Notes under the pieces: generated by a model
The model's input: the letters and a program-made list of their open reading frames with translations, nothing else
Told to the model about the DNA's origin: nothing
Databases searched by the model: none
Part shown: positions 1-64,000 of the stretch, piece by piece
How the letters are laid out: each line of letters starts with the position of its first letter
Position numbering within the stretch: position 1 is the stretch's first letter
Translations under genes and position numbers: made by a program
From: Actinomycetota bacterium
GTDB taxonomy: Bacteria > Actinomycetota > Actinomycetes > Nanopelagicales > Nanopelagicaceae
Direction: 5' to 3'
DNA: 64,000 nt
Assembly (NCBI GenBank): GCA_003569265.1
Contig: BGON01000001.1
Location: 301,155-365,154 of the forward strand

Positions 1-113
1 AAGGTGCTGCCTTTTCTGTTCAGTATCACCCTGAGGCTGCAGCTGGACCACATGATGCGGCATATCTCTTTGATCGCTTTATAGATTTGATGGGTAAGAG
101 AGTGAAGGTCTAA
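1..113 (+). CDS. carA: Carbamoyl-phosphate synthase small subunit (C-terminal end, cut by window edge)
   Basis: Only the last ~36 codons are present, read from base 3. The peptide contains [17 protein letters not shown], the end of a class I glutamine amidotransferase domain with the catalytic His and Glu of the HPE motif. CarA hydrolyses glutamine and passes ammonia to CarB for carbamoyl phosphate synthesis, feeding pyrimidines and arginine. Its TAA stop overlaps the carB ATG by one base, so the two subunits are translationally coupled. The 5' part lies outside the window. Confidence 0.93.
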
Positions 114-3100
114 TGCCTCTAGATCCTTTGATAAAGAGCGTCTTAGTAATTGGTAGTGGCCCTATTGTTATTGGACAAGCATGTGAATTCGATTATTCAG
201 GAACCCAGGCTTGTCGTGTGCTTCGAGCAGAAGGTATCCGCGTCATTTTGGTTAATTCAAATCCTGCAACCATCATGACAGATCCAGAGTTTGCAGATGC
301 CACGTATATCGAGCCTATTACGCCCGAGATCATTGAGCAGATCATTGCTTTGGAAAAGCCTGACGCTGTTCTTGCCACTTTAGGTGGTCAAACAGCTCTG
401 AATGCAGCGATTGGTTTATTTGAGCGCGGAACTTTAGCAAAGTACGGTGTCAAGCTTATCGGTGCTGATGTAGACGCAATTCAACGTGGTGAGAACCGTG
501 AATTGTTTAGAGGCATAGTTGAGAAAGTTGGGGGAGAGTCAGCCAAATCAATTATTTGCCACACGATGGAAGAGATCTTTGCCGCTGTCATACAACTAAA
601 TTACCCAGTCGTTGTACGCCCTTCTTTTACTATGGGTGGCCTTGGTTCAGGTATTGCTTTCAATGAAGAAGAGCTTTCACAAATTGCAGGAGCAGGTTTG
701 CGCCATAGCCCAACTTCTGAGGTGCTACTCGAGGAATCGATTTTGGGTTGGAAAGAATACGAACTTGAAGTAATGCGTGATCATAAAGATAACGTGGTTA
801 TTGTGTGCACCATTGAGAATCTTGATCCTATGGGCGTTCACACAGGAGATTCCATCACCGTGGCACCTGCAATGACTTTAACTGACGTTGAGTATCAAAA
901 GCTGCGTGATTTATCTATCGATATCATTCGCGAAGTTGGTGTTGCCACTGGTGGTTGCAATATTCAATTTGCAGTGAATCCTCAAAATGGTCGAATTATT
1001 GTCATTGAGATGAACCCTAGAGTTTCTAGGTCGAGTGCTTTAGCCTCAAAAGCCACTGGGTTTCCAATCGCAAAGATCGCAACAAAGCTTGCAATTGGTT
1101 ATACCCTGGATGAAATCCAAAATGACATCACTAAAACGACCCCAGCCTCCTTTGAGCCGACTCTTGATTACGTCGTAGTCAAAGTTCCTCGCTTTGCTTT
1201 TGAGAAATTTAGCGACGCTGATCCTCGTTTAACAACAACAATGAAAAGTGTTGGCGAAGCAATGGCAATCGGTCGTTCCTTCTCAGAAGCGCTGATGAAG
1301 GCGCTGCGCTCACTAGAGCGTAAGGAAGCTATCTTTAGTTGGTCGCAGATAAGTGAACAAGAGAAACAGAACCTTTTAGTATCGATGAAGATTCCTACGG
1401 AGTATCGTCTGCAGCAAGTGCAAAAAGCAATGTGGGCGGGAGCGTCAATTGAAGATGTCTTTGCTTCTACCAAGATTGATCCGTGGTACTTACGTCAGAT
1501 TCAGATTATCAACGAACAGGCTTTTGCCCTCACACAGTTGGGGGAGTTGACCGCTGAGAAGCTACGTGAAGCGAAGGGCAATGGATTTTCAGATAATCAA
1601 ATAGCAACTTTGCGTGGGTTACAGGAAGAGGATGTGCGACGTGAACGCCATCATTTAGGGATTCGTCCGGTCTATAAGACAGTTGACACATGCGCAGCAG
1701 AGTTTGAAGCATTCACGCCGTATCACTACTCAAGTTATGAAGAAGAAACCGAAGTGAAGCCTCGCACCACACCGGCAGTCATCATTTTAGGTAGTGGTCC
1801 TAATCGAATTGGACAAGGCATTGAGTTCGACTATTCATGTGTGCATGCTTCTTTTGTTTTGCGTGAAGCTGGATATGAAACCATTATGGTAAACTGCAAC
1901 CCTGAAACTGTTTCAACAGATTATGACACCAGTAATCGTCTCTACTTCGAACCATTGACTCTAGAAGATGTGATTGAAGTCGTACACGCTGAGTCACTTG
2001 CGGGTCCGGTTCTTGGTGTTATTACGCAGTTAGGTGGACAGACTCCGCTCGGACTTGCGGCAGGATTAAAAGCGGCTGGAATCACGATTCTTGGAACATC
2101 ACCAGATGCCATCAACTTGGCTGAAGAGCGTGGTGCATTTGGAAATATCCTTAAACAGCAGGGCCTCACCGCTCCAGATTTCGGCATGGCAGCTTCGCAG
2201 TTAGAAGCAATCACCATTGCACAAAGAATTGGCTATCCAGTATTAGTGCGCCCTTCCTTTGTTCTGGGTGGGCGCGGTATGGAAATTGTTTATGATGATG
2301 CTGCTTTGGGTGGGTTTATTACGAGAGCGACAGATATAACGCCTGATCATCCGGTCTTAGTAGATCGATTCTTAGATAGCGCCATTGAAATTGATGTTGA
2401 CGCACTTTTTGATGGAGAAGATCTATTTTTGGGTGGTGTGATGGAACACATCGAAGAGGCAGGAATTCATAGTGGTGACAGTGCTTGCGTGCTGCCATCA
2501 ATGACAGTGACACAAGCGCAACTGGTAGAAATTCGCCAGGCAACTGAGAAGATTGCTCGTGGTGTTGACGTACGCGGATTAATCAACATTCAGTTCGCTA
2601 TAGCAGAAAATATTTTATATGTGCTCGAAGCAAATCCTCGAGCCTCTCGCACAGTCCCATTTGTTTCTAAAGCAACAGGGGTCCCGCTTGCTAAAGCAGC
2701 AGCGCGTATTGCAGTTGGTTCAACGATCGCCAAGCTACGTGAAGAGAAACTTCTCCCAGCAACAGGCGATGGAATAGCTAAAGGAATCTCAGTAAAGGAA
2801 GCAGTACTTCCATGGAATCGATTCCGTAGAAGTGATGGTCGTGGAGTCGATTCTGTACTTGGGCCAGAGATGCGCTCTACTGGAGAAGTAATGGGCATTT
2901 CTCCAGCTTTTGGTGAGAGTTATGCCAAGAGTCAGATTGCCGCTTTCGGGCCTCTGCCAAAGTCGGGCACAGTTTTTATCTCCTTGGCCGACAAAGACAA
3001 GGAATCTGGTATCCAAGCAGCCCTAGGTTTGCAAGAGTGCGGATTTAGAATTTTAGCCACGGAGGGAACTGCAGCCTTTTTAAATACCCATGGCGTAACC

Positions 3101-3373
3101 TGCGTGACTGTGCGAAAGAACTCCGAGGGTACTGGTCCAATGGGCGAGAGAACCATTGTTGAAATTATTAACTCTGGAGATATTGATTTAGTAATCAACA
3201 CGCCTGTCGGTAGAGGAACGCGCCAAGATGGTTGGGCCATTCGTACTGCTTCAGTGCAACGCTCCATTCCGATTATCACCACAACAGCGGGCTTTAGCGC
3301 CGCAGTTGAGGGTATTCGCTTCCTGCAAAGCAATAACCTTTCTATCAGATCCTTACAAAAATGGTTGAGTTAA
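113..3373 (+). CDS. carB: Carbamoyl-phosphate synthase large subunit
   Basis: Full-length 1086-residue CarB. It makes carbamoyl phosphate from bicarbonate, ammonia and two ATP. The two homologous ATP-grasp halves are visible: the N-terminal half begins with [20 protein letters not shown] and the second, near residue 557, with [20 protein letters not shown]. The last ~130 residues form an MGS-like allosteric domain ([17 protein letters not shown]). It is second in the pyrimidine operon carA-carB-pyrK-pyrD-pyrF, with spacings of -1, 1, -4 and 3 bases. No frame defect is seen. Confidence 0.98.
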
Positions 3374-3374
3374 A

Positions 3375-4211
3375 ATGGCAACCATCAATAAGAATGCTGC
3401 GCAGATTCGCGCAAATGTCGTCAGCAATAAACGAGTAGGGCAGTACCACCAACTTATTATCAATATTGGTGATCTGGCTCAGGTTTGTAAGCCAGGAAAT
3501 TTTGCAGCAATAAGTGTCGGTGGCGAGAATTCACGGATGATATTGCGTAGAGCTTTTGCAATTTCTCGAGTTTCAATTAACTCTGTCTCTGGCGGAACAA
3601 TGGAGTTGATTGTTGCACCTCATGGTCAGGGAAGTAAGTGGTTGTGCGCACAGGGTGAAGGTGCGATTTTAGATATCGTCGTGCCACTTGGAACTGCCTT
3701 TGGAATTCCGACTGAACCTGTTCAAGTTTTATTAGTCGGTGGTGGTTATGGATCAGCACCTCTTTTCGGTTTAGCTGAGGTTCTCAACGCCAAGGGTTGT
3801 CGGGTAGATATGTTGCTTGGTGCAAGTACTGCATCAAAAATATACGCACCTATGGAGGGCAAGCGCGCAGTCAATTCACTGCGCATCTATACCGAGGATG
3901 GTTCTATGGGCCAGAGCGGCCGCGTAACTGAACCTATTGCGGGACTAATCGCAGATCTTAATATTGCAGTTATATATTCGTGTGGTCCAATGGCAATGCT
4001 GTCAGCTATCGATGAGATAACACGTGGCACTCATGTAGTCCACCAATGTGCGGTGGAAGAGTCAATGGCCTGCGGTATCGGAATTTGTATGACATGCGTA
4101 TTACCTGTCGCTGATGAGAATGGAAATATCTCAATGTTGCGCTCATGCGTTGATGGACCAGTTATGGATGGTTCGCTGGTTATATGGGACAAAGTTGGTA
4201 AAGCTCTATGA
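3375..4211 (+). CDS. pyrK: Dihydroorotate dehydrogenase B electron-transfer subunit (PyrK type)
   Basis: A 278-residue ferredoxin-reductase-like protein that should carry electrons from PyrD to NAD+. Visible are an FAD-binding segment with RRAFAISRV (family RPxSI-like), an NAD-binding LLVGGGYGSAPLFGLAEVL, and a C-terminal [2Fe-2S] cysteine set (MACGIGICMTCVLP followed by RSCVDGP). It starts one base after the carB stop and overlaps pyrD by 4 bases. This pairing points to a class 1B, NAD-linked dihydroorotate dehydrogenase rather than the quinone-linked class 2 enzyme of many actinobacteria. Subunit identity is secure; the electron acceptor is inferred from the family. Confidence 0.93.
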   Translation: MATINKNAAQIRANVVSNKRVGQYHQLIINIGDLAQVCKPGNFAAISVGGENSRMILRRAFAISRVSINSVSGGTMELIVAPHGQGSKWLCAQGEGAILDIVVPLGTAFGIPTEPVQVLLVGGGYGSAPLFGLAEVLNAKGCRVDMLLGASTASKIYAPMEGKRAVNSLRIYTEDGSMGQSGRVTEPIAGLIADLNIAVIYSCGPMAMLSAIDEITRGTHVVHQCAVEESMACGIGICMTCVLPVADENGNISMLRSCVDGPVMDGSLVIWDKVGKAL

Positions 4212-5146
4212 CGGCCCTTGATTTCTCAACAACTTTAGCAAACGCCTGGTTTCCAGCCCCAACTTTCACAGCAAGCGGTTGTGCTAGTTCAGGACGCGAG
4301 TTATCTCAATTTTTCGATATCACGACAATGGGTGGAGTGGTGACAAAGTCAGTCATGCTCAAAGCACGTAATGGGCGGGCAACACCACGCATGGCTGAAA
4401 CACCTAGTGGCATGCTCAACTCCATCGGGTTACAGGGCCCTGGAATCGATGCATTCCTAACTAAAGATGTTCCCTATCTTGTTGAACAAAAGGCTCGAAT
4501 TATTATTTCAATTGCAGGTGAAACTATTGAAGAGTATTCAACTTTGGCGAGGAAATTGCGCTCAGTTTCTGGCATCAGTGCTATAGAAGTCAATATTTCA
4601 TGTCCCAATGTTGAAAATAGGGGATTGGTCTTTGCCTGTGATCCAGAAGCATCGAGGCGAGTCATCGACGGTGTGCGCAGAACTATTGGGGGCGAGTTAC
4701 CGATAATTGCGAAGTTATCACCTGATGTGACAGATCTTGTTTCTATCGCTCGCGGTGTGGTTGATGCTGGTGCAGATGGATTGGCGTTAATCAATACAGT
4801 TTTGGGAATGGTTATCAATCTAGACACAATGCGTCCGCATCTAGGTGGTAAAACTGGTGGTTTATCAGGCCCAGCTATCAAGCCAATTGCAGTCAGAGCG
4901 GTCTATCAAGTACACGCTGAGATGCCACAAGTTCCAATTCTTGGAATGGGTGGTATTTCAACTGGTCGTGATGCGCTCGAAATGATAGCCGCCGGTGCTA
5001 GCGGGGTTTCTATAGGAACGGCTAGCTTTGGTAATCCAACAGCAATAATGTCGATTCAAAATGAACTCAAGGATTTGTTGATCGCTAAAGGTTTCTCATC
5101 ATTGCGCCAAGCGATTGGCTATGCACACCGACCAGAGAATGATTAG
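4208..5146 (+). CDS. pyrD: Dihydroorotate dehydrogenase, class 1B catalytic subunit
   Basis: A 312-residue FMN TIM-barrel enzyme that oxidises dihydroorotate to orotate in the cytoplasm. It has the early TMGGVVTKSVM segment, the NISCPNV motif with the cysteine used as catalytic base in class 1 enzymes, and the FMN phosphate-binding ILGMGGISTGRDALEMIAAGA near the C-terminus. There is no N-terminal membrane-targeting extension as in class 2 enzymes. Its ATG overlaps the pyrK stop (ATGA), consistent with the PyrD2-PyrK2 heterotetramer of class 1B. Confidence 0.95.
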   Translation: MTALDFSTTLANAWFPAPTFTASGCASSGRELSQFFDITTMGGVVTKSVMLKARNGRATPRMAETPSGMLNSIGLQGPGIDAFLTKDVPYLVEQKARIIISIAGETIEEYSTLARKLRSVSGISAIEVNISCPNVENRGLVFACDPEASRRVIDGVRRTIGGELPIIAKLSPDVTDLVSIARGVVDAGADGLALINTVLGMVINLDTMRPHLGGKTGGLSGPAIKPIAVRAVYQVHAEMPQVPILGMGGISTGRDALEMIAAGASGVSIGTASFGNPTAIMSIQNELKDLLIAKGFSSLRQAIGYAHRPEND

Positions 5147-5149
5147 ACG

Positions 5150-5857
5150 ATGAATAAACCAGCGCCCATTGTTCTAGCTGTTGATACCAATGATTTGGAC
5201 GTTGCCAAGCAATGGGTAACTGCAACAGATGGGGTCATATCAGTAGTTAAGTTGGGCTTAGAATTTTATACAACTTTCGGTAACGAAGGAATTAGAGCCA
5301 TCACTGATAATTGCGGTACAGATATTTTCCTTGATTTAAAGTTGCACGATATTCCACACACAGTTGCAGGGGCTGCACGTGCCGTCTCAACCTTGCGACC
5401 TAAGTTTCTAACGGTGCATGCAGCAGGTGGAAGTGCAATGGTTCAGGCAGCAGTAGATGCAATGCCTGCAACTCACATTACTGGTGTGACCATTCTGACT
5501 TCTCTATCTGAAAAAGATGTCGCGGATATTGGATTTAGATCTCACGCTTTAGATTCTGCTGTTGGTTTGGCAAAGATTGCGATCTCAGGTGGAGCACGGG
5601 CAATCGTCTGTTCACCTCTTGAAATCTTGGCGATTCGCCAAAATCTTGGTGCTGACATAACCATCATCACACCAGGCGTTCGTCCAGCCGATTCTGCAGG
5701 CGATGATGACCAAGCACGAACAATGACGCCGCGTGAAGCTATCGATCGCGGAGCAAACTATGTCGTTATTGGCCGTCCGATCACGCAAAGTTTTGCAAAT
5801 GGTGCTCAAGCCATGCGTGAGCGAGCAATAGAGCTTGCTGAGCAGATTCTCAATTAA
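5150..5857 (+). CDS. pyrF: Orotidine 5'-phosphate decarboxylase
   Basis: A 235-residue TIM-barrel enzyme converting OMP to UMP, the last step of de novo UMP synthesis. The active-site motif DLKLHDIPHTV carries the Asp-Lys-Asp charge network, and the phosphate-binding end is VVIGRPITQS. Length and motif match type 1 (E. coli/Bacillus-like) PyrF, whereas the mycobacterial and streptomycete enzymes I know are type 2. It sits 3 bases after pyrD as the last gene of the pyrimidine operon. Confidence 0.95.
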   Translation: MNKPAPIVLAVDTNDLDVAKQWVTATDGVISVVKLGLEFYTTFGNEGIRAITDNCGTDIFLDLKLHDIPHTVAGAARAVSTLRPKFLTVHAAGGSAMVQAAVDAMPATHITGVTILTSLSEKDVADIGFRSHALDSAVGLAKIAISGGARAIVCSPLEILAIRQNLGADITIITPGVRPADSAGDDDQARTMTPREAIDRGANYVVIGRPITQSFANGAQAMRERAIELAEQILN

Positions 5858-5870
5858 CTTAACATGCAGT

Positions 5871-5876
5871 TAGGGT
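5871..5876 (+). promoter_or_regulatory. Predicted leaderless -10 box (TAGGGT) for the mIHF-gmk gene
   Basis: TAGGGT is followed by exactly six bases and then the ATG at 5883. This places transcription start at or next to the A of the start codon. No Shine-Dalgarno sequence is present, and the same geometry recurs at many gene starts in this window. It lies in the 25-base gap after pyrF, so the housekeeping run can be transcribed apart from the pyr operon. No convincing -35 box was identified. Confidence 0.55.
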
Positions 5877-5882
5877 TAGTGC

Positions 5883-6755
5883 ATGGGAGCACCTCCGATA
5901 CTGACCCCGCAGCAACGCGCTGATGCTTTAGCCAAGGCAGCAACTTCCCGAAAGCGACGTGCGGAGGTTAAGTCGAAAATCAAATCGGGTGAGTACACCA
6001 TTGATACTGTTTTAGAGCTAGCGCAGAAAGATGATGCTGTAGCTAAGATGCGAGTGCGAGAACTATTGGAAGCCCTCTCTGGTGTTGGAAAAGTTCGAGC
6101 GCAGAGCCTTATGGAGAGATTAAATATCTCACCCACCCGTAGAATTCAGGGACTTGGTCGTCATCAAATTAAGGAACTGCGTAGCGAATTTATGAAGAGT
6201 ACACATGCGGTCCGTCCAGGGAAACTTATCGTTCTCTCTGGCCCAGGGGGAGTAGGCAAAAGTACAGTTGCTGCACTTCTGCGCAAGTCTGGAGATTTCT
6301 GGGTCAGTGTCTCGGCAACAACGAGACAACCTCGAAACAATGAACTTAACGGAATCGATTATTTCTTTATTTCAAATGAGGAGTTCGATCGCAGAATTAA
6401 AGAGGATGGGTTCTTAGAGTGGGCGAAGTTTGCTGGAAATCGTTATGGCACACCTAGTGTTGAAGTGCAGGATGCACTTTTGCGTGGTGAGAATGTATTG
6501 CTTGAGATTGAAATCGACGGTGCTAAGCAAGTTAAAGCACATCTGCCACAAGCAATTCTCGTATTTCTAGAGCCGCCATCATGGGAGGAGTTAGTAGCTC
6601 GTCTTGAAGGACGGGGAACTGATGATCCAGAGAGAAGGGCTCAGCGGTTGCAGTTGGCCCAAGAAGAGCTTGCTGCAGCCTCATTTTTCGATCATGTCAT
6701 CGTAAATGACGCCGTAGAGCGGGTCGTTGCACAACTGGTAGCATTGGCCTCTTGA
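5883..6755 (+). CDS. gmk: Actinobacterial integration host factor fused to guanylate kinase
   Basis: One 290-residue frame holds two proteins that are normally separate neighbours. Residues 1-103 match mIHF: a basic helical N-terminus, then the helix-hairpin-helix [18 protein letters not shown] and the GLGRHQ end. Residues 104-290 match guanylate kinase (GMP to GDP): P-loop GPGGVGKS at 120-127, [17 protein letters not shown] for GMP binding, and the [11 protein letters not shown] region. The junction reads SEF then MKS. The ATG at 6192 could be the old gmk start. Removing one T of the TTT at 6189-6191 would instead end mIHF at a TGA overlapping that ATG, so the fusion depends on a single base. 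Confidence 0.88.
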
Positions 6756-6771
6756 GTCCGCAGACGGATTC
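6754..6771 (+). terminator. Small hairpin just after gmk (weak terminator or processing site)
   Basis: GAGTCCG (6754-6760) can pair with CGGATTC (6765-6771) around a CAGA loop, with one G-T wobble. It begins inside the gmk stop codon. No run of T follows, so an intrinsic terminator is doubtful. It could modulate readthrough into rpoZ. Confidence 0.3.
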
Positions 6772-6804
6772 TCACAGCGCACTAGATTTGAGCGGGGTAT
6801 AAAT

Positions 6805-7053
6805 ATGGATGGCATTACAAATCCACCTATTGATGAACTTCTAGACAAGAGCGGCTCTAAGTACAGTTTAGTTTTGTATGCAGCTAAGCGCGCTCGTCAG
6901 ATCAATGCCTATTACTCACAGCTAGGTGAAGGTCTCCTGGAGTATGTCGGACCGCTAGTTGAGACACATGTTCATGAGAAGCCATTATCAATCGCACTTC
7001 GCGAGATAAATGAAGGCTTACTCACGATTGAAAATCTAGAACCAACAGCTTAA
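6805..7053 (+). CDS. rpoZ: RNA polymerase omega subunit
   Basis: An 82-residue omega subunit, which helps assemble and stabilise RNA polymerase by clamping the beta' C-terminus. The conserved core is visible: [26 protein letters not shown] followed by [18 protein letters not shown]. Length is normal for actinobacteria. It lies 49 bases after gmk and 11 bases before coaBC, matching the usual mihF-gmk-rpoZ-coaBC-metK-priA order. Confidence 0.95.
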
Positions 7054-7064
7054 GTACCAAACCT

Positions 7065-8249
7065 ATGAGCGCCACTAACCGCGAGGTTATCCTCGGTATC
7101 GGTGGTGGAATTGCTGCATATAAATCCGCTGATTTATTGCGACGCTTACAAGACAATGGCTTCGCTGTAACTGTTGTTCCCACCCCAAATTCACTTAACT
7201 TTGTCGGTGTAGCAACGTGGCAAGCTCTTTCTGGTCGCCCGGTAACAACACAGGTGTGGGAAGACGTAGATCAAGTCCGACATATTTCACTAGCAAAGTT
7301 GGCTGATTTTTTCATTATCGCTCCAGCAACTGCAGATTTGATTGCACGATTAGCCATGGGCCGAGCCGATGATTTACTCACCAACCTCGTCTTAGCTAGC
7401 GCAGCTCCGAAGTTAGTTGTTCCAGCGATGCATCCGTCAATGTGGCTAGATCCTGCAACGGTTACGAATGTGGCAACATTGCGATCTCGTGGTTTTGTTG
7501 TCATGGAACCCGAAGTTGGACGCTTAACTGGATCTGACTCGGGTCAAGGGCGCTTCCCGCAGACTCAAGTGATAATCGATAGATTCTTTGCGATGAGTGG
7601 AATCAAACGCGACCTTATTGGCAAGAAAGTGTTAGTTACAGCCGGAGGAACACGTGAAGCTATTGATCCCGTGCGCTACATTGGAAATAGATCTTCGGGA
7701 AAGCAAGGGGTTGCCGTAGCCAAAGCTGCGGCAGCACGTGGTGCCACAGTACATCTGATTGCTGCCAATGTTGAAATAGCTGATTGCGATGGCGTGATGA
7801 CAACACATGTTGAAAGTGCAGAACAGATGCTAGCTGAATTAGAGAAGAGTTTTACTGATGCTGATATCTTGGTGATGAGCGCAGCGGTAGCCGATGCTAA
7901 ACCTAGGCACAGTTCAATAGAAAAAATCGATAAGAACGATTTTACCTCCATAGATTTACAAGTTAATCCGGATCTTCTAGCAAATTTGTCTGCAAAGAAA
8001 ACTAAGCAAGTGATGGTTGGATTTGCAGCTCAAACTAGCGAACTCATAGCATCTGCTCAATCTAAACTCATCTCTAAAGGCTTAGACCTCATATATGTCA
8101 ATGATGTCACTGGAGGAGCTATTTTTGGTAAGGACGAGACTGAGGGTACGATTGTGCTTCGCAATGGGGAATTAATCCCTATCGCACGTCAATCCAAAGA
8201 CACGCTTGCCCATCATCTACTCGATTATGCTCTTGAGCAGTTAGGTTAG
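7065..8249 (+). CDS. coaBC: Bifunctional phosphopantothenoylcysteine decarboxylase / phosphopantothenate-cysteine ligase
   Basis: A 394-residue fusion performing two steps of coenzyme A synthesis. The N-terminal CoaC half is an FMN flavoprotein starting with [19 protein letters not shown], with the conserved VPAMHPSMW segment (usually PAMN/H). The C-terminal CoaB half begins near residue 185 with [23 protein letters not shown], the nucleotide-binding signature of the ligase, which joins cysteine to 4'-phosphopantothenate using CTP. It overlaps nothing, and its 3' end contains the predicted -10 box for metK. Confidence 0.96.
8242..8247 (+). promoter_or_regulatory. Predicted leaderless -10 box (TAGGTT) for metK
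   Basis: TAGGTT lies at the very end of coaBC and overlaps its stop codon. It is followed by six bases and the metK ATG at 8254, the spacing expected for a leaderless transcript. An AGGA also sits just before the ATG but too close to act as a normal ribosome binding site. Confidence 0.5.
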
Positions 8250-8253
8250 GACA

Positions 8254-9444
8254 ATGTCACAACGTCTATTCACATCAGAGTCAGTAACTGAGGGCCATCC
8301 GGACAAGATTGCAGATGCAATCTCCGACGCTGTATTGGATTCTTTACTATCTCAAGATAAGAAATCCCGCGTAGCAGTCGAAACACTCATCACAACTGGA
8401 CAAGTCCACGTTGCTGGTGAAGTTACAACTGATGGTTATGCCGATGTTATGGGGATTGTTCGCGATACTGTCTTGAATATTGGTTATGACTCATCGGATA
8501 AAGGTTTCGACGGCAATAGCTGCGGAGTCTCTATCTCAATTGGTCAGCAATCTCAGGATATTGCGCAAGGTGTTGATGATGCATATGAGCATCGCGTTGG
8601 TTCACAAGTAGATCCACTAGATCTACAAGGTGCCGGAGATCAAGGTTTGATGTTTGGTTACGCTTGTGATGATACGAAAGAGTTGATGCCGCTTCCTATT
8701 TGGTTGGCACACGCGCTTGCTCAACAGTTAACTAAGGTTCGAAAATCTGGATTATTGCCTTATCTTCGCCCAGATGGAAAGACTCAAGTAACCATTGAAT
8801 ATGATGGTGACCGCGCAGTAGCGCTCAACACTGTCGTTATTTCAAGCCAGCATGCTGAAGAAGTAGATGTTGTAAAGAAACTCACTCCTGAAATTATTGC
8901 GCATGTCATCGACCCAATCTTGGCAACAATCGATTTACCTCGTAAAGATTTGCGCACATTAATCAATCCAACTGGTCGCTTCGTCATTGGTGGACCTATG
9001 GGCGATGCCGGCTTAACTGGGCGCAAGATTATTGTCGATACTTACGGTGGAATGGCCCGTCACGGTGGAGGAGCATTTAGTGGCAAAGATCCATCTAAGG
9101 TGGATCGTTCTGCGGCATATGCAATGCGATGGGTGGCAAAAAACGTAGTTGCAGCTGGCTTGGCCAGGCGCTGTGAAGTACAGGTTGCCTACGCGATTGG
9201 TAAGGCGCAACCTGTAGGAGTATTCGTCGAGACTTTTGGTACCGAAACAGTGCCAGTATCTAAGATTCAAAACGCAGTGACAACTGTTTTTGATCTGCGA
9301 CCAGCAGCCATCATTCGCGATTTAGATCTCCTGCGTCCTATCTATTCACTTACAAGTGCGTACGGACACTTTGGTCGCGAACTTCCAGAGTTTGCTTGGG
9401 AACGCACCAATCGCGTTTCAGAGCTGCAAAACGCAATTAAGTAA
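8254..9444 (+). CDS. metK: S-adenosylmethionine synthetase
   Basis: A 396-residue enzyme forming SAM from methionine and ATP. Both PROSITE-type signatures are visible: [12 protein letters not shown] (near residue 128) and [19 protein letters not shown] (near residue 270). The N-terminal [24 protein letters not shown] holds the ATP- and metal-binding residues. The protein is full length with no anomalies. priA follows 5 bases after the stop. Confidence 0.98.
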
Positions 9445-9449
9445 TCACT

Positions 9450-11333
9450 GTGGCAACGCCACGGCTATTTAGACTCAAATCGCAGGTTGCACCTGCGCCT
9501 AGCGGTCCTGTGGCAAATGATTTACCGTATGCACGAGTCTGGGTTGATACAGGTGTCTTTCATTTAGATGCTCCCTATGACTACGAAGTACCAGAAAAGT
9601 TTGCAAACGTTGTGACTACTGGGGTGCGCGTACAAGTTCCATTCGGAAGGCGCGAAGTAGAAGGTCTGGTTATCGAACGAGTAGTCGCCCCCAAGGTTAC
9701 TAGTGGGTTGAAATCGATCACAAAAATCCTTTCTGTGCATCCAGTCGCCACAGCGAAATCTCTTGAACTGATTACCCAATGCGCACAAAGATGGGCTACC
9801 AATCCTTGGGATGTCATCAGGAGCGCTATTCCACCCAGAGTGGCATCAGTTGATAAAAGTTATCAGCCCTTTCAACCGCAAACTATCAGGAGGATTAATC
9901 AATCAGATGTGTGTTTTCGCGCCTTTGAGCCGCACCTTTCAGCACATGCTCAAGTTGCATCGATTGCACTTGATGCGATTCGAAAAGGATCGGTGTTAAT
10001 TGTTGTACCGGATGAACGTGACATCCTTGCCATTTGCGCGCAGCTTGAAAGTTGCTCACAACCTGTTTTACGTATAGATAGTTCTCTTTCACGCAATGAA
10101 AGATATTCGAATTTTTTGCAGGCTATGGAAGTTCAAGATCAGATTATCATTGGTTCAAGAAGTGCCATCTTTACGCCCTTACCCCCAGGATCCACAGTGA
10201 TTGTCTTTAAGGAGTCTTCACCAGGTCTCTATGAGGTGCGTTCACCTGCGTGGAATGCACGTGATGTGGCACTGATGCGCAAATCCATAGATTTCGCCCG
10301 TGTAATTTTGTGTGGATATGTTCCTTCGCTAGATGTTGCTGCACTTATTGATACAAAGAGAATTGCCTATTTCAATTCAAATGCGAAGGTATTGGTCAAA
10401 GCTTTCACTCCAGTAGACTCCACTCTCTTGCCTGGGCGAATCTTTAGTGATATTCGTTCGAATATTTCTCAGGGTGCAGTCTTATTTTTATTACCTCGCA
10501 AAGGTTACGCAAATGGAATTCTCTGTGCGCACTGTAAAAATATTGCCTTGTGCATATGTGGCGGTCGACTTCATCTAACTAGCAAGAATGCCGATCCAGC
10601 TTGTCGAATCTGCGGAGTAACGACTAAAGAATGGAAATGTAGTTTTTGCACGAGAGATAAGAAATTCGTTGTCTCTCGTGGCATAGAGAGGGCGCAAGAG
10701 GAGATTGCTCGAGCATTTCCAAATACCCCCATAGTTCTTTCTTTTGCAGATGTGATTAAGGATCACGTTGAGAGTAAACCCTGCATAGTTCTGGCAACTC
10801 CTGGAGCCATACCGCAAGTAGATGGTGGATATAGCGCAGTTGTGATTCTTGAGGGTTTGTCATACTTTAGTCACGATGATTTGCGAGCAAGTGAGCGAGC
10901 AAACGAACTTTTCTTTGAAGTAGCAGGATCAGTAAAGAAAGGGGGAGTGGTTCTTTTAGCAATAGATGATTCACATCCCATTGTTTCTAGTTTGATACGT
11001 TGGAATCCATCTACAATTTTGAAGCGAGAACTATCGCTGCGCTCTGAAATCTCTTTCCCGCCATCTGTTAATAGTGCTGTGATGATTCTTCCAACTGCGC
11101 AAGCTAGCCCATTGGTTACTGGAATTAATAGAGCGATTTCAGATGCGCGTTTGGCGAGTGATACCCGTGTATTGGGCCCAACCAGGATTGATAGTGAATT
11201 AAGCAAGGTTGTGGTTCTTTCCTCATCAAATTCAAGGCCGGCTTTGACATCGTTTCTACATGAGTTAATGCGACGCAGAAGTATCGCTAAGAAGAGTGAT
11301 TGCAGCCTTCGAATAGATCCATATTCACTTTAG
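9450..11333 (+). CDS. priA: Primosomal protein N' (PriA), degenerate actinobacterial type
   Basis: A 627-residue PriA homologue starting at GTG. The N-terminal PriA DNA-binding domain is clear (YARVWVDTGVFHLDAPYDYEVPEKF) and a zinc-binding cysteine block appears in the middle (CAHCKNIALCICGG, then CRICG and CSFC). No Walker A (GxTGSGKT) or DEAH motif can be seen where the helicase core should have them; the matching region reads KGSVLIVVPDERDILAICAQL. Loss of the ATPase motifs is usual for actinobacterial PriA, so the protein probably acts as a structural restart factor, not a motor. It sits after metK as usual. Confidence 0.9.
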   Translation: MATPRLFRLKSQVAPAPSGPVANDLPYARVWVDTGVFHLDAPYDYEVPEKFANVVTTGVRVQVPFGRREVEGLVIERVVAPKVTSGLKSITKILSVHPVATAKSLELITQCAQRWATNPWDVIRSAIPPRVASVDKSYQPFQPQTIRRINQSDVCFRAFEPHLSAHAQVASIALDAIRKGSVLIVVPDERDILAICAQLESCSQPVLRIDSSLSRNERYSNFLQAMEVQDQIIIGSRSAIFTPLPPGSTVIVFKESSPGLYEVRSPAWNARDVALMRKSIDFARVILCGYVPSLDVAALIDTKRIAYFNSNAKVLVKAFTPVDSTLLPGRIFSDIRSNISQGAVLFLLPRKGYANGILCAHCKNIALCICGGRLHLTSKNADPACRICGVTTKEWKCSFCTRDKKFVVSRGIERAQEEIARAFPNTPIVLSFADVIKDHVESKPCIVLATPGAIPQVDGGYSAVVILEGLSYFSHDDLRASERANELFFEVAGSVKKGGVVLLAIDDSHPIVSSLIRWNPSTILKRELSLRSEISFPPSVNSAVMILPTAQASPLVTGINRAISDARLASDTRVLGPTRIDSELSKVVVLSSSNSRPALTSFLHELMRRRSIAKKSDCSLRIDPYSL

Positions 11334-11342
11334 TATTTTTGA

Positions 11343-11348
11343 TAGACT
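11343..11348 (+). promoter_or_regulatory. Predicted leaderless -10 box (TAGACT) for def
   Basis: TAGACT, then TCACCT, then the def ATG at 11355. It is in the 21-base gap after priA, which holds no Shine-Dalgarno sequence. Confidence 0.5.
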
Positions 11349-11354
11349 TCACCT

Positions 11355-11915
11355 ATGTCGATTCAAGAGATTCGTTTATTTGGTGACCCGGTGTTATTGA
11401 CCCCGGCCGCACCTGTAGTCGACTTTGATAAAGAGCTGCGAAAATTAGTCGCAGACCTGACTGACACGATGCTTGAGGCTCCCGGGGCCGGTCTCGCTGC
11501 GCCTCAAATTGGTGTTCCATTACGAGTATTTACTTGGCACGTTGATGACGTGTTAGGTCATTTGATTAATCCAACGCTAACACTTAGCGATGAAATGCAG
11601 GACGGAGAAGAAGGTTGTCTTTCTTTTCCCGAACTTCGATACGACGCTAAGCGAGCGATGAATGCAGTTGCACGAGGTTTCAATATGTTTGGGGAGCCAG
11701 TTGTCATCGAAGGTACTGAATTTCTAGCACGCGCGTTACAGCATGAGACCGATCATCTTGATGGAATTCTATTCATTGATCGGCTATCGCCAGAGGATCG
11801 CAAAGTGGCCATGCGCGAAATTCGTGAGTCTGAATGGTTCAATGCACAGAGCGAATCCGGTAAGAGACCAACGATTAAGACATCACCGCACTCTGTTCTT
11901 GGACGGAATACTTAA
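11355..11915 (+). CDS. def: Peptide deformylase
   Basis: A 186-residue metalloenzyme removing the N-formyl group from nascent proteins. All three family motifs are present: GAGLAAPQIG, EGCLSFPE (metal-binding Cys) and QHETDHLDG (HExxH-type with the catalytic Glu). Its stop codon overlaps the fmt ATG by one base. def and fmt catalyse opposite ends of the formyl-methionine cycle and are commonly co-transcribed. Confidence 0.97.
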   Translation: MSIQEIRLFGDPVLLTPAAPVVDFDKELRKLVADLTDTMLEAPGAGLAAPQIGVPLRVFTWHVDDVLGHLINPTLTLSDEMQDGEEGCLSFPELRYDAKRAMNAVARGFNMFGEPVVIEGTEFLARALQHETDHLDGILFIDRLSPEDRKVAMREIRESEWFNAQSESGKRPTIKTSPHSVLGRNT

Positions 11916-12823
11916 TGCGTTTAGCGGTAGCCGCTACGCCCGAAGTTGCTGTGCCAACTCTAAATTGGTTACAAACCAGTGAGCACGATTTAGTCCGAAT
12001 TATTAGCCAACCTGATAAGCCTTCAGGACGTGGACAGGAAGTGCACTCATCTGCTGTTAGTCAATGGGCTAAAGCCAATTCTAAAGATTTGGTGACACCA
12101 TCGAATGTTCCAGAGATAGATGCAGCTATTGCGGATGTAGATCTACTCATCACGATTGGTTACGGTCGAATTCTGCCCTCTACAACCTTATCGATTCCAA
12201 AATTTGGTTGTATCAACCTGCATTTCTCACTTTTGCCGAAGTATCGAGGAGCAGCGCCCGTTCAAAGGGCCATTGAGGCCGGGGAGAGAGAAAGTGGCGT
12301 GAGCGTATTTGCACTTGATTCAGGAATGGACACAGGTCCCATATATACATCAATCACAACTCCGATTGAATCGACGATGCGTAGCTTTGAACTACTAGAA
12401 AAGCTTTCTTACCTTGGAGTGGATGCAGTCAAGCGGGCCCTTGAAGCTATTGGCAATGGCGTTCTTCCTACTCCGCAAATTGGTCAGGGGAGTCTTGCAG
12501 CAAAGATAACTCGCGATGAAGCGCAATTGAAGTGGAGTTCTACAGCTAATTCTTTAGTCAATAAGATTCGAGCTTTCTATCCCCAACCTCAAGCGTGGAC
12601 TGTTTTTCGCGGACAACCACTCAAGATTTCCTTAGCAAGGCTTTCCAATGAAGCTCCAGTTCTGCAACCAGGGCAATTGCGAGTGATTGGTTCTGATTGC
12701 TTCATAGGATGCATGGATAACGCAATTGCGTTGGAGAGAGTTACCCCAGCAGGTAAGAAAGAAATGTCGGCGTTAGATTGGTCACGCGGAGCTCGCTTTG
12801 AAAGCACGGAACGCTGTGGTTGA
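11915..12823 (+). CDS. fmt: Methionyl-tRNA formyltransferase
   Basis: A 302-residue enzyme transferring a formyl group from 10-formyl-tetrahydrofolate to initiator Met-tRNA. The N-terminal domain has PDKPSGRGQEV and the catalytic segment INLHFSLLPKYRGAAPVQRAI (Asn and His of the active site), followed by LDSGMDTGPIY with the catalytic Asp. The C-terminal OB-like tRNA-binding domain (INKIRAFYPQPQAWTVF region) is intact. It is coupled to def upstream and overlaps rsmB downstream. Confidence 0.97.
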   Translation: MRLAVAATPEVAVPTLNWLQTSEHDLVRIISQPDKPSGRGQEVHSSAVSQWAKANSKDLVTPSNVPEIDAAIADVDLLITIGYGRILPSTTLSIPKFGCINLHFSLLPKYRGAAPVQRAIEAGERESGVSVFALDSGMDTGPIYTSITTPIESTMRSFELLEKLSYLGVDAVKRALEAIGNGVLPTPQIGQGSLAAKITRDEAQLKWSSTANSLVNKIRAFYPQPQAWTVFRGQPLKISLARLSNEAPVLQPGQLRVIGSDCFIGCMDNAIALERVTPAGKKEMSALDWSRGARFESTERCG

Positions 12824-14165
12824 GGCAAGGCGCAACACCTTCAAGGCCCCTAAGCCAGATGCAGTTCGCTTGCTGGCATTTGATCTCATCACTGAAGTAA
12901 ATCGCAATGAAGGCTACTCAAACCTTCTACTTCCGGCAGCTCTAAGCGCCTCTTCATTGGAAGATCGAGACCGCAATCTAGTCACTGAACTTGTTTATGG
13001 AACATTGCGTATGCAGGGAAAGCATGACTGGGTTCTTACCCAGGTCTCAGACAGACCGTGGAATGAAGTTGACTCAGGAATTGTCGATGTTGCGCGCATG
13101 GGTGTTCACCAAATTCATGAGCTCCGTATTCCAGATCACGCAGCAGTCTCTGCCACTGTTGAAATTGCCCGTAAGCGTCTAGGAGAGTCTAAGGCAAGCT
13201 TTGTTAACGCACTTCTTCGATCTGTTACTCGTAAGAGCTATGAGGAATGGTTTGCACCTCTTGGAGAGATCAGTGATGTAGTCGAAAGGTTATCCATCCA
13301 ATATTCTCATCCACACTGGATAATCTCTGCCTATTTTGATTTGCTAAAGGATTGGGAGGCAGTTGAAGCAGAACTTGCAACAAACAATGTGCCAGCCCTT
13401 CCAACATTAGTTTCTTGGCCTGGTTACTCAACTCAAGCAGAGTTGGTTGCACTTGGGGCAGAGCCAACGATGTATTCGCAGTTGGGTGCACGTTTGAAGG
13501 GTAATCCTGGGAATTTGGATGTGATTAAGCATCGCCTGGCTGGCGTGCAAGATGAAGGTTCCCAGCTAGTCGCAACGATTTTTGCTGCAGCTTCTGCTGG
13601 AGATTCTTGGCTAGATATGTGTGCGGGCCCTGGTGGTAAAGCTGCACTTCTTTCAAGTATTGCAAAAGAGCGCGCAATAGATTTTACTGCCAATGAATTC
13701 TCTGCACCTCGCGCCGAATTAGTGAAAAAGGTGGTGCACGGTGCAACTGTGTGGTGTGGAGATGGTCGAGAGATCGCAAGTCATGGGAAGAGTTTTGATG
13801 CAGTAATCATTGATGCTCCCTGCACAGGCCTTGGGGCTCTTCGCCGCAGGCCAGAAGTGCGATGGCGCAGGTCTTTAACTGATCTCCGCGGACTCACTTC
13901 TTTGCAACGAGAACTACTTGATAGCGCAGTTTCAGTGATGAACTCTGGTGCCATTCTGGGCTATGCAACGTGCTCTCCGCATCTGGCTGAAACAACAGTA
14001 CAAGTCATCGATATCTTGAAGAAATATCCCGAGCTAGAACAATTAGACATTCATGAGTACCTACCTGAGAACTTGAAGGATGCAACGCGCGGTAAGTCGA
14101 TGTCTCTTTGGACCCATAAGCACGGCACGGATGCGATGTTTCTAGCGCTGCTACGAAAGAAGTAG
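12798..14165 (+). CDS. rsmB: 16S rRNA (cytosine-967-C5)-methyltransferase
   Basis: About 455 residues: an N-terminal NusB-like RNA-binding domain (VRLLAFDLITEVNRNEGYSNLLL onward) and a C-terminal NOL1/NOP2/Sun SAM methyltransferase. Motifs are DMCAGPGGKAALL (SAM), DAPCTGLGALRRRPEVRW (first catalytic Cys) and GYATCSPHLAET (second Cys). The start is uncertain. TTG at 12798 has CGGAG six bases upstream; the in-frame GTG at 12816, overlapping the fmt stop, is the alternative. Both lie inside the end of fmt. Confidence 0.93.
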   Translation: MKARNAVVEARRNTFKAPKPDAVRLLAFDLITEVNRNEGYSNLLLPAALSASSLEDRDRNLVTELVYGTLRMQGKHDWVLTQVSDRPWNEVDSGIVDVARMGVHQIHELRIPDHAAVSATVEIARKRLGESKASFVNALLRSVTRKSYEEWFAPLGEISDVVERLSIQYSHPHWIISAYFDLLKDWEAVEAELATNNVPALPTLVSWPGYSTQAELVALGAEPTMYSQLGARLKGNPGNLDVIKHRLAGVQDEGSQLVATIFAAASAGDSWLDMCAGPGGKAALLSSIAKERAIDFTANEFSAPRAELVKKVVHGATVWCGDGREIASHGKSFDAVIIDAPCTGLGALRRRPEVRWRRSLTDLRGLTSLQRELLDSAVSVMNSGAILGYATCSPHLAETTVQVIDILKKYPELEQLDIHEYLPENLKDATRGKSMSLWTHKHGTDAMFLALLRKK

Positions 14166-14177
14166 CGGCATGAGAGT

Positions 14178-14183
14178 TAGGCT
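14178..14183 (+). promoter_or_regulatory. Predicted leaderless -10 box (TAGGCT) for rpe
   Basis: TAGGCT, then AGAGAA, then the rpe ATG at 14190. It fills most of the 24-base gap after rsmB. The AGAGA could also be read as a weak ribosome binding site, so the leaderless reading is likely but not certain. Confidence 0.5.
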
Positions 14184-14189
14184 AGAGAA

Positions 14190-14849
14190 ATGAACCGTGA
14201 GATTCGTATAACACCGAGCATTCTCAACGCCGATTTTAATCATTTAGAGCAGGAGATAGCCAAGATCGCGAGCGTCTCAGACCTTATTCACTTAGATGTT
14301 ATGGACAATATTTTTGTTCCAAACTTCACCTTCGATTTTGCAAGTGCAAGTGAAATCATTAGGGGTTGTCCTATTGGTGTGGATGCACATTTAATGGTTG
14401 CCGACGTTGATCAGATTGCCCCTCTTTATGCTCAAGTGGGATGCGCCAGTGTGACCATTCATGCCGAATCTGCCAAGGACATCGGCCAGACATTGCGTGC
14501 GATTAGAAGTGAGGGAGCCCGCTCTGGTTTAGCGCTAAAACCAAATACGCCTCTAACCACCTATGAAGAATTTACTGATCTTGTAGATATGTTTTTGATT
14601 ATGACTGTTGAACCAGGTTTTGGTGGGCAAAAATTCATGGGTGAGATGATGGACAAAGTCCGAGCAACCCGTAAGGCAATTGGCGATCGTCCAATCTGGC
14701 TACAAGTTGATGGAGGCATATCGCTAGAGACGATAGAGATTGCAGTCGCAGCCGGAGCTGACACATTTGTGGCAGGTAGCGCAGTCTTTAAATCTGATGA
14801 CCCAGCTGCAATGATTCTTGCTTTGCGTAATCTTGCCAAGGGCCTTTGA
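14190..14849 (+). CDS. rpe: Ribulose-phosphate 3-epimerase
   Basis: A 219-residue TIM-barrel enzyme interconverting ribulose 5-phosphate and xylulose 5-phosphate in the pentose phosphate pathway. The metal and catalytic residues appear in order: PSILNADF, HLDVMDNIFVPNFTF, DAHLMV, MTVEPGFGGQKFM and VDGGI. Its position after def-fmt-rsmB is common in bacteria. Full length, no anomalies. Confidence 0.97.
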   Translation: MNREIRITPSILNADFNHLEQEIAKIASVSDLIHLDVMDNIFVPNFTFDFASASEIIRGCPIGVDAHLMVADVDQIAPLYAQVGCASVTIHAESAKDIGQTLRAIRSEGARSGLALKPNTPLTTYEEFTDLVDMFLIMTVEPGFGGQKFMGEMMDKVRATRKAIGDRPIWLQVDGGISLETIEIAVAAGADTFVAGSAVFKSDDPAAMILALRNLAKGL

Positions 14850-14894
14850 GAGCGGGCGAGCATCAATTGGGGACGGCGAGCCTTGTCTCTCTAG

Positions 14895-14900
14895 TAAACT
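14895..14900 (+). promoter_or_regulatory. Predicted leaderless -10 box (TAAACT) for hisE
   Basis: TAAACT, then AGCATC, then the hisE ATG at 14907. The upstream 57-base spacer after rpe has no Shine-Dalgarno sequence. This would start the hisE-hisG transcript at the initiation codon. Confidence 0.55.
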
Positions 14901-14906
14901 AGCATC

Positions 14907-15170
14907 ATGAAGAATTTCGAATCTCTATGGGCTGAGTTAAGTGAAAAGGCCCTGCTACGCCCAGATGGTTCTGGAACTGTAGCTGCCCTGGATGCCGGAG
15001 TGCACGCTATCGGCAAGAAGATTTTGGAAGAAGCTGGTGAAGTCTGGTTAGCAGCTGAACACGAGAGTGATGAAGCTTTAGCTCAAGAGATTAGTCAGTT
15101 GATTTATCACGTGCAAACATTGATGTTAGCTCGCGGTTTGACTCTGGATGATGTCTACACCTATTTATAA
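14907..15170 (+). CDS. hisE: Phosphoribosyl-ATP pyrophosphatase
   Basis: An 87-residue stand-alone HisE performing the second step of histidine synthesis, hydrolysis of PR-ATP to PR-AMP. The MazG-like metal site is visible as [32 protein letters not shown], with the EExxE-type acidic set. Actinobacteria usually keep hisE separate from hisI and next to hisG, as here; the hisG frame opens directly after its stop codon. Confidence 0.95.
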
Positions 15171-15185
15171 GTGAATCGAGCAAAT

Positions 15186-16031
15186 ATGTTACGTATAGCC
15201 GTCCCCAATAAAGGTTCTCTTGCTGAGGAATCTATTGCCATTCTAAAAGAAGCGGGATACCGCCAGCGCACAGATAGCCGTGATTTGGTTCTACTTGATA
15301 ACGATAACGGCGTGGAGTTCTACTACCTTCGGCCTCGTGATATTGCAATCTATGTTGGTTCGGGGGAGTTAGAGGCTGGAATTACAGGTCGAGATCTCTT
15401 GATTGATTCAGCTGCAAGTGCTCAAGAGCTACTTTCACTCAACTTTGGAGCTTCCACATTTAGATTTGCTGGACCAACTGATCGCGAATGGAAGATATCT
15501 GACATCGCAGGAAAACGCGTTGCGACGGCATATCCCGGTTTAGTTAATCACCACCTAGCGCAGTTGAAAATCAAAGCTGATGTAGTGCGATTGGATGGCG
15601 CAGTCGAGAGCAGTGTCAGATTAGGCGTTGCAGATCTGATAGCCGACGTTGTTAGTACTGGAAATACGCTTCGTCAGGCGGGCTTGAAGATATTTGGTGA
15701 GGCGATACTTACCAGCGAAGCTGTAGTTATTTCAAGAAAAGATATTGAAATCCCTCCAGAGCTAGAGATTCTCATACGACGCTTGCAAGGTGTAGTAACA
15801 GCTCGTATGTATGTTCTACTGGATTATGACATTCCAAAGTCTTTAGTTGATAAAGCGTGCGCTATTACTCCAGGTCTAGAGTCACCAACTATCTCACCAT
15901 TACAAAATGCTGATTGGGTCGCTGTTCGCGCGATGGTTAAGCGCAAAGAGACCAATGATGTTATGGATGAACTCTGGGCTCTTGGCGCCCGTGGCATCTT
16001 AGTGACCGATATCCACGCTTGTCGTCTTTAA
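15186..16031 (+). CDS. hisG: ATP phosphoribosyltransferase (long form)
   Basis: About 281 residues, catalysing the first, feedback-inhibited step of histidine synthesis. The start MLRIAVPNKGSLAEES at 15186 matches the family; a GTG directly after the hisE stop (15171) would add five residues. The catalytic PRPP-binding part (GVADLIADVVSTGNTLRQAGL) is followed by a C-terminal ACT-like regulatory domain of ~80 residues, making this the homohexameric long form that does not need HisZ. Its stop codon shares TTAA with the convergent serB. Confidence 0.95.
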   Translation: MLRIAVPNKGSLAEESIAILKEAGYRQRTDSRDLVLLDNDNGVEFYYLRPRDIAIYVGSGELEAGITGRDLLIDSAASAQELLSLNFGASTFRFAGPTDREWKISDIAGKRVATAYPGLVNHHLAQLKIKADVVRLDGAVESSVRLGVADLIADVVSTGNTLRQAGLKIFGEAILTSEAVVISRKDIEIPPELEILIRRLQGVVTARMYVLLDYDIPKSLVDKACAITPGLESPTISPLQNADWVAVRAMVKRKETNDVMDELWALGARGILVTDIHACRL

Positions 16032-17227
16032 ATCTTTTCTGACTCAATCTCTTCTTTAGAAATGCCGAGTAGGTAGAGAACTGAATCTAGGTAAGGCTGC
16101 GAGAGTGAACTATCGGCGGCGGCTTTAACGGCAGGTTTAGCATTAAATGCAATTCCTAAGCCAGCCGCGGCGATCATATCTAGATCATTTGCACCATCGC
16201 CGATGGCTATTGTCTGTTCCATTGAGATAGATTCAAGAGCTGCAAATTCACGCAAAGCGCCAGCTTTAGCGGCTCGATCAATGACTGGCCCGGTTACTTC
16301 TCCCGTTAGAACACCGTTCTCTACTCCTAAGGTGTTTGCTTTGAAGTGCTTAATATTCAACTCTTTAAGCAGCGGTGCGATGACATCGATAAAGCCACCT
16401 GAGACGACTGCAACAGTGTGGCCTAGTTTGTGTAGAGTTGAAATAAGAGTACGAGCACCAGGAGTAAGAAGGATTTGTTGTTGAACTTCTGAAATGGCGC
16501 TCACCGGTAAACCTTTAAGTAGAGCTACCCTCGCGCGTAGTGATTGTTCAAAGTCTAACTCCCCACGCATTGCCTTATCGGTAATGGCAATAACTTCATC
16601 TGCCACCCCTGCCTTAGCAGCTAGTAGTTCAATTACTTCCTGCTGAATGAGAGTGGAATCAACATCTAATTGAACAAGCTTTCGAGCATGACGTTGTAAT
16701 CCACCGGGTTGTACGGCTATGTCTATGCCATTGCGAGATGCAATCGGTGAGAGAACTTGGCTCAGCTTTTCCTGGTTTGCTCCAGATAGAACAAACTCTA
16801 TTGCCGTTACGGGTGTGGAAGCCAAGCGGGTAATGCGTTCAATATTTGCTCCGATTTCCCTCATTCCAGTGGCAAGTTCAGAAATCGCTGTGGGATTCAT
16901 TTTGGTGGACAAAATCACTACATGCACAAGGCCCGCCTTCGTAGAGACTGCCGACTTACCCTCATATGAAAAGAGCGTAGCTATATCCACATCCAAACTG
17001 GTTGCACAGTTTTCCAAATCAGCAGCTATCGCACTCTCGTGTGCGGGATTAAGAGCTATTAAAACGGTAAGAATAAGTCGATCTTTAATGACTACCTGTT
17101 CGATATCCACCACTGTAATGGCAAAGGCAGAGAGAACCTCAAAAAGGGATGCGGTAATGCCAGGCTTGTCTACGCCGCTCAGAAGGATCAGGCCGGTGAA
17201 TTGTTCATCATCTGCGCTATTAGTCAT
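16028..17227 (-). CDS. serB: Phosphoserine phosphatase with two N-terminal ACT domains
   Basis: A 399-residue SerB2-like protein dephosphorylating phosphoserine to serine. Residues ~8-165 hold two ACT-like repeats (LILLSGVDKPGITASLFEVL and VHVVILSTKMNPTAISELA), the amino-acid sensing part. The C-terminal HAD domain has the nucleophile QLDVDSTLIQQE, VVSGGFIDV and AIGDGANDLDMIAAAGLGIAF. The last four bases overlap hisG in the opposite direction. It is divergent from the ABC ATPase gene. Confidence 0.95.
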   Translation of the reverse strand: MTNSADDEQFTGLILLSGVDKPGITASLFEVLSAFAITVVDIEQVVIKDRLILTVLIALNPAHESAIAADLENCATSLDVDIATLFSYEGKSAVSTKAGLVHVVILSTKMNPTAISELATGMREIGANIERITRLASTPVTAIEFVLSGANQEKLSQVLSPIASRNGIDIAVQPGGLQRHARKLVQLDVDSTLIQQEVIELLAAKAGVADEVIAITDKAMRGELDFEQSLRARVALLKGLPVSAISEVQQQILLTPGARTLISTLHKLGHTVAVVSGGFIDVIAPLLKELNIKHFKANTLGVENGVLTGEVTGPVIDRAAKAGALREFAALESISMEQTIAIGDGANDLDMIAAAGLGIAFNAKPAVKAAADSSLSQPYLDSVLYLLGISKEEIESEKI

Positions 17228-17314
17228 GATGAGGGCAAGATTATCTTAAAATCACATCGCACAATCGCCACTATTGAGGCATTTGTTGCTCCCTAACCAG
17301 TATCTTTTTGCTCT

Positions 17315-18106
17315 ATGACGACATCACCTGTTCTTGAACTAAGCGATGTTTCAGTACGTCGTGGTGAAAAGATCATTTTGGGGCCTCTCAATTTTCAAAT
17401 AGCTCAAGGGGAGCGTTGGGTCATTCTCGGTCCTAATGGCGCCGGTAAATCAACCCTGTTGCAGATTCTGGCCACAAAGATTTTCCCTACACATGGAACA
17501 GTAAGTGTTCTGGGTAAACAAATGGGTCGAGTTGATCTCTTTGAACTTCGCACGCGTATCGGAATTTGCGGAGCACCAATTGCTGAAGATATTCCAAACG
17601 ATGAAAAGGTTAAGGATGTCGTTTTAACTGCAGCCTATGCAATTTTGGGTAGATGGAATGAAGATTATGATTTATGGGATGAATCTAGAGCCATTGCACT
17701 ACTAACTACCTTCGGTGTGCGCGAATTAGGGGAGCGTCTCTATGGTTCGCTCAGCGAAGGTGAGAAGAAGCGAACGCAGATCGCACGAGCACTGATGGCA
17801 GATCCCGAGCTACTTCTTCTTGATGAACCCGCAGGCGGATTAGACGTTGGTGGCCGAGAAGATCTTTTGCGTCGCTTTGCCAATTTTGCAGCTGATCCAA
17901 CGGCTCCGGCAACGATATTAGTTACACACCACATCGAGGAAATCCCTTTGGGAACAACACACGCCCTACTACTCAAAGATGGTCAGATAGCGGTCTCTGG
18001 TCCAGTAGAAGCGGTAATTACCTCTGAACATATTTCTGCGATCTTTAATGAAAAGATCTCAGTGACGCAAGATTCTGGTCGTTACTTTGCACGTTCATAT
18101 CAATAG
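17315..18106 (+). CDS. ABC transporter ATP-binding protein of unknown substrate
   Basis: A 263-residue stand-alone ABC ATPase. Walker A is GPNGAGKST, the signature is LSEGEKKRTQIARALM, Walker B is LLLLDEPAGGLD and the switch His is in VTHHIEEI. The ModF/YheS-like look (GPLNFQIAQGERWVILGPNG) suggests a cytoplasmic ATPase, and no permease or binding protein is next to it, so transport is not shown. A TATCTT eight bases before the ATG may be a -10 box for a near-leaderless message. ung follows two bases after the stop. Confidence 0.85.
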   Translation: MTTSPVLELSDVSVRRGEKIILGPLNFQIAQGERWVILGPNGAGKSTLLQILATKIFPTHGTVSVLGKQMGRVDLFELRTRIGICGAPIAEDIPNDEKVKDVVLTAAYAILGRWNEDYDLWDESRAIALLTTFGVRELGERLYGSLSEGEKKRTQIARALMADPELLLLDEPAGGLDVGGREDLLRRFANFAADPTAPATILVTHHIEEIPLGTTHALLLKDGQIAVSGPVEAVITSEHISAIFNEKISVTQDSGRYFARSYQ

Positions 18107-18108
18107 CT

Positions 18109-18747
18109 ATGGCGCTTTTTGATCAATTGCATGATGAGTGGCAAAAGGTCTTGTCTGACTATCGACCTTTAGTTTCCACAATTGATTCACAGATTGATAA
18201 GAGTGAAGTGACCCCGGCCTATGAAAATATTTTTTCCGCATACCAACTACCACCGAACGCTATAAAGGTCGCAATCTTTGGCCAAGATCCATACCCGACA
18301 CCTGGCTATGCCCATGGTTTAGCTTTTTCTGTTTCAGCAAATACGCAACCACTTCCAGCATCACTGAAAAATATCTTCAAAGAACTAGAGAGTGATTGCG
18401 GTGTGAAGGTTGCTAGCAATGGAAATCTGCAGCGCTGGGCTGATCAGGGTGTTTTTTTGCTTAATCAGATTCTTACAACACGCCCCACACAATCTTTAGC
18501 CCACGAAGATTTCGGTTGGCAAGAATTCACAGCGGCCACAGCAAGAGTAGTTGGAAAATCAGGAGCTATTGGAATTTTTTGGGGATCGAAGGCACAACAC
18601 CTAGCTCAATATTTTGATCCCGCGCTCTCAATTGCTTCAGCGCATCCAAGTCCGTTGTCGGCATATAGAGGATTTTTTGGGTCCAAGCCTTTTTCAATGG
18701 CGAATGAAATGTTACGCGCACAAGGTAAGAGCGAAATCAGCTGGTAG
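18109..18747 (+). CDS. ung: Uracil-DNA glycosylase, family 1
   Basis: A 212-residue enzyme removing uracil from DNA. Motif A reads GQDPYPTPGYAHGLAFSV, with the catalytic Asp; Pro in place of the usual His after GQDPY also occurs in mycobacterial Ung. Motif B is HPSPLSAYRGFFGSKPF, with the catalytic His and the DNA-intercalating loop. It is transcribed with the ABC ATPase and ends at a strong bidirectional terminator. Confidence 0.96.
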   Translation: MALFDQLHDEWQKVLSDYRPLVSTIDSQIDKSEVTPAYENIFSAYQLPPNAIKVAIFGQDPYPTPGYAHGLAFSVSANTQPLPASLKNIFKELESDCGVKVASNGNLQRWADQGVFLLNQILTTRPTQSLAHEDFGWQEFTAATARVVGKSGAIGIFWGSKAQHLAQYFDPALSIASAHPSPLSAYRGFFGSKPFSMANEMLRAQGKSEISW

Positions 18748-18751
18748 AAAT

Positions 18752-18787
18752 ACTAAAGCCCCGCAGATTTCTCCACGGGGCTTTAGT
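18752..18787. terminator. Bidirectional intrinsic terminator between ung and the purine permease
   Basis: A perfect 12-base-pair stem: ACTAAAGCCCCG (18752-18763) pairs with CGGGGCTTTAGT (18776-18787) around a 12-base loop. A-rich sequence on the left and T-rich sequence on the right give short U tracts in both directions. It lies between the stop codons of the convergent genes ung (+) and the NCS2 permease (-), and is the only strong terminator I found in the window. Confidence 0.85.
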
Positions 18788-18805
18788 CTCAAACTTACTG
18801 AGGGT

Positions 18806-20251
18806 TTATCCGACCCAAGCGTTAATTGGTGAGGATAGGAAATAAACCATAAATAGTCCTGATACGAGGAGTAGCAGAGGATGAAGTTCCTTGCCACGGC
18901 CCTGAACTACGCGAATAACTACGTGAGTAACAAATCCTGCTCCTATACCTACAGAGATGTTGTAGGTAAATGGCATCAAGATAATTGTGAGGAAAGCTGG
19001 GATTCCTATTCCTAAATCATCCCAATCAATCTTCTTGATCTGAGACATCATGAGGAAACCTACGATGATCAGAGCAGGAGTTGCAGCTTCGTAAGGAATT
19101 ATCGCTACAAGGGGTGCTAAGAATGTTGTGAGTAGGAATGCAATTCCAGTCACAACTGAGGCAAGACCAGTACGAGCACCTTCGCCCACACCAGCTGCTG
19201 ATTCGATGTAGCTAGTATTTGATGAAATACCTGCTGCTCCGCCTGCGGCTGCTGCCACAGAGTCAACCAAAAGAATCTTCTGGATGTTATCAACGTTGCC
19301 ATCTTTATCAGCAAGGCCAGCTTCATGACCAATAGCAGTAACTGTTCCAACGGTGTCGAAGAAATCAGATAGCAAGAGGGTGAAGAGAAGGAGAATTGCT
19401 GCAATCAATGAAACATTATCGAGGCTAAAGGCGCCTAGGAGATCAAATTGTCCAGTGAAATCAAACTCTGGTACAGCAACAATCTCTTTTGGAACTGAAG
19501 GAATATTGAGTCCCCAACCGCCGTCCACGATAGTAGGTGGATTTCCGGCTGTGAATCCTGGTGCGATGTTGTACATCTTCTGGAGAACAACTGCCAAGAC
19601 TGTAGCTCCACTGATTCCAATAAGTATCGCTCCCTTAACTTTGCGAACCATAAGTCCGATGATCAAAAGTGTTCCGAAAACGAAAACTACTGTAGGCCAA
19701 CCAACAAGGTTTCCATTCACGCCAAGACCTACTGGAACTGGACCGCTTCCTGTACGGCGAACAAATCCTGCATCAACGAGACCAATGAGGGCGATGAAAA
19801 GGCCGATACCTACTGAGATTGCAATCTTGATCTGTGGTGGAACCGCCTTGAATACTGCCACGCGAAATCCGGTGAGAACTAATACAAGGATGATCAGACC
19901 TTCAAGAACAACAAGACCCATTGCTGCAGCCCATGTCATCTTTGATGCAATACCAACAGCAACGAAAGTGTTGAGACCAAGGCCAGTAGCAAGAGCTAAT
20001 GGGTAGTTAGCAATTGATCCCATAAGAATGGTGAGAACACCGGCAACAAGTGCTGTCGTAGCCGCAACCATCGCAGGTGCAGGTGCAGCACCTCCAAAGA
20101 GGAACTGACCGTTTGCATCTGGTGAGTACGCCAAGATGATTGGGTTGAGAGCCACGATGTAGGCCATCGTGAAGAAAGTTACGAGTCCGCCTCGAACCTC
20201 CTGCGCGATTGATGAGCCACGTTCTGAGATTTTAAAATACGAATCCAGCAT
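18806..20251 (-). CDS. NCS2 family purine permease (AzgA-like)
   Basis: About 481 residues with a dozen or more hydrophobic segments. The start MLDSYFKISERGSSIAQEVRGGLVTFFTMAYIVALNP is typical of the AzgA adenine/guanine/hypoxanthine group of NCS2 permeases. The conserved FFDTVGTVTAIGHEAGL and GISSNTSYIESAAGVGEGARTG loops are present. The ATG at 20251 is chosen over an upstream in-frame ATG because GAAGGG precedes it at a good distance and the family begins here. Exact substrate is not decidable from sequence. Transport fits the nearby salvage gene apt. Its 5' leader is structured (see the separate entry). Confidence 0.9.
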   Translation of the reverse strand: MLDSYFKISERGSSIAQEVRGGLVTFFTMAYIVALNPIILAYSPDANGQFLFGGAAPAPAMVAATTALVAGVLTILMGSIANYPLALATGLGLNTFVAVGIASKMTWAAAMGLVVLEGLIILVLVLTGFRVAVFKAVPPQIKIAISVGIGLFIALIGLVDAGFVRRTGSGPVPVGLGVNGNLVGWPTVVFVFGTLLIIGLMVRKVKGAILIGISGATVLAVVLQKMYNIAPGFTAGNPPTIVDGGWGLNIPSVPKEIVAVPEFDFTGQFDLLGAFSLDNVSLIAAILLLFTLLLSDFFDTVGTVTAIGHEAGLADKDGNVDNIQKILLVDSVAAAAGGAAGISSNTSYIESAAGVGEGARTGLASVVTGIAFLLTTFLAPLVAIIPYEAATPALIIVGFLMMSQIKKIDWDDLGIGIPAFLTIILMPFTYNISVGIGAGFVTHVVIRVVQGRGKELHPLLLLVSGLFMVYFLSSPINAWVG

Positions 20252-20343
20252 AAGTAACACCCTTCTAATTTTGTTGTCGGGGGTGTTTGCGACCCCGTGC
20301 GCAGCAAACGGCCTACACATGCCGGGGGAATAGTTTGAGGGTA
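20252..20343 (-). promoter_or_regulatory. Structured 5' leader of the purine permease: candidate riboswitch
   Basis: Read on the minus strand, a TACCCT -10-like box (20343-20338) precedes about 80 bases rich in pairing. Hairpin 1: CGGC (20324-20321) with GCCG (20312-20309). Hairpin 2: GTTTGC (20309-20304) with GCAAAC (20290-20285); the two hairpins share one base. The loop of hairpin 2 contains GGGG (20296-20293), which can pair with CCCC upstream (20328-20325) as a pseudoknot or with CCCC downstream. AACACCC (20287-20281), overlapping the 3' arm of hairpin 2, is the exact complement of GGGTGTT (20262-20256) at the ribosome binding site. Two mutually exclusive folds that hide or free the site are therefore possible. 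I do not recognise it as a known family. Confidence 0.5.
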
Positions 20344-20347
20344 GTAG

Positions 20348-21016
20348 TTACCTGCTCGTAACTCGGGAAACGACACCTAGAGCAACGGCTATTGATTGAC
20401 CGATTAAGCCTGCGAAGAGCAAAGTTCCTAGGCCAACCGTGCCACCAAGCAGCCAACCCAGGCCGAACACCGTACTTTCGATAGCCAAGCGCACGCGGCC
20501 AACTCGAACTCGCGTTTTGAAGTGAATGCCTGTCATCAAGCCATCACGGGGTCCAGGTCCCAGGCCGCATGTAATGTAAAGAGCAGATGCTGCTCCAACC
20601 ATAGCGATACCTAATAATGTGTAAAGAATCCCAACAAAGTAATTTTCTTGCAGCGGAATGTAGGTAACGCCTATTTCAATAGCTAGTGCGATGATGACAA
20701 TATTGGAAATAGTTCCAAAGCCAGGTTTTTCACGAAGAGGAATCCAACCTAAAAGAACAAGTGCACTGATTCCAAAAGTTGACCAACCCATCGTAATATC
20801 TAAATTCCTTGATATTCCCTGCGCCAACACAGACCAAGGGCCATTACCGATATTGCTTTGAATAACGAAGGCATCACCTATCCCGAAAATGAAAAGTCCT
20901 ACCCACAAAATTAATACACGGGTAAAACCTAGATCCCATTTAGATTGTGCGGTCCAAGGAGTGAGTGGCACTGTGCGGTGCGGACGTAGAAACTCCATGA
21001 ATGCATTCGATGACAT
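20348..21016 (-). CDS. YczE-like integral membrane protein
   Basis: A 222-residue protein with about five or six hydrophobic segments, resembling YczE/YitT-type membrane proteins. Recognisable family segments are IGNGPWSVLAQGISRNLDITMGW and ITCGLGPGPRDGLMTGI. Function is unknown. It lies upstream of the purine permease on the same strand, so a polycistronic message is possible, and is divergent from the DUF554 gene. A TAGACT box six bases before its ATG suggests a leaderless message. Confidence 0.85.
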   Translation of the reverse strand: MSSNAFMEFLRPHRTVPLTPWTAQSKWDLGFTRVLILWVGLFIFGIGDAFVIQSNIGNGPWSVLAQGISRNLDITMGWSTFGISALVLLGWIPLREKPGFGTISNIVIIALAIEIGVTYIPLQENYFVGILYTLLGIAMVGAASALYITCGLGPGPRDGLMTGIHFKTRVRVGRVRLAIESTVFGLGWLLGGTVGLGTLLFAGLIGQSIAVALGVVSRVTSR

Positions 21017-21022
21017 TGGGGG

Positions 21023-21028
21023 AGTCTA
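21023..21028 (-). promoter_or_regulatory. Predicted leaderless -10 box (TAGACT) for the yczE-like gene
   Basis: On the minus strand TAGACT is followed by CCCCCA and the ATG ending at 21016. The whole divergent spacer is only 50 bases and carries one such box on each strand. Confidence 0.55.
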
Positions 21029-21054
21029 GTGCAACCACTCAAGCCATATCAGGC

Positions 21055-21060
21055 TATTCT
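21055..21060 (+). promoter_or_regulatory. Predicted leaderless -10 box (TATTCT) for the DUF554 gene
   Basis: TATTCT, then TGAACA, then the ATG at 21067. Together with the minus-strand box at 21023-21028 it makes a compact back-to-back promoter. Confidence 0.55.
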
Positions 21061-21066
21061 TGAACA

Positions 21067-21801
21067 ATGTTTCCGGGTATTGGCACGCTCATCAACGTAT
21101 GCGCAATCATTAGCGGAGCAGGTCTCGGTATTTTTGTTGGACATAGATTACGTTCAAAGACAAGAACTCTTCTTACAGATGTATTGGGTCTTGCAACACT
21201 TCTAGGAGCTGCATCTGCGTTGATACCTTTGTGGTCATCGCGCTATGTTGATTCATTGCCAGCAGGTTGGCCGTTACTAGTTGTACTTGGCTCGCTCATC
21301 TTCGGTGGTTTGATTGGTTCTGCACTCGGATTAGAAGATCGTTTAGATCATTTGGGTGAGAATTTACGGAAAAAGTTCAAAGCATCCAAGGAGAGCCCTT
21401 TCGTAGAGGGATTTGTTACAGCATCTCTTCTTTTTGCAATTGGCCCTCTTGCTATTTTGGGAAGCATCAGCGATGGAATGTCGAATGGAATTGATCAACT
21501 CCTGCTCAAGAGCACACTCGACTTCTTTGCAGCCATGGCCTTTGCTTCATCCTTAGGTTGGGGAGTGGCTGTTGCTGCAATTCCTGTCGCTTTGTATCAG
21601 GGATTCTGGACAGTCATCGGATTAGCTCTGGGAGAAATCCTTGATGGATACCAAGTTGATGCCATGACAATCGTTGGAGGAGTTCTACTCATTGGAATTG
21701 GTCTGCGATTGCTTAACATCAAACATGTGGCCGTTGGTAATTTATTACCAGCCTTAGCAATTGCACCGTTACTTGCGATGCTTGTTCATTCTTTTATCTA
21801 G
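21067..21801 (+). CDS. DUF554 family membrane protein
   Basis: A 244-residue polytopic membrane protein of the DUF554 (YdfK-like) family. It begins MFPGIGTLINVCAIISGAGLGIFVGHRL, and the conserved internal FVTASLLFAIGPLAILGSISDG and DFFAAMAFASSLGWGV segments are present. About seven hydrophobic segments are visible. The physiological role of the family is not established. The TAG stop overlaps the convergent alcohol dehydrogenase stop by four bases (CTAG). Confidence 0.88.
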   Translation: MFPGIGTLINVCAIISGAGLGIFVGHRLRSKTRTLLTDVLGLATLLGAASALIPLWSSRYVDSLPAGWPLLVVLGSLIFGGLIGSALGLEDRLDHLGENLRKKFKASKESPFVEGFVTASLLFAIGPLAILGSISDGMSNGIDQLLLKSTLDFFAAMAFASSLGWGVAVAAIPVALYQGFWTVIGLALGEILDGYQVDAMTIVGGVLLIGIGLRLLNIKHVAVGNLLPALAIAPLLAMLVHSFI

Positions 21802-22838
21802 AATGTTGCTGCATCAATAACGAAGCGGTATTTCACATCACTTGCAATAGTGCGCTCGTAGGCAATATTTGCATAAGAGGCCTGAATAACTTCAACGTCG
21901 CTCACGATTGAATGCTCGCCACAAAAATCCAACATCTCTTGTATCTCTGGAATTCCACCAATCATGGATCCAGCCAGGCGTCTGCGACCATTGAGCAAAG
22001 CCCCAGCGTTGACTTCATATGGCTTGCCTGGCAGACCAATAACAACGAGTGTGGCATCGAGTTTGAGTAGATCGAGATACTCATTGATGTCTAAATAGGC
22101 ACTAACGGTGTTTAGAACTAGATCAAAAGACTTGCTCAGCGGTTTGAGTGCATTGGGTGTACTGGTATCTACAAAGTGCGTAGCTCCCATCGCCAATGCG
22201 TCTTCTTTCTTTGAAGGCGAATGAGAAAGCACAGTTACTTCAGCTCCCATAGCAACGGCAAACTTCACGCCCATGTGCCCTAGTCCACCTAGGCCCATGA
22301 CAGCGACTTTACTTGTGGAAGTAACATTCCATTTGCGTAGTGGTGAATATAGAGTTATTCCAGCACACAGAAGTGGGGCTACTCCATCAAGTGCAAGGTT
22401 TGCTGGAATATGAACTGCATAATCTTCGTTGATGACAAAGAGATTTGAGTAACCACCAAGAGCCACAGTCTTACCGTCTCGCTCCATTGTGTTGTAGGTC
22501 CCAGTCATGCCTTCCTCGCAATACTGCTGTAATCCAGCAAGACAACTTGCGCACTTCCTGCATGAATCAATAAATACGCCGACACCAATGCGATCACCCA
22601 CAGCAAACTTTGTAACTGCGTTTCCGATTGCACTCACTGTTCCTGAGATCTCATGGCCTGGAACCATAGGGAAGATGGCTGCACCCCACTCTTCGCGAAC
22701 TTGATGGATATCTGAGTGGCATATTCCGGCGTAAGCGATATCTAGAGCAACATCGTGGGAGCCAAGCTCACGTCGTTGAAATTCATATGAGGTGAGTTCT
22801 GCTTTGGCGGATAGCGCTGCTAAACCACGTGCCTTCAT
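21798..22838 (-). CDS. Zinc-dependent alcohol dehydrogenase (cinnamyl/YahK-like)
   Basis: A 346-residue medium-chain dehydrogenase using NAD(P)H. Catalytic zinc ligands are in GICHSDIHQVREEWG and MVPGHEISG. The structural zinc site is the cysteine set CRKCASCLAGLQQYC. The Rossmann motif is VAVMGLGGLGHMGVKFAVAMGA. It resembles the broad-specificity aldehyde/cinnamyl alcohol reductase branch, but the substrate cannot be told. AAGGAG lies seven bases before the ATG, so this gene has a leadered message. The terminal bases overlap the DUF554 gene. Confidence 0.92.
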   Translation of the reverse strand: MKARGLAALSAKAELTSYEFQRRELGSHDVALDIAYAGICHSDIHQVREEWGAAIFPMVPGHEISGTVSAIGNAVTKFAVGDRIGVGVFIDSCRKCASCLAGLQQYCEEGMTGTYNTMERDGKTVALGGYSNLFVINEDYAVHIPANLALDGVAPLLCAGITLYSPLRKWNVTSTSKVAVMGLGGLGHMGVKFAVAMGAEVTVLSHSPSKKEDALAMGATHFVDTSTPNALKPLSKSFDLVLNTVSAYLDINEYLDLLKLDATLVVIGLPGKPYEVNAGALLNGRRRLAGSMIGGIPEIQEMLDFCGEHSIVSDVEVIQASYANIAYERTIASDVKYRFVIDAATF

Positions 22839-22856
22839 CGGTACTCCTTGAATGAG

Positions 22857-23501
22857 TTATTGGTTGAACGGTAGAGGTTGCGAAGATACATGACCGGCAC
22901 GAGATGCGCGCGCTGTAACTTGGCGCATGTGGTGCCTGCGACACAAGACTTCATAACCAACTTCACTGCCAGGTGAGACATCTCCAACAACTACTTGTTC
23001 GCCCTCAACAACCATCACACCACCTATCGTTCTGGCGTTATGTGTTGCACGTGATCCGCACCAGCACAGCGCCTCTACCTGCAATGTGTTCACGCGATCT
23101 GCCAATTCAACTAATCTGGAAGATCCGGGAAAGAGCTTTGTCCGAAAATCACTCAAGATACCAAAAGCGAAAACATCAATGCCAAGGCCATCAACAATTC
23201 GTGCTAGCTGTTCAATTTGTACTGGTTCATAAAACTGGGCCTCATCGCAGATGATGTAATCAATGCGATCGCCGGCAGATAGTGCATCCACGACGAACTT
23301 GTGAATATCCAACGTTGGGATGACTTCAATTGCTGGACTAGATAAACCTAAACGTGAAGAGATGATTCCACTACCGGCACGATCCTTATTGGTGAAAATA
23401 AGACCAGTACGACCACGACTTTGATGATTGTGGGCGGTCTGCAGGGCAAGAGTGGATTTTCCACTATCCATTGTTCCGCAGTAGTACGTTAGCTCGGCCA
23501 T
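22857..23501 (-). CDS. tdk: Thymidine kinase (type II)
   Basis: About 214 residues. It phosphorylates thymidine to dTMP in pyrimidine salvage. The start MAELTYYCGTMDSGKSTLALQ contains the P-loop MDSGKST; an alternative ATG three codons upstream (23510) is equally possible. DEAQFYEP is the Walker B-like motif. Zinc-binding residues of the lasso domain are seen in CWCGSRATHNAR and CRRHH. It lies 12-21 bases after the restored end of the acyltransferase gene on the same strand. Confidence 0.95.
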   Translation of the reverse strand: MAELTYYCGTMDSGKSTLALQTAHNHQSRGRTGLIFTNKDRAGSGIISSRLGLSSPAIEVIPTLDIHKFVVDALSAGDRIDYIICDEAQFYEPVQIEQLARIVDGLGIDVFAFGILSDFRTKLFPGSSRLVELADRVNTLQVEALCWCGSRATHNARTIGGVMVVEGEQVVVGDVSPGSEVGYEVLCRRHHMRQVTARASRAGHVSSQPLPFNQ

Positions 23502-23522
23502 AGAATGCATCTTGCCACAGAG

Positions 23523-25372
23523 TTAGGCAAAGAGCCCCTTTGCGATTAGTGCTTGCTCAAATTTTGGTAACAACCTCAAGGACATGTCAACTGAGATGTG
23601 AGATGCGTCGCGGTAGGCCACCAATCCATCAATGATTGCGGGGCAGTATGAGAGCACAACCATGATGTTGGATCAATTACTTCAAAGCCGGCAATAACCG
23701 ACACGCGGGATCTTTCAGTCGAATCACAGACATTGGAATTGCGTGAGGCTAAGCAATTAGGAATATCACGCAAAGGTCTTGGAGTGTCACTGATATAAAT
23801 CAAGTGGTCAGATGAACCCTTCAAGTCATTGAGAAGTTTTCTTTGACCGTCTCGCCACCACTGGGCCCGACTCACTCTCTCATTAGCCGGGGTGAAGTAT
23901 TGAAAGTTACCGGTAATGACCGCCATAGGTTGTATTTTGGCGATTCTGGCAATGGAGTTTTGACGCCATTTGGTGCAGTGCACCATTTTGAAAGCACCTT
24001 GGTCTGGTCGCTTGGCGTCGACTGCTGGGCATGCGGACTTAGTCAGTGATATAAGTTTGAAACCGCGTTCAATAGCTAATTTCTCAAGCGTTGGGAACCA
24101 TTGAGCAGCATGGGAATCTCCGTAGAGAACTATAGTTTTAGAGGAAGTTTTATTGCCGTACGTGCAATATCCAGATTTAGTTTCGCCATAGTTAACATGG
24201 CAACCATCATCATATACGGCCGGCTTCTGCATCACCTTGACTAAGTCGAATTGGTAGGAGATCTCGCCTCGAGTAGTGATGATTGAGGATGCGCTCAAAG
24301 CTATCACAACCCCTGCAACGAGTGAGACTGCTGTTGTCACTACTGCGCCTTTATAGATGGTTGCCGGCGAAAGCTTCTTATGTCGCAATGGCTCCTCTAC
24401 ATATTTACTTGTGAAGTGGGCCAAAATGATTGTAAGCAGAATGCATAAGAAGCGCTCATAGAAACGTAGTGGTCTTCCAAGAGCGCTGCTAGGCAGCACC
24501 AATGCAGGCCAGTGCCAAAGGTATAGAGGGTATGAGATAGCACCTAACCATTGACTCATACGTGAGTTAGATAGGTCATTAAACAGTGGTGGCCAGTATT
24601 TGATTGAAGCAATCAATACGACCGTAGCCAATACTGGAATCAACGCATTTTTGCCTGGGAAGGCAGTGTTCTCGTTGAAGTTGAGTGAAGAGAATGCAAC
24701 TCCAAAGAAACCTAGCCATGGGAGGATTGGAATCTTCTTCTTCGTTTCCGGAACGAAAAGAAGTAGTGCTCCGAAACCTAACTCCCATGCACGTGTTGGC
24801 AAAGAGTAGAAAGCCCAGATAGGAGCCACCTGTGTGAGATAGATGGAGAAAAGGAGGGAAGCTAAGGTTGTGATTACGATCCCACCAAGAATAACCTTTT
24901 TGCCATAACGTGCCAGGAATAGGATAAAGATCGGCCATATGAGATAGAACTGTTCTTCAACAGCCAGTGACCAATAGTGAATAAATGGTGATGGTGTTGC
25001 ATTGAGATTCTGGTAATCATTTTGCCACCAGGCAAATAGATAGTTAGAAATATAGGTTGCAGCAGCAAAGAGATCTCTGCCAAGGGCATCTCGTGTAATA
25101 GGAGGAAAGAGAATCCAGGCAAATATCGCTGTTACAAAAAGCACGAACACTGATGTTGGTAAGAGGCGCTTGATTCGACGCTGATAAAAACCTCTTAGAT
25201 TAAGAGTTCCAGTCTTTTCTATCTCCCGCAATATAAGTCCTGTGATTAAGTAGCCTGAGATCACATAGAAGATGTCGACACCAATAAATCCACCAGGGAC
25301 AAGGCGAGCGTGAAATACGGTGACTAATATTGCTGCAAGGGCGCGAAGGCCTTGAATCTGGGTAATGCGCAC
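23523..25372 (-). pseudogene. OafA-like acyltransferase with SGNH domain, frameshifted near its C-terminus
   Basis: The N-terminal ~345 residues form a multi-pass acyltransferase-3 domain (GLRALAAILVTVFHARLVPGGFIGVDIFYVISGYLITG). The C-terminal part is an SGNH hydrolase with VLYGDSHAAQWFPT holding the catalytic Ser. Such proteins O-acylate cell-surface glycans. The intact frame stops at 23576 after WLCSHTAPQ. In the next frame the family's ending continues (CPAIIDGLVAYRDASHISVD, including the catalytic Asp and His of DxxH) to a stop at 23523. One missing base near 23645-23652 explains this and restores ~616 residues. Sequencing error and a real lesion cannot be told apart here. Confidence 0.85.
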
Positions 25373-25374
25373 TA

Positions 25375-25902
25375 TTAAGAAACTACCAGTGAATGAACCG
25401 GAATCTGTGGATATTTAGAAGCTAGGCGGGCACGACCCTCAAGTGCTTGAATCTCCAGTAATGCCAATATTTGATAAACACTTCCACCTGCACGATTAAC
25501 AAGTTGAATTGCTGCATCTAGTGTTCCGCCAGTTGCCAAGACATCATCAATCAGGAGAACTTCGCCGGCAAATGGAATTGCATCAACATGTATCTCTAAA
25601 ACATCAGAGCCATATTCAAGGCCATAGCTTTGGGAGAAAACTGTGTGGGGGAGTTTGCCAGCTTTGCGGATTGGAACAAATCCAGTTTTCATTTTATTTG
25701 CTAGAGCAGAAGCAAAGATAAAACCTCTGGCTTCAATGCCTGCGATAGAAGTTGCTGGACGGGCAAATTGTGCAAAGTGATCAGTGACGGCCGAGAATGC
25801 CGCTCCATCTGCAAGGAGAGGAGTGATATCTTGAAAAAGGATTCCAGGTTTTGGATAGTCAGGGATTGCTCTGATGAGTGAGACAGCCTCATCGATTTTC
25901 AT
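25375..25902 (-). CDS. apt: Adenine phosphoribosyltransferase
   Basis: A 175-residue purine salvage enzyme making AMP from adenine and PRPP. The PRPP-binding motif is VLLIDDVLATGGTLDAAIQL, and IPDYPKPGILFQDITPLL is the family's N-terminal signature. Its stop is two bases before the acyltransferase start. A TAGGAT box six bases before the ATG suggests a leaderless message. Functionally it pairs with the purine permease ~5 kb away, importing and salvaging purine bases. Confidence 0.96.
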   Translation of the reverse strand: MKIDEAVSLIRAIPDYPKPGILFQDITPLLADGAAFSAVTDHFAQFARPATSIAGIEARGFIFASALANKMKTGFVPIRKAGKLPHTVFSQSYGLEYGSDVLEIHVDAIPFAGEVLLIDDVLATGGTLDAAIQLVNRAGGSVYQILALLEIQALEGRARLASKYPQIPVHSLVVS

Positions 25903-25908
25903 ATGCCC

Positions 25909-25914
25909 ATCCTA
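25909..25914 (-). promoter_or_regulatory. Predicted leaderless -10 box (TAGGAT) for apt
   Basis: Minus-strand TAGGAT, then GGGCAT, then the apt ATG at 25902. It lies seven bases from the 3' end of the tRNA-Leu gene, so tRNA read-through could also feed apt. Confidence 0.5.
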
Positions 25915-25921
25915 ACGAATG

Positions 25922-26005
25922 TGTCCGAGAGGGGACTTGAACCCCTAATCCCTTACGGGAACTAACACCTCAAGCTAGCGCGTCTGCCAATTCCGCCACC
26001 CGGAC
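25922..26005 (-). tRNA. tRNA-Leu (anticodon GAG)
   Basis: The minus strand folds as a class II tRNA of 84 bases. The acceptor stem pairs GTCCGGG with CTCGGAC (one G-T). The D arm is GCGGAATTGGCAGACGC. The anticodon stem CTAGC/GTTAG holds loop TTGAGGT, giving anticodon GAG (CUC/CUU codons). A variable arm (TTCCCGTAAGGGAT) and the T arm AGGGGTTCAAGTCCCCT follow. The discriminator is A and no CCA is encoded, as is common in actinobacteria. Confidence 0.95.
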
Positions 26006-26048
26006 TAAGTGCTGGGAAAGGATAGCAATTGGGTGAGAGAATGGCGAA

Positions 26049-27362
26049 ATGACTACATCATCACGCACCGAACTTGAAAATGAAGCTATCCGGATTTGCC
26101 AGGAATTGATCCGAATTCCTTCTGTCAATTATGGAGATGGCAAAGGCGATGAAAAGGAAGTTGCTGCGCATGTGATGAAGCTGCTCACTGAAGTTGGAAT
26201 TCAAGCAACAATGTATGAAGCAGCACCAGGACGCTGCAATGTAATTGCGCGGATAAAAGGAACAGATTCCACGCGCCCCGGATTAGTTCTTCATGGTCAC
26301 ATAGATGTTGTGCCTGCAAATGCAGATGATTGGTCGGTTGATCCATTCAGCGGAGAGATTCGTGATGGAATGATCTGGGGCCGCGGGGCAGTAGATATGA
26401 AAAATATGGATGCCATGATTTTGGCAACGGTGCGTGATTGGGCGCGAACTGGTTACAAACCAAAGCGTGACATTGTTTTAGCTTTCTTTGCTGATGAAGA
26501 AGCGGGAAGCATTTATGGTTCCCATTGGATGGTCGATAAGCATCCAGAAGTATTTGCTGGATGTACGGAAGCTGTATCCGAAGTTGGTGGATTCTCAGTA
26601 ACTGTTGCTGGTGGCAAGCGTCTTTATTTGATTGAGACTGCAGAAAAAGGCATTCACTGGATGAGGCTTACTGCGCACGGACGCGCAGGACATGGTTCTG
26701 TTACAAACAATGAAAACGCTATCACTCGTTTAAGTGAAGCAGTGGCAAAGATTGGTAATCACCAATGGCCGCAACGTTATAGCGCAACAGTGAAGGCGTT
26801 TTTCAAGAAGGTAGCTGCAGAGACTGGCAAGGAATACAACGAAAAAGATTTAACACCACTGCTGAGTGAGTTGGGATTTGCTGCTCGCATGGTTGGTGCA
26901 ACATTGCAAAACACAGCTAACCCAACAATGCTAGAGGCCGGTTATAAAGCAAATGTTATTCCTGGTTCTGCCAGTGCAGTCGTTGATGGTCGTTTCATTC
27001 CTGGTTTTGAAAATGAGTTGAATCAAACGATCAAATCCCTCATTGGTCCAGATATCACTGTAGAAACTATTACTACCGATAAAGCTTTAGAGGTACCTTT
27101 CGAGGGCGATCTTGTTGATGCGATGTGCGCGGCACTCATGGTTGAAGATTCAGAAGGTGTTCCAGTTCCATATGTCATGAGCGGTGGAACTGATAACAAA
27201 GCGCTAGCTGAACTCGGGATTATCGGATATGGATTCTCACCACTCAAACTAGACGCTGACTTTGATTTCATGGCGCTATTTCATGGAGTTGATGAGCGTG
27301 TTCCTGTTGAGGGCCTTACTTTTGGTGTTCGAGTATTAAAAGATTTCCTAGAACACGCCTAA
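26049..27362 (+). CDS. M20 family metallopeptidase/deacylase
   Basis: A 437-residue zinc amidohydrolase of the M20/M25/M40 group. Metal ligands and catalytic residues are in order: VLHGHIDVVPA, GRGAVDMKNMDAM, ADEEAGSIYGS (the Glu-Glu pair) and a C-terminal His in LFHGVDERVPVEGL. A dimerisation domain sits in the middle. Relatives cleave dipeptides, succinyl-diaminopimelate or N-acyl amino acids; the substrate here is not evident. It overlaps the convergent aldo/keto reductase by four bases. Confidence 0.92.
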   Translation: MTTSSRTELENEAIRICQELIRIPSVNYGDGKGDEKEVAAHVMKLLTEVGIQATMYEAAPGRCNVIARIKGTDSTRPGLVLHGHIDVVPANADDWSVDPFSGEIRDGMIWGRGAVDMKNMDAMILATVRDWARTGYKPKRDIVLAFFADEEAGSIYGSHWMVDKHPEVFAGCTEAVSEVGGFSVTVAGGKRLYLIETAEKGIHWMRLTAHGRAGHGSVTNNENAITRLSEAVAKIGNHQWPQRYSATVKAFFKKVAAETGKEYNEKDLTPLLSELGFAARMVGATLQNTANPTMLEAGYKANVIPGSASAVVDGRFIPGFENELNQTIKSLIGPDITVETITTDKALEVPFEGDLVDAMCAALMVEDSEGVPVPYVMSGGTDNKALAELGIIGYGFSPLKLDADFDFMALFHGVDERVPVEGLTFGVRVLKDFLEHA

Positions 27363-28303
27363 GCGCTGACATCATCTAAGGCGTTGCGAACAATGTCTGG
27401 GAGAGAGATCTCTTCACTTTGTAATATGCCACGTAGTTGAGCACCGTTTCTAGCACCAATGATTGTGCTGGTCACACCAGGAGCATCTCTTACCCACGCT
27501 AGCGCTACCTCAAGAGGCGAATACCCCAACCCGCTTGCAGCAACACACACTGCTTCAACGATGCCACTACTTCGCGAATCAAGATAGAGAGCAATGTCTT
27601 TAGCAAAATGTGGTGCAGCGCCCCGCGAATCACTCGGAATTCCATTGCGATACTTGCCGGTGAGCACTCCACGTGCAAGTGGTGCCCACGCAACGAATCC
27701 AACACCACAAGCTTGCGCACTATCTAGAATTTCCATCTCAACATCACGGTTGAGTAATGAGTACTCGCTTTGAATAGTTGTTATCGGCGCTTTTGCTGAA
27801 TTACTAATTTGTTTCGTCGCAGACTGAGCTAGTTGCCATCCTGTGAAATTTGAAATACCGACATAGCGCGCACGTCCGGTGCTATAGGCGTAGTCGAGTG
27901 CAGAGAGAGTGTCATCAATAGGTGAGAATGGATCCCACGTGTGAACCTGCCAGATGTCTACGAAATCGCTTCCGATTCTGGCGAGTGAACGGTCCAACTC
28001 AGCAATAAGAGCGTGCCGCGTATTATCAACTGTGCGCACACCATCAGGAAAAGTCAGGCCTGCTTTAGTTGCTATGACAACTTCGTCGCGTTGAAAAAGA
28101 GTTCCGATAAGCCCACCGATTACACGTTCGCTATCGCCATCTCCATAGGTCGCGGCAGTATCAATGAAGTTTCCACCAGCATCAATAAATGCACGGCATT
28201 GATCGGCGGCTTCATGTTCGTCGGTGTCACGACCCCATGTCATAGTTCCTAGCGCTAACCGAGAGAGCATGAGCCCGCTATTGCCCGCTTTTCTCATCTG
28301 CAT
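27359..28303 (-). CDS. Aldo/keto reductase
   Basis: A 314-residue NADPH-dependent (beta/alpha)8 oxidoreductase. The catalytic tetrad is visible: Asp and Tyr in FIDTAATYGDGDSE, Lys in VVIATKAGL and His in DIWQVHTWDPF. The cofactor-binding end is STIIGARNGAQLRGIL. The physiological substrate is unknown. It is divergent from the phosphomutase-like gene with 51 bases between them. TAGGGT six bases before the ATG suggests a leaderless message. Confidence 0.93.
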   Translation of the reverse strand: MQMRKAGNSGLMLSRLALGTMTWGRDTDEHEAADQCRAFIDAGGNFIDTAATYGDGDSERVIGGLIGTLFQRDEVVIATKAGLTFPDGVRTVDNTRHALIAELDRSLARIGSDFVDIWQVHTWDPFSPIDDTLSALDYAYSTGRARYVGISNFTGWQLAQSATKQISNSAKAPITTIQSEYSLLNRDVEMEILDSAQACGVGFVAWAPLARGVLTGKYRNGIPSDSRGAAPHFAKDIALYLDSRSSGIVEAVCVAASGLGYSPLEVALAWVRDAPGVTSTIIGARNGAQLRGILQSEEISLPDIVRNALDDVSA

Positions 28304-28309
28304 GGAGAG

Positions 28310-28315
28310 ACCCTA
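28310..28315 (-). promoter_or_regulatory. Predicted leaderless -10 box (TAGGGT) for the aldo/keto reductase
   Basis: Minus-strand TAGGGT, then CTCTCC, then the ATG ending at 28303. The opposite strand has TAGCCT at 28342-28347, seven bases before the divergent phosphatase gene. Confidence 0.5.
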
Positions 28316-28341
28316 GCAAGTCATGAGAGTAAAACCTGCGA

Positions 28342-28347
28342 TAGCCT
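28342..28347 (+). promoter_or_regulatory. Predicted near-leaderless -10 box (TAGCCT) for the histidine phosphatase gene
   Basis: TAGCCT is followed by seven bases and the ATG at 28355, one base longer than the usual spacing in this window. No ribosome binding site is seen. Confidence 0.45.
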
Positions 28348-28354
28348 TTGCGAT

Positions 28355-29026
28355 ATGCAGATTGTTTTGATTAGACATGCCCATTCCCAAGCAAATGCTC
28401 GAGGGGTCTTATCTGGGCGTCTTCCTAATATCTCACTCTCTGAAAAGGGAATAAAGCAATCCCAGGAACTTGCTTCCAGACTGGGTTCTTTTCCCATCGC
28501 GCAAATCCGCATTAGTCCCATGCAAAGATGTCACGAAACAATCGCACCGTGGCTTGGTGCGCTACCAAAAACCACCCAGAAACTTCTAGTTAAGGATGAG
28601 AATCTCACTGAAGTTGATTATGGAAGTTGGAGTGGAAAGAAACTATCTGTTCTCTCGCGCAACAAGCTATGGAAGACGGTCCAGGGGAATCCATCTGCGA
28701 TGTATTTTCCTGAAGGTGAAGGCTTAGCTCACATGCAGCAAAGGGCTATGACAGCAGTCCACGACTCTTTGAATGTCAAAAGGAGTGGAGTTGCTGTATT
28801 GGTGAGTCATGGCGATGTCATCAAAGCCATTGTCGCTAGCGCTCTCGGCATGCATCTAGATGACTTCCAGCGCATTGTTATTGATCCAGCTTCTGTCACC
28901 ATCTTGGATTACTCACATGGAAAAGCTCGTTTAACGCTGATGAATGATTCTCGCTCTGTTCTTCACGATGTTTTAGCAGGACCCAAGCGCAGTAAAAACC
29001 TACTTGGCGGTGGAGCAGGAAAATGA
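28355..29026 (+). CDS. Histidine phosphatase family protein (MSMEG_4193-type)
   Basis: A 223-residue phosphoglycerate-mutase-like protein. The phosphohistidine motif is LIRHAHSQANARGVLSGRLP and the second catalytic His is in VLVSHGDVIKAI. It belongs to the actinobacterial MSMEG_4193 subgroup, judged by its neighbours: a DUF3090 gene overlapping by four bases, then an SCO1664-like gene and mshC. This order is conserved widely in actinobacteria. The actual substrate is unknown; a role near mycothiol metabolism is inference from context. Confidence 0.9.
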   Translation: MQIVLIRHAHSQANARGVLSGRLPNISLSEKGIKQSQELASRLGSFPIAQIRISPMQRCHETIAPWLGALPKTTQKLLVKDENLTEVDYGSWSGKKLSVLSRNKLWKTVQGNPSAMYFPEGEGLAHMQQRAMTAVHDSLNVKRSGVAVLVSHGDVIKAIVASALGMHLDDFQRIVIDPASVTILDYSHGKARLTLMNDSRSVLHDVLAGPKRSKNLLGGGAGK

Positions 29027-29532
29027 GTTACGAGTTTAAGAGAGTAGACCGCTTTATCTGTGGAACCGTTGGAGAACCGGGTGAACGAGAGTTTTATCTT
29101 CAAGTTCGCGCTGGGTCAGCCCTTGTCAGTGCGTCCCTTGAAAAGACTCAAGCCTCAACGCTGGCTGCGCGATTAGAGATTTTATGCAAGCAAGTTGCCA
29201 AAGAAGATTCCACATTAGTTGTCGATCGAGTCGAGCGCGATGATGCAGCCCTTGAGTCACCAGTGGATAAGGATTTCGTCATAGGCGCAATTTCTATTGC
29301 TTGGGATGATGCTTCAAAGAGCGTATGTGTGGAGCTGTTTTCAATAAAGGAGATTGAAGTCGAGGACGAAGTTCCAGATATAACGATGAACTTAACACTT
29401 GGACAAGCAAAGGCCTTCATTGCGCGAACGAATGCAGTGGTAAATGCTGGTCGTGTTCCATGTCCATTCTGCTCTCTACCGATTGATCCACGTGGTCATT
29501 TATGTCCTAGGGCAAATGGCTACAGACGATAA
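29023..29532 (+). CDS. DUF3090 family protein
   Basis: A 169-residue actinobacterial protein of unknown function. It starts MSYEFKRVDRFICGTVGEPGEREFYLQVRAG, the hallmark of DUF3090. The C-terminal PCPFCSLPIDPRGHLCPR is a probable zinc-binding cysteine knuckle. It overlaps the phosphatase gene upstream by 4 bases and the SCO1664-like gene downstream by 17 bases, so all three are probably translated together. Confidence 0.9.
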   Translation: MSYEFKRVDRFICGTVGEPGEREFYLQVRAGSALVSASLEKTQASTLAARLEILCKQVAKEDSTLVVDRVERDDAALESPVDKDFVIGAISIAWDDASKSVCVELFSIKEIEVEDEVPDITMNLTLGQAKAFIARTNAVVNAGRVPCPFCSLPIDPRGHLCPRANGYRR

Positions 29533-30220
29533 GCGCTCGATTCTGACTTTCGGAGAAATGTCAGTTACAGGTCGATTAGTTGATGCATCGAATGCAACTC
29601 TTTTTGCAACCGTTACACATCAGGACACCGAAATCGCATGCATCTATAAACCAGTTGCGGGGGAGCGCCCGTTATGGGATTTCCAGGATGGAACACTGGC
29701 AGATCGCGAATACGCAGCTTTTCGGGTGAGTGAATTTCTTGGTTTGGATCTAGTCCCACTTACTATATTGCGCGAAGGTCCTTATGGAATTGGAATGGTG
29801 CAAGAGTGGATAACTATCGATGAATCGATTGACCTTGCCGAATTCTTCTCTCAGGACTTACCGCAACTTCGCTCGATGGCTTTTTTTGATGCAATAATTA
29901 ACAATACTGATCGCAAGATTGGTCACTTATTGCCAGATGAGAGTGGACATCTCTTTGGATGTGATCATGGGGTTACATTTCACGAAGAGGACAAGCTCCG
30001 AACAGTGTTGTGGCAATGGGCCGGGGATGAAATAAGCGCTGATGAATTCAAGGCGTTGAAGTTGATCAAAGATTCTTTGGGTAAAGAATTGGATTTATCG
30101 GCGCATTTAACAGAAGTAGAAATCACCGCTTTACTTGCGCGAGTGCTGCGGTTGCTAGATAGTGGTGTGATGCCTATGCCTAATCCGGAGTGGCCAGCTA
30201 TTCCGTGGCCTGCTTTCTAG
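29516..30220 (+). CDS. SCO1664 family protein (kinase-like fold)
   Basis: About 234 residues from the ATG at 29516 inside the end of the DUF3090 gene; a longer frame exists upstream but does not match the family. The sequence resembles PI3/4-kinase-like or HipA-like folds: a lysine in CIYKPVAGERPLWDF and a catalytic-loop-like FDAIINNTDRKIGHLL followed by DHGVTF. Kinase activity is inferred, not shown. It is the third member of the conserved set leading to mshC. Confidence 0.87.
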   Translation: MATDDKRSILTFGEMSVTGRLVDASNATLFATVTHQDTEIACIYKPVAGERPLWDFQDGTLADREYAAFRVSEFLGLDLVPLTILREGPYGIGMVQEWITIDESIDLAEFFSQDLPQLRSMAFFDAIINNTDRKIGHLLPDESGHLFGCDHGVTFHEEDKLRTVLWQWAGDEISADEFKALKLIKDSLGKELDLSAHLTEVEITALLARVLRLLDSGVMPMPNPEWPAIPWPAF

Positions 30221-30232
30221 CGGCAAAGTTAC

Positions 30233-30238
30233 TAGAAT
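30233..30238 (+). promoter_or_regulatory. Predicted leaderless -10 box (TAGAAT) for mshC
   Basis: TAGAAT, then CAACCC, then the mshC ATG at 30245. It sits in the 24-base gap after the SCO1664-like gene and suggests mshC can be transcribed on its own. Confidence 0.5.
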
Positions 30239-30244
30239 CAACCC

Positions 30245-31486
30245 ATGAAATCTTGGCCTTTAGTTGCAGTTCCACAACTAAACAGATCCTTCAAGTTTCC
30301 TCAGATTTCACTCACTAATTCAAAAACACAAAAGAAGGAACTTGTAGCAAGGAAAGATCTCTATCGCATGTATGTCTGTGGCATCACACCATATGACTCC
30401 ACCCACCTTGGCCACGCAGCTACATATTTAACTTTTGACCTGATCAATCGCTATTTACGTGCAAGTGGCTCAGAAGTTCTTTATGTCCAAAATATTACTG
30501 ACATTGATGATCCATTACTCGAACGGGCCACTCGAGATAATTTAGATTGGGAAGATTTAGCAACTTCTCAGATTGAGCTTTTCAGAAGTGATATGTTTAA
30601 TTTGCGGGTTATTCCACCCGCTCACTACATCGGAGCAGTGGAAGCTATAGATCTAGTCACTGAGGCGGTCACAGCTCTACAAGCCACCGGATCGATCTAT
30701 GCAATTGAACGGGATTTATTTTTTAAGAATTACTCATCGCCTGACTTTGGCTCTCTTTCACATCTAGACAAAGAAAGCATGAAAGAGATCTTTTCCCAAC
30801 GTGGAGGAGATCCAACTCTGGCGGGAAAGATCGACCCGTTGGATTGTTTAGTGTGGATGGCTAAACGTGAGAATGAACCCGGTTGGCCCTCAATTCATGG
30901 AGTAGGACGACCAGGTTGGCACATCGAGTGCACGGCAATCGCCTTGAAATATCTGGCCCCGATTGAATCAGATGCGACTTGCATCGATATTCAAGGTGGT
31001 GGAAGTGATTTGATCTTTCCACATCATGAAATGTGCGCCTCACAAGCAAAAGTATTGACGGGTAAAGATCTGGCATCCACCTATGTTCATGCAGCGATGA
31101 TTGGCCTTGACGGTGAAAAAATGAGCAAGAGTAAGGGAAATCTAGTTTTTGTATCAAAGCTCATTAGCTCTGGCACAGATCCCATGGCTATTCGCTTTGC
31201 TCTGATGTCACAGCATTATCGATTAGATCGGATGTGGACCGATGAACTGCTGGAAGCGGCAACGAAGCGTGTTGCGAAGTTACGAGATGCGATTACTTCA
31301 CCCGATGTTGCACCAACCAAGCCAGTAATCGAGAAGATGATTCTGGCCTTGAGCAATGACTTAGACACACCAACTGCTTTAGTCCACCTTGACAAGTGGG
31401 CGCTAGATACAACAAGCGGAGTTAGCGGTGGGGACGTCAAGGAACTAGTTGCAGCGCTAGATGCACTACTAGGTTTATCGCTTTAA
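30245..31486 (+). CDS. mshC: Mycothiol synthesis cysteine ligase MshC
   Basis: A 413-residue homologue of cysteinyl-tRNA synthetase that instead joins cysteine to glucosaminyl-inositol in mycothiol synthesis. The class I HIGH-like motif is in CGITPYDSTHLGHAATYLTFD and the KMSKS motif in GEKMSKSKGNLVF. The protein lacks the C-terminal tRNA-binding part of CysRS and carries the MshC-type N-terminus. It marks the organism as a mycothiol-using actinobacterium. The stop codon shares TTAA with the convergent PAC2 gene. Confidence 0.95.
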   Translation: MKSWPLVAVPQLNRSFKFPQISLTNSKTQKKELVARKDLYRMYVCGITPYDSTHLGHAATYLTFDLINRYLRASGSEVLYVQNITDIDDPLLERATRDNLDWEDLATSQIELFRSDMFNLRVIPPAHYIGAVEAIDLVTEAVTALQATGSIYAIERDLFFKNYSSPDFGSLSHLDKESMKEIFSQRGGDPTLAGKIDPLDCLVWMAKRENEPGWPSIHGVGRPGWHIECTAIALKYLAPIESDATCIDIQGGGSDLIFPHHEMCASQAKVLTGKDLASTYVHAAMIGLDGEKMSKSKGNLVFVSKLISSGTDPMAIRFALMSQHYRLDRMWTDELLEAATKRVAKLRDAITSPDVAPTKPVIEKMILALSNDLDTPTALVHLDKWALDTTSGVSGGDVKELVAALDALLGLSL

Positions 31487-32345
31487 TCCTTTGTTCTGCG
31501 CCTTAAATATCGCTCAAACTCTTTTGCTATTGAATCTCCAGACACATCAGGAAGCTCAGCCGCATCCTTAGAATCCTCTAACGCTTTCACATATTCAGCT
31601 ACATCATTATCTTCCTTTGCCATTTCAGTAACATCCTTTTCCCATTCATCAGCTGCCTCAGCTAGATCTGCAGGTGGGATAGATATCTCCAAGAAATCTT
31701 CAAGAGAGTTGACAAGTGAGAGTGTGGCTTTGGGTGATGGAGAATTTGATGCATAGTGGGGGATAGCCGCCCAAAGTGAGACTGCATCAATTCCCCGACG
31801 CATGCATCCATCCCCAATAATTCCCAAATTCCTGTTGGTCCTTCATAGCTAGATACCTCAACGCCAAGTCGCGTCGCTAAATCTGGATGCGCACTACTTC
31901 CGCTAACTGAAATGGGACGAGAATGTGGGACATCGGCCAACATTGATCCCAGAGTGACAATCAAAGAGACTTCTAGATCATCGGCCAGATCAAGTAGCTC
32001 ACGTGTGAAACTCTTCCAACGCATGGAGGGTTCTGTACCTTTAACGACGACTAAATCACGCTCATAATCAGGAAGAACAACTCCAAAAATTTCAGTCGTT
32101 GGCCAGGTGATGTTACGTATCTGCGAATCATCTACATAGATATGTGGGCGATTTACTTGAAAGTCGTAGAACTCTTCAGATTCAATATCTGCTATTAACT
32201 CTGGGACAACGTCGTTAGGTTCATTTTGCCAAGCAGACAGTAAATGTTCTATCGCACCTGTTGCTGCTTCGCCAGCATCATTCCATCCTGAAAAGGCCAT
32301 CACCATAATCGGATTACGAAGGGCTGGGATGTGGTGTATCTCCAT
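31483..32345 (-). pseudogene. PAC2 family protein, interrupted by a single-base frameshift
   Basis: Two overlapping frames together make a complete ~287-residue PAC2 (proteasome assembly chaperone-like) protein. The first (from 32345) runs MEIHHIPALRNPIMVMAFSG to SYEGPTGI; the second continues GIIGDGCMRRGIDAVSLWAA to FERYLRRRTKD at 31483. Adding one base to the AAA at 31826-31828 (TTT on the coding strand) joins them in the family's expected order. Function in bacteria is unknown. It is likely a functional gene damaged in the assembly; a true pseudogene is the alternative. Confidence 0.88.
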
Positions 32346-32406
32346 AGGACTAAACCTTAGGGTAATCTTGCAGGCTTCTGCTAGACATAAATCTTAAAGG
32401 AGACAT

Positions 32407-33078
32407 GTGAAGGTTTTTTTCGACGCAGTCTTCTTTGATATGGATGGCTTAATGGTTGATTCTGAACCCGAATGGCTCAAATCCGAGAGTGAAATAACCG
32501 CTGCGTATGGGTATCAATGGCAGCCTGAGGATCAGGTGGCATGCTTGGGCGGGCCTCTCTCTCGCGTTGGTCAATACATGCACCAGAAGTGCAAACAGGC
32601 TGAAACACCAGATTTTTTTACCAGCAAACTCATAGAGGTTCAGTCCGAAAGGATGCGATTACACACCCCGTTTATGCCAGGGGCTTATGAATTGGTGAAA
32701 GATCTTCAACGTAACGGGGTTAAGACTGGATTGGTTTCAGCTAGTCCACGAATCATTGTTGATGCCGTACTGGACAATGTTGGTACAGATCTTTTTCCTT
32801 TTTCTATTTCAAGTGATGACGTAGACAATACAAAGCCCCACCCCGATGCTTATCTCAAAGCCGCGAAGTTAGCGAAAAGTGATATTGCTAATTGTTTAAT
32901 ACTCGAAGATTCCCTTACTGGTGTAAATGCCGCTACCAGCAGTGGGGCATGGTTGGTGGCTGTTCCACACTTAGTTCGCGTAGATGAATCTGCACGAGTT
33001 CGAGTAATTAGATCCCTTGAGCAGCTCAATTTTACAAAGTTACAGTCTCTGTACAAGGATTTCTCAATAAAGATTTAG
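32407..33078 (+). CDS. HAD superfamily phosphatase
   Basis: A 223-residue HAD-IA hydrolase. Motif I with the nucleophile Asp is FFDMDGLMVDSEP, motif II Ser is in LVSASPR, motif III Lys is in KPHPDAYLKAA and motif IV is LILEDSLTGVNAA. Sugar phosphates or phosphoglycolate-like compounds are likely substrates of this group. The GTG start is preceded by AAAGGAG at good distance, so the message is leadered. It overlaps the convergent nuclease gene by four bases. Confidence 0.9.
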   Translation: MKVFFDAVFFDMDGLMVDSEPEWLKSESEITAAYGYQWQPEDQVACLGGPLSRVGQYMHQKCKQAETPDFFTSKLIEVQSERMRLHTPFMPGAYELVKDLQRNGVKTGLVSASPRIIVDAVLDNVGTDLFPFSISSDDVDNTKPHPDAYLKAAKLAKSDIANCLILEDSLTGVNAATSSGAWLVAVPHLVRVDESARVRVIRSLEQLNFTKLQSLYKDFSIKI

Positions 33079-33848
33079 CTGGTGTGAGCAGGACAAATAG
33101 TTTTGAAAAAGCACCAATCGCAAAGGCGGCTAGGTTTAGGTGGCCAGTAATCCTTTTCAATTGAGGCAAAGATGTCTCTGGCAACGCGTTTTAGTACTTT
33201 TTCTGTTGACGCTAGATCAGTTAAGGTTGGTGTGCTCTTAACAACTTTCCCATCACCCAAGTAAATAAGTTGTAGTAGACGCGGTAGTACGTTGTGAGTT
33301 TTGAAATAGAGAAGAGCGTAAACGCGCAGTTGGAAGAGGGCTTTCTCTTCCCATCCTGGCTTGGGTGCTTTTCCAGTCTTGTAATCCACAATACGCACTT
33401 CACCCGTTGGCGCAACATCTAAACGATCAACGTAACCATGCAGATAGATTTCATCTGAGAAGTCATTTTCTAGGTGCAATTCACGGTGCGTTGCTTCAAA
33501 GCTTTGGGGATCTTCTAAGGTGAAGTAGGTGCGCAAAAGAGATTCTGCTCGATCAAACCATTCCTTCTCATTGGTAACCATTTCCATCAGCTCTGGTTTC
33601 TCGGCCATCTGCGCTTGCCAACGAGATGGCAAAAGTTCGATTGCACTCTGAGGTGTTCTATCTGTAGGAGCATTTTCAAAAAGGTCATGCAAAACGGTGT
33701 GAACTAATGTTCCGCGCTCAGCATCCAGTGAAGGCGGTTGCGGAAGTTGATCGATGACACGGTATTTATAGAGTTGAGGACAGTTCTCAAACTCGCTCAC
33801 CCGACTAGGGGATAGGCGCAGTGGCAGGTTACTCACGTACGGCAACAT
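33075..33848 (-). CDS. RecB-family nuclease with probable iron-sulfur cluster
   Basis: About 257 residues. A PD-(D/E)XK nuclease core is seen: GTLVHTVLHDLFE, YVDRLDVAPTGEVRIVDYKTGKAP. One cysteine in FENCPQLYKYR and three in CDWCFFKTICP match the split C-x(n)-C-x2-C-x5-C pattern of AddB-like 4Fe-4S nucleases. No helicase domain is attached. ATG at 33848 is chosen; a GTG at 33836 preceded by TATGTT and seven bases is also plausible. Longer upstream extensions would run into trmI, with which it is divergent, as in other actinobacteria. Confidence 0.88.
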   Translation of the reverse strand: MLPYVSNLPLRLSPSRVSEFENCPQLYKYRVIDQLPQPPSLDAERGTLVHTVLHDLFENAPTDRTPQSAIELLPSRWQAQMAEKPELMEMVTNEKEWFDRAESLLRTYFTLEDPQSFEATHRELHLENDFSDEIYLHGYVDRLDVAPTGEVRIVDYKTGKAPKPGWEEKALFQLRVYALLYFKTHNVLPRLLQLIYLGDGKVVKSTPTLTDLASTEKVLKRVARDIFASIEKDYWPPKPSRLCDWCFFKTICPAHTS

Positions 33849-33875
33849 ACCCGCACTTGCTTCACTTATTTGACC

Positions 33876-33881
33876 TAAGAT
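33876..33881 (+). promoter_or_regulatory. Predicted leaderless -10 box (TAAGAT) that fixes the trmI start
   Basis: TAAGAT, then GCTCCC, then a GTG at 33888 that opens the expected TrmI N-terminus (SNQGFFAAGDRIQLTDPKGK). The spacing of six agrees with the rule seen across the window and supports this GTG as the start. Confidence 0.5.
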
Positions 33882-33887
33882 GCTCCC

Positions 33888-34738
33888 GTGTCGAATCAAG
33901 GTTTCTTTGCTGCGGGTGATCGCATTCAACTCACCGACCCCAAAGGAAAGCTCTATAGCTTCACGATAGTTCCGGGCAAGGAATGGCACACGCATAAAGG
34001 CTGGATCACCCATGATGATCTCATTGGGATGCCTGAGGGCTCAGTTGTGAGCACAATGCCGGCTTAAAATTCACAGCCTTCAAGCCGCTATTGGCTGACT
34101 ATGTATTAACAATGCCACGCGGTGCAACGATTGTTTATCCAAAAGATGCCGCGATGATTGTCGGTTTGGCAGATGTTTATCCAGGCGCACGAGTGCTCGA
34201 AGCGGGAGTTGGTAGCGGTGCTCTTACTATTTCATTGTTAAGAGCTGCTGGTGAAAAGGGATTCGTTCATTCAGTTGAGCGCCGTGCTGATTTTGCAGAG
34301 AATGCTCGCTCAAATGTTGATGCCTATTTTGAAGTTGCACCTATTAATTGGAAACTAACTGTGGGGGATTTGCAGGACCAAAGCTTTGATAATGAATTTG
34401 ATCGTGTTATTTTGGACATGCTGGCACCATGGGAGTGTGTTGATATCGCAGCTAGGGCATTGCGTTCAGGTGGTGTCTTTATGTCATATGTTGCAACCAC
34501 AACACAACTCTCCGCAACAGCTGAAGCGATAAAGGAGGATGGTCGATTCACTGAGCCTGAGAGCAGTGAAACTCTTGTTCGTGGATGGCATCATGAAGGT
34601 CTAGCTGTGCGTCCGCAACAGCGAATGATTGGGCATACGGGATTTTTGATCCAAAGTCGCCGCATGGCCCCTGGCGTTGAAGTATTGGCTCGTCGTCGCA
34701 GGCCATCAAAAGGTGCATACGGTGTCGCGGAAGAGTGA
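33888..34738 (+). pseudogene. trmI: tRNA (adenine-58-N1)-methyltransferase, interrupted by a single-base frameshift
   Basis: Restored length is ~283 residues, close to the 280 of the mycobacterial enzyme. The first frame (33888 to ~34055) codes the N-terminal beta-domain and would stop at a TAA just after. The second frame continues NAGLKFTAFKPLLADYVLTMPRG and the SAM-binding VLEAGVGSGALTISLL. One base missing in the AA at 34055-34056 links them exactly. The enzyme methylates A58 of tRNAs and is normally maintained, so an assembly error is likelier than gene loss. The 3' end overlaps pafB by 17 bases. Confidence 0.88.
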
Positions 34739-35662
34739 GCGTTTAGTAAATCTAACAATCGCCTTGCTTGCCACGAAGAGATATCTGACTAAGACAGAGA
34801 TTTTCAACTCAGTTGACGGTTATGAGGGTACTCCAGAGACTAAAGAGAGAATGTTTGAACGCGATAAAGATGATCTACGTTCGCTGGGGATTGATATTGA
34901 AGTGGGTAGTTTTGATCCATTGTTTAATGATGAAGCCGGCTACAAGATCAAACAAGAGAAGTATCAATTCGAACTAGGTGACATCACATCTATAGAGATT
35001 TCGCTTCTTTCGTTAGCAGCCGAAGCTTGGCAAGAAGCATCATTTGGTGATGTAGCGCAAAAAGCACTTTTGAAACTTCGTTCTATTGGTATCCCAGTGA
35101 TGAGCTATCCATTCCCGGAACTGTTCATAAACTCAATGACAGCGGACAGGATTTGTCTCTGTTAACAAAAGCGATAGCCCAAAGTCAGCGTCTAGCTTTT
35201 TCTTATCTAGATTCGAACTTAAGTAGCAAAATGAGAAGCGTTGTTCCAATAGCTCTATCAACTCGCAATGGCTTTTGGTATTTGTCGGGTGTAGATCAAG
35301 AAAATCAAGAGATACGAACCTTCCGAGTCGATCGAATAAGGGGCTCAATTACAGCCAGTGAAGGACCACCTGATTTTCAAACTCCGACTGGATTTGATCC
35401 AAGCAGAGCTCTCTCAGAGCCTTCTACGAATGACTTTGCTCTGATTGATGTTCGCGTAGGTAAAGCTTCCTCCCTTCGTACTTTGGCGATCTCGACGCAG
35501 TCGCTGGGTGAGTGGGATCAAATCACAATTCCAATCTTTAATCTAGATTCACTCTGTTCCATTGTTTTATGGCATGGCCCTGATGCGCTCGTTCAGGAAC
35601 CAGCAGAGTTAAGAGATCTTGTCGTTGAGCATCTTGAGGCGTTGGTTCGAAATCATGAATAA
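34722..35662 (+). pseudogene. pafB: PafB, WYL-domain transcriptional regulator, interrupted by a single-base frameshift
   Basis: The GTG at 34722 opens SRKSERLVNLTIALLATKRYLTKTEIF, a winged-helix DNA-binding domain. The frame would end at 35165. The adjacent frame continues HKLNDSGQDLSLLTKAIAQSQRLAFSYL and the WYL domain (RNGFWYLSGVDQENQEIRTFRVDRI) to 35662. One missing base near 35121-35126 restores ~313 residues, the usual size. PafB and PafC form a heterodimer that activates the LexA-independent DNA damage response in mycobacteria. No Pup-proteasome genes are in this window. Confidence 0.87.
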
Positions 35663-36571
35663 GAAGATTTCTGCACCGCTTGAACGCACGGCGCGACTTT
35701 TAGACCTTGTCCCATATATCAGCTCTCATCAAGGGATCTCTTTAAAAGAGCTTGCAAAGCTCTTTAAAGTGGATGAATCTCAGATGACGAGTGACCTAAC
35801 AACTTTGTGGATGTGCGGGCTACCTGGTTACACACCTCTGGAACTCATGGATTTGATTTTGAATCTGGTTTTGTAACTATTCACAATGCGGAAACTTTAT
35901 CGAAGCCTCGCTCCATTACCTTTGATGAAGGGGTCGCTCTCGTTCTTGGTTTGGATTTGCTCCGCTCAGCGATTTCACCCGAGAGAAGGGATCTCTTGGA
36001 AAGAATCGACCTCCTGTCGCAACGTCTAGCTGGACTGATAAAACTTCCGTCAGCATTATCTGCAACTTCAGTTGTCAATCAAGAAGTGTCGGGCGCAATT
36101 ACTGATGCATTGAAATCTAGAAAGGGACTTGAGATCTCTTACCATTCACTTTATCGCGATGAAATCAGTACCAGAACCATTCTTCCAATCGAAATTGTTG
36201 AAAGTGAAGGTCAGCTATATCTCAGTTCCTACTGTTATACCGCCTCTGATTTTAGAGAGTTCCGAATAGATCGAATCCAACGCGCAGCGGTTCAAGTAGT
36301 TTTACAAGAGATTCCGAAGAGTTCTCTCCATCAATCACGTTATACCTGCACGATCAAGGTCCTAACTCCTACCCGTGCGGTAGCTGAACGGTTCAAACAA
36401 AGTGAACTTGAAGTAAACACTGCCTTTGATTTTGAAACTTACTCATTCCAGTGGATAGAACGATCGATTATGGCCTCTGGAAGAGCAGTCTGCTTGCAGT
36501 CACCCCCTGATGTTAGGAAATCAATAGCAGTAATGGCTCAAACGATGCTGGATCGTTACAAAGCACGCTGA
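35655..36571 (+). pseudogene. pafC: PafC, WYL-domain transcriptional regulator, interrupted by a single-base frameshift
   Basis: It starts at ATG 35655, overlapping the pafB stop by eight bases. The first frame gives MNKKISAPLERTARLLDLVPYI and the winged-helix end LTTLWMCGLPGYTPLELMD. The next frame continues FDFESGFVTIHNAETLSKPRS and a WYL domain (YLSSYCYTASDFREFRIDRI) to 36571. One T missing from the TTT at 35852-35854 joins them into ~305 residues. It is the partner of PafB. The break is probably an assembly artefact, as in the genes around it. Confidence 0.87.
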
Positions 36572-36638
36572 AATCGCCTACCCATTCAAAGGGATCTGAT
36601 GTAACCTAGACCTAAATATTAGCCAAGGAGTTAACGTT

Positions 36639-36821
36639 ATGAATTTGGGTCCAAGAGAGATCGTCATCCTTCTCATTGTTGTACTTGTTTTGTTCGGCGC
36701 CAAGCGTTTGCCGGATTCAGCCCGCTCACTTGGTCGCTCTATGCGCATTTTCAAGAGCGAAATGAAGGAAATGAAAGCTGATGACGGTGTGATCGAAGAA
36801 GACGGCAAAACCGAGAAGTAG
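36639..36821 (+). CDS. tatA: Twin-arginine translocase subunit TatA
   Basis: A 60-residue protein with one N-terminal membrane helix ([20 protein letters not shown]) followed by an amphipathic helix and an acidic tail. FGAKRLPD is the TatA hinge. It forms the pore-like oligomer for export of folded proteins. CAAGGAG lies seven bases before the ATG. It pairs with tatC five bases downstream; no tatB is present, as usual in minimal systems, although tatB may lie elsewhere. Confidence 0.95.
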
Positions 36822-36825
36822 ATAA

Positions 36826-37641
36826 ATGGCATCTGTTAATGAAGCACGGATGCCCCTTCTAGACCATTTACGCGAATTTCGAAAACGAGTTCTTCGTTCT
36901 GCGATTGCAGTGTTGGTTGCATTTATTGGAGGGTGGTATTTCTACGATTCAATCATTGTCACCTTAGCTAAACCAGTGTGCGACTTGAAAGTTGCTCAGC
37001 AATCTGGTGCGGCTAGTTGTGGTGCTCTCTATATCAGCGGAGTTCTTGGTCCGCTTGATTTACAGATTAAAGTCGCACTATTGACAGGCATTATTGTCTC
37101 AGCACCATTTTGGCTTTACCAACTTTGGGCCTTTATTGCCCCAGCTCTTCATAGAAAAGAAAAACGTACCAGCGTTCTTTTCGTTGCAGCGGCTACCCCG
37201 TTTTTTGCGATGGGTGCGACTCTTGGCTATCTCATTCTCCCAGTTGCAATCAAAGCTCTTTTTGGATTTACTCCTAATTCAATTAGTAACTTGGTTAGAT
37301 TTGACGATTATTTGGATTTCGTTCTCAGAGTGATTCTGTTTGTAGGCCTTGCTTTCGAGCTACCAATCTTCCTCTTGACATTTAATTTGATTGGATTTCT
37401 CCGTGGCAAAACAATTTTGAAACCATGGAGAATTTGGATCTTCACAATCTTCTTCTTTGTGGCCGCATTGTCACCGACAGCAGATCCTTTAAGCATGGTT
37501 CTCTTATCTGGGCCCTTGATTCTCTTCTACTTTATGGCTGGATTACTAGCGGTGCTGGTCGATCGGCGACGAGATAAGAAAGCTGTGTCCGTCGAAACGG
37601 GTAGTTCTGCGATTGAAGCACCAACACCCATTAAGGAATAG
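36826..37641 (+). CDS. tatC: Twin-arginine translocase subunit TatC
   Basis: A 271-residue polytopic protein, the receptor for twin-arginine signal peptides. The N-terminal MPLLDHLREFRKRVLRS motif and the conserved FxPF/LAFELPIFLLTFNLIGF region with its Glu (FVGLAFELP) are visible, with six predicted membrane helices. It has a charged C-terminal tail. The order tatA-tatC-lipid kinase-helY is typical of actinobacteria. Confidence 0.96.
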   Translation: MASVNEARMPLLDHLREFRKRVLRSAIAVLVAFIGGWYFYDSIIVTLAKPVCDLKVAQQSGAASCGALYISGVLGPLDLQIKVALLTGIIVSAPFWLYQLWAFIAPALHRKEKRTSVLFVAAATPFFAMGATLGYLILPVAIKALFGFTPNSISNLVRFDDYLDFVLRVILFVGLAFELPIFLLTFNLIGFLRGKTILKPWRIWIFTIFFFVAALSPTADPLSMVLLSGPLILFYFMAGLLAVLVDRRRDKKAVSVETGSSAIEAPTPIKE

Positions 37642-37657
37642 CCGATAGGGTCTTCCC

Positions 37658-38527
37658 ATGTGGGCCTTAGTTATCAATCCAGTTTCTGGCCAAGGCAAAG
37701 GTGCTCGAATCGGAACCTATGTTGCCGGTTATCTCAATAGCCACGGGATTTACTATGAAATTATCATTGGGCGCAACGGCATAGACCAAGCAGATTTGCT
37801 TCAAAGATTCCTCGATCGCAATCCAGATTGCAGTGGTGTTATAGCAGTGGGTGGAGATGGGCTGCTTCATCTAACTCTGCAAAAAATTACTCCAGCACAA
37901 GTGCCATTAGCTTTGATTCCTGCAGGTACAGGAAATGATTTCGTTCGAACTTTGGGTTGGTCACCCGATGATGTTGATGCGATTCTTGAAGCGGCCTTGT
38001 CTAAGAAACCGAGCTCTGTAGACCTGGGATTAGTGGATGGAGAATGGTTTGGGGCGGTTTTATCGACTGGATTTGATGCGATTGTAAATGAAAGAGCGAA
38101 CACGATGTCATGGCCAAAGGGGCCCAATAAATACAACGTAGCTATAGCGATAGAGCTACCTAGATTTGCCCCCCGTCATTATGACATTGTGTTAGATGAC
38201 CGAACCATTTCCACAGAGGCGATGCTTATTGCCGTTGCTAATGGCCGTTCTTATGGGGGAGGGATGTTGGTTTGTCCTCAGTCAGATATAGCTGATGGCT
38301 ATTTTGATGTCATGGTCTTGCATCCAGTCTCAAAATTGGAGTTTATAAAGGTATTTCCTCGTGTGTTTAAAGGAACTCACATTACCCATCCAGCTGTTGA
38401 AATCGTGCGTAGTAAGAGTGTGAAAATCACAGCCAATGCGGTGGCGTATGCCGATGGTGAACGAATAGGGCAACTGCCTATAAGCGCTCAATGTATGCCA
38501 GGCGCTCTAATGACGTGGATACCATGA
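37658..38527 (+). CDS. Diacylglycerol/lipid kinase (YegS/DagK family)
   Basis: A 289-residue lipid kinase. It begins MWALVINPVSGQGKGARIG, and the nucleotide-binding GVIAVGGDGLLHLTLQ (GGDGx) and IPAGTGNDFVRTLGW motifs follow. It probably phosphorylates diacylglycerol or a related lipid at the membrane. Its TGA overlaps the helY ATG (ATGA). Context between tatC and helY is conserved in the phylum. Confidence 0.92.
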   Translation: MWALVINPVSGQGKGARIGTYVAGYLNSHGIYYEIIIGRNGIDQADLLQRFLDRNPDCSGVIAVGGDGLLHLTLQKITPAQVPLALIPAGTGNDFVRTLGWSPDDVDAILEAALSKKPSSVDLGLVDGEWFGAVLSTGFDAIVNERANTMSWPKGPNKYNVAIAIELPRFAPRHYDIVLDDRTISTEAMLIAVANGRSYGGGMLVCPQSDIADGYFDVMVLHPVSKLEFIKVFPRVFKGTHITHPAVEIVRSKSVKITANAVAYADGERIGQLPISAQCMPGALMTWIP

Positions 38528-40899
38528 CAACCCCAGCAGAGAAATTCGCCGCCGCTAAAGTTCGCAATCAGTATAAAGATACTACGGCTTTTGTTCAGAG
38601 TTTTGATTTCGAGTTTGATCCCTTTCAGGTTGCTGCTTGTCACGCAGTTGAAGAGGGGAGTGGTGTTCTAGTTGCCGCACCTACTGGTGCTGGAAAGACT
38701 GTTGTCGGTGAATTTGCTGCCCACTTAGCTCTTAAACTCGGTAAGAAGTGTTTCTACACCACCCCGATTAAAGCTCTTTCTAATCAGAAGTACTCAGAGT
38801 TTGTTGCGATGTTTGGTGAAGATCGAGTTGGTCTGCTCACTGGGGACACGAGTATTAATGGTGAAGCAGATGTATTAGTTATGACTACTGAGGTTTTGCG
38901 CAACATGCTCTATGCCGGCTCCAATACTTTGACAAACTTGGGTTATGTCGTGATGGATGAAGTGCACTATTTGGCTGACAAGTTCCGCGGCGCGGTCTGG
39001 GAAGAAGTTCTGATTCACTTGATGGAAAGCGTTCAAGTAATTTCACTATCAGCAACAGTTTCGAATGCAGAAGAGTTTGGTGAATGGTTGGCTGAGGTTC
39101 GAGGCAATACCCAAGTCATCGTCAGTGAAATTCGCCCGATACCGCTCTATCAGCATGTCCTCATCGGTAATCGACTTCTGGATCTTTTTGAAAAGCCTGG
39201 ACAGATAAACCCCGAGATCCTGCAACGAGAGCGTGAAGCCGTGCGCAAAGCATCCTTGAGCAGAAATCGACGGGGAAGATTTAATGAAGCTCAAGATCGT
39301 TTATCTCGAGCCGATATCATCGAAAAGCTTGCTAATCAGAATTTGTTGCCAGCCATCACTTTTATCTTCTCCCGAGTGGGCTGTGATGCAGCTGTTAAAC
39401 AATGCCTGCATGCGGGATTACGTTTAACTTCCACACAAGAGCGTGAAGAGATACGCGCAACAGCTCTCAAATACACTCAACACATTGCAGAAGAAGATTT
39501 AGAGGTTTTAGGTTTTGATGATTGGCTCACTGCCCTAGAACGTGGAATTGCAGCTCACCATGCTGGACTCTTACCAAGTTTTAAATCTGCTGTTGAAGAG
39601 CTTTTCCAAAAAGGTCTTATCAAAGCAGTCTTTGCAACAGAGACTCTGGCACTTGGAATCAATATGCCCGCTCGAACTGTTGTCTTGGAGAAGTTGATCA
39701 AATACAACGGAGAATCTCACGTGCCAATCACCCCAGGGGAGTACACACAGCTCACGGGACGTGCAGGCCGCCGCGGAATTGATATCGAAGGCAATGCTGT
39801 TATCCAGTGGTCACCAACTGTTGATTCCGCATCAGCTGCTGGTTTGGCTTCCACGCGTACATACCCTTTGCGTTCTTCTTTTGCACCCACATACAACATG
39901 TCGATTAATCTCATTTCGAGATTTGGTCGTGAACGAGCTAGGCGTTCTCTAGAATCTTCTTTTGCACAGTTCCAGGCAGACCGCGCAGTAGTTGGTTTAT
40001 CAAGGCAGATAGCCAAGAATGAAAGTGCGATTGAAGAACTACTTTCACAAGCTGTATGCCATTTAGGAGATTTTCTAGAATACGCTGGTATTCGTCGTGA
40101 AATCAAAGAGGTAGAGACTCTTCTCTCTAAGCGAGATCACAAAAAGAGTTTCGATAACAGACAACGTGCACGTTTAGAGGGTGACCTCTCTGATTTGCGC
40201 AAGGGATTACGCAATCACAGCTGCCATGCCTGTGCTCAACGCGAGGATCATTCACGCTTTTCTGAAAAAGCTGGACGACTTAATCGAGAAAATGATGGTC
40301 TTCACGCACGTGTTCAAAGTCGTACACACGTAATTGCGAAAACATTTGATCAAATATGCCAGGTTCTCACCCACCTTGACTATATAGAGGGGGAGAAGCC
40401 AACTACTCAAGGAAAGATCCTCACAAAGATATATGCTGAATCTGATCTACTTTTGACTGAGGCAATACGTCGTGGAGTCTTAGATGAACTTAATGCTCCT
40501 GAACTCCTCTCAGTTGTTTCCACAATGATCTTTGAATCCCGAAATGCCGACACTGTTGCTCCTAAAATGCCGAGTCCACGTGTATCAAACGCCCTTGCAG
40601 ATGTGATCTCTATATGGGCTGAGTTAGAAGAGCTTGAAACTGAATATGGAGTCAAGACGCAGCGCCAACCAGATGCTGGCTTTTGTTGGGTTTCCTATCG
40701 TTGGGCAAATGGCAACTCACTGCAAAACGTTCTTAAAGGAACTGATATGTCAGTTGGCGATTTCGTGCGCTCAACTAAACAGTTATCTGACTTGCTTAAT
40801 CAAATCGCTGCTGCAAGTGAGAAGCTTCGTCCAGTATGCAAAGATGCCGTCAAGCGCATCGACAGGGGAGTAGTTGCATTCCTTATGGGAGATTTATGA
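38524..40899 (+). CDS. helY: DEAD/DEAH-box helicase, HelY/Ski2-like
   Basis: About 791 residues from the ATG at 38524, which overlaps the preceding stop. Helicase motifs: Q-motif region FEFDPFQVAA, Walker A APTGAGKT, DEVHYLADKFRG (II), SATVSNAEEFGEWL (III) and QLTGRAGRRGIDIEG (VI). The C-terminal Ski2-like region carries CHACAQREDH, possibly metal binding. HelY-like proteins are 3'-5' RNA/DNA helicases; the cellular role in actinobacteria is poorly defined. It is coupled to the following exonuclease gene by ATGA. Confidence 0.93.
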   Translation: MTTPAEKFAAAKVRNQYKDTTAFVQSFDFEFDPFQVAACHAVEEGSGVLVAAPTGAGKTVVGEFAAHLALKLGKKCFYTTPIKALSNQKYSEFVAMFGEDRVGLLTGDTSINGEADVLVMTTEVLRNMLYAGSNTLTNLGYVVMDEVHYLADKFRGAVWEEVLIHLMESVQVISLSATVSNAEEFGEWLAEVRGNTQVIVSEIRPIPLYQHVLIGNRLLDLFEKPGQINPEILQREREAVRKASLSRNRRGRFNEAQDRLSRADIIEKLANQNLLPAITFIFSRVGCDAAVKQCLHAGLRLTSTQEREEIRATALKYTQHIAEEDLEVLGFDDWLTALERGIAAHHAGLLPSFKSAVEELFQKGLIKAVFATETLALGINMPARTVVLEKLIKYNGESHVPITPGEYTQLTGRAGRRGIDIEGNAVIQWSPTVDSASAAGLASTRTYPLRSSFAPTYNMSINLISRFGRERARRSLESSFAQFQADRAVVGLSRQIAKNESAIEELLSQAVCHLGDFLEYAGIRREIKEVETLLSKRDHKKSFDNRQRARLEGDLSDLRKGLRNHSCHACAQREDHSRFSEKAGRLNRENDGLHARVQSRTHVIAKTFDQICQVLTHLDYIEGEKPTTQGKILTKIYAESDLLLTEAIRRGVLDELNAPELLSVVSTMIFESRNADTVAPKMPSPRVSNALADVISIWAELEELETEYGVKTQRQPDAGFCWVSYRWANGNSLQNVLKGTDMSVGDFVRSTKQLSDLLNQIAAASEKLRPVCKDAVKRIDRGVVAFLMGDL

Positions 40900-41798
40900 C
40901 ATTAATGCTCCTCGATAGCGCATCACTTTGGTATCGCGCCTACTATGGAATGCCCGACACTCTTACGGCACCTGATGGAACTCCAGTCAATGCCATTCGT
41001 GGTTATATCGATATGACTTCACGTTTGTTGTTAGTTTATAAACCCAATCGCTTAGTTGCCTGCCTTGATGGAGATTGGCGACCTAGTTGGAGAGTGGAGC
41101 TTTTCCCAGATTACAAAGCTAATAGATTAGAGGAAGAGGGTGATGAGGAAGAGGAGCCAGAGACCCTAACGCCACAAATTCCTATTCTCTTGGAGCTGTT
41201 AGATCTCTTTGGGATCCCCGTGGTGGGCGTAGATGACTATGAAGCTGATGACGTTATGGCAACGTATGCAGAAACTGAGAAGGGACCGATTCGAATTGTT
41301 ACAGGAGATAGAGATCTATTTCAAATGGTTGATGACAAGCGTGATATCAAAGTTGTCTATTTAGCTAAAGGCATTTCACAGCATGATTTAGTTGATTATG
41401 CATACGTGGCGAATAAGTATGGGATTCCTGGAAATCGTTACGCACTTTTTGCACTGTTTCGTGGTGATCCTTCAGATGGATTGCCAGGAGTCCGAGGTAT
41501 TGGCGAAAAAGGAGCAGCATTGATAGCTAACGCTTTTGAGAATATCGATGCCGCACTAGCAGGAGCGCATGCAGCACATGATTCTCTTTCACCAGCTTTA
41601 GCTAAAAAAATCATCGCTGGCTCTGATTATCTAAAGATTGCACCAACAGTGGTCCAAGTTGCCCGCAATGCACCTCTACCTCAAATAGATCTATCGATGC
41701 CTAAATCTCCAAAAGATCTATCTGAGATCTATCAATTCAAGGAACGCTATGGATTAGGCGCCAGCGTTGATCGTTTGATCAGTGCGCTCGGGTGGTAA
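40896..41798 (+). CDS. 5'-3' exonuclease (PolA N-terminal domain-like), stand-alone
   Basis: About 300 residues from the ATG at 40896. It corresponds to the 5' nuclease domain of DNA polymerase I without a polymerase. Metal-binding acidic residues occur in LLDSASLWYRAYYG, VDDYEADDVMATYA and VTGDRDLFQMVDD. The helix-hairpin-helix is DPSDGLPGVRGIGEKGAALI. It likely removes flaps or RNA primers. It overlaps helY by four bases and lnt by seven. Confidence 0.92.
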   Translation: MTLMLLDSASLWYRAYYGMPDTLTAPDGTPVNAIRGYIDMTSRLLLVYKPNRLVACLDGDWRPSWRVELFPDYKANRLEEEGDEEEEPETLTPQIPILLELLDLFGIPVVGVDDYEADDVMATYAETEKGPIRIVTGDRDLFQMVDDKRDIKVVYLAKGISQHDLVDYAYVANKYGIPGNRYALFALFRGDPSDGLPGVRGIGEKGAALIANAFENIDAALAGAHAAHDSLSPALAKKIIAGSDYLKIAPTVVQVARNAPLPQIDLSMPKSPKDLSEIYQFKERYGLGASVDRLISALGW

Positions 41799-43165
41799 AC
41801 CTTCTTCTATCGGCCCTGAGCGGACTACTTCTTAGCGCAGCTTTTGAACCAATTGCGATGTGGTGGTTAGCACCAATCGCCATTGCATTAGAGATGTATG
41901 CGCTATCGAGAAGTGAAGGAAAATTCTTGAACGTCCTGGCATTTGCACTCACATTTAATCTCGTCCTATTGCACTGGACCAGCATTTATGTGGGCTCTCT
42001 GCCATGGATCATCCTGGCCACTGGGTTAACTCTTTTCTATCTTCCACTCGTAGCGGTCAAACGCCTAGGAATATCCTTCTTCCCACTTATATTTATTGTT
42101 ATGGAAGAGATCCGGAACCATTTTCCTTTTCAAGGTTTTGGTTGGGCAAGAATCGCTTACTCTCAAGCCGATGCTCCATATGCCAAGATCGCAGCTCATG
42201 GGGGAGCGGTGGCACTTTCTGCCATCACTGTATTAATTGGGCTTTTTATTTTCAATCTTTTAAAAAAAGAGTTAAATTTTCTGATTGTTTTGCCAATCGT
42301 ATTGGTGTTCATACCTAACAATGTTGCGATAAATGCGACTACTAATGCATTATTGATACAGGGAAATGTTCCCAAATTAGGTTTAGATTTTAATTCCAGG
42401 GCGACAGAGGTCTTCAAATATCACGTTGAGGAAACTACATCTGCGTTAAAGAGTGATAAGGAAGTTGACTTTATCCTCTGGCCCGAAAACGCTGTTGATG
42501 TAGATCCTTTTCGAAACCCAGAGGTCTTTGAGACGCTTAATACTTTTACAACTCCACTTATACTCGGTGCCATTGTTAACAGAGATAAGGAAGTTCTCAA
42601 TTCCTCAATATTATGGACAAAAGAGAAGCAAAATGTCTATGTGAAGCAACATCTAACCCCTTTTGGTGAATACATCCCATTACGCGCATTAGCATCGAAA
42701 ATCTCGCCCTTAGTTGATGATGTGCGAGACTTTAGCGCCGGAAATGAGTCGACAATTTTTAGTATTGGCGCTGCAAAGATTGCACCGATTATCTGTTTCG
42801 AATTACTCGATGATCAAATCCTGCACGTTGCGGCAAAATCATCAAATCTTCTTGCCGTGCAAACAAATAGTGCAACCTTTGGAGATTCAGCAGAGAGTGC
42901 CCAGCAACTGCAAATAACTCGCATTAGAGCTATAGAGCATTCGCGAAATGTTCTCTCAGTCTCGACAACGGGATATTCAGCAGTTATTGATTCCAACGGC
43001 CAGGTTCTGCAAAAGACTGCGATGGGAACTGCAGAACATCTCTATGCGCAGGTTGGGCTAATTTCAAGCACATCGCCAAGGGATAGAATTGGGAACTGGG
43101 CCTTAGTAATCACGTTGATCTGGTTGTTGATTGTTGCCCGCCGAGCGTATATATACCGCCGATAA
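41792..43165 (+). CDS. lnt: Apolipoprotein N-acyltransferase
   Basis: A 457-residue membrane enzyme that adds the third acyl chain to lipoproteins. About six to seven hydrophobic segments precede a nitrilase-like domain with the catalytic triad: Glu in ILWPENAVDVDP, Lys in VYVKQHLTPFGEYIPL and Cys in APIICFELL. It starts at GTG within the end of the exonuclease gene. Lnt activity in a Gram-positive agrees with N-acylated lipoproteins in actinobacteria. It is convergent with gcvP, 16 bases away. Confidence 0.94.
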   Translation: MVNLLLSALSGLLLSAAFEPIAMWWLAPIAIALEMYALSRSEGKFLNVLAFALTFNLVLLHWTSIYVGSLPWIILATGLTLFYLPLVAVKRLGISFFPLIFIVMEEIRNHFPFQGFGWARIAYSQADAPYAKIAAHGGAVALSAITVLIGLFIFNLLKKELNFLIVLPIVLVFIPNNVAINATTNALLIQGNVPKLGLDFNSRATEVFKYHVEETTSALKSDKEVDFILWPENAVDVDPFRNPEVFETLNTFTTPLILGAIVNRDKEVLNSSILWTKEKQNVYVKQHLTPFGEYIPLRALASKISPLVDDVRDFSAGNESTIFSIGAAKIAPIICFELLDDQILHVAAKSSNLLAVQTNSATFGDSAESAQQLQITRIRAIEHSRNVLSVSTTGYSAVIDSNGQVLQKTAMGTAEHLYAQVGLISSTSPRDRIGNWALVITLIWLLIVARRAYIYRR

Positions 43166-43181
43166 GTTACATTATGTAAAG

Positions 43182-46043
43182 TTATACGAACTCGGATATG
43201 GGTGGACAGGAGCAAATTAGATTCCTATCCCCGTGGGCGCCATCGATACGGCCCACCGTAGGCCAGTACTTGCCCTGCATTCCGATAATTTCACCGCTGA
43301 CAAGACCATGTCGCACTGATGGAAGCCCACCAGTTTCACGTGAGTACGAGCGCTCCCAATCTCCTGCCAAAACACTTTCTATGGTGTGTGGAGCATGACG
43401 CAAAGCTGACTCCTCCACCGAAATCTTGCCATCCATAATCTCCATAATCTCACCGTGAATTGCCGTCATCGCAGCGATAAAGCGATCAATTTCGGCGATG
43501 TCTTCACTCTCGGTTGGCTCAATCATGAAAGTTCCAGCGACAGGAAAACTCATTGTTGGGGCATGGAATCCGTAATCCATCAAACGTTTCGCGATGTCAT
43601 CTACGGTTACGCCACTTACCTTGGTGATCTCTCTCAAATCCAAAATGCATTCATGGGCAACACGTCCCTGTTCACTTGTATAAAGAATTGGGAACATCGA
43701 ATTCAATTTAGCTGCCATGTAGTTAGCAGACAAGATCGCTGTAGATGTTGCAAGGGTTAGGCCTTCTCCACCCATCATGCGAATGTATGCCCATGAGATA
43801 GGCAAAATACTGGCAGAGCCAAATGGCCCACCACTAATTGGTCCAGGACCAGTTGCAGGTCCTGCTAATTCATCCATCGGATGATTCGGTAGAAAAGGCG
43901 CTAAGTGAGAACGGCAAATAACCGGTCCAACACCTGGTCCCCCGCCACCATGTGGAATACAAAAAGTTTTATGTAAATTTAAATGCGAAACATCTGCACC
44001 GAATTTTCCGGGTTGAGCTAAACCAACCAGAGCGTTCAAATTTGCCCCATCAACATAGACCTGACCACCAGCATCATGGACAAGTCCACATAGCTCGGTA
44101 ATTGCAGACTCAAAAACGCCATGAGTGGATGGATATGTGACCATGATGGCTGCCAGAGCTGAGGAATATTGCGCGATCTTCGCCTTGATATCCTCAATGC
44201 TTACATTTCCATGCTCATCGCACTCAATGACAACGACCTGCATACCAGCCATCACGGCACTGGCAGCGTTAGTGCCATGAGCAGAAGATGGAATCAAGCA
44301 AATTGTGCGTCCTTGATCTCCGCGGGAGTCGTGATAATTGCGAATCGCCAATAACCCAGCAAACTCCCCCTGACTTCCTGCATTAGGTTGCAGTGAGACT
44401 GCGTCATAGCCAGTGATCTTTACTAACCAATCTGAGAGTTGTGCAATGAGTTCGCGAAATCCTGCGTTTTGCTGTGCTGGGGCAAATGGGTGCAAGGATG
44501 AGAATTCAGGCCATGTCACAGCTTCCATCTCAGTTGTGGCATTGAGTTTCATCGTGCAAGAGCCCAGCGGAATCATGGTGCGATCTAGGGCTAAATCGCG
44601 ATCAGAGAGTGTGCGCAGATAGCGCAACATCGATGTTTCAGAGCGCAAGGTGTTAAAGATTGGGTGGCGCAAATATGTAGATGTACGGGTTGCAAAATCA
44701 GGAATCGATTTACCGGCAACCCCTACTGCCCCACTACCGAAAATCTCACACAAATCCTTGAGCATCTTTGCATCTGTAGTTTCATCTAAGGAAACTCCCA
44801 CGTGTGTTCCATCTACGATTCTCAGATTAATCTTTTTTCCATCTGCCTTCTTGTGAAGTGCCACGGCATCCTTGACTTCGATGAGCAGAGTGTCAAAGTA
44901 GTTCGTGTTAACAACTTTATGTCCAGATGCTCTCACCGAGTTTGCTAACTCTTGTGTCTGTCTGTTCACTCGAGATGCAATTATCTTCAATCCCGTTGGT
45001 CCATGCCACATCGCATAGAAGGCACTCATGATGGCTAAGAGAACTTGCGCGGTACAAATGTTGCTGGTCGCTTTGTCACGACGGATATGCTGTTCACGAG
45101 TTTGTAGAGCCAAGCGAAAAGCTGGATTTCCATGCGAGTCAATACTCTGTCCAACTAAACGTCCTGGCAGTGATCGCTCTAAACCTTCTCGGACCGACAT
45201 GAAACCAGCATGTGGTCCTCCAAAGCCCATAGGCACTCCAAGGCGTTGGGCTGAACCAACTGCAATATCAGCGCCCCACTCCCCTGGTGCTTTTAAGAGT
45301 GTGAGTGCGAGTAAGTCAGTGGCTGCAATGAGTAAACCCTCTTTTGCATGAACCCATGTTGCAAGTTGACTGTAATCAATGATTTCACCATGAGTATGTG
45401 GATATTGAACCAGAACTCCGAAGACTTGAGACTGTGTCGGTACCTTGGAAAGATCGACTACTTCAACCTTAATACCTTGTGGCATAGCGCGCGTCTGTAC
45501 CACTGCAATAGTTTGTGGATGCACATTGATATCGATTAGAAATACCGCATCATCACTGCCCTTATAGACACGGCGGGCTAGCGTCATAGCCTCTGCTGCT
45601 GCTGTGCTCTCATCCAGCATTGATGCATTTGAAATGGATAGAGCTGTTAAATCACAGACGACGGTTTGAAAAGCAAATAGAGCCTCTAACCGCCCCTGGG
45701 AAATCTCAGCTTGATACGGCGTGTAAGCGGTATACCAAGCTGGGTTTTCCATAACGTTTCGCAGAATTACGGGCGGAGTAATAGTTCCGTAATACCCAGT
45801 TCCGATTGCATTGCGATAAACATCATTCTTATCTGCAAGAGTGCGCAGTTCTGCAATAACATCAACTTCATTGAGCGCTGTCGGTAGTGTCTCACTCAAT
45901 CTCTTTGTCATTGCAATGTTCTCTGGAACAACATCTGCAATAAAATCTGCCAGCGATGAATAGCCGAGTTCCATCAACATGGTTTGTGCTTGATCCTGGG
46001 AAGGACCTATGTGTCGACGTGAAAACGCGTCGTAATCAACCAT
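43182..46043 (-). CDS. gcvP: Glycine dehydrogenase (decarboxylating), P-protein
   Basis: About 953 residues, single-chain P-protein of the glycine cleavage system. It decarboxylates glycine and transfers the methylamine to lipoylated GcvH. The PLP lysine is in [18 protein letters not shown]. Two homologous halves are visible, beginning [17 protein letters not shown] and [31 protein letters not shown] at 46043 is chosen; an in-frame ATG seven codons upstream overlaps an AGGGG that more likely serves as its ribosome binding site. gcvH lies 2.4 kb upstream in the same direction. No gcvT is in the window. Confidence 0.96.
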
Positions 46044-46069
46044 GGACGATCTACCCCTACTCATACAAA

Positions 46070-46087
46070 CGGGCCCTGAGCGGCCCG
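46070..46087 (-). terminator. GC-rich hairpin between the MerR gene and gcvP
   Basis: On the minus strand CGGGCC pairs with GGCCCG around a GCTCAG loop, followed by TTTG. The stem is short and the T tract minimal, so this is at best a partial terminator or a leader element in front of gcvP. Confidence 0.35.
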
Positions 46088-46109
46088 AACGGGGTAAGAA
46101 TAAGTCCTT

Positions 46110-46667
46110 TTAAGCGCCTTTGCTCTTTCGACGTAGCGAGAGCTCGTCGTTAGATGCAACACCTACGCTTTGGCCGGTGATCTCACCCTGCAACAGCGAG
46201 AGTGAACCCTCAACCTCATGCCACACCTTTCCCACTGCTATACCAAAGACACCTTGGCCACCAGCTAGCAAGTCAATGATTTCATCAGCACTTGCGCACT
46301 CATAGATAGATGCGCCATCACTCATCAATGTCATGCTCTCAAGCTCAGTTACTCCCCTGCTGCGCAAGTGATCAACGGCGGTGCGAATATTTTGCAGCGA
46401 TACGCCGGCATCTAGTAAACGCTTAACGATTTTTAACACAAGAATGTCTCTAAACCCATACAGGCGTTGAGTTCCTGAACCACTTGCAGTTCTGATGCTT
46501 GGTTCAACTAGACCTGTGCGTGCCCAGTAATCTAACTGGCGGTATGTAATACCGGCGGCCGAACATGCAGTAGCGCCACGGTAGCCAATTTCTAGTTCCT
46601 GGGAAGTCACGGGGAAACTCGTTTCTCTTGGGGAGTGATGTAAATCTAGGGCAGCCAAGCCCCCCAT
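46110..46667 (-). CDS. MerR family transcriptional regulator
   Basis: A 185-residue regulator. The DNA-binding wing-helix is ACSAAGITYRQLDYWARTGLVEPSIRTASGSGTQRLYGFRDILVLKIVKRLLDAGVSL in outline, a standard MerR fold with a non-metal effector region. It belongs to the pair of MerR-like genes found with the garA-gcvH genes in many actinobacteria. It is followed by gcvP, so a role in glycine cleavage control is a reasonable guess from context only. Confidence 0.9.
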   Translation of the reverse strand: MGGLAALDLHHSPRETSFPVTSQELEIGYRGATACSAAGITYRQLDYWARTGLVEPSIRTASGSGTQRLYGFRDILVLKIVKRLLDAGVSLQNIRTAVDHLRSRGVTELESMTLMSDGASIYECASADEIIDLLAGGQGVFGIAVGKVWHEVEGSLSLLQGEITGQSVGVASNDELSLRRKSKGA

Positions 46668-46718
46668 TCAATGACCGACACGGTCGAAACCTCTACTAGA
46701 GATTGAGGGTTTATGGCC

Positions 46719-47213
46719 CTAGCCTGCAAAATCCTCAGGGTTGATCTGGTCTAAGAACTCTCTAAAGCGCTCAACTTCCTGGTTATCATCCCCTGGCGCT
46801 GCCTCGGCTGGGATCTCGATTCCTATCTCATCGAGTAGTTGCGAGCTAGCCAAAATGTTGGCAGAGGCTCGAAGGGCTAGTGCTATGGCATCTGATGGCC
46901 TGGCAGAGATGGTGTGGGTATTTTCAAAGCTATCTCTGACAATGAGGTTGGCATAAAAGACGCCCTCATCTATGTGGGTTACGTGGACCGCGGTTAATGT
47001 GGCATCGAGTACTTCAACAATGTTTTGAGTTAAATCGTGAGTTAAAGGGCGCGGGGGCTTAACACCTTGCTGAGCAAAAGCGATAGCTGTCGCCTCAACA
47101 GCCCCAACCCAGATCGGCAGGAATCGTGTTCCATCTATTTCTTTGAGTAAAACGATGGGTTGGTTTGAAGGCATTTCGACTCTAACGCCGATAACCTCCA
47201 TAGAGATCATCAT
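46719..47213 (-). CDS. Bifunctional nuclease family protein (DUF151)
   Basis: A 164-residue protein of the BFN/DUF151 family, named after a plant nuclease acting on RNA and DNA. Core segments are VVLLKEIDGTRFLPIWVGAVEATAIA (VLLKE onward) and SARPSDAIALALRASANILAS. Nuclease activity in bacteria is not well established. It begins three bases after the ftsR stop and sits between two MerR genes. Confidence 0.9.
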   Translation of the reverse strand: MMISMEVIGVRVEMPSNQPIVLLKEIDGTRFLPIWVGAVEATAIAFAQQGVKPPRPLTHDLTQNIVEVLDATLTAVHVTHIDEGVFYANLIVRDSFENTHTISARPSDAIALALRASANILASSQLLDEIGIEIPAEAAPGDDNQEVERFREFLDQINPEDFAG

Positions 47214-47216
47214 TGG

Positions 47217-47942
47217 TTATGAACGAAGGCGATGAAGTCCGCCGCGAACAAGGGCTGCGTGAAGACGAATTGAAAGAGAGGCAATCTCCTTTTGCACCTC
47301 TTGCGCACGGGCCTTTGAATCAGCGCCCTTCTGGCGAGTGAGCGGTGTGATTACCTGTTCAATTAAACCGATCTCACGATCTGCTGCTGATTTAAATGAG
47401 CGCAAGTGACGCGCTTCAATTCCAAAGCCAGCCATCTCTGTTACGGCCTTAGCAATTGCTAATGCATCCCCGTCATAGTGACGACCGCGAATAGTGATCA
47501 GGCCGTAGCCCTCTAATTCAACGAGTTGATCTTCTTTGAGCCCTGAGTTCTTTAATAGCTCATCTCGAGACAGACGCATCTCTGAGACTTCACCAAAGGT
47601 GCTCGGTGCCATCTCGCCATCAATAGTTGCTAGACCCAGAGTTGGACGCGGTGCTGGAACTGACCCAGTGGCCGCCGGAACAAGGCCACGATCAATTGCA
47701 TCTAAATTATCTTTAATGACTTTGAGAGGTAAGTACTGGTCGCGCTGTGCAAGGAGGACATAGCGCAGACGTTCTAGATCAGAGGTGGTGAATTTGCGAT
47801 AACCAGATGGTGTCCGCTGCGGCTCAATTAGACCTTCAGATTCAAGGAAGCGAATCTTAGAGATTGTTATATCTGCAAAATCTGGGCGAAGTCTGTTGAG
47901 TACTTCGCCAATACTTAGATACGCGCGAGCTGGAACTGCCAT
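47217..47942 (-). CDS. ftsR: MerR-type regulator FtsR
   Basis: A 241-residue MerR-like protein. The N-terminal helix-turn-helix region is YLSIGEVLNRLRPDFADITISKIRFLESEGLIEPQRTPSGYRKF. Position directly downstream of a GarA-type FHA gene and gcvH identifies it as the FtsR group, which in corynebacteria activates ftsZ transcription. AGGGGAG lies in the spacer before the ATG, supporting a leadered start. Function here is by family and synteny. Confidence 0.88.
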   Translation of the reverse strand: MAVPARAYLSIGEVLNRLRPDFADITISKIRFLESEGLIEPQRTPSGYRKFTTSDLERLRYVLLAQRDQYLPLKVIKDNLDAIDRGLVPAATGSVPAPRPTLGLATIDGEMAPSTFGEVSEMRLSRDELLKNSGLKEDQLVELEGYGLITIRGRHYDGDALAIAKAVTEMAGFGIEARHLRSFKSAADREIGLIEQVITPLTRQKGADSKARAQEVQKEIASLSIRLHAALVRGGLHRLRS

Positions 47943-47958
47943 TGTGAGTCTCCCCTAA

Positions 47959-48408
47959 TTATTTTCTGCCAGAGACAAATAGCAGATGGAACTTGCCAAT
48001 TTGAATCTGATCTCCGGAATGTAAAACGAGTTCTGTTACTGAAGAGTTGTTGACGTAAGTGCCATTCAATGAACCACTGTCTTTGAGAGAAAATCCTGAA
48101 GAGGTACTTTCAATCTTTGCGTGTGACCTGGAGACTGTTACATCATCTAAGAAAACATCACTGCCAGATGAGCGACCAATGCTTGCGCCTTGAGAGGTAA
48201 TCAAGAACCTAGAACCAAGATTGGATCCACGGTTAATAATCAACATCGCTTTTTCTGCTGACTGTGCGATTTCTTCAATAATGCTGCGATCTGCTGCTGG
48301 CACAGTGGCTAGAAACTCATCGAGAGCTCCAGCTGAGGAATCACTGGTTGTGCGCAAACCTAGGTGCAAAGTGCTGGTGAGTTCGCTGGGCCTTTGTTCT
48401 GCCTTCAC
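47959..48408 (-). CDS. garA: FHA domain protein, GarA/OdhI-like
   Basis: About 149 residues. The start is taken as GTG 48408 because GGAGG lies seven bases upstream; a longer frame exists. The C-terminal FHA domain reads GSRFLITSQGASIGRSSGSDVFLDDVTVSRSHAKIE and SLNGTYVNN. The N-terminal SELTSTLHL resembles the ETTS phospho-switch of GarA, though altered. GarA/OdhI binds and inhibits 2-oxoglutarate dehydrogenase and adjusts glutamate metabolism under Ser/Thr kinase control. The order gcvH-garA-ftsR is conserved. Confidence 0.88.
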   Translation of the reverse strand: MKAEQRPSELTSTLHLGLRTTSDSSAGALDEFLATVPAADRSIIEEIAQSAEKAMLIINRGSNLGSRFLITSQGASIGRSSGSDVFLDDVTVSRSHAKIESTSSGFSLKDSGSLNGTYVNNSSVTELVLHSGDQIQIGKFHLLFVSGRK

Positions 48409-48467
48409 TTGTCTCTCCTCCGTCACCGTCAACCTGAGGCTGACACTAAAGGGGTGAGAGGTTTTGG

Positions 48468-48842
48468 TCAAGCGGTAATGTGGCCGTATCCAGCAGCATC
48501 GAGGAGCTCGCTTGGCTCACCTGAGACCTCAACCTTGACCAACCAGCCGGCGCCATACGGATCGCTGTTGACTAGCTCTGGAGTTTGGGAAAGTGCGCCG
48601 TTAATTTCACTGACAACGCCACTAACGGCTGCGTAAATCTCAGATACTGACTTTGTGGATTCAATTTCACCACAGACTTTGCCCGAAGTGAGGGTTTCGC
48701 CAATTTTTGGTAGTTGAACATAGACGATGTCACCGAGTGCTTCTTGTGCAAAGTCAGTAATTCCCATTGTGTAGAGATTTCCAGTTGAACTTACCCACTC
48801 ATGCTCTTTTGTGTACTGCAAACCTTCAGGGATTAATGACAC
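48468..48842 (-). CDS. gcvH: Glycine cleavage system H protein
   Basis: A 124-residue lipoyl carrier shuttling the aminomethyl group between GcvP and GcvT. The lipoylated lysine is in GEIESTKSVSEIYAAVSG; KYTKEHEW-like EGLQYTKEHEWVS opens the protein. It starts at GTG 48842 with GAGGA five bases upstream, inside the end of the phosphatidyltransferase gene. Confidence 0.96.
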   Translation of the reverse strand: MSLIPEGLQYTKEHEWVSSTGNLYTMGITDFAQEALGDIVYVQLPKIGETLTSGKVCGEIESTKSVSEIYAAVSGVVSEINGALSQTPELVNSDPYGAGWLVKVEVSGEPSELLDAAGYGHITA

Positions 48843-49398
48843 GTGTTCCTCTTATCTGCGAAAAGCCTTCGCGCCCGTAACTCATACCTGTCGCAATGTA
48901 GAGGGCTATCCCCCAAATGGCAAAGCTCCAACCGAAAACAAAGGCGATAGTTCCGAGAGATGTATCACTTTTTGCTAAAAGTAAAAATGGGAAGGCATAC
49001 ATCAGGTTGAAAGTGGCAGCCTTGCCAAGATAGGTAACAGTAAAGGGTGCCAACCCTTTCGATTTCATCATCAGAGTTATCACACCTAGCAATAAGTCGC
49101 GGGCGATGAGTAAGATGATAATCCAAGCTGGAACGATGTCTCGAATCAAAAAGACAATCAGAATCGTCACAATGTATAGACGATCAATTGCTGGATCTGC
49201 TAACTCCCCAAAGCGAGAAGTTTGATTCCAGGCTCTAGCTAACTTGCCATCGAAGTAATCGGTGGCTCCCCCAATAGCTAAAACTGCGATCGCCCACCCA
49301 TCTGCCTCGACGGAAAGAGTCAAATAAACAAATAGTGGGATACCTAAAAATCGTAGAGAGGTTAATGCGTTGGGAATGGAAAGAAGCGATGAATTCAT
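48826..49398 (-). CDS. CDP-alcohol phosphatidyltransferase (PgsA-like)
   Basis: A 190-residue membrane enzyme with the family motif intact: DYFDGKLARAWNQTSRFGELADPAIDR (DGx2ARx8Gx3Dx3D). It probably transfers a phosphatidyl group from CDP-diacylglycerol to glycerol phosphate or another alcohol; the acceptor cannot be decided. About five hydrophobic segments. GGGAG precedes the ATG at 49398. It lies three bases after cmk-der and overlaps gcvH by 17 bases. Confidence 0.9.
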   Translation of the reverse strand: MNSSLLSIPNALTSLRFLGIPLFVYLTLSVEADGWAIAVLAIGGATDYFDGKLARAWNQTSRFGELADPAIDRLYIVTILIVFLIRDIVPAWIIILLIARDLLLGVITLMMKSKGLAPFTVTYLGKAATFNLMYAFPFLLLAKSDTSLGTIAFVFGWSFAIWGIALYIATGMSYGREGFSQIRGTRVINP

Positions 49399-49401
49399 TC
49401 T

Positions 49402-51357
49402 TTACTCCCGCTCTTTAACCCTGATTGCCACTTGCACTGGAGTGCCAGGAAATGAGAACTCCTCACGCAATCTGCGTTCAATAAAGCGACGGTATGAAGC
49501 CTCAATCCAGCCATTAGAAAAGACTACGAATTTAGGAGGCGCGATGCCAGCTTGGGTGGCGTAGTAGACCTTTGGTTGTTTGCCTCCGCGAACCGGAGGT
49601 GGAGTCGCTCCAATAAGGGCTCCCAAGAATGAGTTGAGCTTGGCCGTTGGTACACGCTTTTCCCAACTATCAAGGGCGGTACGAAGCGCCGGGGCCAAGC
49701 GATCTCGGTGCCATCCTGTCTTGGCAGCCACGTTGACACGTTGTGCCCACTCCACTTGGTCAAGATGTCTATCTATCTCTCGCTCTAACTGATCGCGGCG
49801 ATCCTCATCAACTAAATCCCACTTATTCATCACGATGACCATGGCTTTCCCCGCCTCTTCCACCATCGTGATTACGCGCAAGTCCTGCTCAGTGATTGGC
49901 TCTGATGCATCTAAAACAACGACTGCTACTTCGCAGCGCTCAAGCGCAGTCTGTGTTCGAAGAGATGCGTAGTAATCAGTGCCAGATGCCTGGTTAGCAC
50001 GTTTTTTTAATCCCGCAGTGTCGATAAATCTCCAGATCGATCCACCAAATTCAATCAACTCATCAACAGGATCTCTTGTGGTTCCCGCAACATCATCGAC
50101 GATAGATCTGTTCTCACCAGCTAAGGCATTGAGTAGTGATGACTTACCAACATTTGGTCGACCAATAAGTGCAACCTTGCGATAACCATCTTGTGTTTGT
50201 GCTCCCCCGACTTCAGGAAGTTCGGCGACAATGTGATCAAGTAAATCTCCAGAACCACGGCCATGCAACGCTGAAACAAAATATGGTTCACCTAATCCCA
50301 ACGACCACAGACCATGTGCTTCAGACTCTTCTCGTTCACCATCAACTTTATTACCGATCAAAATCAAAGGCTTCTTTGCTTTGCGCAGATGCTGAACTAA
50401 TATATCGTCTTCATCTAATGCACCAACTTGAGCGTCAACAACAAATGCCAAAACATCAGCTTCCTGCATTGCAATCTCAGCACCAGCACTTACTTGAACA
50501 GAGATGCCATCAGGTTTAGCTTCCCAACCACCTGTGTCCATAATGATGAATCGGCGTCCACCCCATTCACATTCGTATTGGATACGATCACGTGTAACAC
50601 CAGGTGTGTCTTCAACAATTGCTTCTCTACGTCCTAAGAAGCGGTTGATCAAAGTTGATTTACCCACGTTAGGTCGCCCCAATATTGCAACAATAGGTAA
50701 ACCTAGAAGTGAGCGTTGACGAAGTAGTTCCCAAATTCGCTCAACTGTTTCATCAAGATCTAGATTAGTTGAATCAACTTCCACAGCATCAAATGCCATG
50801 GCTAGAGGGGAAACTGTGCGAGTAGAGTCAATAGAATCGCGGTTTTCTAGTGAGGTTTTAACATCGAGGCTTTTATCATCTGTCTCATTTTCGCGACGAA
50901 GTGCACGAGCGTCTAAATCAGCGGTTAAATAGATCTTTAAGGCGGCATCTGGAACTACTACCGTTCCAATGTCACGTCCCTCCACAACAATCCCGCGAGG
51001 TGCTTGCGAGATTATTCTGCGTTGAATACCCAGAAGTTCTTCACGAATTTGTGGCATGGCACTGATACGACTCACATTCTCAGTGACTGATGTCCCACGG
51101 ATTGCGTGAGTAATTTGTGTGTCACCCGCAAATACATCTGGAGAATTTGGATCTGATACAAATCTTATCGGTGCACTCTTAAGCGCCTTAAGAATTTCTG
51201 CTGCTTCGATGCAATTGTTTTCTAACGCAATCCATGTAACTGCGCGATAGAGCGCACCAGTATCTAAATAATTCCAACCAGCACGAATTGCAATTGCTTT
51301 AGATGTGCTCGATTTTCCTGCGCCACTCGGGCCGTCTATTGCTACCACTATGCCCAT
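49402..51357 (-). CDS. cmk-der: Cytidylate kinase fused to GTPase Der
   Basis: A 651-residue fusion. Residues 1-~215 are (d)CMP kinase: P-loop [28 protein letters not shown] and [12 protein letters not shown]. The rest is Der/EngA, with two GTPase domains ([14 protein letters not shown] and [14 protein letters not shown], with NKVDGE and NKWDLVD) and a KH-like end. Der acts in 50S ribosome assembly. The same fusion is annotated in other actinobacteria, so it is not unique. A TAGGCT box six bases before the ATG suggests its own leaderless transcript. Confidence 0.96.
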
Positions 51358-51363
51358 ATGATG

Positions 51364-51369
51364 AGCCTA
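51364..51369 (-). promoter_or_regulatory. Predicted leaderless -10 box (TAGGCT) for cmk-der
   Basis: Minus-strand TAGGCT, then CATCAT, then the ATG ending at 51357, within the 15-base gap after tyrA. Confidence 0.5.
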
Positions 51370-51372
51370 CTT

Positions 51373-52428
51373 CTATTTACGGATCGGATGAACGTTCCAT
51401 CCGATTGATGAGAGATGATTTGATAATTTAACGGCATCATCTGCAGAAAGTGCCAATGTGATTAAGGCATTGAGTTGTCCTGGTGAGTGTTCAATTACTA
51501 AATCTTCAACGTTTACTAACATTGCGGCGCACTCATTAAAGATTGCTCCTAATTGACCGGGTTTGTCGTCAATAACGATAGGAACATATGTGTATTCACG
51601 CGCTTTTCCGCCATGTTTACCTGGAATGAGATTTCTTCCATCATTTCCTTTACGCATGATTGCAGCAATCTTTTCTTGATCATCAACCGCATCAATCATT
51701 GCGCCGATCTCATTGTGCAATTTCGTCAGTAATCCTTTGATTTCGTGGGAATTCGAATTAATGATCTCTTTCCATAAATTCTCATCCGATGCAGCAATGC
51801 GCGTGGTGTCGCGAAGACCAGCTCCGGCTAAATCCAGCCATTCTGGGGCAACGCCATGAAGTGAACCCGCCAAAAGAGTTGCCGTGATTTGAGGTAGGTG
51901 TGAAACCCGTGCCACGGCTGCGTCATGTGAAGCCGCATCTAATTCAACGCAGGTGGCTCCAAGGAGTTCGATTAACGACTTAACTTTTGATATTGACTCA
52001 GGATCGCTTTGAGAATCCGGTGTGATGATCCAGCTTCTAGAGAGAAACAGGTCGGCTCGAGCAGACTCTGCTCCCCCGACTTCTCGCCCAGCCATTGGGT
52101 GAGTCCCGACGAATTGCCTCAAAGGTAGAGCAGATGCCTTAACCTTTTGTAAAGGTTCTACTTTTACACTACAAACATCCATAAACGTCGAGTTAGGGTT
52201 TAGGCGATACTGCTCATTTATGACCTGGGATAGGGCTCTAAGAGGAGTTGCCAGAATAATTAACTCTGGATCAGATAAAGAGGTCGACCCCGTCAAATCC
52301 TTTGCTAGGCCCTGATTTCGACTATCCACATCGACCATCTCAACAGGGACATTTCTGGCTGCTAGCGCCAAACCAATTGAGGTACCAATCAGGCCAGCCC
52401 CCACAATTCGAACTGAGCGCACCATCAC
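51373..52428 (-). CDS. tyrA: Prephenate dehydrogenase with C-terminal ACT domain
   Basis: A 351-residue enzyme converting prephenate to 4-hydroxyphenylpyruvate for tyrosine. The NAD-binding IVGAGLIGTSIGLALAARN is at the N-terminus and GTHPMAGREVGG carries the conserved catalytic His. The last ~75 residues form an ACT domain (VPIVIDDKPGQLGAIFNECA), implying feedback control by an amino acid. It overlaps aroH by four bases, so both tyrosine-branch enzymes are co-translated. Confidence 0.95.
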   Translation of the reverse strand: MMVRSVRIVGAGLIGTSIGLALAARNVPVEMVDVDSRNQGLAKDLTGSTSLSDPELIILATPLRALSQVINEQYRLNPNSTFMDVCSVKVEPLQKVKASALPLRQFVGTHPMAGREVGGAESARADLFLSRSWIITPDSQSDPESISKVKSLIELLGATCVELDAASHDAAVARVSHLPQITATLLAGSLHGVAPEWLDLAGAGLRDTTRIAASDENLWKEIINSNSHEIKGLLTKLHNEIGAMIDAVDDQEKIAAIMRKGNDGRNLIPGKHGGKAREYTYVPIVIDDKPGQLGAIFNECAAMLVNVEDLVIEHSPGQLNALITLALSADDAVKLSNHLSSIGWNVHPIRK

Positions 52429-52787
52429 TGAGCTATATCTCGACGCAGGGCTACTGCCCCGTGTAAATAGATATGAGCGATCTCTTTATGGCTCTTTGCG
52501 CTCTCTACATGCAGCATTGTGCGAATAACCATCGCTAAGGCCCCTGGAACATCAACCTCGACTGAGCCAATAAGTGGCACTGAGGCAAAGCCAATTTCAC
52601 GACACGCAGCTGCCGGGAAGGCTGCCGTTAAATCTGGAGTCGATGTGAAAAAGACGGAAATGACATCGCTAGGCGTCAGTGAATTGGCATCCAAAATCGC
52701 CTGAATCAGTTCCTTAACCCCAGTGGTGATGGCTTCTGGGGTATTAGCGCTCACTTGAGTGGCGCCACGTATAGCTCTGATCGACAT
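52425..52787 (-). CDS. aroH: Chorismate mutase, AroH class
   Basis: A ~120-residue monofunctional chorismate mutase of the trimeric AroH fold, forming prephenate for TyrA. The start MSIRAIRGATQVSANTPEAI at 52787 matches the family; a frame extending 45 codons upstream does not. A TACCCT box exactly six bases before this ATG supports it. Catalytic residues are expected in RAIRGAT and in the RTMLH region. It follows the long 270-base spacer after rluB. Confidence 0.94.
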   Translation of the reverse strand: MSIRAIRGATQVSANTPEAITTGVKELIQAILDANSLTPSDVISVFFTSTPDLTAAFPAAACREIGFASVPLIGSVEVDVPGALAMVIRTMLHVESAKSHKEIAHIYLHGAVALRRDIAQ

Positions 52788-52793
52788 GGGATA

Positions 52794-52799
52794 AGGGTA
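52794..52799 (-). promoter_or_regulatory. Predicted leaderless -10 box (TACCCT) for aroH
   Basis: Minus-strand TACCCT, then TATCCC, then the aroH ATG ending at 52787. It decides the start codon and would make aroH-tyrA a unit whose upstream region contains the TTATCGAT repeats. Confidence 0.5.
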
Positions 52800-52854
52800 C
52801 CTTTCTCGGTCACTTTTTCGCTCGATTTTGAATGCTTCTAAGATAGTAAAAGTA

Positions 52855-53045
52855 TTTATCGATAAAACCTTTTTACGATATTTCTCCCACTTGGCCTGCT
52901 GATCTACTCCCTCGCAACTCAAATTATTGTTATCGATTTGTCGCTACTTAGGAGCACTCTTGGCCTACTAAATATCGACATATTGCTATTCGTCTGAAGG
53001 ATTATCGATAAACTGATATAACGGTATTTGATAGATTATCGATTT
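52855..53045. repeat. Cluster of TTATCGATAA-like palindromic sites in the aroH-rluB spacer
   Basis: The largest gene-free gap of the window (52788-53057, 270 bases) is AT-rich and contains repeated ATCGA cores: TTTATCGATAAA (52855-52866, perfect palindrome), TTATCGATTT (52930-52939), ATATCGA (52972-52978), TTATCGATAA (53002-53011, perfect palindrome) and TTATCGATTT (53036-53045). AGGCCAAG also occurs twice on the minus strand, in TAGTAGGCCAAGAG and CAGCAGGCCAAGTG. The arrangement looks like a multi-site operator or nucleoid-binding region upstream of aroH-tyrA. I recognise no known regulator consensus and no RNA gene. Confidence 0.6.
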
Positions 53046-53057
53046 AGCGTAAAGACG

Positions 53058-53771
53058 TTAAAGTTTTAAAACGTTACGTAGATTTGTTAACTCCCCCTCA
53101 TTGAGGTTTCGCCAGCGCCCCTCTGGGGTGTCTCCCAAGGAGATCGGACCGAAGTGAGTTCGGATCAGTCGAAGGACCTCAACATCAACTGCCTCCATGA
53201 GTCGGCGAATAATGTGATAGCGACCCTCATGAATAGAGACTTCGAGCCAGGTTGGAGAGAGCTCTTTATAGGTCAAAACTCGGCCCATTCCATCCTCTAA
53301 TTCGATGCCTTTGAGCAGAATTTTATCGATTCCGGTGGGCAGCTTTCCCTCGTGTTCGATGATGTAGGTCTTTTCCAAGCCAAAAGATGGGTGTGTCGCG
53401 CGGAAAGTGAGATCCCCATCATTGGTCAAAAGGATCAATCCCTCGGAGTCTTTATCCAACCGTCCGACGTGGAAAAGCCGCTCTTTTCTAAGGTCGATGA
53501 AATCACTCAGTGATGGTCTGCCATCTGGGTCATACATGGTTGACAAAACACCTTTAGGTTTATGAAGTACTAAATAAGACTTAGACAAAGAGCGTGTTAT
53601 TGTCTCACCATCTACCATGACTTGAACTAATTCAGGGTCAAATTTGGAGCCCATTTCACGAATCGTGAGGCCATCGACCGAAACTCGGCCAGATTCAATG
53701 AGCTCATCTGCACCACGGCGGCTTGTGATACCCGCATCCGCAATTATCTTATTAAGGCGCATCTGCCCCAT
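53058..53771 (-). CDS. rluB: Pseudouridine synthase (RluB/RsuA family)
   Basis: A 237-residue enzyme: N-terminal S4 RNA-binding domain (MRLNKIIADAGITSRRGADELIESGRVSVDG region) and a pseudouridine synthase core with the catalytic Asp in FHVGRLDKDSEGLILLTNDG. It likely modifies 23S rRNA. GGGAGG lies six bases before the ATG at 53771. The order scpA-scpB-rluB is standard in Gram-positives. Confidence 0.94.
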   Translation of the reverse strand: MGQMRLNKIIADAGITSRRGADELIESGRVSVDGLTIREMGSKFDPELVQVMVDGETITRSLSKSYLVLHKPKGVLSTMYDPDGRPSLSDFIDLRKERLFHVGRLDKDSEGLILLTNDGDLTFRATHPSFGLEKTYIIEHEGKLPTGIDKILLKGIELEDGMGRVLTYKELSPTWLEVSIHEGRYHIIRRLMEAVDVEVLRLIRTHFGPISLGDTPEGRWRNLNEGELTNLRNVLKL

Positions 53772-53813
53772 GGCTATCCTCCCGACAGTCAGGGGTCAAG
53801 GATAGCGCGAATG

Positions 53814-54365
53814 CTAGTCAGTTAGCGAATCAAGGATTTCATCTAGGCCATCCAGGTTAGGAAGGTATGGGGCCAAGGCTGGCAGATCTTCGAGGGAGTT
53901 AAGTCCTAAACGCTCGAGAAAATAGCTAGTCGTCTTGTAGAGGATCGCTCCACTCTCATGTTCAATCCCCGACTCCTCCACCAAACCTCGAGTCACCAAG
54001 GTTTTCATAACAGCCTCGACATTAACCCCGCGAATAGCTGAAACACGGGCCCGAGAGACTGGTTGACGATAAGCAATAACAGAGAGAGTCTCAAGGGCCG
54101 CTTGGGTTAAACGAGATTGTTGGCCATCTAGAACGAATTTTTCAACGGCTAGGTTGTAGTCAGGGTTGCTATAAAAGCGCCACCCCCCGTTGATTTTACG
54201 AAGGGAGAAACCTCGATCATCATAGGTGGTGACCAGGTGGGCCAGAGCGGCTTCAACCTCATCAACGCTCTTCTCTAGAACCTGGGCCAAAATGATCTCT
54301 GAAACAGGCTCGTCTACGACCATCAGGATCGCTTCGATAGAACGCTCAACTTCTACATTAGACAT
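53814..54365 (-). CDS. scpB: Segregation and condensation protein B
   Basis: About 183 residues with two winged-helix domains. Conserved core: LTQAALETLSVIAYRQPVSRARVSAIRGVN, the strongest ScpB signature, followed by VMKTLVTRGLVEE. The ATG at 54365 is chosen because it overlaps the scpA stop by eight bases with AGAAGG upstream. ScpB binds ScpA in the SMC condensin complex. Confidence 0.95.
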   Translation of the reverse strand: MSNVEVERSIEAILMVVDEPVSEIILAQVLEKSVDEVEAALAHLVTTYDDRGFSLRKINGGWRFYSNPDYNLAVEKFVLDGQQSRLTQAALETLSVIAYRQPVSRARVSAIRGVNVEAVMKTLVTRGLVEESGIEHESGAILYKTTSYFLERLGLNSLEDLPALAPYLPNLDGLDEILDSLTD

Positions 54366-55230
54366 TCGTGCTACCTTCTGTTGATTCGTCATCCTCTAAA
54401 ACCACGGGTATATCAAACTCATCAGTGACTTCTACTTCCCCAGATGCTGAACCGGTCCAGGAGATCTGAAGCTCTCCCAAGGCAATCACCTGGTCAAAGC
54501 GTAAAACCCCCTGGCGATAGAGATCGAGCAGGGCAAGGAATCGAGCCACAACCACCAAAACGTTGTCAGTATCTGATACTAAATTTCTAAAACTCATCGA
54601 CTTAGATCTGCGCAAAGCCTCAATCACAACTCGAGACTCTTCGGCCACACTGACCATTTGCTGATAGAGATGCTCCGTGCTCACGATCGGTGAAACTTTA
54701 GGAGTCAGGACGCGTTCGGCGATGGCGGCAAAGCGTTGTGGCCCCACTCCGATGAGTACTTCGGGAAGCAGAGCGCTAAGCGTTGGATCCAGAGCGACAA
54801 CTCGTGGAAAGAACTTATCGGCCATGGTGATGCGCTCGCTAAAGGTTGCGGCAATCTCCTTGAAAGCTCGGTACTGAAGGAGGCGGGCGAAGAGGATGTC
54901 GCGGGCTTCTAGCAGGGCGAGATCTTCCTCATCATCTACCTCACCAGTTGGCAATAGCCGTGCCGCTTTCAAATCTAACAAGGTTGCAGCCACAACTAGG
55001 AATTCAGTTGCCTGATCTAAGCGCCAACCCTCTCCTGAGGCCTCCAAGGCCCTAATAAAGGCTATGAATTCATCGGTTACCAAGCTCAAAGAGATCTCAG
55101 TGATATCCATCTTGTGACGAGAGATAAGTTGGAGAAGCAGGTCAAAAGGACCATCGAAGTTATTGAGGTGGACGGAGAACGCGCCTGCTACGGCGTTCAC
55201 ATCCTTTGATTCCTCCAGTGATAAATCCAT
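54358..55230 (-). CDS. scpA: Segregation and condensation protein A
   Basis: A 290-residue kleisin linking the SMC heads. The N-terminal NFDGPFDLLLQLISRHKMDITEISLSLVTDEFIAFI is diagnostic, and a C-terminal winged helix (VLVVVARFLALLDLYRQGVLRFDQ) follows. TAGGGT six bases before the ATG suggests a leaderless message. It is divergent from parA with 81 bases between, linking chromosome condensation and partition genes. Confidence 0.95.
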   Translation of the reverse strand: MDLSLEESKDVNAVAGAFSVHLNNFDGPFDLLLQLISRHKMDITEISLSLVTDEFIAFIRALEASGEGWRLDQATEFLVVAATLLDLKAARLLPTGEVDDEEDLALLEARDILFARLLQYRAFKEIAATFSERITMADKFFPRVVALDPTLSALLPEVLIGVGPQRFAAIAERVLTPKVSPIVSTEHLYQQMVSVAEESRVVIEALRRSKSMSFRNLVSDTDNVLVVVARFLALLDLYRQGVLRFDQVIALGELQISWTGSASGEVEVTDEFDIPVVLEDDESTEGSTNV

Positions 55231-55236
55231 GGCGCC

Positions 55237-55242
55237 ACCCTA
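55237..55242 (-). promoter_or_regulatory. Predicted leaderless -10 box (TAGGGT) for scpA
   Basis: Minus-strand TAGGGT, then GGCGCC, then the ATG ending at 55230. Confidence 0.5.
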
Positions 55243-55311
55243 CTTCACAGTTGCTCCAGTTCTAGGTAGCGCGTAGGCTCGCGCTCAATTCACTGAAAAG
55301 AGGTTTGACGC

Positions 55312-56196
55312 TTGAACGCTAAATCGACAAAGCAAGAAGATGTAGCAACTACTGCCACTCTTCTAGGTAAAAAAGCCTCAAGTATCCCCACACCTGCTCC
55401 CATCACAGAGCATGGAAATGCAAAAGTTGTTGCGATCTTCAACCAAAAAGGTGGAGTCGGTAAAACCACTACAACAATTAATCTTGGCGCATCCCTTGCC
55501 GAAATGGGTCGTCGTGTTCTGCTGGTGGATTTTGACCCTCAAGGTGGCCTCTCACTTGGTTTAGGTGTTAATGCCCATTCACTTCCACTGGAGCAAACTG
55601 TTTATTACGCACTGATGACTCCCACTGCAAATGTCGATTCGATAGTTCTTAAATCTGCAGTACCGGGCCTTGATTTCTTACCTGCTAACCGCGACCTTGG
55701 AACAGCTGAAACAACACTGGGCGCCGAAATTGGCGGCCAGCAATATCTCAAGCGCGCTTTGGGCTCTGTGCGCGATTACTACGATGTTATTTTGATTGAT
55801 TGCCAGCCAACAATGGGACAGTTAACAATTAACGCACTGGTTGCAGCCGATGAAGTTATCGTTCCTTTGCAATGTGAGTATTTCGCACTTCATGGCTTTA
55901 TTGAACTTAAGGGAAACTTGGATAAAGTCAAGACTTTTCTAAATCCAAATCTACGTCTTGTTGGTATTTTGGCAACGATGTATGACAAGAAAACTTCACA
56001 TAACCGTCAAGTTCTTGAGCGTATTTTGGAGCAGTTCCCACAAGACGTATTTGAAACAATCATTGCCAAGACAATCCGTTTCCCTGAAACAACAGTTGTT
56101 GGGGAACCAATCACGACATATGCAACCAGCTCTGGTGGCGCGGCTTCATACCGTCGCCTAGCTAAAGAACTTATTGCCCGAGGAGGCGCACGATGA
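55312..56196 (+). CDS. parA: ParA-family ATPase
   Basis: A 294-residue Soj/ParA-like ATPase. The deviant Walker A is FNQKGGVGKTTTTINLG (residues ~44-60) and the Walker B-like DVILIDCQPTMGQLTINAL follows. It starts at TTG with AGAGG eight bases upstream. This copy is the one that sits beside scpAB and xerD in actinobacteria, distinct from the origin-proximal parA. No parB lies next to it; instead a small ribbon-helix-helix-like protein overlaps its end by four bases. Confidence 0.92.
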   Translation: MNAKSTKQEDVATTATLLGKKASSIPTPAPITEHGNAKVVAIFNQKGGVGKTTTTINLGASLAEMGRRVLLVDFDPQGGLSLGLGVNAHSLPLEQTVYYALMTPTANVDSIVLKSAVPGLDFLPANRDLGTAETTLGAEIGGQQYLKRALGSVRDYYDVILIDCQPTMGQLTINALVAADEVIVPLQCEYFALHGFIELKGNLDKVKTFLNPNLRLVGILATMYDKKTSHNRQVLERILEQFPQDVFETIIAKTIRFPETTVVGEPITTYATSSGGAASYRRLAKELIARGGAR

Positions 56197-56603
56197 CACG
56201 CAGAGCAAATCTTCCAGGCGCTGATGAACTATTTCGTTCAACTACCCCAGCGTTAAGTGCAGTCCCTGCACAGAGTGAAACACCTGAACCACTTGTTCCA
56301 CCAGCTATTGCAACTCCCAAGGCACCATCGAGCAAGAAAGGTGTTCGAACAATTGCACGTCGTCGTGTGACAACTGTTGATCGCTCACCTTCTGGTCGTG
56401 AGCGCCATGACGAAAAGATCACTGTCTACCTATCTCCTGATGAACTCTTTGAATTAGATCAAGCACGACTACAACTTCGTGGTGATCTTGGACTTGCAGT
56501 TGATCGCGGTCGCATTGTTCGCGAATCAATCGCTGTCATTATCGCAGATCTTGAAGCTAAGGGTGATCAAAGTATTCTTGCCCGCCGTTTACGCGGCCTA
56601 TAA
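56193..56603 (+). CDS. Small ParA-associated protein with probable ribbon-helix-helix DNA-binding end
   Basis: A 136-residue protein. The first ~65 residues are low-complexity and proline/serine rich, then a basic stretch (TIARRRVTTVDRS) leads to KITVYLSPDELFELDQARLQLRGD and RGRIVREAIAVII (positions as in RIVRESIAVII), which looks like a ribbon-helix-helix fold. It overlaps parA by four bases (ATGA). By position it could be the DNA-binding partner of this ParA, as ParG or ParR serve plasmid systems; that is inference. Confidence 0.8.
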   Translation: MTRRANLPGADELFRSTTPALSAVPAQSETPEPLVPPAIATPKAPSSKKGVRTIARRRVTTVDRSPSGRERHDEKITVYLSPDELFELDQARLQLRGDLGLAVDRGRIVRESIAVIIADLEAKGDQSILARRLRGL

Positions 56604-56609
56604 GAACTA

Positions 56610-57539
56610 CTAACCGCGTGCTCGCGGATGAGCTAGTGAATAACTCTCTCGCACTTTATCGATAGTTATAAGCGTATATATCTGCGTTGTAGTCACTGAG
56701 GCATGCCCTAGTAGTTCTTGGACGACGCGAATGTCTGCCCCACCATCTAATAAATGTGTTGCATAGGAATGTCTAAAGACGTGGGGTGAAACATGGGCTT
56801 CAATTCCTGCATCTTTTGCGGCTCTAATCACCATATTCCAGGCACTTTGGCGAGTAAGCCGCACTCCCCTGGAGTTAAGAAAGAGTGCGGTATTGGTTTT
56901 AGAACTCTTAGCTGCAAGCAACGGACGTATGCGAACCAAGTAATCAGTAATGGCCTTTGTTGCAAAAGATCCGAGTGGAACTATTCGCTCCTTGGAACCC
57001 TTACCGCGCAGCTTTAATGTGGTGATTTCGCCGTCAACGCTTTGGGCACTCGCGATATCAGCGATATTAATTCCCACTAATTCCGATACTCGAGCACCGC
57101 TGCTATAGAGCAGCTCAATCATTGCTTGATCTCGAAGAGTTATGGGTTCACTTTCCCTATACGCAGCATTAATCAAAGACATAATCTGCTCAACCGTTAA
57201 CGCTTTTGGTAGTCGACGCTTCGATTGACTTGGAGACATCTCGAAAGTTGGATTAGCTATCCCAAACTCACTCATAGCATGCTTGAAAAATGAACGAAGT
57301 GTTGAATTGATTCGACTGATGCTGGCAGGTGATGCTTGATCACTCTTAAGGGATACTTCAAAATCTGCGATGATTTGCGGATCCACATCCGCCAATGCTT
57401 TCCCGTTTAGGAAGTTCTCAAACTTCAATAAATCCCTGCGATAAGCAGCGATTGTGTGCACAGATAAACCACGTTCAATTGTTAAGTGATTTAGAAATGA
57501 AGTAGAAACTAAATCAAAGTTCAACGCTTGCATATCCAT
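56610..57539 (-). CDS. xerD: Tyrosine recombinase XerD
   Basis: A 309-residue site-specific recombinase resolving chromosome dimers at dif. Catalytic residues: Arg in SSGARVSELVGI, His-x-x-Arg in HVFRHSYATHLLDGGADIR, His in LLGHASVTTTQIYT and the nucleophile Tyr in the same segment. The N-terminal SAM-like DNA-binding domain is intact. Neither a ribosome binding site nor a TANNNT box at the standard spacing precedes the ATG. Instead the relic reading frame of ald runs into it (see 57514-57615). Convergent with the parA operon, six bases apart. Confidence 0.95.
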   Translation of the reverse strand: MDMQALNFDLVSTSFLNHLTIERGLSVHTIAAYRRDLLKFENFLNGKALADVDPQIIADFEVSLKSDQASPASISRINSTLRSFFKHAMSEFGIANPTFEMSPSQSKRRLPKALTVEQIMSLINAAYRESEPITLRDQAMIELLYSSGARVSELVGINIADIASAQSVDGEITTLKLRGKGSKERIVPLGSFATKAITDYLVRIRPLLAAKSSKTNTALFLNSRGVRLTRQSAWNMVIRAAKDAGIEAHVSPHVFRHSYATHLLDGGADIRVVQELLGHASVTTTQIYTLITIDKVRESYSLAHPRARG

Positions 57540-57615
57540 GCACTGTGTCTACGGTTTTCGTGATAGCTACCCGTGATTCGTGGACCTTAATCTCTTTAGG
57601 TACTCCAACGATCAT
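57514..57615 (-). pseudogene. ald: Relic of alanine dehydrogenase (ald) N-terminus
   Basis: A 33-codon frame begins at the ATG directly after the pyrG stop (TGAATG). Its first 19 residues, MIVGVPKEIKVHESRVAIT, match the universal start of alanine dehydrogenase (compare MRVGIPTETKNNEFRVAIT of mycobacteria). After that the match ends and the frame stops at 57514, 26 bases inside xerD. The rest of ald (~350 codons) is absent. In Streptomyces an ald gene lies in this same neighbourhood (near pyrG, nudix and parA), so this looks like the stump left by a deletion. The stump may now couple translation of pyrG and xerD. Confidence 0.8.
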
Positions 57616-59250
57616 TCACTTACCTTTCGCGTCTACCGCCGCTTTAATCAGTCCAACAAAGAGTGGGTGTGGCTTCGTTGGACGTGAACGTAGCTCTGGG
57701 TGAGCCTGTGTTCCTACGTAGTAAGGATGCACCTCTCGAGGCAGTTCCACAAACTCCACCAAATCACGCTGCGTGAACATGCCGGAAAAAACTAAACCAG
57801 CCTTTGAAATCTGATCACGATACTTATTGTTGACTTCATAGCGATGACGGTGTCGCTCTGATATTTCAAGTGAACCATAAGTATCAGCTACTACTGATCC
57901 TTTGAGTAGATCTGCTTTATAGAGACCAAGGCGCATTGTGCCGCCCATGTCACCTTCTCCTGCAACAACATGTTTTTGATCATCCATCGTTGCAATCACT
58001 GGTGTTCCAGAATCAGAGAACTCAGCAGAAATAGCATCCTTTATGCCAGCTAGGTTTCTAGCAGCTTCAATGACCATGCACTGCAAACCTAAACACAATC
58101 CCAGCGTTGGAATCTTGTTTTCACGAGCAAATTTAAGCGCACCAACTTTTCCTTCAATGCCTCGAATTCCAAAACCTCCAGGAACGACAATGGCATCCAA
58201 GCCACTCAGATGCTTCTTGGCACCTTCTGCACTTTCGCACTCATCACTTGGAATCCAAACAATTTCAATCTTTGCCTCATTTGCAAAACCACCGGCGCGC
58301 AGAGCTTCAGAAACTGAAAGGTAGGCATCTGGCAGATCAATGTATTTTCCGACAAGGCCGACGCGAACATGGTGCTTCGGATGATGGACTTTCTGGAGCA
58401 AAGCATCCCATTCACCCCACACCACTTCATGGCCACCTAAATCAAGGCGCTTAACAACATAGGCGTCTAAACCTTCTGAATGCAACACCTTAGGAATGTC
58501 ATATATCGAAGGTGCATCCATAGCAGCAACAACTGCCTCAAGATCAACGTCACACATCAGTGAAATCTTCTTCTTCACAGCCAGAGGAATCTCTCGATCT
58601 GAACGCAAAACAATTGCATCCGGAGCAATACCAATACTGCGAAGTGCAACGACAGAGTGTTGCGTCGGCTTGGTCTTTAATTCACCTGATGGGCCGATGT
58701 ATGGAACCAAAGAAACGTGTAAATAGAAAACATTATCGCGACCCACTTCTTGGCGAATTTGGCGAATAGATTCTAGGAATGGCTGAGATTCAATATCGCC
58801 AACTGTTCCGCCAACTTCAGTGATAACTAAATCGATATCTGGCGCGGTCATGGCGCGGATGCGCTCTTTAATTTCATTGGTGATGTGCGGGATCACCTGA
58901 ACAGTTTCGCCTAAATACTCACCGCGACGCTCTCTTGCGATAACGCGCGAATACACTTGACCTGTGGTGACGTTAGCGGACCCATGTAAATTGGTATCGA
59001 GAAATCTTTCGTAGTGACCGATATCTAAATCTGTTTCTGCGCCATCGTCGGTAACAAAAACCTCACCATGTTGGAAGGGATTCATGGTGCCAGGATCAAC
59101 ATTGAGATACGGATCAAGCTTTTGCATCGTCACGCGGATGCCACGGGCTACTAATAACCTGCCAAGTGATGAGGCGGTGAGTCCTTTGCCAAGTGATGAG
59201 GCGACTCCGCCAGTTACGAACAAGTGTTTAGTCACATGAGGTTGGCCCAT
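57616..59250 (-). CDS. pyrG: CTP synthase
   Basis: About 544 residues. The N-terminal synthase domain starts [26 protein letters not shown]; the C-terminal glutaminase domain has the nucleophile Cys in [17 protein letters not shown] and the His-Glu pair in [12 protein letters not shown]. It converts UTP to CTP. ATG 59250 matches the family start; a TAGGTT box lies eight bases upstream, and an in-frame ATG six codons earlier is the alternative. The usual nudix gene after pyrG is missing. Confidence 0.96.
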
Positions 59251-59276
59251 GGGAGACCAACCTATCATCGGATTGC

Positions 59277-61004
59277 CTATCGCCTCGACATGGGCAGTTC
59301 CAGGAGTTCGGTGGCGTGCTCGCGCGCGCTTGTTGAGCTCTCCATCCCCGCCAACATGCGGGCTATCTCCTCAACGCGATCCTCTTTGACCACTTTTCGC
59401 ACATTGCTTTCGGTAACTGAACCATCAGAGTTCTTCGTCACTACAAAATGAGAATCAGCCCAAGCGGCTACTTGAGGCAGGTGAGTCACAACAATGACTT
59501 GTGCATGTTGAGAAAGTGCATGTAATCGCCGCCCAACTTCGATGGCTGCTTTTCCGCCAACTCCAGCATCTACCTCGTCAAAGACATATGTTCCAACTGG
59601 GTGAGTTGCTGCCAATACCACTTCTAGTCCCAACATCACTCGTGACATCTCACCACCACTTGCCCCTTTAGCAAGTGGAACAAGTGGCCCATCCTTGTGT
59701 CCTTGAATGAGCATTGCAATCTCATCACAACCAAGGGCCGTGAAATCAGATTCTTTCAATGCGTTGTAGTCAGCACTGTTGACTTGGCAATGAAATGAAG
59801 TGTGTGGCATAGAAAGCTGCTGAATCTCTGCGGTAACTTCTTTCGATAACTTTGTAGCCTTTTCACTTCGAATACTTGTAAGTGATTTCGCAGCCAGTAC
59901 AAGATTTTTCTTGATTCCAACTAATTCACTCTCTAACTCCTTTAACCGCTCATCTCCGCCTTCAAGATCTGCGATTGAATTCTTTGAACTCTCGAAGCGC
60001 TCGATTAGTGCAACGAGTTCATCATCGGCAGATTGCGAACTGCCATATTTTTTAATGAGTGCATTGATCTCAGCTTTTCGGCTATTTAAGTAATCCAAGC
60101 GAACAGGATCGGCCTCTAAATTAGATATATATGAGGCTAAAACTGCTTTTGCATCTGCAACTAAGAAAAATGCTTCACTCAGCTTTTGATAGAGCTCTTC
60201 GATTTGTGGATCTTTGGCTCGAACCGAATCCAGCGATTTCCTAATAATTCCAAGTGTTGTCAGCGATCCTGACTCCTCCTCTTCAATAACTGAAGAGGCG
60301 CTTTGTGCAGCCAATCGCAGATCCTCAACGCTAGATAAGCGCCCAATCTCAGTAGTGATTTCTTGTAGCTCACCGCGCTCCAACTTCAACTTCCCCATTA
60401 CATTTGCGAACTCACGCAACTCAACTAACTGTGCATCCCTTGAATCAATGCTCTTCTTCATGGCAGATATTCGAGATTTCAGGTCGTGATAGTTGGCTAG
60501 CTCGCTCTGATAATGCTCCAACGCATTATTTAACTCTTTGCCACCAAATCGATCCAGCAAATCTCTTTGCTTGGCAGACTTAGTCATATTCAAATTCGCT
60601 GCTTGGGCATGTACCTCTACAAGGTTCTCACTCGCAGCAGCCAACACACTAGATGGCACAGCAATAGCATTACTTGTCGCCTTACTTTTGCCATCAGCAT
60701 TTACAGTTCTGGTAAGAATTAACTGTCCGTCTTCAATTTGCAAACCACTTTCCTCAAAAGAATCCTGTAAAGACTTTGGGACGCTAAAGCTGCCACTGGC
60801 AACTAACCTTTCGCTTCCCTTTCGAACAAGTGAGCTATCACTTTTCCCACCCAATATGAGGTTAAGCGCGGTAAGAATCATTGTTTTACCTGCGCCTGTT
60901 TCACCCGTTAAGACAGTTAAGCCCGGGGATATTTCAAGTGTGGAGTGCTCAATGACTCCTATAGAGCGAATAGATATTTCTTCTAAAAATGTGCGATCAC
61001 TCAC
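59277..61004 (-). CDS. recN: DNA repair protein RecN
   Basis: About 575 residues, an SMC-like ATPase for double-strand break repair. Walker A is [19 protein letters not shown], the ABC signature region [17 protein letters not shown] and Walker [16 protein letters not shown]; coiled coils lie between. GTG 61004 is chosen because it overlaps the nadK stop by eight bases and has GAGGG upstream; the longer frame does not fit the family. It is part of the tlyA-nadK-recN operon. Confidence 0.95.
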
Positions 61005-61854
61005 CGCGCCAACCCTCAACGGGAAGTTTGAATTTGGCCACCAACCGATCACTAAAGACGGTGTTAGCTAAATGCGCCAGTTTAACAACATAAGAATCCT
61101 TAGTAATAACAACACGATCACCTGACTGCAATACAAACTTTCTCAAGGAATCAGCTGATAAAACTGATTCTTTGGATTCCACATTAACAACAATTTCAGA
61201 TTGTGGAGAAATCACAAGTGGACGTGAGAAAAGGGCATGAGCTGAGATTGGCAAGACAACAAGTGCATCAACCTGAGGCCATACCACTGGGCCTCCAGCA
61301 GAAAAAGCGTATGCAGTTGAACCAGTTGGTGTGGAGCAGATCAAGCCATCACAACCCCAACGTGAAATAGGTCGACCATCAATTTCAAGCAAGAGTTCCA
61401 CCATCGATGATCGCTCGCGCTCAACCGTTACTTCATTAAGTGCCCAGCCCTCGGCAACAGTTTCGCCCTTTCGTTTGACTGCATATTGCAAAACCATTCG
61501 TGAATCCAATACATATTCACGTTTTGTGATTGCTGAAACGATTGTCGCAAGAGGTGGCTTCTCAACTTCGGCCAAAAATCCAACATGTCCTAAATTCACA
61601 CCCAGCAATGGAATTTCCTGCACGCGAGCAACTTCTGCTGCACGCAACATTGTGCCATCCCCGCCCAACACGACGGCAACCTCAAGTTGTGGTAAAGATT
61701 TGATATCACACTTAGCAACTCCTGGAATTGCTACATCAGAGATTGTGAAGAGTGAAAATCCTTCAGCTGCAAAATCTTTTGCAAGAACCGTCGCCGCATC
61801 TACTGCTTCCTTACGTGAAGGGTTGCAGACAAGTAAAATATTGCGCTCACTCAT
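60997..61854 (-). CDS. nadK: NAD kinase
   Basis: A 285-residue enzyme phosphorylating NAD to NADP. The GGDGTMLRAAEVA motif and the conserved WALNEVTVERERSSMVELLLEIDG and STPTGSTAYAFSAGGP segments are present. Its stop overlaps the recN start and its own start is one base before the tlyA stop, a typical actinobacterial arrangement. Confidence 0.97.
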   Translation of the reverse strand: MSERNILLVCNPSRKEAVDAATVLAKDFAAEGFSLFTISDVAIPGVAKCDIKSLPQLEVAVVLGGDGTMLRAAEVARVQEIPLLGVNLGHVGFLAEVEKPPLATIVSAITKREYVLDSRMVLQYAVKRKGETVAEGWALNEVTVERERSSMVELLLEIDGRPISRWGCDGLICSTPTGSTAYAFSAGGPVVWPQVDALVVLPISAHALFSRPLVISPQSEIVVNVESKESVLSADSLRKFVLQSGDRVVITKDSYVVKLAHLANTVFSDRLVAKFKLPVEGWRGE

Positions 61855-62642
61855 TTATTGCGGTCCAATCGCTATCGCTTGATCTAACGCCTCATGATTA
61901 ATCTCTGGGGCTCCTCGACGTAGCCACAAGAAATATTCAACATTTCCAGCTGGTCCTGGTAGTGGACTAGCTGCAATGCCTAAGGTTCCAAGACCGACAT
62001 CATAAGCAGAATCTGCGACTTCGATAACAGCAGATTTTCTAAGGGCTGGATCACGCACAACTCCACCGGCTCCCAGCTTTTCCCGCCCCACTTCAAACTG
62101 TGGCTTCACCATCACCACAAAATCCGCTTCAGGCTTTGAGACCGCAGCTAACGCAGGTAGTACAAGAGTTAACGAAATGAAGGAGAGATCAGCAACAACT
62201 AGATCAATAGGATCCCCAATTACCTCACCCGTCAAGTGGCGAATATTGGTGCGATCATGAACAGTTACACGTGGATCTTGGCGAAGCTCCCACGCTAGTT
62301 GCCCATAACCAACATCTACTGCAACAACCTTCTCGGCTCCCCTGCGCAGTAGCACATCGGTAAATCCCCGGTTGATGCCCCAGCATCTAAACACCTTTTG
62401 CCCTCAACTACTACACCAGAAAATGCATCGAGTGCCCCAGCTAATTTGTGGCCACCTCTGGAAACAAAATCATCTCGCTTACCATGCAGTTTTATAGAGG
62501 TTTCAGCGTCGACCATTGTTGCTGGCTTTGTTGCTGGAATTCCATTGACTAAAACTGATCTGGCTTCAATTAAATCCGATGCCTGTTCGCGCGAACGGGC
62601 TAACTCCCGGCGCACCAACTCAGCATCAAGACGAATTTTCAC
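61855..62642 (-). pseudogene. tlyA: TlyA family rRNA 2'-O-methyltransferase, interrupted by a single-base frameshift
   Basis: The first frame (62642 down to ~62370) codes the S4 domain and KRCLDAGASTGD; the second continues FTDVLLRRGAEKVVAVDVGYGQLAW and the rest of the FtsJ-like methyltransferase to 61855. One G missing from the GGGG (CCCC at 62366-62369 on the plus strand) restores CLDAGASTGGFTDVLL, the family's SAM motif, and ~262 residues. TlyA methylates 16S and 23S rRNA in mycobacteria. Artefact is the likelier explanation. Confidence 0.9.
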
Positions 62643-62651
62643 GCGCTCTAC

Positions 62652-62813
62652 TTACAACCCATCGATAGATGAAAGTGCAGTAGATAGTTTCTGATGCAAT
62701 TGTTCATAGCGATCTCCATGATCGTTAATCTGCATTGAATCGATTTCCACCAATTCACTTCGAATCTCTTCTACTAAATTCTCACCGTGTGTATGTTCAG
62801 AGGCAGTTGTCAT
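62652..62813 (-). CDS. Small conserved-context protein (53 residues)
   Basis: A 53-codon frame from ATG 62813 to TAA 62652. The product starts MTTASEHTHGENLVEEIRSE, is acidic and helical in appearance, and has no cysteine or membrane segment. Its ATG overlaps the TGA of the upstream phasin-like gene (ATGA) and it ends nine bases before tlyA, so it is embedded in the tlyA operon. I do not recognise a family. Confidence 0.7.
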   Translation of the reverse strand: MTTASEHTHGENLVEEIRSELVEIDSMQINDHGDRYEQLHQKLSTALSSIDGL

Positions 62814-63117
62814 TTCTTGCTCGCCTTCTTTGTCGCAGCTTTTTTGACAGTTTTCTTCCTAGGTGTAGCGGCTTTTTTCACGGGCTTGCTCATCTTCAAA
62901 CGAGCGACTTCCTCTTTCAAAGCTTCGAACTCTCCGCGCTTAACAAAACCCATTTCGAAACTGAGCGTTCCACCTCATCTTCAACTTTAATTTTTAGAGC
63001 TTCACCGCCTTCGCGCAGCCATTGATTGACCGTTGAAGCTACTTCTGAAGCGTTCTTGTCTCCGTCACTTACTTTATTGAGATATGTGCGCAGAGTTGAA
63101 AATATGTCATTGGCCAT
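62810..63117 (-). pseudogene. Phasin-like / coiled-coil accessory protein, interrupted by a single-base frameshift
   Basis: The first frame MANDIFSTLRTYLNKVSDG to VERSVSK runs to ~62955; the adjacent frame continues MGFVKRGEFEALKEEVARLK and a lysine-alanine-rich tail (KKAATPRKKTVKKAATKK) to TGA at 62810. One missing base in TTT 62953-62955 joins them into ~102 residues, resembling small phasin-like coiled-coil proteins with basic tails. The long basic tail could bind nucleic acid. Function is unknown. It overlaps the 53-residue gene by four bases. Confidence 0.78.
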
Positions 63118-63131
63118 AGCGCCAAGCCTAC

Positions 63132-63484
63132 CTAAATTCGAGATATCTCAACGGCTTCAACCTGCCAACGGCTTGCAAGTCCGCCATCACCGGTCCAAAA
63201 TCGCCTGTGAATAGCACCTGACACTTCAACCCATTCATCGGGCTTTAACGTCAGCGCGATACGACGTGATTTAGCGCTCCACGCACCGATATCTAAGGTG
63301 TCAACACCATCGCGGCGCTGCCTGGAAACGATGAGTCGAAACTCAACGACCTTATCCCCTGACGGCAGTTCTTTCTCAAGAGCCGAAGCCGAAATACGAC
63401 CCCGCAAGAGAAGATCATTAAGAGAGAAATCCTCTTCCTTTACTTCAACTGCCACACTCTTTTCTTCGCCTTTTTCTCACTCAT
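63132..63484 (-). pseudogene. SSB-like OB-fold protein, probable frameshift near its N-terminus
   Basis: From 63455 to 63132 an OB-fold protein is clear: LLLRGRISASALEKELPSGDKVVEFRLIVSRQR, then ARSRRIALTLKPDEWVEVSGAIHRRF in outline (KSRRIALTL). This resembles short actinobacterial single-stranded DNA-binding-like proteins. In the available frame it would start at GTG 63455. Adding one base to the run TTTTT at 63471-63475 joins it to ATG 63484, giving MSEKKGEEKSVAVEVKEED as N-terminus and ~117 residues. The core is certain; the start and the frameshift are inferred. Confidence 0.72.
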
Positions 63485-63576
63485 GGCATAACTCATCTCT
63501 TCTTTTGTTGGAAGCATGATGATTACAGAACAACTGACAAAGAAGGTGAAAAGAATTTAGGTGATGTGGATAATTA

Positions 63577-64000
63577 TTACAAGCAACGCTCAGCGGCATC
63601 AGTTGCCTCTTCGGCATCGATCTCTGCGCACTTTGAAAACCACTCTTGTGACTCTTCTTTACGCCCAGCAGCCTCGAGAGCATCGGCATAGGCATAGCGC
63701 AATCGCACTGCCCACTCCTCTTGTTCGTTCTTGAGCTCTTTGCAAGTAAGTGTGACAACAGCTGCATCAAATTCGCCAAGATCACGGCGTGCACCAGATG
63801 CAACGATGCGCATTTCAATTCTTCTGGTTTAGCTAATCGCTTGACCTCATCAGAGCCAGCCAAATTCATGCTTCAGAGGGTTTCCAAGACCAACGTTCGC
63901 AATCTGCCATTACCGGCCACATCGAAACATCACCTGAGATTCGATGGGATGCACGCAGCTCCTTTAGCGCAATTTCATAATGGCCTGCGCGATATGCGGC
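63577..64000 (-). pseudogene. TPR-like protein, C-terminal part, frame broken at least twice and cut by window edge
   Basis: The clean C-terminal frame (63813-63577) reads MRIVASGARRDLGEFDAAVVTLT and RYAYADALEAAGRKEESQEWFSKCAEID, a tetratricopeptide-like protein ending ATDAAERCL. Upstream, a second frame supplies MNLAGSDEVKRLAKPEELK (63869-63815), and a third, from the window edge, supplies AYRAGHYEIALKELRASHRISGD. Missing single bases near TTT 63813-63815 and near 63870 would connect the three. Such proteins are found next to tlyA in actinobacteria. Function unknown. Confidence 0.75.

Follow-up and report, generated by a model that had tools for sequence, protein, structure and literature searches.

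Layout of the permease leader

The window analyzed here is a 64,000-nucleotide stretch of an actinobacterial contig (BGON01000001.1, positions 301,155 to 365,154), and its source genome is a 642-kb assembly that is 42% complete. By its permease, the nearest named complete genome is that of Actinobacteria bacterium IMCC19121 (CP015605; 98% identity), which has been assigned to tribe acI-A7 (PMC5301498). On the minus strand, a gene for a YczE-like membrane protein ends at 20348, and the next gene encodes a nucleobase permease that matches the adenine/guanine permease AZG1 (E = 1.3e-49); by sequence, AZG1 and AZG2, both adenine/guanine permeases, were the only relatives with a solved structure that were found. 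Between the end of the YczE-like gene and the permease ATG lies a leader some 80 nt long. The features of the locus are as follows.

20338 to 20343, minus strand: -10 box TACCCT, with its motif at matching distance in relatives.
20324-20321 (CGGC) with 20312-20309 (GCCG), minus strand: stem S1 of a 5' pseudoknot, from the H-type pseudoknot search.
20319-20313 (TGTGTAG) with 20304-20298 (CTGCGCA), minus strand: stem S2 of the 5' pseudoknot, abutting P1, from the pseudoknot search and a fixed-register test.
20297-20293 (CGGGG) with 20282-20278 (CCCCG), minus strand: aptamer hairpin P1, from covariation over 14 distinct sequences.
20283 to 20292, minus strand: P1 loop TCGCAAACAC, positions 6 to 15, with U6 at 20292 and C15, the predicted ligand-pairing base, at 20283.
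20265 to 20277, minus strand: A-rich tail (L3), ending in AG, with AAAA invariant in 28 genus sequences.
A11 (20287) with U30 (20268) and C9 (20289) with G33 (20265), minus strand: predicted pseudoknot P2, not kept in every leader.
20260 to 20266, minus strand: Shine-Dalgarno region AGAAGGG, its first AG within the predicted P2.
18806 to 20251, minus strand, ATG at 20251: NCS2 AzgA-type nucleobase permease of 481 amino acids (Pfam Xan_ur_permease, PF00860, E = 6.4e-31).

A sequence-only reading of this leader had proposed two hairpins, a GGGG/CCCC pseudoknot, and a masking of the ribosome-binding site. All of the strings and coordinates that it gave are correct, namely, GCAAAC (20290-20285), AACACCC (20287-20281), GGGTGTT (20262-20256), and TACCCT (20343-20338). 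Its -10 box finds support in the relatives: 90 of 119 distinct leaders have a TA[CG]NNT motif that begins 42 to 58 nt 5' of P1, versus 6.5% of random stretches from the same loci. From this box, transcription is predicted to start near 20331 on the minus strand. A Shine-Dalgarno-like sequence, sought with a permissive pattern, lies 3' of P1 in 115 of the 119. The collections that supplied these 119 leaders overlap, and leaders were counted as distinct when they differed in the 42 nt upstream of P1; kin sequences among them are not independent. Leaders with a nonhelical P1 or with less than 60 nt upstream were left out.

Likeness to preQ1-I and conservation

A standard Rfam scan of the whole window returned one tRNA and nothing else. 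When positions 20000 to 20700 (701 bases) were scanned permissively (E up to 10), only PreQ1 (RF00522) and three snoRNA families appeared, and no purine (guanine) riboswitch. The PreQ1 match lies at 20302-20259 and scores 21.3 bits (E = 0.077) against a threshold of 39, so the Rfam search suggested by the sequence-only reading did find a family, below its threshold. Because the gathering score is not reached, we regard the leader as a variant, not a member, of preQ1-I. The RF00522 E-value was rejected as sole proof, since subthreshold matches to Thr_leader, which reach 36.1 bits with E = 0.0051, outrank the PreQ1 ones by this measure. As E-values of this kind prove little alone, we examined the position of RF00522 matches across 60 whole genomes. 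Of 38 matches, each of the top 25 (E up to 0.205) is 5 to 9 nt upstream of the start of a permease orthologue, on the same strand, and one of the 13 weaker matches also lies at a permease; the 39-bit threshold was reached in 0 of 60 genomes (best score, 30.7 bits). The Thr_leader matches, with 36.1 bits as their best score against a threshold of 55, were found in L006, L007, and L012, located where the permease gene ends or farther 3', and they are perhaps terminator-like hairpins.

Direct comparison with the Tte aptamer (sequence from PMC8494917) gave 24 of 33 identical bases without gaps at 20297-20265, whereas the runner-up site in the window gave 19. Paired positions that differ from Tte stay paired (2-19, U-A to G-C; 11-30, G-C to A-U), and both key P2 pairs can therefore form in this leader, compensated relative to Tte. 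The P1 loop has the same length as that of Tte. An AC preceding the 3' strand of P1 is the mark of type II (PMC11625349); this AC (A14, C15) is invariant among 14 distinct sequences. In class I, O6 of G5 in the pocket-floor pair contacts the 7-aminomethyl group of preQ1, and the roles that we give to the loop bases derive in part from the same source (PMC11625349). By sequence comparison, then, the leader is a conserved element that resembles a known class, preQ1-I type II, rather than an unknown one.

The sequence-only reading had also proposed a search for the element, and for covariation, in relatives carrying the same gene. A covariance model built from 28 genus sequences matched, at E values up to 0.1, 253 of 296 genomes from the order, which all belong to a single family; nine of these matches are weak (E = 0.0066 to 0.09), perhaps arising by chance, and 244 are better. 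The matches include 100 of 108 good-quality genomes and 12 of 17 genera. In a named collection, 54 of the best 80 permease loci have the element (permease identity, 67 to 98%). The other 26 comprise 25 loci at 62 to 66% permease identity, without the element and mostly titled as other actinobacterial groups, and L250 (73%), whose sequence begins inside the permease.

Since the P1 loop has a constant length, P1 pairs could be compared without a gapped alignment. The 14 distinct leaders carry P1 as CGGGG/CCCCG, CGGAG/CTCCG, CGAGG/CCTCG, CGGTG/CACCG, CCGGG/CCCGG, CGCTG/CAGCG, ACATG/CATGT, and one wobble form. All 70 of 70 cells are paired, and four of the five pairs have changed on both sides. 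This covariation score was reached by none of 500 shuffles, and slid versions of the helix pair in 47 to 66% of cells. The GGGG/CCCC pairing of the sequence-only reading is real and corresponds to the aptamer hairpin P1. G5-C16, the floor of the pocket, is the only P1 pair that never varies, and U6, C7, G8, A10, and A11 are invariant in the loop together with A14 and C15. Our assignment of exact functions to C15 and A29 (Tte numbering), like the C9-G33 pair, is presumptive and only partly covered by PMC11625349. For this set, 11 of 25 distinct 20-mers were removed on the ground that they fall outside permease leaders; nor are they helical. The decayed-looking L024, L192, and L193 fit no pattern and are outside all covariation counts, an omission that favors the preQ1-I reading. 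L030 was removed from the leader set (another family).

P2 is less constant: 26 of 119 leaders have C rather than U after the A-run opposite A11, and 23 have A or U in place of C9. To judge from these sequences, P2 is the weakest link. Nor is the leader itself unusually stable when folded as a single sequence (z = -1.40; 19 of 200 shuffles fold equally well), so the evidence for structure is comparative.

Several observations concern individual sequences. The permease is kept beside decayed-looking elements with a loop deletion (L192/L204, genome G290), a broken P1 (L193/L208, G238), or a lost core (L024/L045, G009). In genus g31 (L185, L187-L191), an extra hairpin, seen by eye, separates the aptamer tail from the Shine-Dalgarno sequence; most copies have the stem CATCCC/GGGATG and that of L185 has CTCATC/GATGAG, and the expression platform thus differs in this genus. 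Metagenome assemblies titled Bifidobacterium breve (L227, L237, L261, L269, and L273) have permeases 69 to 76% identical to that of the window together with the freshwater-group element, and their titles look wrong. L177 (G174, contig C141) ends in AGATCGGAAGAGCACACG, which we take to be sequencing-adapter sequence. The permease of L005 (G032) lacks the usual ATG, and an in-frame upstream TTG may be its start. Viral spread of the element was considered and set aside: the core pattern occurred in 86 viral-contig stretches, of which 80 were listed and scanned, and one of these had an A-rich tail, which we read as chance.

A second pseudoknot 5' of P1

P1 is joined on its 5' side, with no linker between, to an H-type pseudoknot, which the sequence-only reading had missed along with the resemblance to preQ1-I. 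A mechanical search found such a pseudoknot in 30 of 31 full-length genus leaders (the truncated L025 was left out), with 0 to 6 of 200 shuffles scoring equally. At a score of at least 20, it was found in 113 of 119 distinct leaders, versus 1.7% of 3000 random 42-mers. Its stems vary in sequence, with S1 occurring as CGGC/GCCG, AGGG/CCCT, and ACGTT/AACGT and S2 as TGTGA/TCACA, AGCCG/CGGCT, and TGTCAGA/TCTGACA. In a fixed register chosen blind to pairing, 473 of 720 cells were paired, compared to 390 in 500 shuffles (standard deviation, 9; maximum, 412). Six leaders fell below the score; by eye, L176, L178 (genus g36), and L181 (g40) have no such stems, and L041, L173, and L243 have imperfect or shifted ones. 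The loops of the pseudoknot vary and have no evident conserved bases, which makes a structural role likelier than a second ligand. Most likely, the pseudoknot would stack on P1 and help to hold the aptamer steady close to where the mRNA begins.

Queuosine metabolism, ligand, and alternatives

TGT was found in 260 of 296 family genomes, the same set as that used for the element count, and QueA in none of the 296. QueF did not exceed its cutoff in any of 60 relatives. QueC-family matches occurred in 17 of 37 genus genomes, in frames of 364 to 624 amino acids; the best single stretch scored 21.2 bits (cutoff, 22), and some matches pass, up to 27.1, once neighboring frame stretches are added. We tentatively read these frames as other ATP-pyrophosphatases. 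A tgt gene without queA and without queG/queH indicates queuine salvage (PMC10570037), and Bartonella, which has only tgt and an importer, prefers preQ1 (PMC11570991). Because tgt is kept and queA is missing, the hosts studied here would salvage queuine or preQ1. In 8 of 8 genus loci, the pocket of TGT carries the motif GGALDK; the 5 of 10 other family loci in which the pattern matched have GGALDK or GGAIDK, and the two TGT-bearing relatives from the class have GGALEK. Given the reported signatures GGLAVG for preQ1 and GG[LS][AS]G for queuine (PMC11570991), GGALDK fits neither.

The known importer YhhQ was found in none of the 37 genus genomes and is present in both class relatives that have TGT. 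Its absence had been considered as a complete gap; this is true of the genus and not of the family, in which YhhQ occurs in 30 of 296 genomes from five genera, 29 of which also have the element. The importer-gap argument thus holds for only part of the family. In 21 of the 30 genomes with yhhQ, this gene and tgt share a contig and are arranged tail to tail (genera g29, g31, g36, g37, and g38; loci including L209-L218). The element was not detected at tgt or yhhQ, as no match was better than E = 3.5 in 23 tgt, yhhQ, and permease control sources, including ten yhhQ loci. In genera g26, g28, g33, and g39, tgt is present and neither the element nor YhhQ was found; either another importer is in use there or the element has diverged.

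The element also precedes a second nucleobase-symporter family. In G158 (two loci), G154, G151, G174, and G298, a protein of the NCS1 kind begins 6 to 8 nt past the model match; the one tested, from G151, matches TIGR00800 (E = 1.2e-38, below the curated cutoff), and G298, which is 6% contaminated, carries an NCS2 copy as well. Other divergent loci with a readable downstream gene have an NCS2 permease, except for the model matches L194/L200 and L205, which we read as chance; L194 outscored the true element (L201) of the same genome. The permease of the window is about 60% identical to permeases of actinobacteria lacking TGT, as would fit an ordinary purine permease.

On balance, we think that the leader is probably a translational OFF switch like preQ1-I type II, one that would bind queuine or preQ1 and thereby lower translation of a putative importer of queuosine precursors, the permease. 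This view draws on the match to Tte, the compensation in P1, the constancy of G5-C16, U6, C15, and the A-rich tail, the additional 5' pseudoknot, the position before the permease start, tgt without queA, and the occurrence of the element before the NCS1 family as well. A pocket floor fixed as G5-C16 points to a ligand bearing a 7-aminomethyl group and thus to preQ1 or queuine. The amine of Tte-bound preQ1 is largely exposed to solvent, and its modification lowers affinity with little change in binding mode (PMC8494917); N-alkylated preQ1 ligands have been made for Tte (PMC11897656). Together, these properties make queuine possible as a ligand. We entertain, more tentatively and with the balance against it, the narrower proposal that a tandem-pseudoknot descendant of preQ1-I serves as a queuine riboswitch, sensing the finished base in bacteria unable to make or complete queuine; NCS2 and NCS1 permeases would then import queuine in a group that ranks among the most abundant freshwater bacteria.

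In the proposed mechanism, the aptamer would bind queuine or preQ1, and the bound ligand would dock the A-rich tail, so that the AG of AGAAGGG (20266-20260) would be held in P2. Initiation at 20251 would then be lowered and the gene turned off, the direction of the response being itself a prediction. A parallel is found in Tte, which buries the first two bases of its Shine-Dalgarno sequence and represses only in part (PMC11625349). The NCS2 and NCS1 permeases would import queuine or preQ1, and the lone TGT would insert the imported base into tRNA.

Several findings count against the preQ1-I reading: the RF00522 threshold score is not reached, P2 is weak, and the element is not at tgt or yhhQ in the loci examined; further, the TGT motif is off signature, four genera have tgt without the element or YhhQ, and the permease is close to those of relatives without TGT. 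The main rival, to which we give a lesser but real chance, is that a preQ1-I-derived fold has shifted to guanine or a guanine-faced purine and regulates ordinary NCS2 and NCS1 purine permeases. Both regulated families carry common nucleobases (PMC13328217), AZG1 is the nearest structure, TGT-less relatives have similar permeases, none of the 23 control sources placed the element at tgt or yhhQ, and the pocket ceiling has changed from the G11-C30 of Tte to A11-U30. Against a shift to guanine stand the G5-C16 floor, which is needed for the 7-aminomethyl contact and is the sole P1 pair never to change, and the confinement of the element, within the searched genomes, to a family with a lone tgt. 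It is rather improbable that the RNA is conserved without a metabolite ligand, as a 5' stabilizer or a protein-binding site that sets a fixed translation rate. That role would suit a 5' pseudoknot located at the predicted transcript start and free to vary in sequence, but the loop and tail are near-invariant while the stems vary, as in a ligand pocket, and they coincide with the pocket bases of preQ1-I.

The switch and the operator put forward in the sequence-only reading fare worse. Its expectation of a translational-riboswitch-like leader for a guanine-like base, downstream of a promoter, stands as to kind; its view that no known class applied does not. It had proposed that the two hairpins rearrange to free or mask the ribosome site through AACACCC/GGGTGTT, which we now consider very unlikely. 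This pairing exists in the species of the window, within its minimum-energy fold. Among orthologue leaders, however, the P1 stem covaries, and neither the second hairpin nor the anti-RBS pairing is conserved: a 6-bp helix of GCAAAC with the upstream 30 nt can form in 4 of 119 leaders, and AACACCC/GGGTGTT pairing of at least 6 bp is found in 2 of 119, this leader and L219 (permease, 98% identical). Judged by these sequences, the switch is confined to its own species and very few others. We also rejected a conserved alternative stem of the minimum-energy fold, between a 5' pyrimidine run and the 5' strand of P1; it could form 4 to 5 pairs in 96 of 96 CGGGG leaders and 2 to 3 in 7 of 7 ACATG leaders, and since it is lost where P1 is ACATG, it is not evidently under selection. 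Least probable of all is that GTTTGCG and GCAAACG, whose resemblance to half-sites was noted by eye, form a LacI/PurR-type DNA operator. Few relatives keep the left half-site, the two arms match over 6 nt in 4 of 119 leaders, and what is conserved is not the half-sites as a pair but RNA base pairing with compensatory changes.

If the preQ1-I reading is true, an NCS2-type permease would be a new kind of importer of queuosine precursors, and one of the smallest riboswitch folds would gain a natural variant in which the pocket ceiling is altered and a further pseudoknot is stacked. The element is also a candidate for the first queuine sensor. Assignment of transporters by their riboswitches has been used previously for thiamine and riboflavin transporters; that study used four Rfam models, preQ1 not among them (PMC5301498). 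In the accessible portions of the literature on preQ1 and queuosine riboswitches, on their transporters, and on acI/Nanopelagicales, the element is unreported, and an earlier mention in McCown 2014 or Yuan 2019 is possible.

Among known systems, preQ1-I type II, as in Tte, shares with this leader a five-pair P1, a ten-base loop, U6, AC before the 3' strand, the G5-C16 floor, and an A-rich tail adjoining the Shine-Dalgarno sequence. The leader differs from it in a score under the Rfam threshold, in A11-U30 in place of G11-C30, in the additional 5' H-type pseudoknot, and in a host without queA; it precedes NCS2 and NCS1 permeases, whereas preQ1-I controls queCDEF, queT, or yhhQ. The nested-pseudoknot riboswitches preQ1-II and preQ1-III are likewise small pseudoknots at genes for transport of queuosine precursors, but they have HLout folds with another recognition mode (PMC11625349), and neither matched this leader in Rfam at E values up to 10. 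With the importers QPTR/YhhQ and ECF-QueT, the permeases would share their proposed role, although the protein families are unrelated. With AzgA/PbuG-type NCS2 permeases such as AZG1 and AZG2, the permease of the window shares its sequence family and differs in its riboswitch-like leader and in a putative 7-deazaguanine substrate.
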